From a virus, in IMG/VR virus record IMGVR_UViG_3300033052_000133, positions 1-21,257 of that record: a stretch of 21,257 nucleotides of DNA. One strand, given 5' to 3'. The notes under the pieces are model-generated. The model had not been told where the DNA came from, searched no databases, and worked only from the letters and a program-made list of their open reading frames with translations. Each line of letters starts with the position of its first letter. Position 1 is the first letter of the stretch. Positions 1 through 21,257 of this stretch are shown here, piece after piece. A program made the translations under genes and the position numbers.

Positions 1-1293
1 GGGCGGGTTGGCGGTGGTAATGGGCGTGTGGCGGTGGCTGCAGGCGCGCCTGCGAATGTTATGGACCGCTCGATTCTTGGCGATGAGTGGTTGTCTTTCC
101 TGGCACAGACTGCAGACGTAAATTTGCCAGAGCAGGCGGCGCGGGCTTCGGCGGTGTTCTTCTGCTGTTCGATCATTGCCGAGGCCGTGGGCAGTTTGCA
201 GACCGGCTTTGTTGACGCGAAAAACAATCCGGTTTCGCTTTCGATGAGCGAAGTGGTCGGGCTGGAACCAAACCCGCTGCAGACCGCGGCGGAGTTCTGG
301 GCGAGCATGGCCTATACGGCTGCACTGCGCGGGATTGCTTTTGCCGAGCCGACTGTTGGCATGGACAACGTAGAGCTGTGGCCGCTGGACCCACGCGGGA
401 CTTCGGTAACGTGGCGTGACCGTTCGTTTTCGGTTGATTACACGGCCGATGGCGTACGGCGCCAGTACGTGCCGCAGCAGCTATTCTGGTTTTCCGGCCT
501 GGCCGACAGCACGGCCAAGCCGCTGGTTCCGTGGCAGCAGGCCAAAGGTTCGATTGAATTCGCCTTGGCGCTGGAACTGGGCGCACGATCGTTCTTCAAG
601 AACAACCTGCGATTCTCGGGCGTCCTGTCGACCGACCACAAACTGACTGAGGAATCGATCGAGCGTTTGCGCGAAGGCATTCGGAGGTGGAAGAACGGCG
701 GCATACCGGTTCTTGAACAGGGCCTGACCTTTTCGAACACACAAAGCACCAATGCCGATGCGCAGACAACAGAACTGATCAAGCAGCGCACTATGGAAAT
801 GGCGCGTTATTGGCACATTCCCCGGTCGATGATTGCCGAAGATGCGGGGAACGCGAGCAGTCAAGAACAGGAAGCGCTGGCGTTCGTGAAATACACCATG
901 CGCCCTTGGGTGCGCCGGATTGAACAGGGTGTGACTGTGCGACTGTTGCCGCCCGACATGAAGCTGGCAGGCATTCGTGCGCGGTTCAATCTGGACAGCC
1001 TTTTGCGCGGCGACAGCGCGACTCAGTTCCGCAACGCAGTGCTGGCGCGGACTGCGGGAACGCATTCGATTGACGATATCCGCGTCAACTGGTTCGACCT
1101 GCCGGCGTATGAGACAGATTGGTCGACTGACCCACGCGCGCCGCTGAATAGCAATCGCGCCGCCGATACGGTGACCGGTGGCCAGACCGCCCCGCAAGAT
1201 GGTGTTGCGCAGATCGTAGCCGCGCTGATGGCGATGCCGGAAGGTGAGCGCGAGGCCGAACTTGACAGGATCATGAAGGAAATGACCCCATGA
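1..1293 (+). CDS. HK97-family phage portal protein (5' end cut by window edge)
   Basis: This is the dodecameric portal ring at the head vertex, through which DNA is packaged and ejected. The reading frame is open from base 1 with no stop, so the true start is probably just outside the window; the first start inside is GTG at 28 and the first ATG is at 61. The region starting DEWLSFLAQ, followed by a helix with FFCCSIIAEAVGSL, corresponds to the N-terminal block of HK97 portals. The middle holds the clip/stem-type segment IERLREGIRRWKNGG and the late block MARYWHIPRSMI followed by EQEALAFVKYTMRPW, both typical of the family. The C-terminus is Thr/Gln/Ala-rich. It overlaps the next gene by 4 bp (ATGA) and is followed by protease and capsid, the classical HK97 order. 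Family assignment is secure; the exact start is not visible. Confidence 0.93.
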   Translation, partial: GRVGGGNGRVAVAAGAPANVMDRSILGDEWLSFLAQTADVNLPEQAARASAVFFCCSIIAEAVGSLQTGFVDAKNNPVSLSMSEVVGLEPNPLQTAAEFWASMAYTAALRGIAFAEPTVGMDNVELWPLDPRGTSVTWRDRSFSVDYTADGVRRQYVPQQLFWFSGLADSTAKPLVPWQQAKGSIEFALALELGARSFFKNNLRFSGVLSTDHKLTEESIERLREGIRRWKNGGIPVLEQGLTFSNTQSTNADAQTTELIKQRTMEMARYWHIPRSMIAEDAGNASSQEQEALAFVKYTMRPWVRRIEQGVTVRLLPPDMKLAGIRARFNLDSLLRGDSATQFRNAVLARTAGTHSIDDIRVNWFDLPAYETDWSTDPRAPLNSNRAADTVTGGQTAPQDGVAQIVAALMAMPEGEREAELDRIMKEMTP

Positions 1294-2162
1294 CGCGACT
1301 TGCGATTGCAGGCACGCTGTTTGCCATGCATCCGGCTTATCTTGACGCCTGGATGAAGCAGAGCGCGATCGAAGCAATCCTGCCCGCTTCCATGCTGCAG
1401 CTTGCCGCTGCATTCGGCGGCCCCAAGGAAGCGGCCAATCCCGATCCGATCCGCGAAGGGGCAACGGCGATCGTGCCCATCCGCGGCATGATCGGCCCGG
1501 CAGGAATGGGCGTGCGAACCGAAACGAACGTGCTGGCCGAGCGGGTGCGTTCTCTTGCAGCAGACCCCAAGATCGGTGCAATCGTGCTCGATATCCAAAG
1601 CCCGGGTGGTTACGTGTTCGGCACGCAGGAAGCGGGCGATGCGATATTCGAAGCGCGCAGTGCCAAGCCGGTTGTCGCGGTGGCCAATACCTATGCCTAT
1701 TCGGCGGCGCACTGGCTGGCGACGCAGGCTAGCGCATTCTACTGCACGCCGAGCGGCGAAGTGGGCAGTGTGGGTGTGCGGTCTGGCCATGTCGACCAAT
1801 CCGGGCTGGAAGAAAAGCTGGGTTTGAAAACGACGCTGATTGCATCGCATCCCGACAAGATTGCGGGCCACGGCTATGCCCCACTGGCCGAAGAGGACCG
1901 AGCCGAGCTGCAGGCGTTTGTCGACGAATACAACACGAACTTCGTGGCTGCGATTGCGCGAGGCCGCGGCATTTCTGCAGGGCAGGTGGCCGATATCCAC
2001 GGCACCGGGAAGACATTTTCTGCCACCAAGGCCGCGCAGCGCGGCGCCATCGACGGGGTTATGACCCTGCGCGATGTCGTGGCCAAGTATGGTTCGAGCC
2101 GTGCTCGGCTTTCGCTGATGCGACGTCAGGCAGCGGTTTCCGAGGTGCTCGCCAGCATTTGA
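1290..2162 (+). CDS. S49 (SppA-like) head maturation protease
   Basis: This serine protease is expected to remove the capsid delta domain during prohead maturation. Of 290 residues, the core has VPIRGMIGP, the oxyanion-type segment DIQSPGG (101-107), the nucleophile block AYSAAHW with Ser138, the segment GEVGSVGV (157-163), and Lys190 in SHPDKIAGHGYAPL. In bacterial SppA the serine and general-base lysine are 52 residues apart, and Ser138 to Lys190 is also 52. The first 50 residues are a short extension specific to phage versions. The gene starts inside the portal stop (ATGA overlap), indicating translational coupling, and ends just before an intrinsic terminator. No scaffold-like extension is seen at the C-terminus, so scaffolding probably comes from the capsid delta domain. 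Confidence 0.93.
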   Translation: MTRLAIAGTLFAMHPAYLDAWMKQSAIEAILPASMLQLAAAFGGPKEAANPDPIREGATAIVPIRGMIGPAGMGVRTETNVLAERVRSLAADPKIGAIVLDIQSPGGYVFGTQEAGDAIFEARSAKPVVAVANTYAYSAAHWLATQASAFYCTPSGEVGSVGVRSGHVDQSGLEEKLGLKTTLIASHPDKIAGHGYAPLAEEDRAELQAFVDEYNTNFVAAIARGRGISAGQVADIHGTGKTFSATKAAQRGAIDGVMTLRDVVAKYGSSRARLSLMRRQAAVSEVLASI

Positions 2163-2181
2163 GGGCCTCGATCTAAAGCGA

Positions 2182-2195
2182 CTTCCAATTGGAAG
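2182..2195. repeat. Perfect 14-bp palindrome CTTCCAATTGGAAG
   Basis: A perfect palindrome lies between the protease stop codon and the terminator hairpin, in the only sizeable gap upstream of the capsid gene. It could be a protein-binding site or a second small hairpin. No function can be assigned from sequence. Confidence 0.5.
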
Positions 2196-2201
2196 AAGGA
2201 A

Positions 2202-2229
2202 GGGCGGCATGGTGCCGCCCTTTTTATTT
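2202..2229 (+). terminator. Intrinsic terminator between protease and capsid genes
   Basis: An 8-bp perfect stem GGGCGGCA/TGCCGCCC with a 3-nt TGG loop is followed directly by TTTTTATTT. This is a textbook rho-independent terminator. It sits inside the structural operon, 40 bp after the protease stop and about 40 bp before the capsid start, so late transcription must either read through it or restart downstream. Confidence 0.8.
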
Positions 2230-2270
2230 GGGCGCGCGCGCCCGCAACCAGGCGACACAGGAGTTAGATT

Positions 2271-3548
2271 ATGAACCTCGCCGTTCTGCGCAACGAGGCG
2301 CGCGCAGTAGCCAAGCGCCAGCAGGACCGCCTTCAGGCGGCCATTGATGAAAACCGCGATCTGACTGCAGAAGAGGATGAAGCCGACAAGGCCGACTCCG
2401 CTCAGCTGACCCGGCTGACCGGCCAGATCCAGCGTGCCGAGCAGCTGATGCAGTCCGCATCGGCCATCGGTCTTGATCCGATTGCCGCAGCGGCGCCGAC
2501 CGTGCCGGCAACGCCCAAGGCCGGGCTGGACAATGGCGGGTTCAAGAACATCGCAGAATTCGCCAATGCCGTACGGCTTGCCAATCCGGCTGCCGGCAGT
2601 TCGTTCCGCGTAGATGACCGCCTTGCGGCGCCCAGCAATGTTCACACCGAAACTGGCGATGCTGCTGGTTCTTATCTGGTGCCTGCCGAGTTCCGGCAGG
2701 AGATCGTCAATCTTGTTTATGACGATATGGATCCACTGATCAGCATGATCGATCCTTCGCCCACGGCATCCAACCGCGTGGTGGGCTTGGGCGATGAAAC
2801 CACGCCTTGGGGTTCTTCGGGCGTGCAGGCCTATTGGCGTGGCGAAAACCAGCAGATGAACGCCAGCAAGGCCGCTCTCACCCCGCGTGAAACCAAGCTG
2901 GGCGAGCTTTACGCTTTCGTTCTGGCGACCGAAGAGCTGCTGGAAGACGCGCCGCGCACCGCCGATCTCGTGACAAACAAGGCCGCAGCAGCAATCCGCT
3001 GGAAGCTGGCTGAAGCGTTCATGTTTGGCGATGGCGTGGAAAAGCCGCTGGGCTGGATGGCTTCGGACGCGCTGGTCAGCGTGGCCAAGGAATCAGGGCA
3101 GGCGGCAGATTCCATCGTGCGTCAGAACGTGGCCAAGATGTTCTCGCGCCTTTTGAATCCCGCCAATGGCCGCTGGCTGGCGAATGCCGATTGCCTTCCG
3201 CAGATCATGGAACTGCAAAACGCGCAGGGCCAATCGCTGTGGTATCCCGATTACCGCGAGGCACCGGGTGGCCGCCTGATGGGCCTGCCGCTGTTCTTCA
3301 CCGAACACAACACCACCATCGGCGACCTGGGCGACCTGCAGCTGATCAACCCGGCGGGTTACGAAGCGTTCCGCAAGCAGAACGGCGTGAACTTTGCCGA
3401 ATCAATCCACCTGTACTTCGATTACAACGTTCGAGCTTTCCGCTGGACGTTCCGTGCAGGCGGTCAGCCGGTCCTGTCTTCGGCAGTTACCCCGGCCAAG
3501 GGTTCAGCGACCAAGAGCCACTTCGTGGCACTGGCCGAACGCACCTGA
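2271..3548 (+). CDS. Major capsid protein, HK97 family
   Basis: This is the main shell subunit. Residues 1-70 form a charged helical segment (RNEARAVAKRQQDRLQAAI and onward) typical of the delta/scaffold domain that the upstream S49 protease removes. The segment around GSYLVPAEFRQEIVNLV begins the mature HK97-fold domain; further family blocks are the E-loop-like region around VVGLGDETTPWGS, the long spine helix region with TEELLEDAPRTADLV, the segment EKPLGWM, and the C-terminal part with GRLMGLPLFFTEH and the FRWTFRAGGQPV strand. At 425 residues it has normal length. The start is supported by AGGAG at 2259-2263, 7 nt upstream of ATG. The gene is bounded by an intrinsic terminator upstream and a hairpin downstream. 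Whether the shell is crosslinked cannot be told. Confidence 0.95.
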   Translation: MNLAVLRNEARAVAKRQQDRLQAAIDENRDLTAEEDEADKADSAQLTRLTGQIQRAEQLMQSASAIGLDPIAAAAPTVPATPKAGLDNGGFKNIAEFANAVRLANPAAGSSFRVDDRLAAPSNVHTETGDAAGSYLVPAEFRQEIVNLVYDDMDPLISMIDPSPTASNRVVGLGDETTPWGSSGVQAYWRGENQQMNASKAALTPRETKLGELYAFVLATEELLEDAPRTADLVTNKAAAAIRWKLAEAFMFGDGVEKPLGWMASDALVSVAKESGQAADSIVRQNVAKMFSRLLNPANGRWLANADCLPQIMELQNAQGQSLWYPDYREAPGGRLMGLPLFFTEHNTTIGDLGDLQLINPAGYEAFRKQNGVNFAESIHLYFDYNVRAFRWTFRAGGQPVLSSAVTPAKGSATKSHFVALAERT

Positions 3549-3580
3549 TCGGGCGCATCTGACACAACCTGAATGATCGC

Positions 3581-3598
3581 GCCCGCAAGATTGCGGGC
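3581..3598 (+). other. GC-rich hairpin after the capsid gene
   Basis: GCCCGCA (3581-3587) pairs with TGCGGGC (3592-3598) around a 4-nt loop, 32 bp after the capsid stop. No T-tract follows, so it is not a typical intrinsic terminator. It could stabilise the 3' end of capsid mRNA or act as a pause or processing site. Confidence 0.5.
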
Positions 3599-3630
3599 CG
3601 GTCCATTCCCAAGAAGCGGGAGTTCAAACC

Positions 3631-4083
3631 ATGTTTCCCAATGCAAATCCATCGGCTCGGGCCGGTGTCGTCGGCGTGATCGATCCTGATGCCTATGCTG
3701 CCAGCACGCAGACCACGGGTTGGATTCACGCTGCGAAGTTCGGCGCATTCCTTGCCATTATTATGGCGGGCGATATGGGAGCTTCGGCCACCATTGATGC
3801 CAAGATCGAACAGGCAAGCGACAGCAGCGGCACCGGCGCCAAAGATGTTTCCGGCCTTGCCATCACCCAGCTGACCAAGGCCGGGACCGATGACAACAAG
3901 CAGGCGCTGATCAATATCCAGCACGCCGATCTCGATATAAATAACGGCTTCGATTACTTCAGAGTATCGATGACGGTGGCCACCGCTGCGTGTGATGCTG
4001 GGGCAATCGTGCTGGGCTTCGATCCGCGCAAGGGCGCTGCCACGGCCAATGACCTGAGCACTGTCGACGAGGTCGTTTCGTAA
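3631..4083 (+). CDS. Probable accessory or decoration head protein
   Basis: A 150-residue protein lies directly after the major capsid gene, where HK97-like phages commonly carry a head accessory protein. It resembles the small conserved proteins found there in proteobacterial phages: a short disordered start, a segment with GWIHAAKFGAFLAIIMAG, a Ser/Gly-rich stretch with ASDSSGTGAKDV, and a C-terminal beta-rich part with FRVSMTVATA. No transmembrane helix or enzyme motif is visible; the hydrophobic stretch near residue 40 reads as a buried strand. The start is supported by GGGAG about 9 nt upstream. The gene is followed by a terminator hairpin, so capsid and this gene form a two-gene segment between hairpins. 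The decoration role is inferred from position. Confidence 0.6.
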   Translation: MFPNANPSARAGVVGVIDPDAYAASTQTTGWIHAAKFGAFLAIIMAGDMGASATIDAKIEQASDSSGTGAKDVSGLAITQLTKAGTDDNKQALINIQHADLDINNGFDYFRVSMTVATAACDAGAIVLGFDPRKGAATANDLSTVDEVVS

Positions 4084-4114
4084 GATTCAGCTTGCGAGGC
4101 TTAGACGTGAAAGA

Positions 4115-4140
4115 GGGGCGGGCCGATGGCTCGCCCCTTT
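4115..4140 (+). terminator. Terminator hairpin after the accessory head gene
   Basis: GGGGCGGGCC (4115-4124) pairs with GGCTCGCCCC (4128-4137) with one G-T pair and a 3-nt GAT loop, followed by only TTTAT. The stem is strong but the T-tract is short, so termination may be partial. The hairpin also covers an ATG at 4126 that is in frame with the next gene, arguing against that ATG as the start. Confidence 0.6.
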
Positions 4141-4155
4141 ATGTTGGAGGTTAGC

Positions 4156-4701
4156 GTGGGGCTTCAGCTTCAAACGGGGGCGGCGGCCTCGCCGGTTTCC
4201 GTGGCGGCGGCAAAAGCCCACATCGGGATTGAGAGCGCTGACTGGGACAGCCAACTTGAAGACTGGATTACGGTGGCCACCTGCCTGGTGCAGGATTACA
4301 TCGGCAAGGCGGTCGGCGGGCAAACGTGGAAGCTGACGCTTGATCGGTTCACTGACCAAGTAGAGCTGTCATTTGGCCCGGTTACTGAAATCGGCGTCAT
4401 CCAGTACATCGATCCTGATCGTGTCGTTCGGACTCTCGACGATGCGGTGTACATTCATGACCTTGTCAGCGTGCCGCAGCGGCTTTTTCGCGATCCCGAA
4501 GAGGATTTGCCTAGCACGGCAAATGTGCCGAACGCGGTGACGATTAACTTCACCACGGGATTCGAGACCGGCCCAGAGCTTTCGCAGATCAGGCAGGCGA
4601 TCCTGATGTCCGTGGCCAGTATGTATCGCGACAGGGATAGCGGCGGCCTGACGCCATCTGTTGCCGCCATGCTCCGGCCGCTGCGTCGGATCATCATCTG
4701 A
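4156..4701 (+). CDS. Head-tail connector protein (HK97 gp6 / phiE125 gp8 type)
   Basis: This protein is expected to form the ring under the portal that begins the head-tail interface. It has the usual layout: N-terminal block PVSVAAAKAHIGIESADWD, an alpha-helical stretch with LEDWITVATCLVQDYIGK, the segment QTWKLTLDRF, and a late helix around IRQAILMSVASMYRDRD. The start chosen is GTG at 4156, preceded by GGAGG at 4146-4150, giving 181 residues. An in-frame ATG at 4126 would add ten residues but lies inside a terminator hairpin and has no ribosome-binding site. The gene overlaps the next start by 1 bp (TGATG). Family identification rests on the recognisable N-terminal motif and gene order. 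Confidence 0.85.
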   Translation: MGLQLQTGAAASPVSVAAAKAHIGIESADWDSQLEDWITVATCLVQDYIGKAVGGQTWKLTLDRFTDQVELSFGPVTEIGVIQYIDPDRVVRTLDDAVYIHDLVSVPQRLFRDPEEDLPSTANVPNAVTINFTTGFETGPELSQIRQAILMSVASMYRDRDSGGLTPSVAAMLRPLRRIII

Positions 4702-5048
4702 TGCCGATGTTGCCGCCTGGGCAGCGCGATACGCGCATCAGTTTTCAGCGCAATGGTGCGGCGCGAAGTGCGCTGGGCGGTAAGGCTGCAGCAGACTGGT
4801 CCGAACTGTTCTCGCGTTTGGCAAAGGTCACATGGGGCAGCAGCGCAGAGCGGCGTAGCGCGGCAGTGGAAGGCGCGATTCAAACAGCGACCTTCCGGAC
4901 TCTGGCGGATTCAGAAACCAAGAGCATCACGGCTAAGGACCGGATCGTAATGGCTGACGGGCTTACGTTCGACGTGACGGGCATCGCGCCAATCGGCTCG
5001 CCTGTCCCTTACGAGATAGAATTCACTGCGACGACAAGCAGGGGCTGA
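4701..5048 (+). CDS. Head-tail adaptor / head closure protein
   Basis: A 115-residue protein of the phage head-tail joining family, which seals the connector and docks the tail. The N-terminus RDTRISFQR is a typical opening beta strand (family pattern of Arg followed by alternating hydrophobics), followed by WSELFSRLAKVTW and the late conserved segment KDRIVMADGLTFDVTGIAPIG. It is translated from an ATG overlapping the previous stop by 1 bp, so it is probably coupled to the connector. Length and position agree with the family. Confidence 0.82.
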   Translation: MPMLPPGQRDTRISFQRNGAARSALGGKAAADWSELFSRLAKVTWGSSAERRSAAVEGAIQTATFRTLADSETKSITAKDRIVMADGLTFDVTGIAPIGSPVPYEIEFTATTSRG

Positions 5049-5050
5049 CG

Positions 5051-5221
5051 ATGTGCAGGACCACAAACATGATTTTTACCGTGCATGTCAGAACGCGCAC
5101 GGTGGCGGTGTTATGTGCGGCGGCGAAAGTGATGGTCATCCTCGGCATCAATCCTGACCGCGCACTCGCAATCGTTTCGCCGTTGTTGAAACGTTGCATT
5201 CGGGTTTCGGCGGGTCACTGA
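5051..5221 (+). CDS. Small hypothetical protein, 56 residues
   Basis: The 175-bp gap between the adaptor and gp10 genes is filled almost exactly by this open frame: its ATG is 2 bp after the adaptor stop and its TGA ends 2 bp before the next ATG. The product is basic and mildly hydrophobic, with RTRTVAVLCAAAKVMVILGI in the middle and a C-terminal LLKRCIRVSAGH. An internal ATG at 5069 is an alternative start. No family is recognised, and one hydrophobic helix is possible. The seamless fit between neighbours is the main evidence that it is translated; the lack of a clear ribosome-binding site is the main doubt. Confidence 0.5.
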   Translation: MCRTTNMIFTVHVRTRTVAVLCAAAKVMVILGINPDRALAIVSPLLKRCIRVSAGH

Positions 5222-5223
5222 CG

Positions 5224-5739
5224 ATGGCAGAACATCTCTCCTTCACCGGCGGGCGCGAGCTCGATCGGGCGCTGCTGGAATTGACAACGAAGTCTGCCCA
5301 GAAAGTTGGCAGAGCGGCTTTGCGTGCCACGGCCAGGCCGATTGCTGCCAAGGCAAAGGCGATAGTGCGCAAGAAGAGCGGTGCGGTAGCCCGCAACATC
5401 ACCGTGCGGGTCGACCGTATGCGGAACGATCACTCGACGTTTTCCGCCCTGATCTACGTCAAGAGCAAGGGTGGCACGTACCGGCCTCGGCGCACCAATC
5501 GCCGCAGTCGAGTTCGCGGGCGCCTGCAGGAAGCGCAGTACGATTACCAGATCGGAAGCAGACCTGACGTCTACGCTCGCTTCCTCGAATACGGCCGCTG
5601 GAAGCAAGGCATTCGCGCTTATCCCTTTATGCGCCCGGCCTGGGACAGCGAAGGTGGGCAGGTCGCATTGAACCGGCTCGGCGACAACCTTTGGACCGGA
5701 TTGGCCAAGGAAGTGGCTCGCCTGGGAGGCGGACTCTGA
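5224..5739 (+). CDS. HK97 gp10-like head-tail / tail completion protein
   Basis: Member of the HK97 gp10 family, which acts at the head-tail junction. The opening FTGGRELDRALLELTTK, the basic helix with VGRAALRATARPIAAKAKAIV, and the C-terminal block YARFLEYGRWKQGIRAYPFMRPAWD are the family signature; the segment EYG...PFMRPA is diagnostic. ATG 5224 gives 171 residues; an in-frame TTG at 5194 would add ten residues overlapping the small upstream ORF and is less likely. A basic patch (YRPRRTNRRSRVRGR) is longer than I would expect for the family. It is followed 1 bp later by the tail terminator gene. Confidence 0.87.
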   Translation: MAEHLSFTGGRELDRALLELTTKSAQKVGRAALRATARPIAAKAKAIVRKKSGAVARNITVRVDRMRNDHSTFSALIYVKSKGGTYRPRRTNRRSRVRGRLQEAQYDYQIGSRPDVYARFLEYGRWKQGIRAYPFMRPAWDSEGGQVALNRLGDNLWTGLAKEVARLGGGL

Positions 5740-5740
5740 C

Positions 5741-6142
5741 ATGGGGATGGAAGCGGACCTGCGTGCACGGTTGCTGGCCGATTCCGGAGTGGAAGCGACT
5801 GGCTGCACTGGCGTCAGCTGGGGCGGGCGTAATCGAGAAGATGGCTTGCCCTCTCTTGTGTTGCTGATGGTTTCGCCGGGGCGGGACTATTACCACGGGG
5901 GCGCGACTGGCGAAGACGAGCCTCGCATCCAGATTGATACTTACGGCGCGACTGACGAGGAAGCAGACGCGCTTTCGAAGGCTGTAAGAGCGTGCCTTGA
6001 ACAGGCTGCAACCTTCGGAGACACAAAGTTCGAAGAAGGCTTCCTCGATGGCGAACAGTGGATTGACGAAGGCGAGCAAGACGGCGGCGCGACGCTGTTC
6101 CGCATCAGCCAAGACTACATCTTTTTGCACTCACCGGCCTGA
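5741..6142 (+). CDS. Tail terminator protein (DUF3168, gp17-like)
   Basis: This hexameric protein caps the tail tube and joins it to the head. The first part (MEADLRARLLADSGV) is the usual N-terminal helix, followed by the strand with SLVLLMVSPGRDY and the central segment EPRIQIDTYGATDEEADALSKAVRACLEQ, a strong DUF3168 match in pattern. The C-terminal strand RISQDYIFLH is also typical. The 133-residue length is normal. ATG 5741 is 1 bp after the gp10 stop; a second ATG at 5747 could also be used. Confidence 0.85.
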   Translation: MGMEADLRARLLADSGVEATGCTGVSWGGRNREDGLPSLVLLMVSPGRDYYHGGATGEDEPRIQIDTYGATDEEADALSKAVRACLEQAATFGDTKFEEGFLDGEQWIDEGEQDGGATLFRISQDYIFLHSPA

Positions 6143-6168
6143 ATGGCCTGCCTGACAGGAGGCTTTGA

Positions 6169-6591
6169 ATGAAGACTTTCGGAACGGTCGTTAAGATCGG
6201 CACCGCCAACCCGCCGACGACGACGCTTGACGGCGTGTTCGATGTCGGCCCGCCCAATATGTCGCGTGAAGCAAATGACGTGACGGATCACGCGAGCCCG
6301 GGCGGTGCGATGGAATTTGAGCCCGATGGCGTGTACGATCCGGGCGAGCTCGTGATCAGCATGAACTACACCAAAGGCAGCGCGACCGATACGGCTTGTC
6401 GCACGGCGTTCCTTTCTGGCGCCATGCAGTACGTGCAGTGGACTGAGAACGCAGCCAGCGGATCGGACACGCTGCAGGCTGCAGGCGTCGTCACCAGCTA
6501 TCAGGTTGATGCCCTGCCGGTGAAGGGCAAGCAGACCTGCAAGCTGACGATCAAGCTTTCGGGCGCGATCGACCCTGACGCTGGCGCCTGA
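6169..6591 (+). CDS. Major tail tube protein
   Basis: This subunit polymerises into the tail tube. Of 140 residues, the sequence has the small-tube-protein layout: N-terminal strands, an acidic loop around SREANDVTDHASPGGAMEF, the strand GELVISMNYTKGS, a region with AMQYVQWTENAASGSDTL, and a C-terminal PVKGKQTCKLTIKLSG strand. No extra C-terminal Ig-like domain is present. It has one of the clearest ribosome-binding sites here (AGGAGG, about 6 nt upstream of ATG), as expected for an abundant structural protein. It lies directly before the tail chaperone gene. Confidence 0.87.
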   Translation: MKTFGTVVKIGTANPPTTTLDGVFDVGPPNMSREANDVTDHASPGGAMEFEPDGVYDPGELVISMNYTKGSATDTACRTAFLSGAMQYVQWTENAASGSDTLQAAGVVTSYQVDALPVKGKQTCKLTIKLSGAIDPDAGA

Positions 6592-6593
6592 TC

Positions 6594-6959
6594 GTGTCGG
6601 TAGCGCTGAAAGGCGAAGCTGAGTTCGATCTGGACGGCAGGCAGGTTAAGCTTGTCGCCAATGTCACTGTCCTGCTGAAGGCAGAGCAGGAAACCGGGTT
6701 CGGCATCTTCGAGCTGCTTGGCCGGGCTAACACGCACCTTTGGGTGATGGCTTCGCTCCTACGTCACCAGATCGTCGCTGGTGGCGGCGAGGAGATGACG
6801 CTGGAACGTGCATCGGAAGTAGTGCTGCAGGAAGACGCCGCATCAAAGGCTGTCCTGGTGGCGCTTGCCGGCGCACTACCTGCTGTGACGAAGGAAGGTG
6901 ATAAAAACCCTCCGAAGGCGGCAAGGCGGAAGAGCGGTGGGACTGGGACGAAGTCCTGA
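6594..6959 (+). CDS. Tail assembly chaperone, upstream frame (gpG / GTA gp10-like)
   Basis: This chaperone keeps the tape measure soluble during tail assembly. It has 121 residues starting at GTG, 2 bp after the tail-tube stop. The opening ALKGEAEFDLDGRQVKLVANVTVLLKAEQETGFGIFELLGR matches the GTA gp10-type family (strands followed by a helix and then ELLGR). The C-terminus becomes Lys/Arg/Gly-rich (KNPPKAARRKSGGTGTKS), the low-information end expected after a frameshift site. The -1 frame is open from 6905 past the 0-frame stop and encodes a conserved second chaperone domain, so a longer fused product of about 212 residues is likely made as well. Confidence 0.83.
   Translation: MSVALKGEAEFDLDGRQVKLVANVTVLLKAEQETGFGIFELLGRANTHLWVMASLLRHQIVAGGGEEMTLERASEVVLQEDAASKAVLVALAGALPAVTKEGDKNPPKAARRKSGGTGTKS
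6902..6908 (+). other. Candidate -1 ribosomal frameshift site (T AAA AAC)
   Basis: The 0-frame codons GAT AAA AAC give the heptamer T-AAA-AAC. The -1 frame has two stops (TGA TAA, 6899-6904) just before it and none after, so any slip must occur between about 6902 and the 0-frame stop at 6957. The A5 run is the only slippery-looking sequence there. It is imperfect, because the first base is T instead of A and P-site re-pairing would be weak. Confidence 0.45.
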
Positions 6960-7231
6960 TTGGTTGGTGCGAGGCCGGTCAGGATCCTGACCGGTTTTGG
7001 CACCAGACACCGCGCACTATCCTTGCCGCCATCAGAGGCTATCGCCGGCGCAGAGCGTGGGCCGTCTGGCACGGTGAACTGCTGAGCCGCGTACAGCGCA
7101 TGCCATCCCTACGTGACTTGGAAGGTGAGCCCGACGAGGAAGTCGACGAGGAAGCAGCTGCCGAGGCACGGCTTGATCGGCTTCGTCTTTGGAAGGCTGC
7201 TCTTCGAGCCTCCAAGACAAAGTCAGCCTGA
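6905..7231 (+). CDS. Tail assembly chaperone, downstream frame (gpT-like), reached by -1 frameshift
   Basis: In the -1 frame relative to the previous gene, an open stretch encodes the domain starting EERWDWDEVLIGWCEAGQDP, followed by DRFWHQTPRTILAAIRGY, then a WAVWHGELLSRVQRMPSLRDL segment and a charged C-terminal helix. The last pattern (Trp-x-x-Trp-His, then a basic MPSL) matches the gpT-like half of phage tail chaperones. There is no ATG, GTG or TTG in this frame before 7100, after the conserved N-terminal half. It therefore must be translated as a fusion with the upstream chaperone; slipping after AAC at 6906-6908 gives a 212-residue product. Coordinates here cover the open frame, not an independent gene. 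Confidence 0.72.
   Translation, partial: KPSEGGKAEERWDWDEVLIGWCEAGQDPDRFWHQTPRTILAAIRGYRRRRAWAVWHGELLSRVQRMPSLRDLEGEPDEEVDEEAAAEARLDRLRLWKAALRASKTKSA
6975..6994. repeat. Perfect 20-bp palindrome followed by TTTT
   Basis: CCGGTCAGGATCCTGACCGG reads identically on both strands. As RNA it folds into an 8-bp stem with a GATC loop, followed by TTTT. It lies 16 bp after the stop of the upstream chaperone frame and inside the downstream frame. It may be a pause or terminator-like element, or a stimulator of frameshifting, although it is far from the candidate slippery site. Confidence 0.6.
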
Positions 7232-7232
7232 C

Positions 7233-7547
7233 CTAAAGGCAAGGGTCCCAGCGATGGAACCCGAAAGCTAACGCTCCTTGTTTTCGCAACTCCAGATGCG
7301 TGCCGGTGCCGCGAGTTTCAATTGTGACGATTCCCAGTGTCACGCCGCGGCCGTTATCCATAAGAAAGCCGGTGCGACCGTCAGGCAACGTAATTGGGGC
7401 GGTAGCCAGTTCTAGCTGCAAACAGCGACTGACAACGTCGATTGGCTTGTCGCTATCTGCAGTTCGAGCGGGAGCCTTGCTGCTGATTTCGGATGCAGTG
7501 GCGCATCCTGTGAGACTCAAAAGCATGGCGATTGCTATGCAGCGCAT
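7233..7547 (-). CDS. Small outer-membrane-type lipoprotein (accessory gene)
   Basis: A 104-residue protein is encoded on the strand opposite the tail genes, in the 376-bp gap between the tail chaperone and the tape measure. It begins with a short hydrophobic signal MRCIAIAMLLSLTGC containing a lipobox (LTGC, Cys15), and Ala at the next position favours outer-membrane sorting. The mature part has the segment LPDGRTGFLMDNGRGVTLGIV, suggesting a small beta domain. A ribosome-binding site GAGGAAG precedes the ATG. Its stop lies 1 bp from the chaperone stop. No family is recognised. Single-gene insertions encoding lipoproteins are known in phages (Bor, superinfection-exclusion lipoproteins), which is the best model, but the role is inferred. 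No clear promoter could be seen. Confidence 0.68.
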   Translation of the reverse strand: MRCIAIAMLLSLTGCATASEISSKAPARTADSDKPIDVVSRCLQLELATAPITLPDGRTGFLMDNGRGVTLGIVTIETRGTGTHLELRKQGALAFGFHRWDPCL

Positions 7548-7607
7548 TTTTCTTCCTCACCGTTCTGCGGCCGCGACGGTAACGACTAACTTTCTTAAGG
7601 ACCAGCC

Positions 7608-9497
7608 ATGAGCGAGATGATTGGCCGCCTGCGCGTTGCGCTGGGGCTTGAAACGGCTGCGTTCGAGAAGGGCGCGCGGCGTGCGGGTGCTGAGGTCGAA
7701 GCGCTGGGAAGCCGTGCCGAAAAGGCCGGTTATAAGATCGGCAGCACGGCAAAGGCGATCTATACCACGGCAGCAGCCTTCGCGTCCGGGCAAATTATCA
7801 GCACGCTGCGTTCGGTAGTAGATGAAAGCATCCGCTATGCAGAATCCATTGGTCAGCTTTCCAAATTGGCCAACGCCAGTACCGAGGAGTTCCAGCGCGC
7901 GGCATATGCCGCGAAGTCTGTTGGTATCGAGTCGGAGAAATTGGCCGACATCTACAAGGACGTAAACGACAAGGTTGGCGAATTCCTGCAGACCGGCGGC
8001 GGCGAACTGAAGGACTTCTTCGACGTGATTGGCCCCAAGGTGGGCGTCACAGCCGAGCAGTTCCGCAATCTGTCGGGGCCGCAGGCGCTGCAGCTTTACG
8101 TTTCAAGCTTGCAGAAGGCCGGGGTAAACCAGCAGGAGATGACCTTCTATATGGAGGCCATTGCCGACGAGGCTTCAGCGCTGGCACCGATCCTACGCGA
8201 CGGCGGGCAGAGTTTTAATCAGCTGGGAGACGAAGCCGAAAAGGCAGGCTTGGTGCTGGCAAATGGCGACATCTCGCGAGTAGGCGAGACGGCAGCCAAG
8301 CTGCGTGAATTGAATTCCGCGCTACAGGTACGCCTTGCGAATTTCGTGGTCGAGAACTCGGCCGTGATTATCTCGCTGGCCAATGCCCTCGACACTGTGG
8401 CGAGGGCGGCGATGAACGCAGTCAACGCCTATCGCCGGTTTAAGCTTCAGCAAGGGCTTGGGCTGGCCGAAAACACTGCTAACGGCTTCCTGAGCAGCCC
8501 GGCGCAGAAGGCAGATGCGCGGCGGAAAGCTGACCAGTTCCGGTACGAGATCGCGAAGATCGACGGAAAAGTCGATACTAAAGGCAGTTTCCGTGATTAC
8601 AGCATCACGGGCGTTCCAGAGCTGCGCAACACGAACACGGCATTCGTGCCGGCCAACTTCAAGGCAGACAGCAAGAAAACGGGTGGCGGGAGCAGCCGTT
8701 CAGGCGGCGGCGTCAGCGCGGCCAAAAAGGCAGCTGATGAATTCGACCGCAAATTGAATGACCTGCAGGATAGACTTTATCCAGAAGTTGAGGCCTTGCG
8801 GAAGTATCGAGAAGAGCTCGACCTGATTGCCAAAGCCTTCGAGCGCGGCAAGATCACTGCTGATCAAGCTGCGGAAGCGCGCAAGCGCCTAGCCTTCGAG
8901 GGCTACACTGCCAATAGCATTGTTGGCGAGATCATGGCTGATGATAAGCCAAAGGTGGATGTGGACGCCATCGGGGAAGGTCTCGACAACCTTTACGATC
9001 GTATGCGCGGTTTCCGAGACAAGAGTGGGGCGTTGACGGTGCAGGTGGCGAAGTCCTTTGGGGACATGGCCACTGATACTGTTGCGGCGCTCGACCGCAT
9101 GGCAAGTGCTGTACAAGGCGGGGGTGTTTTGAACATCTTGTCAGCGGTACTTCAGATGGGGTTACAGCTTGGCAGCATTGGCGCTTTTGGATCGAAGATC
9201 GCAACCAACATCAACACGCCTCGGCGAGCGTGGGGTGGTCCTGTAAATGCAGGGCAGATGTACATGGTTGGCGAACGCGGCCCTGAAATGTTCGTCGCCG
9301 GCAACAATGGTCATATCGTCCCGAACCATCGCTTGAGTGGCGGGAGCGGGGGCACCGTCGTAAACCAGTTCCGCGGCAATCTACTGACGCCGGAATGGTG
9401 GGCACAAATCAACGCGGGCCACGCAGTAGCTGCACAGGCTGGCGGTGAGATTGGCTATCGCAAAGTGGTGAGTAAGGGCCGGAGGCGTCTTGCATGA
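7608..9497 (+). CDS. Tail length tape measure protein
   Basis: This protein sets tail length and is ejected during infection. Of 629 residues, the N-terminus has the usual tape-measure block (RVALGLETAAFEKGARRAGAEVEALGSRAE), followed by helical segments with STEEFQRAAYAAKSVGIES and a long central region of coiled-coil character. A Gly/Ser-rich linker lies near residues 355-370 (KKTGGGSSRSGGG). The C-terminal part has the conserved loop GPVNAGQMYMVGERGPEMFV with IVPNH (about 540-570), a hallmark of these proteins. Using the usual ~0.15 nm per residue, the tail would be about 95 nm. AAGGA lies 6 nt upstream of the ATG. No peptidoglycan hydrolase domain is visible. Confidence 0.92.
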   Translation: MSEMIGRLRVALGLETAAFEKGARRAGAEVEALGSRAEKAGYKIGSTAKAIYTTAAAFASGQIISTLRSVVDESIRYAESIGQLSKLANASTEEFQRAAYAAKSVGIESEKLADIYKDVNDKVGEFLQTGGGELKDFFDVIGPKVGVTAEQFRNLSGPQALQLYVSSLQKAGVNQQEMTFYMEAIADEASALAPILRDGGQSFNQLGDEAEKAGLVLANGDISRVGETAAKLRELNSALQVRLANFVVENSAVIISLANALDTVARAAMNAVNAYRRFKLQQGLGLAENTANGFLSSPAQKADARRKADQFRYEIAKIDGKVDTKGSFRDYSITGVPELRNTNTAFVPANFKADSKKTGGGSSRSGGGVSAAKKAADEFDRKLNDLQDRLYPEVEALRKYREELDLIAKAFERGKITADQAAEARKRLAFEGYTANSIVGEIMADDKPKVDVDAIGEGLDNLYDRMRGFRDKSGALTVQVAKSFGDMATDTVAALDRMASAVQGGGVLNILSAVLQMGLQLGSIGAFGSKIATNINTPRRAWGGPVNAGQMYMVGERGPEMFVAGNNGHIVPNHRLSGGSGGTVVNQFRGNLLTPEWWAQINAGHAVAAQAGGEIGYRKVVSKGRRRLA

Positions 9498-10084
9498 TCG
9501 AGCTACCTGCCGAGTTCGCGCCGCGCGAAGCGCAGCCGCAGTTGCTGGACTTCGGAATGGTTCTACGCCCTGGCTCTGGTGCTGGCGCATTGCGGATCAA
9601 CCGCGCTGGAAGCCGTTTCAGCCTGCAAACCGCGTTCCCAACGATGGAACCCGAGAAAGCGCGGCGTTTCGCGGCACTGATGTTGCGCGCAAAGCGCGAA
9701 GGGCTGCGAATGGCCTACCCGTTGATGGGTCTAGTGCAGGGAGGCGGCACAGCCAACGTTGACGGAACGGGTGCGGCAGGAACCACGCTTCCGCTCAAGG
9801 GCATGACACCCGGGCTTATGGTACGGCAGGGCGTATGGCTTACGGTTCAGGCTGCAGACGGTACCCGCTGCCTGCACAACGTTGCCACAGCTGCGCGAGT
9901 TGGAAGCGACGGCAAGGTCTCTTTGTCGATTGAGCCGCCGCTGCGCGTGGTGTTGGTTGATAACGACAACGTCTTGATATCAAGGCCGACCATCGAGGGC
10001 ATTGTGACCAGTGACGTCAACTGGTCCTTGCCGGTCAACCGACGGGTATCTGGCCTTAGCTTCACGCTCGAGGAATCAGACTGA
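9494..10084 (+). CDS. Distal tail / minor tail protein
   Basis: A 196-residue protein follows the tape measure with a 4-bp overlap (ATGA), the position of distal tail (Dit) or gpM-like proteins that start the tail tip. It is beta-rich, with FGMVLRPGSGAGALRINRAGSRFSL-type strands, the segment PEKARRFAALMLRAKREGLRM, and a C-terminus ending VNRRVSGLSFTLEESD. That ending (basic residues, then sFTleE) is common to minor tail proteins of proteobacterial siphoviruses. No enzymatic motif is visible. Function is inferred from order and fold type, so the exact identity (Dit versus gpM) stays open. Confidence 0.6.
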   Translation: MIELPAEFAPREAQPQLLDFGMVLRPGSGAGALRINRAGSRFSLQTAFPTMEPEKARRFAALMLRAKREGLRMAYPLMGLVQGGGTANVDGTGAAGTTLPLKGMTPGLMVRQGVWLTVQAADGTRCLHNVATAARVGSDGKVSLSIEPPLRVVLVDNDNVLISRPTIEGIVTSDVNWSLPVNRRVSGLSFTLEESD

Positions 10085-10704
10085 TGCGCAACATCGCACT
10101 GGCCGGGCTGCTCAAGATCGAGTTGCCCGAGGCGACTGTGCGCCTGTGCGATGGCGGGCTGATCAAGTGGGGCACCGAGATCTTCCGAGCGAAGGATCCA
10201 CTGTTCGGTACGATCGCGAGTTTTGGCGAAGTCAATGAAGACATCGGCGACGAGGTGCCAGCTTTTGACGCCACCTTTCTTCCGCCTGATGGCGTGAATC
10301 CCAACGATCTCGCGGCGCCGGGCTATCAAACCGCGCGGGTGAACGTGTGGATTGCCGAATATGATCAGGCGACCGGATCTGTCGTGGGTACGCCAACCCT
10401 GATGTTTCTTGGTCAATTGGATCAGATCGAGCTGGCGATCGAGAAGGACCGCCGCGACCTGAGCTGTAGTGTTGTGAGCTTGGCAGAGCGGCTGTTTAAT
10501 CGGAACGAAGGCAACACGCTTTCGCCGTCATTCCACAAATCGGTGTGGCCCGGCGAGACAGGGCATGACGCCGGGAATGGCCTTACGATCCCGGTGGCAT
10601 GGGGTGTTGAGACCACAAGCGGTGCGACGAGCGGTGTGGGTGGCTTGTTCAATCGATACGGCGCTGTGGCGGCCGGCGGCGGCGAATATGCCCAAATCAA
10701 CTGA
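10084..10704 (+). CDS. Minor tail protein (gpL / baseplate-hub-associated position)
   Basis: A 206-residue protein overlaps the previous gene by 1 bp. The pattern VRLCDGGLIKWGTEIFRAKDPLFGTI followed by GDEVPAFDATFLPPDGV is shared by phage proteins found between distal tail and NlpC/P60-like genes. It has a beta-rich start, and the end (GGLFNRYGAVAAGGG) is Gly-rich. Lambda gpL occupies the same place, but it is a zinc/iron-sulfur protein with conserved cysteines; here only isolated cysteines are seen, so the gpL link is positional. It is likely a structural part of the tail tip. Confidence 0.55.
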   Translation: MRNIALAGLLKIELPEATVRLCDGGLIKWGTEIFRAKDPLFGTIASFGEVNEDIGDEVPAFDATFLPPDGVNPNDLAAPGYQTARVNVWIAEYDQATGSVVGTPTLMFLGQLDQIELAIEKDRRDLSCSVVSLAERLFNRNEGNTLSPSFHKSVWPGETGHDAGNGLTIPVAWGVETTSGATSGVGGLFNRYGAVAAGGGEYAQIN

Positions 10705-10715
10705 GGACTGAATCG

Positions 10716-11141
10716 ATGGTACCGGATCTGATCCGCCGGCAGCGGGCCACACAGGCAACGCTGACGAAGTACCGTGCGCGGCCATTCGATTGGAAGAAGG
10801 CGGTTACGTGCGTTCACATGGCGCGGTTCCACCTTCGCAAGATGGGCCACCGCATCCCTGAACTGCCGCGCATTCGCGGACTGATCGGGGCGAAGCGCGC
10901 GATGGCGAGCAACGGTTGGGCTGACGTGGCTTCAATGCTCGATTCACAAGCATCCCTCGAGCGGATCGCGCCGGCATTCATGCGAGTGGGAGATCTTGCG
11001 GTGCTGCCGGGCGAGGGCGTGGACGGCATCGTGATCTGCGCCGGCACGCACAAGTTGCTGGGATGGCACCAGGACTGGGCGGGAGGAATGATCGAGATGG
11101 AAGCGCCACTCGACAACCTGCTTGGCGCATGGAGGGCCTGA
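10716..11141 (+). CDS. DUF6950-like protein, NlpC/P60-type cysteine peptidase fold
   Basis: This 141-residue protein is probably attached to the tail tip and may cut peptidoglycan at DNA entry, as lambda gpK does. The pattern RPFDWKKAVTCVHMARFHLRKMGH carries a candidate catalytic cysteine (Cys32) at the start of a helix, as in NlpC/P60 enzymes, where the usual text is (D)CxxL/A. The later GDLAVLPGEGVDGIVICAG and LLGWHQDW segments supply the expected beta strands and a candidate catalytic His. The sequence looks like the DUF6950 family, common in Alphaproteobacteria phages. GAGGA lies upstream of the ATG. Enzyme activity is inferred from the fold. Confidence 0.68.
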   Translation: MVPDLIRRQRATQATLTKYRARPFDWKKAVTCVHMARFHLRKMGHRIPELPRIRGLIGAKRAMASNGWADVASMLDSQASLERIAPAFMRVGDLAVLPGEGVDGIVICAGTHKLLGWHQDWAGGMIEMEAPLDNLLGAWRA

Positions 11142-11144
11142 CCG

Positions 11145-13088
11145 ATGGCTAAGGTGCTCCGGGTTGTTGCCATCGTGGCCGGGGCCGTCGCCATCTTCGC
11201 GACCGCGGGCGCCGCGCTGGTGGGGACCGGGGCTTTCCTCGGCATGACGGCTACCACGCTGACGACTATCGCAACTTGGGCTTCAGTCGCAGGGGGATTG
11301 GCCAGCATCGGAGGAATGCTGCTTACAAAACCTCCGCCAGCGCGCGGCAGTGTGAGCCAAGTGGTTATCCAGGCAGAACCGCCCACGCCCTATGTGATGG
11401 GCGAAGGCTACTGTGGCGGGGTGCTGCGATACGATCGGGCCTATGGCTATGAAGGCGACACGCCCAATCCATTCCGCTGGCAGGTGTTTGTGCACTCTCA
11501 CGGCGGGCCAATTCATTCGGTTACGCCTCGCCTGGACTTTGAAACAATCAGCAGCTGGTACACAGGCTACCTGCATCTCTACACGCAATTGGGCGCCTGC
11601 CCGGAAAGCGGCGCATTGATGCCAGGCGCTTGGCCGGGTGCGCCAGACTGGTCAAGCAGCTCAAAGCTGTCGGGGCAGGCTGCGATCGGTTGGAACATGC
11701 ACTTCGACAAGAAGGGCAAGCGCTTTGGATCCGGCGTGCCGTTGCAGGGTGGCTATGGCAAATGGGTGCTGGCTTACGATCCGCGGAAGGATAGCACGCG
11801 ACCGGGCGGGTCAGGCAGCCATCGCATCGGCGTAGAATCCACTTACGAGTGGACCCAATGCCCCGCCTTACATTCCGGAACGTATGCATATGGGCGCTGG
11901 CAGAACGGCAAGAAGGTGATGGGCATTGGTCAGCCCGATGAAGGGATCGACTGGACCGCGATCGCGGCTTGGGCGAACGACTGCGATGCCAATGGTTGGA
12001 CAATCTTCGGTCGTGTGTTCGAACCAGGCGACCGGTGGCAAAACCTCAAGGACATCGCTGCTGCCGGCGGAGGAAGGCCAGTATTCTCTGGCGGCCTCAT
12101 CAGCTTCGACTGGGCAAGGCCGCGCGTGGCATTGGCAACGATTACGGAATTCGACCTTGGCGAAGGCCGCTTCTCCAAGATCGCTGCAAAAGGGTATACG
12201 GACCGGTTCAACACGCTGGTGCCGAAATACACCGACCCGAACAGCAATTGGGAGCAAGTGAGCGCAGAGGCAGTCAGCGTTGCGGCCTACGTGGCTGCAG
12301 ATGGCGAAGAGCGGCGGCAAGAGTGGCCTTTCAATCTGGTAAAGGATGTGGATCAGGCTGCACAGCTCACCCGCTACGTCATCGAGGATAGCCGCGAGCA
12401 GGACCCGATTACATTGCCGCTGCAGCCGCACTGGCGTGCCATGCGCCCGGGCGAGGCGTACGAGCTCGACATTCCCCAGTTAGGATACAACGGGCAACTT
12501 GCGGTCCTGATCGGTAAGCAGGTGAACCCGCAAACGTTCGAAGTGACAGCAACTTTCCGGACAGAGAACGATGCAAAGCACGCTGCGGCGCTGGCGCAGG
12601 TCGGCGTTCCGCCGCCGGCGGTGGGTACAGTGCAGACGCCGCAGGAGCGGGACGAGACACGCGCCAATGCCATGGTGCCATCTGAGGTGATCACGCAGCT
12701 GATCAGCACCAGCTACGTTACCGACAGCGATCCTTCCGACGGGCTGATCCAGGCAACGGGTACCACCATCACGGTGGAAACACATGCCCGCACGTACACA
12801 GACCGCACGGTCACCGTGACGGGCGGTTCGATCACGACGGAAGACGACGGTACGACGGCGCTGACCGCCACGACCACCTATCATGTCTATTACGATGATG
12901 GTGGAAGGCTGGGCGGCGCGGTCAGTCTGAAAGCCACCAAGGCTCCGACAACGGCTGCGACCAGCGGCAACAACCCGACTCGCCACTATGTCGGGTCAAT
13001 CACGACGGACGTTGCCACTGGCGGCACGGGTACCAGCGCCGGCGGGGCGCTTCCGCCAAGCTGGAAGTACGAAGACTTTTACTTCTAG
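11145..13088 (+). CDS. Central tail hub/fibre protein (gpJ-like)
   Basis: This tail tip protein of 647 residues forms the hub at the tail end and contacts the cell. Residues 1-60 are strongly hydrophobic and Ala/Gly/Thr-rich (two or three helical segments), resembling the gpI-like N-terminal part of J-type proteins. Then come VIQAEPPTPYVMGEGYCGGVLRYDRAYG, the long phage-tail hub region, and a segment with RFNTLVPKYTDPNSNW plus DITLPLQPHWRAMRPGEAYELD-like beta strands, typical of central hub domains. The last ~130 residues are Thr/Gly-rich and end in PPSWKYEDFYF, consistent with a receptor-facing or attachment tip. The gene begins 3 bp after the peptidase stop. The family label is well supported; host receptor is unknown. 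Confidence 0.8.
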   Translation: MAKVLRVVAIVAGAVAIFATAGAALVGTGAFLGMTATTLTTIATWASVAGGLASIGGMLLTKPPPARGSVSQVVIQAEPPTPYVMGEGYCGGVLRYDRAYGYEGDTPNPFRWQVFVHSHGGPIHSVTPRLDFETISSWYTGYLHLYTQLGACPESGALMPGAWPGAPDWSSSSKLSGQAAIGWNMHFDKKGKRFGSGVPLQGGYGKWVLAYDPRKDSTRPGGSGSHRIGVESTYEWTQCPALHSGTYAYGRWQNGKKVMGIGQPDEGIDWTAIAAWANDCDANGWTIFGRVFEPGDRWQNLKDIAAAGGGRPVFSGGLISFDWARPRVALATITEFDLGEGRFSKIAAKGYTDRFNTLVPKYTDPNSNWEQVSAEAVSVAAYVAADGEERRQEWPFNLVKDVDQAAQLTRYVIEDSREQDPITLPLQPHWRAMRPGEAYELDIPQLGYNGQLAVLIGKQVNPQTFEVTATFRTENDAKHAAALAQVGVPPPAVGTVQTPQERDETRANAMVPSEVITQLISTSYVTDSDPSDGLIQATGTTITVETHARTYTDRTVTVTGGSITTEDDGTTALTATTTYHVYYDDGGRLGGAVSLKATKAPTTAATSGNNPTRHYVGSITTDVATGGTGTSAGGALPPSWKYEDFYF

Positions 13089-13111
13089 GTCCGAACCCTC
13101 CGGAGACATCA

Positions 13112-13522
13112 ATGCAAACCAATTTTGACACCTGGCTGCAGGCCCTTGCAGCCGGAGGGAAGGGCGGTTCGGCCGTCGTGCTGAAAACAGCCACGCGTGG
13201 CCTTGTCTGGAGTGATGTTATCGTAATCGATGGCAACTGGCTGACGGCCACGCTGGAAGGTTCGATCAGTGCTGCGCCCGATGCTGCGAGTGTGCTGGCC
13301 AACGTCATTGTCAACTCGCCCAGCTATGACGGCAGCGATGATGTCACCTTGTGGACCGTATCTCTGGCCGCCGGGACAGGCTCGAACAGCACGGGCTCCT
13401 TGCCCACGGACACGGATGGTGACGGCGTCGAATACTTGCCGATTGCCTTTTATCTGACGCCATCGGGCGGATCGAAGGAGCTGCTGTTCGGCACGGCGTT
13501 CCCACTGATTGGAAAGGTCTGA
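13112..13522 (+). CDS. Hypothetical tail-associated protein
   Basis: A 136-residue protein lies between the hub and the S74 fibre. It starts with MQTNFDTWLQALAAGGKGGSA, has a beta-rich body (VIVIDGNWLTATLEGSI, VTLWTVSLAAGTG) and a late segment YLPIAFYLTPSGGSKELLFG. No family is recognised. A GGAG site lies about 8 nt upstream of the ATG, and the stop is 3 bp before the fibre start. A structural role at the tail tip or fibre base is the simplest reading; this rests on position only. Confidence 0.7.
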   Translation: MQTNFDTWLQALAAGGKGGSAVVLKTATRGLVWSDVIVIDGNWLTATLEGSISAAPDAASVLANVIVNSPSYDGSDDVTLWTVSLAAGTGSNSTGSLPTDTDGDGVEYLPIAFYLTPSGGSKELLFGTAFPLIGKV

Positions 13523-13525
13523 ACG

Positions 13526-15205
13526 ATGGTTTCCGTACGCTTCGGTACATCGCCGATCGTCCTGAATGTTGGCGAGAACACGGGCGAAGCCCGCCGAGCC
13601 CGCGCTGCGGCTGAAGCTGCAGCAAGCTCTGCAGCCGCGTCAGCAGCAGTCGCCGAGGCTGCTGTGGGTCCGACCTATTCCAGCACATCCGCCGGGCTTG
13701 CCGCCACTACTAGCGGTCAGAATTTCGCCGTCGACAACGGCAACAGCACTGTCACCATCTACCGCAACAACGCCGGATCAGCGGTGGCCCAGCGCACCCT
13801 TGCGACTGTGGCTTACTTCTCTGGCACAGCCGGCGCGTCACGCGTCGGCGTGGCCGGCGGCGGCACCGTCGAGTCTGAGCTTGTTGCACGCCCGAAATCG
13901 ACCGACCTTTCTGCAACGGGCGGTGCGGCCCTAATCGGCAAGGCTGACGGTGGCACGGTCCAAGATCATCTGACCGCATGGGGAACGCGCACAGTGGGCG
14001 CAGCACCAGCGGGGACCAGCACGCCCGCGCAAGTCTACCCGACCTTTAGCGCTCATTCTGGCGGCACCACTGACTACCGCGCGACCTTGTTTGGTGCGAT
14101 GCTGACCGGGGGCAGTGACTGCAGCCTGGTTGCCCTGATGAACGGCCAAAGCGAGGCACGGCACACGTCGAGCACGCTAACGTTCCAGTACGGTATCACG
14201 GGCTTCAACCGCCTTGGTCGGCTCGGTTCGACCACCGGCAACATCACGACTTCGCGCGGGGTTGAGTGGCACATTGCCAACGAAGGCAGCGGCACCATCG
14301 GCGTAGCTTTCGACTTCTACGCGCAGGACGTCGACTTGCTGGACGGCACCGGCACGATCGGCACGATGGTCGGTTTCAAGTGCGGCAACCAAGGTCACGC
14401 ATCCCGCGTGACCACGGCTGCGATCGGTTTCGACTGCGGAAACATGACGCAGGGCGCGCCGCTGACGGTCGCGTATCGGTCAGAAATGACCAGTGGTACC
14501 GGCAAGTGGGCGTTCCTTGGGGCGGGTAGTGCGCCTAGTGCGCTCGCTGGACCGCTGCGTATCGGCGATAACACCGTACCAGCACGGACGTTCGAACTGT
14601 TCGGTTCGGATGTTTGGCAGCGGTTCCAGAATGCCTCGCGCAGCTGGATCATCGGCCTTGGATCATCGGCAGACTTTCAGGTTTACGATGACACTGGGTC
14701 TACCACGCGTCTGCGCATCGCTTCGTCTGACGGATCCGTGCGGCCCGGAGCGGATAATGCGCAGACGCTTGGCAGTTCAGGGGTGCGCTGGTCGACGGTC
14801 TATGCGGCGACAGGGACGATCAACACGTCGGACGAGCGCGAGAAAGAGTTTCGCGCTGCCCCGCTGACTGCTGCCGAATTGAACGCAGCCAAGCGGATCG
14901 TCAATGAACTGGGCTTTTACCAGTGGCTCGATGGCGCGCAGTGGCACTTTGGCGTGAAAGCGCAGGAAGTGGCTCGCATCCTTATGGATGAAGGGATCGA
15001 GCAGTTGCAGGAGATTGACTTCGAACAGGGTGTGTTCGTCGAAGATCCTCCGGTGTTTGAAACTGCATTCGTCACCTTCGACACGTGGTCGGCAGACGAA
15101 GAGGTATCCGCAGGCAACCGCTTCGGCCTTCGTGTCGATCAACTCTCCCTCTTCCTGATCGCGGCGCAAGAGCAGCGGCTTGCCGCATTGGAGGCGATGT
15201 CATGA
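13526..15205 (+). CDS. Tail fibre with C-terminal S74 self-cleaving chaperone domain
   Basis: This 559-residue fibre is predicted to trimerise and to be self-cleaved. The N-terminus has an Ala-rich coiled-coil-like stretch (RARAAAEAAASSAAASAAVA), then beta-rich repeats (VGVAGGGTVESEL, GKADGGTVQDHL) and a body of Gly/Thr-rich strands. From about residue 404 the S74 intramolecular chaperone begins, with VRW and YAATGTINTSDEREK. The key residues are Ser435-Asp-Glu-Arg-Glu-Lys440; known S74 domains cleave at this serine with the nearby lysine, releasing the C-terminal ~125 residues after folding. The C-terminal helix DQLSLFLIAAQEQRLAALEAM is typical. It overlaps the next gene by 4 bp. The receptor is unknown. 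Confidence 0.9.
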   Translation: MVSVRFGTSPIVLNVGENTGEARRARAAAEAAASSAAASAAVAEAAVGPTYSSTSAGLAATTSGQNFAVDNGNSTVTIYRNNAGSAVAQRTLATVAYFSGTAGASRVGVAGGGTVESELVARPKSTDLSATGGAALIGKADGGTVQDHLTAWGTRTVGAAPAGTSTPAQVYPTFSAHSGGTTDYRATLFGAMLTGGSDCSLVALMNGQSEARHTSSTLTFQYGITGFNRLGRLGSTTGNITTSRGVEWHIANEGSGTIGVAFDFYAQDVDLLDGTGTIGTMVGFKCGNQGHASRVTTAAIGFDCGNMTQGAPLTVAYRSEMTSGTGKWAFLGAGSAPSALAGPLRIGDNTVPARTFELFGSDVWQRFQNASRSWIIGLGSSADFQVYDDTGSTTRLRIASSDGSVRPGADNAQTLGSSGVRWSTVYAATGTINTSDEREKEFRAAPLTAAELNAAKRIVNELGFYQWLDGAQWHFGVKAQEVARILMDEGIEQLQEIDFEQGVFVEDPPVFETAFVTFDTWSADEEVSAGNRFGLRVDQLSLFLIAAQEQRLAALEAMS

Positions 15206-15489
15206 CGTGGGGGCACATAATCGGCGCGCTGGTGGTGCAAGTGATCATCGGTGCGGCAACCGGAAACTGGTGGGCAGGGGCGGCATTCGGGGCCGCCTTT
15301 TTTGTAGGCCGCGAAATCACCCAAGCTGAATACCGCTGGATAGAAACCTTCGGCCAAGGCCGTCGCGCAAACATGCCGTGGTGGGGCCCGTTCGACCGCA
15401 GAGTCTGGACGGAGGCGGATCAGTGGCTGGATTGGGTCGCACCCGTGCTGGCGGTCATTGCGGTGGGGGTCGCGCTCGGTGGCCGATAG
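15202..15489 (+). CDS. Small membrane protein of the lysis region
   Basis: A 95-residue protein with two hydrophobic segments, HIIGALVVQVIIGAATGNWW through FGAAFFVG near the N-terminus and WVAPVLAVIAVGVALGG at the C-terminus, separated by a hydrophilic loop that contains the pattern EYRWIETFGQGRRANMPWWGPFD. The sequence with (R)xxMPWW and a later Trp-Leu-Asp-Trp resembles a family that recurs next to endolysins in proteobacterial phages. ATG 15202 overlaps the fibre stop (ATGA), and longer in-frame starts upstream lie inside the fibre gene. It may be a holin or a holin regulator; it is not decided by sequence. Confidence 0.75.
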   Translation: MTWGHIIGALVVQVIIGAATGNWWAGAAFGAAFFVGREITQAEYRWIETFGQGRRANMPWWGPFDRRVWTEADQWLDWVAPVLAVIAVGVALGGR

Positions 15490-15868
15490 CACCTCCCTCA
15501 TCGAGGCTGCCGCCTCCGCAACAGGCGTGGGGGTTGGTGGGAGCGCTGGCTTCTTCGCGCTGAAATGGGTGTTCGAGTACTTTGGGGGGCGAATGGACAA
15601 GCGTGCGGCGGCTCTGGATGCAGGGACCGAACGCCTGCTGGAGCGCCTCGAAAAGCGCGTCGACGAGCTCACCAAGCGCGTCTCGACGGTCGAGCAGGAA
15701 CTGGCTGATTGCCAGAAAAAGCACGCTGAGAGCGAGGCTAAGGCAGCACGGCTTGAAGCACTGATCGGCCTGACGACGCCGGGCATGCGGGCAGCATTCC
15801 CGCTCGATCCGACCATGCCCAACGATCTCGCGATCATGGCTGCGAAACTTGAAGGAGGCGGGAAATGA
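15479..15868 (+). CDS. Hypothetical protein with hydrophobic N-terminus and coiled coil
   Basis: The product has 129 residues from GTG at 15479, overlapping the previous gene by 11 bp (a TTG at 15458 would add seven residues). It has a short hydrophobic stretch (AASATGVGVGGSAGFFALKWVF), then a long charged coiled coil with RLLERLEKRVDELTKRV and ELADCQKKHAESEAKAARLEALI. The end, PLDPTMPNDLAIMAAKLEGGGK, has no known match. It overlaps the amidase start by 4 bp. Position suggests a lysis accessory or membrane-associated protein; no family is recognised. Confidence 0.7.
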   Translation: MADSTSLIEAAASATGVGVGGSAGFFALKWVFEYFGGRMDKRAAALDAGTERLLERLEKRVDELTKRVSTVEQELADCQKKHAESEAKAARLEALIGLTTPGMRAAFPLDPTMPNDLAIMAAKLEGGGK

Positions 15869-16284
15869 CGCCCATCAAATACCTCACCATCCACTGCGCC
15901 GCGACGCCGGAAGGCCGCGACGTGAAGGCTGCAACCATCACCCAGTGGGACAGGGAGAAGTTCGGCCAGACCTCCTATCACTGGGTCATCGAACTCGATG
16001 GCTCGATGCATCGCACTCTGCAGGACAATCAGCGTGGTGCGCATGTCGGGGGCAACAACACCGGCAACATCGGCATCTGCTACGTCGGCGGCGTCGATGC
16101 AAAGATGAAGCCGAAGGATACCCGCACGCCTGCCCAGAAGGCGACGCTGCGCACCCTGATCCGCACCTATCAGGAGCGCTATCCCGGCATCGTGATCCGT
16201 GGTCACCGTGATTGGCCCAAGGTGCAGAAGGCCTGCCCGTCGTTCGATGTCACAGCATGGATCAAGGAAGGAATGCCTGCATGA
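15865..16284 (+). CDS. Endolysin: N-acetylmuramoyl-L-alanine amidase (Amidase_2, T7 lysozyme type)
   Basis: This cytoplasmic zinc amidase cuts the bond between MurNAc and the stem peptide at lysis. Its 139 residues match the T7 lysozyme family: LTIHCAATPEGRD with zinc ligand His10, SYHWVIELDG with Tyr38, the loop GAHVGGNNTGNIGICYVGG, and the C-terminal block GHRDWPKVQKACPSFDV with His114, Lys122 and Cys124. His10, His114 and Cys124 are the expected zinc set, and Tyr38/Lys122 the expected catalytic pair. There is no signal peptide or transmembrane arrest domain, so export needs a holin. Overlaps both neighbours by 4 bp (ATGA type), showing tight coupling within the lysis cassette. Confidence 0.93.
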   Translation: MTPIKYLTIHCAATPEGRDVKAATITQWDREKFGQTSYHWVIELDGSMHRTLQDNQRGAHVGGNNTGNIGICYVGGVDAKMKPKDTRTPAQKATLRTLIRTYQERYPGIVIRGHRDWPKVQKACPSFDVTAWIKEGMPA

Positions 16285-16532
16285 ACCTGATCGAAGATTG
16301 GGCCGAAAAGGTCTGGAAGCTTTGGAGCGTACGCCTTGCTGCGATCGCGGGCATCGTCGCCGGATACTTCGCGGCCTACCCCAGCGAGCTGCAGAAGCTG
16401 GTCGAGATGGTCCCCGAGACATACCGGCCTGTCGCCTCGATCCTGATCGGGGTTTTCGTGTTCACCACGGCCACCGGTTCGCGCCTGGTCAAGCAGGGGA
16501 CGCCACCTTGCCCGCCGGATGGTGAGCAGTGA
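16281..16532 (+). CDS. Holin-like two-helix membrane protein
   Basis: Starting at ATG 16281, which overlaps the amidase stop, the product has 83 residues: a short amphipathic start MNLIEDWAEKVWKLWSV, then hydrophobic segments at about 17-33 (RLAAIAGIVAGYFAAY) and 49-66 (PVASILIGVFVFTTATG), and a short basic tail. It sits between amidase and spanins. The layout matches the Trp-rich small holin-like family of proteobacterial phages. It is the strongest holin candidate, although the gene at 15202 is another. An upstream in-frame ATG at 16212 would lie inside the amidase and is less likely. Confidence 0.75.
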   Translation: MNLIEDWAEKVWKLWSVRLAAIAGIVAGYFAAYPSELQKLVEMVPETYRPVASILIGVFVFTTATGSRLVKQGTPPCPPDGEQ

Positions 16533-16828
16533 CGCTCCCTTACCGCCTCCTAGCCGCCGTTCTGGCCCTGCTCGCCGTCTACGCCGCCTACCGCTGGCAC
16601 GTCGCTTACGAGATTGAGCAGGCCCGCGCCGATGATGCCGCAGAGGCCGCCCGCATGGACAGCGTGGCCGATGATGTCGCCGGCCAGATCGCGGCAACCG
16701 AGGCTGCACGAATTGAACAGGAGAACAGAGATGCGCGCGAAGCTGCTGCTCTTGGCGACGATCCCCTTGCTGACGGGCTTAGGAGCCTGCGGACAGGAAA
16801 GACCGGCGCTGGCAAAGCCCCCGACTGA
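16529..16828 (+). CDS. Inner-membrane spanin (Rz-like)
   Basis: A 99-residue protein begins with GTG overlapping the holin stop by 4 bp. Residues 6-22 (RLLAAVLALLAVYAAYRW) form one membrane anchor with the rest periplasmic; the Ala/Glu/Asp-rich part (EQARADDAAEAARMDSVADD, then EAARIEQENRDAREAAALG) is a coiled coil, as in Rz-type i-spanins. It overlaps the o-spanin gene in another frame from 16731 onward. Sequence similarity is low-information, so the assignment rests on topology and on the paired lipoprotein. Confidence 0.75.
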   Translation: MTLPYRLLAAVLALLAVYAAYRWHVAYEIEQARADDAAEAARMDSVADDVAGQIAATEAARIEQENRDAREAAALGDDPLADGLRSLRTGKTGAGKAPD

Positions 16829-16997
16829 CCTCCTGACCTGTGCTGGCGAACCTGTGGCACCTGACCTGCCCACGCGGGATCAGCAGACGGCACGGGACCG
16901 GCTCGTCTTTGACTACATCCTCTCCCTGCGATCGGCGTGGGGCGACTGTTCCGCCAAGGTGGCCGGGGTGGCTGCTTGGGCTGAGAAGGTAAACTGA
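16731..16997 (+). CDS. Outer-membrane spanin lipoprotein (Rz1-like)
   Basis: Starts inside the i-spanin gene in the +1-shifted frame, with AGGAG about 8 nt upstream of ATG 16731, and continues past its end. The 88-residue product has a signal peptide MRAKLLLLATIPLLTGLGAC with lipobox LGAC (Cys20), then Pro-containing text (ERPALAKPPTDLL) typical of Rz1-like proteins, and a C-terminal helix with RDQQTARDRLVFDYILSLR. Two extra cysteines (Cys36 and one at 72) could form disulfides. It is longer than lambda Rz1. The overlapping arrangement with a membrane-anchored coiled-coil protein is strong context evidence for a spanin pair that fuses inner and outer membranes. Confidence 0.8.
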   Translation: MRAKLLLLATIPLLTGLGACGQERPALAKPPTDLLTCAGEPVAPDLPTRDQQTARDRLVFDYILSLRSAWGDCSAKVAGVAAWAEKVN

Positions 16998-16998
16998 C

Positions 16999-17340
16999 AT
17001 GACCACCACCTTCACCTTCAACCGAGGCGAACCGATCCGCATCGATCTGGTCGATGTCGACGGCGCCTATACCGGCGCAACTGTCGCGATGAAGATCAAG
17101 GAGGCGGACAGCAGCAAGCCGCCACCGAAGAGTGCGGCAACAAAGGCGACGCCTGCGATCACGTATGTCGCGGCTACAGGGGCTGAACCGGCGTACTGGA
17201 AGGCCGAGGTTGCGGCTTCAGTCACCGCCGACTGGAAGCCTGGGATGTATGTCGTCGACGCCATGATCTCTGTGTCGGGCGCCGTCACCGAAGTTACCGA
17301 ATACGCCCTGATCCGGCTGTCGGAAACGGTGACGCCATGA
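16999..17340 (+). CDS. Hypothetical beta-rich protein of the second fibre module
   Basis: A 113-residue protein begins 1 bp after the spanin stop with GAAGG upstream of its ATG. The opening TTTFTFNRGEPIRIDLVDVDG followed by ATVAMKIKEADSS resembles the small immunoglobulin-like N-terminal domains of baseplate or fibre-attached proteins (BppU-N type), and later strands are TYVAATGAEPAYWKAEV and GMYVVDAMISVSGAVTEV. No family is assigned securely. It overlaps the next gene by 4 bp, suggesting it works with that fibre-like protein. An adaptor role is inferred. Confidence 0.68.
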   Translation: MTTTFTFNRGEPIRIDLVDVDGAYTGATVAMKIKEADSSKPPPKSAATKATPAITYVAATGAEPAYWKAEVAASVTADWKPGMYVVDAMISVSGAVTEVTEYALIRLSETVTP

Positions 17341-17897
17341 CCGCTGCGGTGCTGATGTGGCGTCAGCCCGAACGTCTGGGCGAACTGGCATGGCGCGGGC
17401 CGGATCGCACCGTGATGCTGATGGCGGCGCGTGGGCAGACCGGGGCAATTGCGGCGGTATTCGGCGCGCCTTATCCGCTGACGGCCGAGGCCATCGACGA
17501 TGCGGGCGGCGATCCCACGGCGCGCGCTGCGGCTGCTGCGGCCTCTGGTGCTGCTGCCAATGCGCAGGATACGGCGGATGATGCGGTCGGCGCTGCTGCG
17601 GCGGCACAGGGCACTGCAAACACCGCGCTGGCATCAGCGACAACGGCACGCACATTTCTACCCGGCGCTCTGTCCGCTGGTGTGTGGCGACCTGTAACCG
17701 GCCTTCCGCGCCTGCTGCTCAACGGCACGGGCACCGTCACCATAGACGCCCGCAACCGTGCTGGGACCGTGACGACAGCGGTCTACAGCAACACGTTGGC
17801 CAGCGCCGCAAACCAGATCGACTTTCCATTCTTCGGTGAGGACGCGGTGGAGATCCGCGCCGCCTACACCGGTTCAGCTTCTGCGGAGATTGTGTGA
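17337..17897 (+). CDS. Alanine-rich fibre-like protein
   Basis: Of 186 residues, the first 40 (LMWRQPERLGELAWRGPDRT) form a small domain, followed by an Ala-rich segment (PTARAAAAAASGAAANAQDT and AAAAAQGTANTALASATT) that resembles fibre coiled coils, then a beta-rich C-terminus with LLLNGTGTVTIDARNRAGTV and FPFFGEDAVEIRAAYTG. The Ala-rich text is like the start of the S74 fibre. It overlaps both neighbours by 1-4 bp. It is likely a tail-fibre stalk or adaptor that carries the SGNH protein; this is inference from order and composition. Confidence 0.68.
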   Translation: MTAAVLMWRQPERLGELAWRGPDRTVMLMAARGQTGAIAAVFGAPYPLTAEAIDDAGGDPTARAAAAAASGAAANAQDTADDAVGAAAAAQGTANTALASATTARTFLPGALSAGVWRPVTGLPRLLLNGTGTVTIDARNRAGTVTTAVYSNTLASAANQIDFPFFGEDAVEIRAAYTGSASAEIV

Positions 17898-19042
17898 TGG
17901 CGAACGGTTATCCTGTTGAGGTTCGCGGTTATCGTTCCCTTCAAGAACTGCTTTTGCGCGAAGGAGACATTCTGCAAGGATCGGACAGCGCGCCACAAGC
18001 CACCGGTTTGACGAACGCCCCCGGCAATGTCGCAGTGGGCAGTACTGACGGATTTGGTAACCTCATCAGACCCAGCGTTGGCAGAGCGTTATTTCTTGCG
18101 AGCGTGGAAATTGGATGCACGGCAAATTTTGTCATGAGACTGCAAGTCGGGGGGCACGAAACCGGCGTGCCGGCCACGGGAGCTTCTGCGGGCCTTGGGC
18201 AACAGCCACGCATTGATCGATTCTTTATGGTCGGGCCATCGCGCTCAGGCCGCGTTGATTTGAATGTATTTCTCCGCAGTTCATCTCGCCCGGTCGCCAA
18301 TCTATTCCGTTCTAGGCTACTTGATCTTAATCCCAGCAGCCTCGATGCAGCGGGTGCGACCGTAAGTAACAGCGCCTATTTTAGTATTGGAACGACGGGA
18401 TATGCCCTGGCCGATAGTACCAACTTCGATGCCAAAAAGGTGCACCTCTTTATAGGTGACAGCATCTGGAACGGCACTGGGCCAAGCACGACAGACACCT
18501 GTATCCCGTTTCTAATAAACCAATACTATCAGAACAAGGGTATCGACTGCCGCTATATCCTGAAAGCCTACAGTGGATCGCGCAGTGATGGTCACGAACG
18601 CAAGCGCGCTTCTGGTGACTACAATTTCCCGCAGGTGGACGTGATCCATTACAACCTCGGGATGAACGATGCTGGGGTTCTAACTACCAATCAGTCGATG
18701 GCAAATGTAACTGCCATGGTGACATGGGCGCTTGCACGCTATCCCGGCGTGAAGATCATCATCTATGGCCCGACGCCAAGGCAGGATGCCAACGAAAGCG
18801 CTCTGGTTGCTCTGCGTTCTGCTGAAAGTGCCTACGTCGCTGGTCTGAACAATTCGAATGTGAAGTTCTGCGACCTTGGCAACAGCTTCGACCGCACCGT
18901 GTTCGCGAACTACGTCAGCACCGACACAAGCGGATCAGCAGTACATCCCGGCGACACAGGCTTAAGTCTGGAATGGAACGGCGGATACAATGGCAACATT
19001 GGCATCAAGGCTTGGCTGGATGCGAACTTGCTCAGGATCTGA
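17897..19042 (+). CDS. SGNH/GDSL-type hydrolase fibre protein
   Basis: This protein likely removes acetyl or similar esters from surface glycans at adsorption. From ATG 17897 (1-bp overlap) it has 381 residues: about 180 residues of beta-rich N-terminus, then an SGNH core with GDS block I (FIGDSIWNG, Ser189), block III (LGMND, Asn257), and a late block with AVHPGDTG (His350). In the usual SGNH enzyme block V is DxxH; here the position three before His350 is Ser347, so the catalytic aspartate is missing. A Ser-His dyad would still be possible. The sequence is less GC-rich than its neighbours and is the last gene of the rightward cluster, consistent with exchange of host-range genes. Confidence 0.8.
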   Translation: MANGYPVEVRGYRSLQELLLREGDILQGSDSAPQATGLTNAPGNVAVGSTDGFGNLIRPSVGRALFLASVEIGCTANFVMRLQVGGHETGVPATGASAGLGQQPRIDRFFMVGPSRSGRVDLNVFLRSSSRPVANLFRSRLLDLNPSSLDAAGATVSNSAYFSIGTTGYALADSTNFDAKKVHLFIGDSIWNGTGPSTTDTCIPFLINQYYQNKGIDCRYILKAYSGSRSDGHERKRASGDYNFPQVDVIHYNLGMNDAGVLTTNQSMANVTAMVTWALARYPGVKIIIYGPTPRQDANESALVALRSAESAYVAGLNNSNVKFCDLGNSFDRTVFANYVSTDTSGSAVHPGDTGLSLEWNGGYNGNIGIKAWLDANLLRI

Positions 19043-19092
19043 TTGAAATAGCCTGCGGCAGACAGTGTAGCTTAATCTCGATGCCTCATTGC

Positions 19093-19113
19093 AAAAAAGG
19101 GTGACTGCCCTTT
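19093..19113 (-). terminator. Intrinsic terminator of the methyltransferase gene
   Basis: On the minus strand AAAGGG-CAGTCA-CCCTTT forms a 6-bp stem with a 6-nt loop, followed by a run of T (six T including stem bases). It starts 8 bp past the methyltransferase stop and lies between two converging genes. The plus-strand side has no clear T-tract beyond the stem, though the site may still terminate weakly in that direction. Confidence 0.72.
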
Positions 19114-19121
19114 GGGATGCC

Positions 19122-19844
19122 CTATTTGAGGTAAACGCCGTCATACTGCATTAAGCGAAGATTGCCGGGATTCCTGAAGCCTGGAACGATATCCCAAAGC
19201 TTGAACCCCTTGCTCACGAGCTCGTCATGTAGCTCGTTATTAAGACGTTGGCCTTCATACAGCGGGGTCAGGCTCATCTCGAGTTGCAGGCCAATTGCTC
19301 TTTCCTCAAGCGTCCTTTGCGCTCCGGCCAAAACTAGGTGCTCGGCGCCTTGTACGTCGATCTTGATATAAACTCTCCTGGCTTCAAACGCGGTGATTAC
19401 TTCATCCAAAGTCTTGACCGGCACCTTCAGCGTTTGTCTCGGCGCGCTGTTGGGAGCGGCTTCAATATGAGAGCTCAGCATTGGAAGCAGCGAACTACTA
19501 ACGCTGTTGGCAGCTTCATAGAAATCAACCTCGCCGTCCTCAGCGCCAAGCGCGATACGAGGTGCAACTTCCCACTGCCCGCAACCCTCCTTCTGAGCCC
19601 TCGCGCGCAGCTTTTGCCATGCGGCCGGTAGAGGTTCGAATGAAAGAATTCTGCCTGCATAACCATTTTGCACGAGTTCTGAGGCAAACCCGCCATCATT
19701 TGCGCCGATATCTAAAACGAGATCTACGCCATTCTTTTTCAGTAGTGCGGGCAGCCTTTTCCGCCAGACGGTCATCGGTTCCGCTCGAAAGACTTCAAGC
19801 CCAAACTTTGCAGCGACCCGCCGCGCTCTGTTCATGACCGACAT
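19122..19844 (-). CDS. FkbM-family methyltransferase
   Basis: A SAM-dependent O-methyltransferase probably acts on a sugar of surface polysaccharide. The N-terminal ~40 residues lead into VDLVLDIGANDGGFASEL (SAM motif I), then the strand RILSFEPLP with acidic Glu, later a block VYIKIDVQGAEHLVLAGA (Asp and Glu near 164 and 168) and the ending QYDGVYLK, all diagnostic of FkbM. ATG 19844 gives 240 residues; GTG 19847 and ATG 19835 are alternatives. It runs opposite to the late genes and has its own terminator. Next to a phage fibre that appears to act on sugar esters, it could change the receptor after lysogeny; substrate is unknown. Confidence 0.9.
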   Translation of the reverse strand: MSVMNRARRVAAKFGLEVFRAEPMTVWRKRLPALLKKNGVDLVLDIGANDGGFASELVQNGYAGRILSFEPLPAAWQKLRARAQKEGCGQWEVAPRIALGAEDGEVDFYEAANSVSSSLLPMLSSHIEAAPNSAPRQTLKVPVKTLDEVITAFEARRVYIKIDVQGAEHLVLAGAQRTLEERAIGLQLEMSLTPLYEGQRLNNELHDELVSKGFKLWDIVPGFRNPGNLRLMQYDGVYLK

Positions 19845-19859
19845 CACACTGCCCCAAAT

Positions 19860-19882
19860 ATAATAAGGTTAACGCCATAACC
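19860..19882 (-). promoter_or_regulatory. Possible promoter for the methyltransferase with overlapping inverted repeat
   Basis: Upstream of the methyltransferase start, the minus strand reads TTATTATATTT, with TATTAT (19860-19865) close to the -10 consensus and about 15 bp from the ATG. No good -35 box is seen. Directly upstream, GGTTA-N6-TAACC (19867-19882) is an inverted repeat that could bind a regulator. The evidence is weak. Confidence 0.3.
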
Positions 19883-19902
19883 TTCTGAGCGGAGACAATT
19901 TT

Positions 19903-19978
19903 CGAACAAAGGCCAAGTGCGTTGCGTCACATCAGCCCGTTAACTTTTGTTCGGATATGGTGGTGATGGTAGCGAACA
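19903..19978. promoter_or_regulatory. Repeated TTTGTTCG-type half-sites in the divergent intergenic region
   Basis: CGAACAAA (19903-19910) and its reverse complement TTTGTTCG (19946-19953) form an inverted pair, and CGAACA recurs at 19973-19978. All lie between the methyltransferase and the plus-strand cysteine-rich gene. Spacing does not fit the alphaproteobacterial LexA box (GTTC-N7-GTTC). A repressor or activator site is possible but not proven. Confidence 0.35.
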
Positions 19979-20021
19979 GATCGCCACAGCCAGCCTAGCA
20001 ATCAAGGTTGAAATGAAAACA

Positions 20022-20053
20022 CCCCGGCCGGAGAAGGGATAAACCGGCCGGGG
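20022..20053. repeat. Perfect 10-bp GC hairpin next to a start codon
   Basis: CCCCGGCCGG (20022-20031) and CCGGCCGGGG (20044-20053) form a perfect 10-bp stem with a 12-nt loop. It ends 13 bp before ATG 20067, and the probable ribosome-binding bases GGGGAG (20050-20055) are partly inside the stem. In leftward transcripts the stem is followed by TGTTTTCATTT, so it may also act as a terminator for the gene at 20499-21257. Confidence 0.6.
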
Positions 20054-20066
20054 AGTTGGGTCCATC

Positions 20067-20474
20067 ATGGGCGATCTGCGGAATCGCCGACTCCAGCTTA
20101 CGCCGATCAACCACACCGCCAACGCCTTTGTTGCACAGTTTTCGCGTCGGCCTCGGATTGCAGAATCGGATTTGTTCCGCTTCCGTTCTCACATGGGAAA
20201 GAACGCGCCACAGGTTCCGCTATGGGTGAAAACGCTCGATAGCTTGATAGAGGCTGGCGTCCGCGTGACGGTAAGCTGCACGCTATGCAGCAAGCATGAC
20301 TTCGTGGATCTGCAGATGCTTCGGGAGCGGACGAGCGGGGATTACTCGCTCTGGAACCGTCGCTGTCGCTGCCGTCTTTCCTTGGACTGCAAGGGCTGGA
20401 ACCGGTTCCGCTACGTCAGCGGTATGGCCTGGCCGATGTGGGATGATGAGGGGTCGAAGCGGTGGGAGGGATAG
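20067..20474 (+). CDS. Hypothetical cysteine-rich protein, possible zinc-binding
   Basis: A 135-residue basic protein begins with MGDLRNRRLQLTPINHTANA, then a charged middle. It has a CxxC pair (Cys71, Cys74), then CxC (Cys100, Cys102) and Cys108 in WNRRCRCRLSLDCKGW, spacing that could hold zinc as a ribbon-like fold. A plausible ribosome-binding site GGGGAG lies upstream, partly within a GC hairpin. No family is recognised with certainty. It lies alone between two minus-strand genes and is transcribed rightward. The spacing and basic charge fit a nucleic-acid-binding or small regulatory protein; that is inference. Confidence 0.6.
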   Translation: MGDLRNRRLQLTPINHTANAFVAQFSRRPRIAESDLFRFRSHMGKNAPQVPLWVKTLDSLIEAGVRVTVSCTLCSKHDFVDLQMLRERTSGDYSLWNRRCRCRLSLDCKGWNRFRYVSGMAWPMWDDEGSKRWEG

Positions 20475-20498
20475 GAGTGTTCACCTAGCCAAAAGAAT

Positions 20499-21257
20499 TT
20501 AGCGATCTAAATGATTGTTGCGGTCAAGCAATTCGCTTTGAAAGTTTAGCGCAATGCTCTTAGTATTTGCAATAAATTGCTCGAGAACTCGGATATTCTC
20601 TTTTTGCTGCGCGATGTAAGCCGGATTCTCAGCAGTCTTTACAACTCGAAATCGCATATCGCTGGAGGAGTGAGCAATCCAGTTTGTTTGGATAATATTG
20701 GGTCGATTTATTGCATCTACCTTTAGGGACTCGACCGCGCGATCACAGTACGCCATCGCTGTCCGCCAGATATCCCGCCATTGCATTTCCATGGTGTCAC
20801 CAAAATGTATTTGTTCTTCTTGATCAAACCTTTCGATGTTTACTCTCGCCTGATTGACATAAGTCAGCGCCTTGTCGAGATGTACAAGGCAACGATCGAT
20901 ATCGCGAAGACGGTGAAAGCTGATAATGTCGTCTTTGAGCGGCTTTAGAGCAGCGTCGATTACTCGCTGTGTCTGTTCTGCGGCCCTCATTTCGGACTTT
21001 TCAACGTCAACTGAAATCTGCCACAACAGCAGCGCAGCGATGCCTAAAGCAGTAACTGGCAAGAATCGGCTTGTGACTAGTTTGGTTAGCCAATCAGGCC
21101 CGAACCATCTTTCTGCGACCGAATTAATGAAATCAATATCGCCTAACGGCCCAGCGATAGCGAATACTATGAAGACCAACGCGGTCAGAGCCAATACGGG
21201 TCTTCTCTTGAGTGCCTTAGAAGCGAGATGACCGCGGCGCGCTAGTGCTGTGAACAT
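20499..21257 (-). CDS. Hypothetical two-helix membrane protein (start at window edge)
   Basis: A 252-residue protein has an ATG at the last three bases of the window, so a longer start outside cannot be excluded. Residues 21-38 (LALTALVFIVFAIAGPLG) and 66-82 (FLPVTALGIAALLLWQISV) are membrane helices, followed by a largely helical soluble domain with EKSEMRAAEQTQRVIDAALK, HRLRDIDRCLVHLDKALTYV and a C-terminal helix with QQKENIRVLEQFIANTKSI. No catalytic motif is seen. Base composition is visibly more AT-rich than the structural genes. It may be an accessory or superinfection-exclusion protein, or host sequence if the window leaves the prophage; none of these is shown by sequence. Confidence 0.75.
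   Translation of the reverse strand: MFTALARRGHLASKALKRRPVLALTALVFIVFAIAGPLGDIDFINSVAERWFGPDWLTKLVTSRFLPVTALGIAALLLWQISVDVEKSEMRAAEQTQRVIDAALKPLKDDIISFHRLRDIDRCLVHLDKALTYVNQARVNIERFDQEEQIHFGDTMEMQWRDIWRTAMAYCDRAVESLKVDAINRPNIIQTNWIAHSSSDMRFRVVKTAENPAYIAQQKENIRVLEQFIANTKSIALNFQSELLDRNNHLDR

Follow-up and report, generated by a model that had tools for sequence, protein, structure and literature searches.

A predicted -1 frameshift at a proline codon joining the tail assembly chaperone reading frames of an IMG/VR virus

Organization of the tail chaperone locus

This study was concerned with two overlapping reading frames in a viral DNA of 21,257 nucleotides (IMG/VR record IMGVR_UViG_3300033052_000133, positions 1 to 21,257), and this entire stretch is referred to as the window. 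The genes are ordered tail tube, chaperone pair and tape measure, as follows.

6169..6591, plus strand: major tail tube protein, upstream neighbour (PHROG 158, 6.6e-11)
6594..6959, plus strand: ORF1, gpG-like tail assembly chaperone (0 frame, GTG start, TGA stop at 6957-6959, 121 aa)
6905..7231, plus strand: ORF2, gpT-like extension (-1 frame, 108 open codons)
6594..7231, plus strand: predicted gpG-T-like fusion (212 aa, formed by 106 aa of ORF1 followed by 106 aa read in the -1 frame from 6911)
7608..9497, plus strand: tape measure protein, downstream neighbour (PHROG 2854, 3.4e-77)

The frame of ORF2 is closed immediately 5' of position 6905 by TGA at 6899 and TAA at 6902, and the earliest ATG, GTG or TTG in ORF2 is an ATG at codon 66. 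Both observations agree with a preliminary description of the sequence, which had reported the two stop codons and the lack of a start within the first 65 codons. The same description anticipated a fusion of about 212 residues, and the computed length is exactly 212.

Relationship of ORF1 and ORF2 to known chaperone families

ORF1 matches the Pfam family PF11836 (Phage_TAC_11, GTA gp10) with an E-value of 1.1e-6 and a score of 29.0 bits, above the curated cut-off of 27.8. The AlphaFold2 model of ORF1 has a mean pLDDT of 84 and represents a beta hairpin followed by helices, with a low-confidence tail from about residue 96 on, where the shift would fall. In BFVD this model matched phage proteins, some of which are annotated as tail assembly chaperones, and a Foldseek comparison of the model with the PDB gave no usable match.

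ORF2 is a member of PHROG 19318 (1.4e-10) and is 56% identical to the ORF2 of L060, a locus in a Novosphingobium MAG. A Pfam search with the ORF2 of the window gave no match to PF09550 (Phage_TAC_6, GTA gp10.1). Its relatives match PF09550/TIGR02216, the GTA gp10.1-type chaperone, mostly under the cut-offs, and the ORF2 of one relative, L018, passes PF09550 with 24.9 bits against a cut-off of 23.4. A sequence match to the lambda gpG or gpT families was not found for ORF1 or ORF2. The gpT-like domain previously ascribed to ORF2 is corrected in this respect.

Junctions in related loci

When ORF1 or ORF2 was the only query against viral contigs and phage records, almost no matches were returned. 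The tape measure protein as query reached 57 viral and 14 genome loci, of which L060 was the closest genome locus. Genomes from the family, genus, order and class to which L060 belongs were then searched with ORF2 and alignments of it, which contributed further loci, and additional viral scans enlarged the set. Removal of copies left 62 loci, 61 with an ORF1/ORF2 junction and one, L080, in a single frame.

ORF2 is in the -1 frame relative to ORF1 in all 61 distinct junctions, and in 50 of these there is no ATG, GTG or TTG able to start the ORF2 domain. In the prophage locus L080 (1135-1830), both chaperone parts are fused in frame over 231 codons without a frameshift. A canonical X_XXA_AAN heptamer is present in 39 of the 61 junctions, mostly as GGGAAAC or GGGAAAG, and nearly all of these heptamers lie 75-120 nt 5' of the FW codon pair of ORF2. 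The heptamer of the nearest relative, L060, is inside a run of nine A's. Taken together, these observations uphold the original proposal of a tail chaperone pair expressed by a -1 frameshift, and this reading of ORF1 and ORF2, which is drawn from comparison of sequences, is well supported.

Alignment with related phages had also been recommended in the preliminary description as a way to find conserved slippery heptamers, and it identified a second kind of site. Sixteen of the 22 junctions without X_XXA_AAN contain an in-frame C_CCT, located 76-110 nt 5' of the FW codon pair. The codon before CCT is AAC, GAC, GGC, AGC or CGC across these 16 junctions; the four AAACCCT loci are the window, L107, L121 and L131, and in the other 12 loci CCT is preceded by GAC, GGC, AGC or CGC. 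The base 3' of CCT is C in all 16 junctions, while C occupies 24% of codon starts. The other junctions without X_XXA_AAN include L101, L124 and L132, which have C_CCC, C_CCG and CCC_CCG, respectively, at the equivalent place, and L088, the class of which is ambiguous. Two more, L100 and L119, have an in-frame G_GGG_GAA and neither an A-type nor a C_CCN site; GGGGGAA has been reported for the chaperones of many SEA-PHAGES genomes (PMC10885494).

Several loci have very short overlaps, which leave little choice of slip position and thus pin the site. For example, the overlap is 16 nt in L132 (GTC CCC CCG GCC TGA), 22 nt in L111 (GCC ACG GCG GAC CCT CGG TAA) and 28 nt in L131 (GGC GAA AAC CCT CCG AAG GCG GCG TAG). 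In the cultured Caulobacter phage Kronos, the sole slip candidate in the overlap is AGC CCC CCG (CCCCCCG); the pair is annotated there as two genes, with ORF2 annotated from a start within the -1 frame. An ORF2 homologue was also observed in the Paenibacillus phage PG1 (L138), the homologues otherwise being found here in alphaproteobacterial phages, and its junction, GGGAAACCCG, contains both slip types at once.

Slip site in the window

All in-frame heptamers of ORF1 were checked for the pattern XXXYYYZ. Two registers are relevant to the overlap.

6905..6911, plus strand: predicted slip heptamer A_AAC_CCT, which holds the proline tetramer C_CCT (6908-6911); the sole in-frame XXXYYYZ of ORF1
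6902..6908, plus strand: T_AAA_AAC, the slip site of the preliminary description, rejected as a conserved element (absent from L107, L121 and L131)

AAACCCT begins at the first base of the open -1 frame, and T_AAA_AAC begins three bases 5' of it. The chance of one in-frame XXXYYYZ per 18-codon overlap is approximately 3%, with the rate taken from the other genes of the window. The slip site had been called non-canonical because T_AAA_AAC was the register considered; the next register, A_AAC_CCT, fits XXXYYYZ. It does not fit the narrower canonical form X_XXY_YYZ in which Y is A or T. A_AAC_CCT is found at the equivalent place in L107, L121 and L131, where the codon preceding AAC CCT is GTA (L107) or GAA (L131 and L121). 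Only A_AAC_CCT is therefore common to these loci, and T_AAA_AAC as the slip site is unsupported. The overlap thus contains a conserved in-frame slip motif, AAACCCT with its C_CCT in the window and X_XXA_AAN in relatives. Both registers yield the same chain of 212 aa with the joint peptide ...EGDKNPSEGGK..., so proteomics would show the fusion and could not settle the slip site.

Chance and kinship

In the upstream part of ORF1, C_CCT occurs 6 times in 5465 codons (0.0011 per codon), and at this background 0.37 occurrences are expected in the junction zones of the 23 loci that lack an A-type heptamer there. It was present in 17 of these 23, as compared with 1 of the 38 junction zones with such a heptamer (Fisher 3e-9, kinship ignored); with so much kinship among the loci, plain p-values make the association look stronger than it is. 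The 23 include L053, which has a heptamer that falls outside the junction zone, and the 17 include L088, in which C_CCT lies at the edge of the zone.

Kinship was considered with a tree of ORF2. Counted on well-supported branches, the C class needs at least four changes, while the best tree needs 10, and a single clade of the four AAACCCT loci was rejected (p-AU 0.009). The well-supported branches provide four independent contrasts, which are too few for a sign test; in each of them, C_CCT either follows the prediction or shows no difference. The C_CCT idea was recorded before L107-L133 were fetched, and the order-wide search was not chosen for that class. This search provided five new loci without an A-type heptamer (L107, L111, L114, L119 and L121), four of which have C_CCT at the junction. 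Some of the bases could also be kept by constraint on the proteins, as both frames are coding at the junction.

Possible stimulators and proposed mechanism

Two elements flanking the slip heptamer were identified.

6891..6902, plus strand: Shine-Dalgarno-like AAGGAAGGTGAT, a possible stimulator directly 5' of the slip heptamer
6964..7002, plus strand: strong RNA hairpin (99-nt fold, z -3.23), about 52 nt 3' of the slip site

The duplex of the upstream element with the anti-Shine-Dalgarno sequence has a calculated energy of -9.2 kcal/mol, which beats every control window in ORF1, and internal Shine-Dalgarno elements are known stimulators of frameshifting (PMC10885494). The core of the downstream hairpin is a perfect 20-bp palindrome, CCGGTCAGGATCCTGACCGG, at 6975-6994 within ORF2, and its distance of about 52 nt is too great for a classical stimulator. 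In folds of nested base pairs, the nearer 60 nt on the 3' side fold like shuffled sequences (z -0.7). A 3' hairpin beside the slip site was also considered as a general feature and is unsupported: the mean z is about -1 in both junction classes, and in these folds nothing next to the site stood out in the window.

The locus is very probably a chaperone gene of the lambda gpG/gpG-T type, in which, judging from the sequence, a minority of ribosomes would slip by -1 at the proline codon CCU to give the 212-residue fusion. Most ribosomes would read ORF1 through to the stop at 6959 and produce the short chaperone. The minority would slip back one base with tRNA-Pro on CCU (6909-6911), which would re-pair on CCC (6908-6910), and in the window a shift of tRNA-Asn from AAC to AAA may help. 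ORF2 would then be translated to complete the fusion; both the slippage and its rate are predictions. If the roles are like those in lambda, the ORF1 part would bind the tape measure protein, and tail tube subunits would be recruited by the ORF2 part. Since the codon before CCT varies among the loci, the slip need not in general involve two tRNAs. The genome carrying L107 has a tRNA-Pro(GGG), identified with both Rfam and ARAGORN, and a tRNA-Pro(GGG) is able to pair with CCU and with CCC by wobble.

Experimental data for this motif are available from E. coli. In Sharma et al. (2014, PMC4066793), tetramers tested with the IS3 pseudoknot are ranked A_AAG, U_UUC, U_UUU, C_CCU = C_CCC, A_AAA, and shifting at C_CCU is at least four times the background. 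The only failures among 64 heptamers were AAACCCA, GGGCCCA and CCCGGGC, AAACCCU not being one of these three (PMC4066793). A point against the proposed slip is that C_CCU shifted weakly in E. coli and required a strong stimulator, while the sequence directly 3' of the site in the window has no conspicuous structure.

Evaluation of alternative explanations

Several other explanations were weighed against a slip at the proline codon. One of these is that AAACCCT slips as a whole heptamer by the two-tRNA rule in the window and that the other C_CCT junctions use another site or mechanism. AAACCCT does fit that rule, and slippage is usually more efficient at heptamers than at tetramers. However, C_CCT recurs at one place after five different codons (AAC, GAC, GGC, AGC and CGC) with a fixed C on its 3' side, and no other candidate motif was seen at the C_CCT junctions, so that this explanation is considered rather unlikely. 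A frameshift at T_AAA_AAC with CCT merely close by would give the same chain, and the tRNA in the A site could re-pair from AAC to AAA. The peptidyl tRNA would, however, need to re-pair on the stop triplet TAA, and the codon before AAC CCT is GTA or GAA in L107, L131 and L121. The junctions with GAC, GGC, AGC or CGC before CCT also have no A_AAN, and the list of tetramers with slippage in E. coli does not include A_AAC (PMC4066793). A shift in this register is thus highly improbable.

Two explanations remain. ORF2 could be a separate gene that uses a rare start (CTG at codon 18 or ATT at codon 19) or is coupled to the stop of ORF1. The Shine-Dalgarno-like stretch at 6891-6902 and the ATT that overlaps the stop region of ORF1 are in keeping with this, but no start-like codon lies at a normal spacing from that stretch, and 50 of the 61 relatives have no ATG, GTG or TTG ahead of the domain. 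Canonical slip heptamers at most junctions and the in-frame fusion in L080 also speak against it, and an independently started ORF2 has only a slim likelihood. A sequencing error, or a one-base deletion by which one ancestral gene is decaying, was also considered; the window is a single virus record, and a fused homologue exists in L080. For the layout this is refuted by cultured phages and dozens of independent genomes that have the same -1 arrangement, and a conserved protein is encoded in both frames; error or decay is accordingly regarded as extremely unlikely.

Comparison with known systems

The production of two chaperone versions by -1 slippage is common in phages. The lambda gpG/gpG-T system is well established and known to be widely conserved (PMC5009743). 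As in lambda, the locus in the window precedes the tape measure gene and has a short chaperone with a -1 extension, and a minority fusion is expected. It differs in that lambda has an A-type heptamer, whereas the window has C_CCU within AAACCCU, and in that no sequence match to the lambda families was found. The GTA proteins gp10 and gp10.1 are encoded by separate genes. They resemble the present pair in that ORF1 passes PF11836 and the ORF2 of L018 passes PF09550; in contrast, the ORF2 of the window has no start and would depend on the predicted frameshift. The alphaproteobacterial phages with GGGAAAC or GGGAAAG junctions, such as the Paracoccus phages Pthi1 and Psul1, have homologous ORF1 and ORF2 and the same slip position, but their sites are two-tRNA A-type heptamers, while that of the window is a proline site.

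The C_CCU tetramer studied in E. coli has the same shift motif and direction and slips with a stimulator; as far as the accessible part of Sharma et al. (2014, PMC4066793) extends, that was a synthetic test unconnected with any tail chaperone gene. Phage tail genes with shift-prone proline codons are also known from Listeria phages and SPP1, which use +1 shifts at CCC_UGA or CCC_UAA (PMC5009743, PMC6316719). Those shifts are +1 at a stop codon, whereas that of the window would be -1 and upstream of the stop. A literature search, the coverage of which did not extend to the main survey (Xu et al. 2004, Mol Cell), did not find a C_CCU -1 site in phage tail chaperones.

It seems reasonably likely that alphaproteobacterial phages, mostly of Sphingomonadales, have a distinct class of -1 signal, the single-tRNA site C_CCU_C, sometimes as A_AAC_CCU or G_GGC_CCU, which has been exchanged with G_GGA_AAC several times while the fusion protein remained unchanged. 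Slip-site finders mainly seek XXXYYYZ, and in the classic rule Y is A or U (quoted in PMC10885494). Thus, the proline class would be missed, and ORF2 would be left unannotated or given a false downstream start, as in the annotation of Kronos. If true, a natural and repeatedly evolved C_CCU site would provide a clean system for one-tRNA backward slippage, and would raise the question of whether tRNA-Pro, known for forward slips, serves programmed backward slips too.

Other genes in the window

An antisense ORF on the minus strand (7233-7547) lies between ORF2 and the tape measure gene and has a lipoprotein-like start, MRCIAIAMLLSLTGCATAS. A Pfam search with this ORF gave no match, and it is probably a moron. 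L060 has an antisense ORF at the equivalent place with a similar lipoprotein-like stretch, and in the Paracoccus phage Pthi1 an antisense gene likewise lies between the chaperone and tape measure genes. Further along, the window encodes a tail fibre-like protein with a Peptidase_S74 (endosialidase chaperone) domain at 13526-15205 and, separate from it, a GDSL lipase-like protein at 17894-19042. Past the tail and lysis genes there is an FkbM-type methyltransferase on the minus strand (19122-19847; PF05050, 9e-25).
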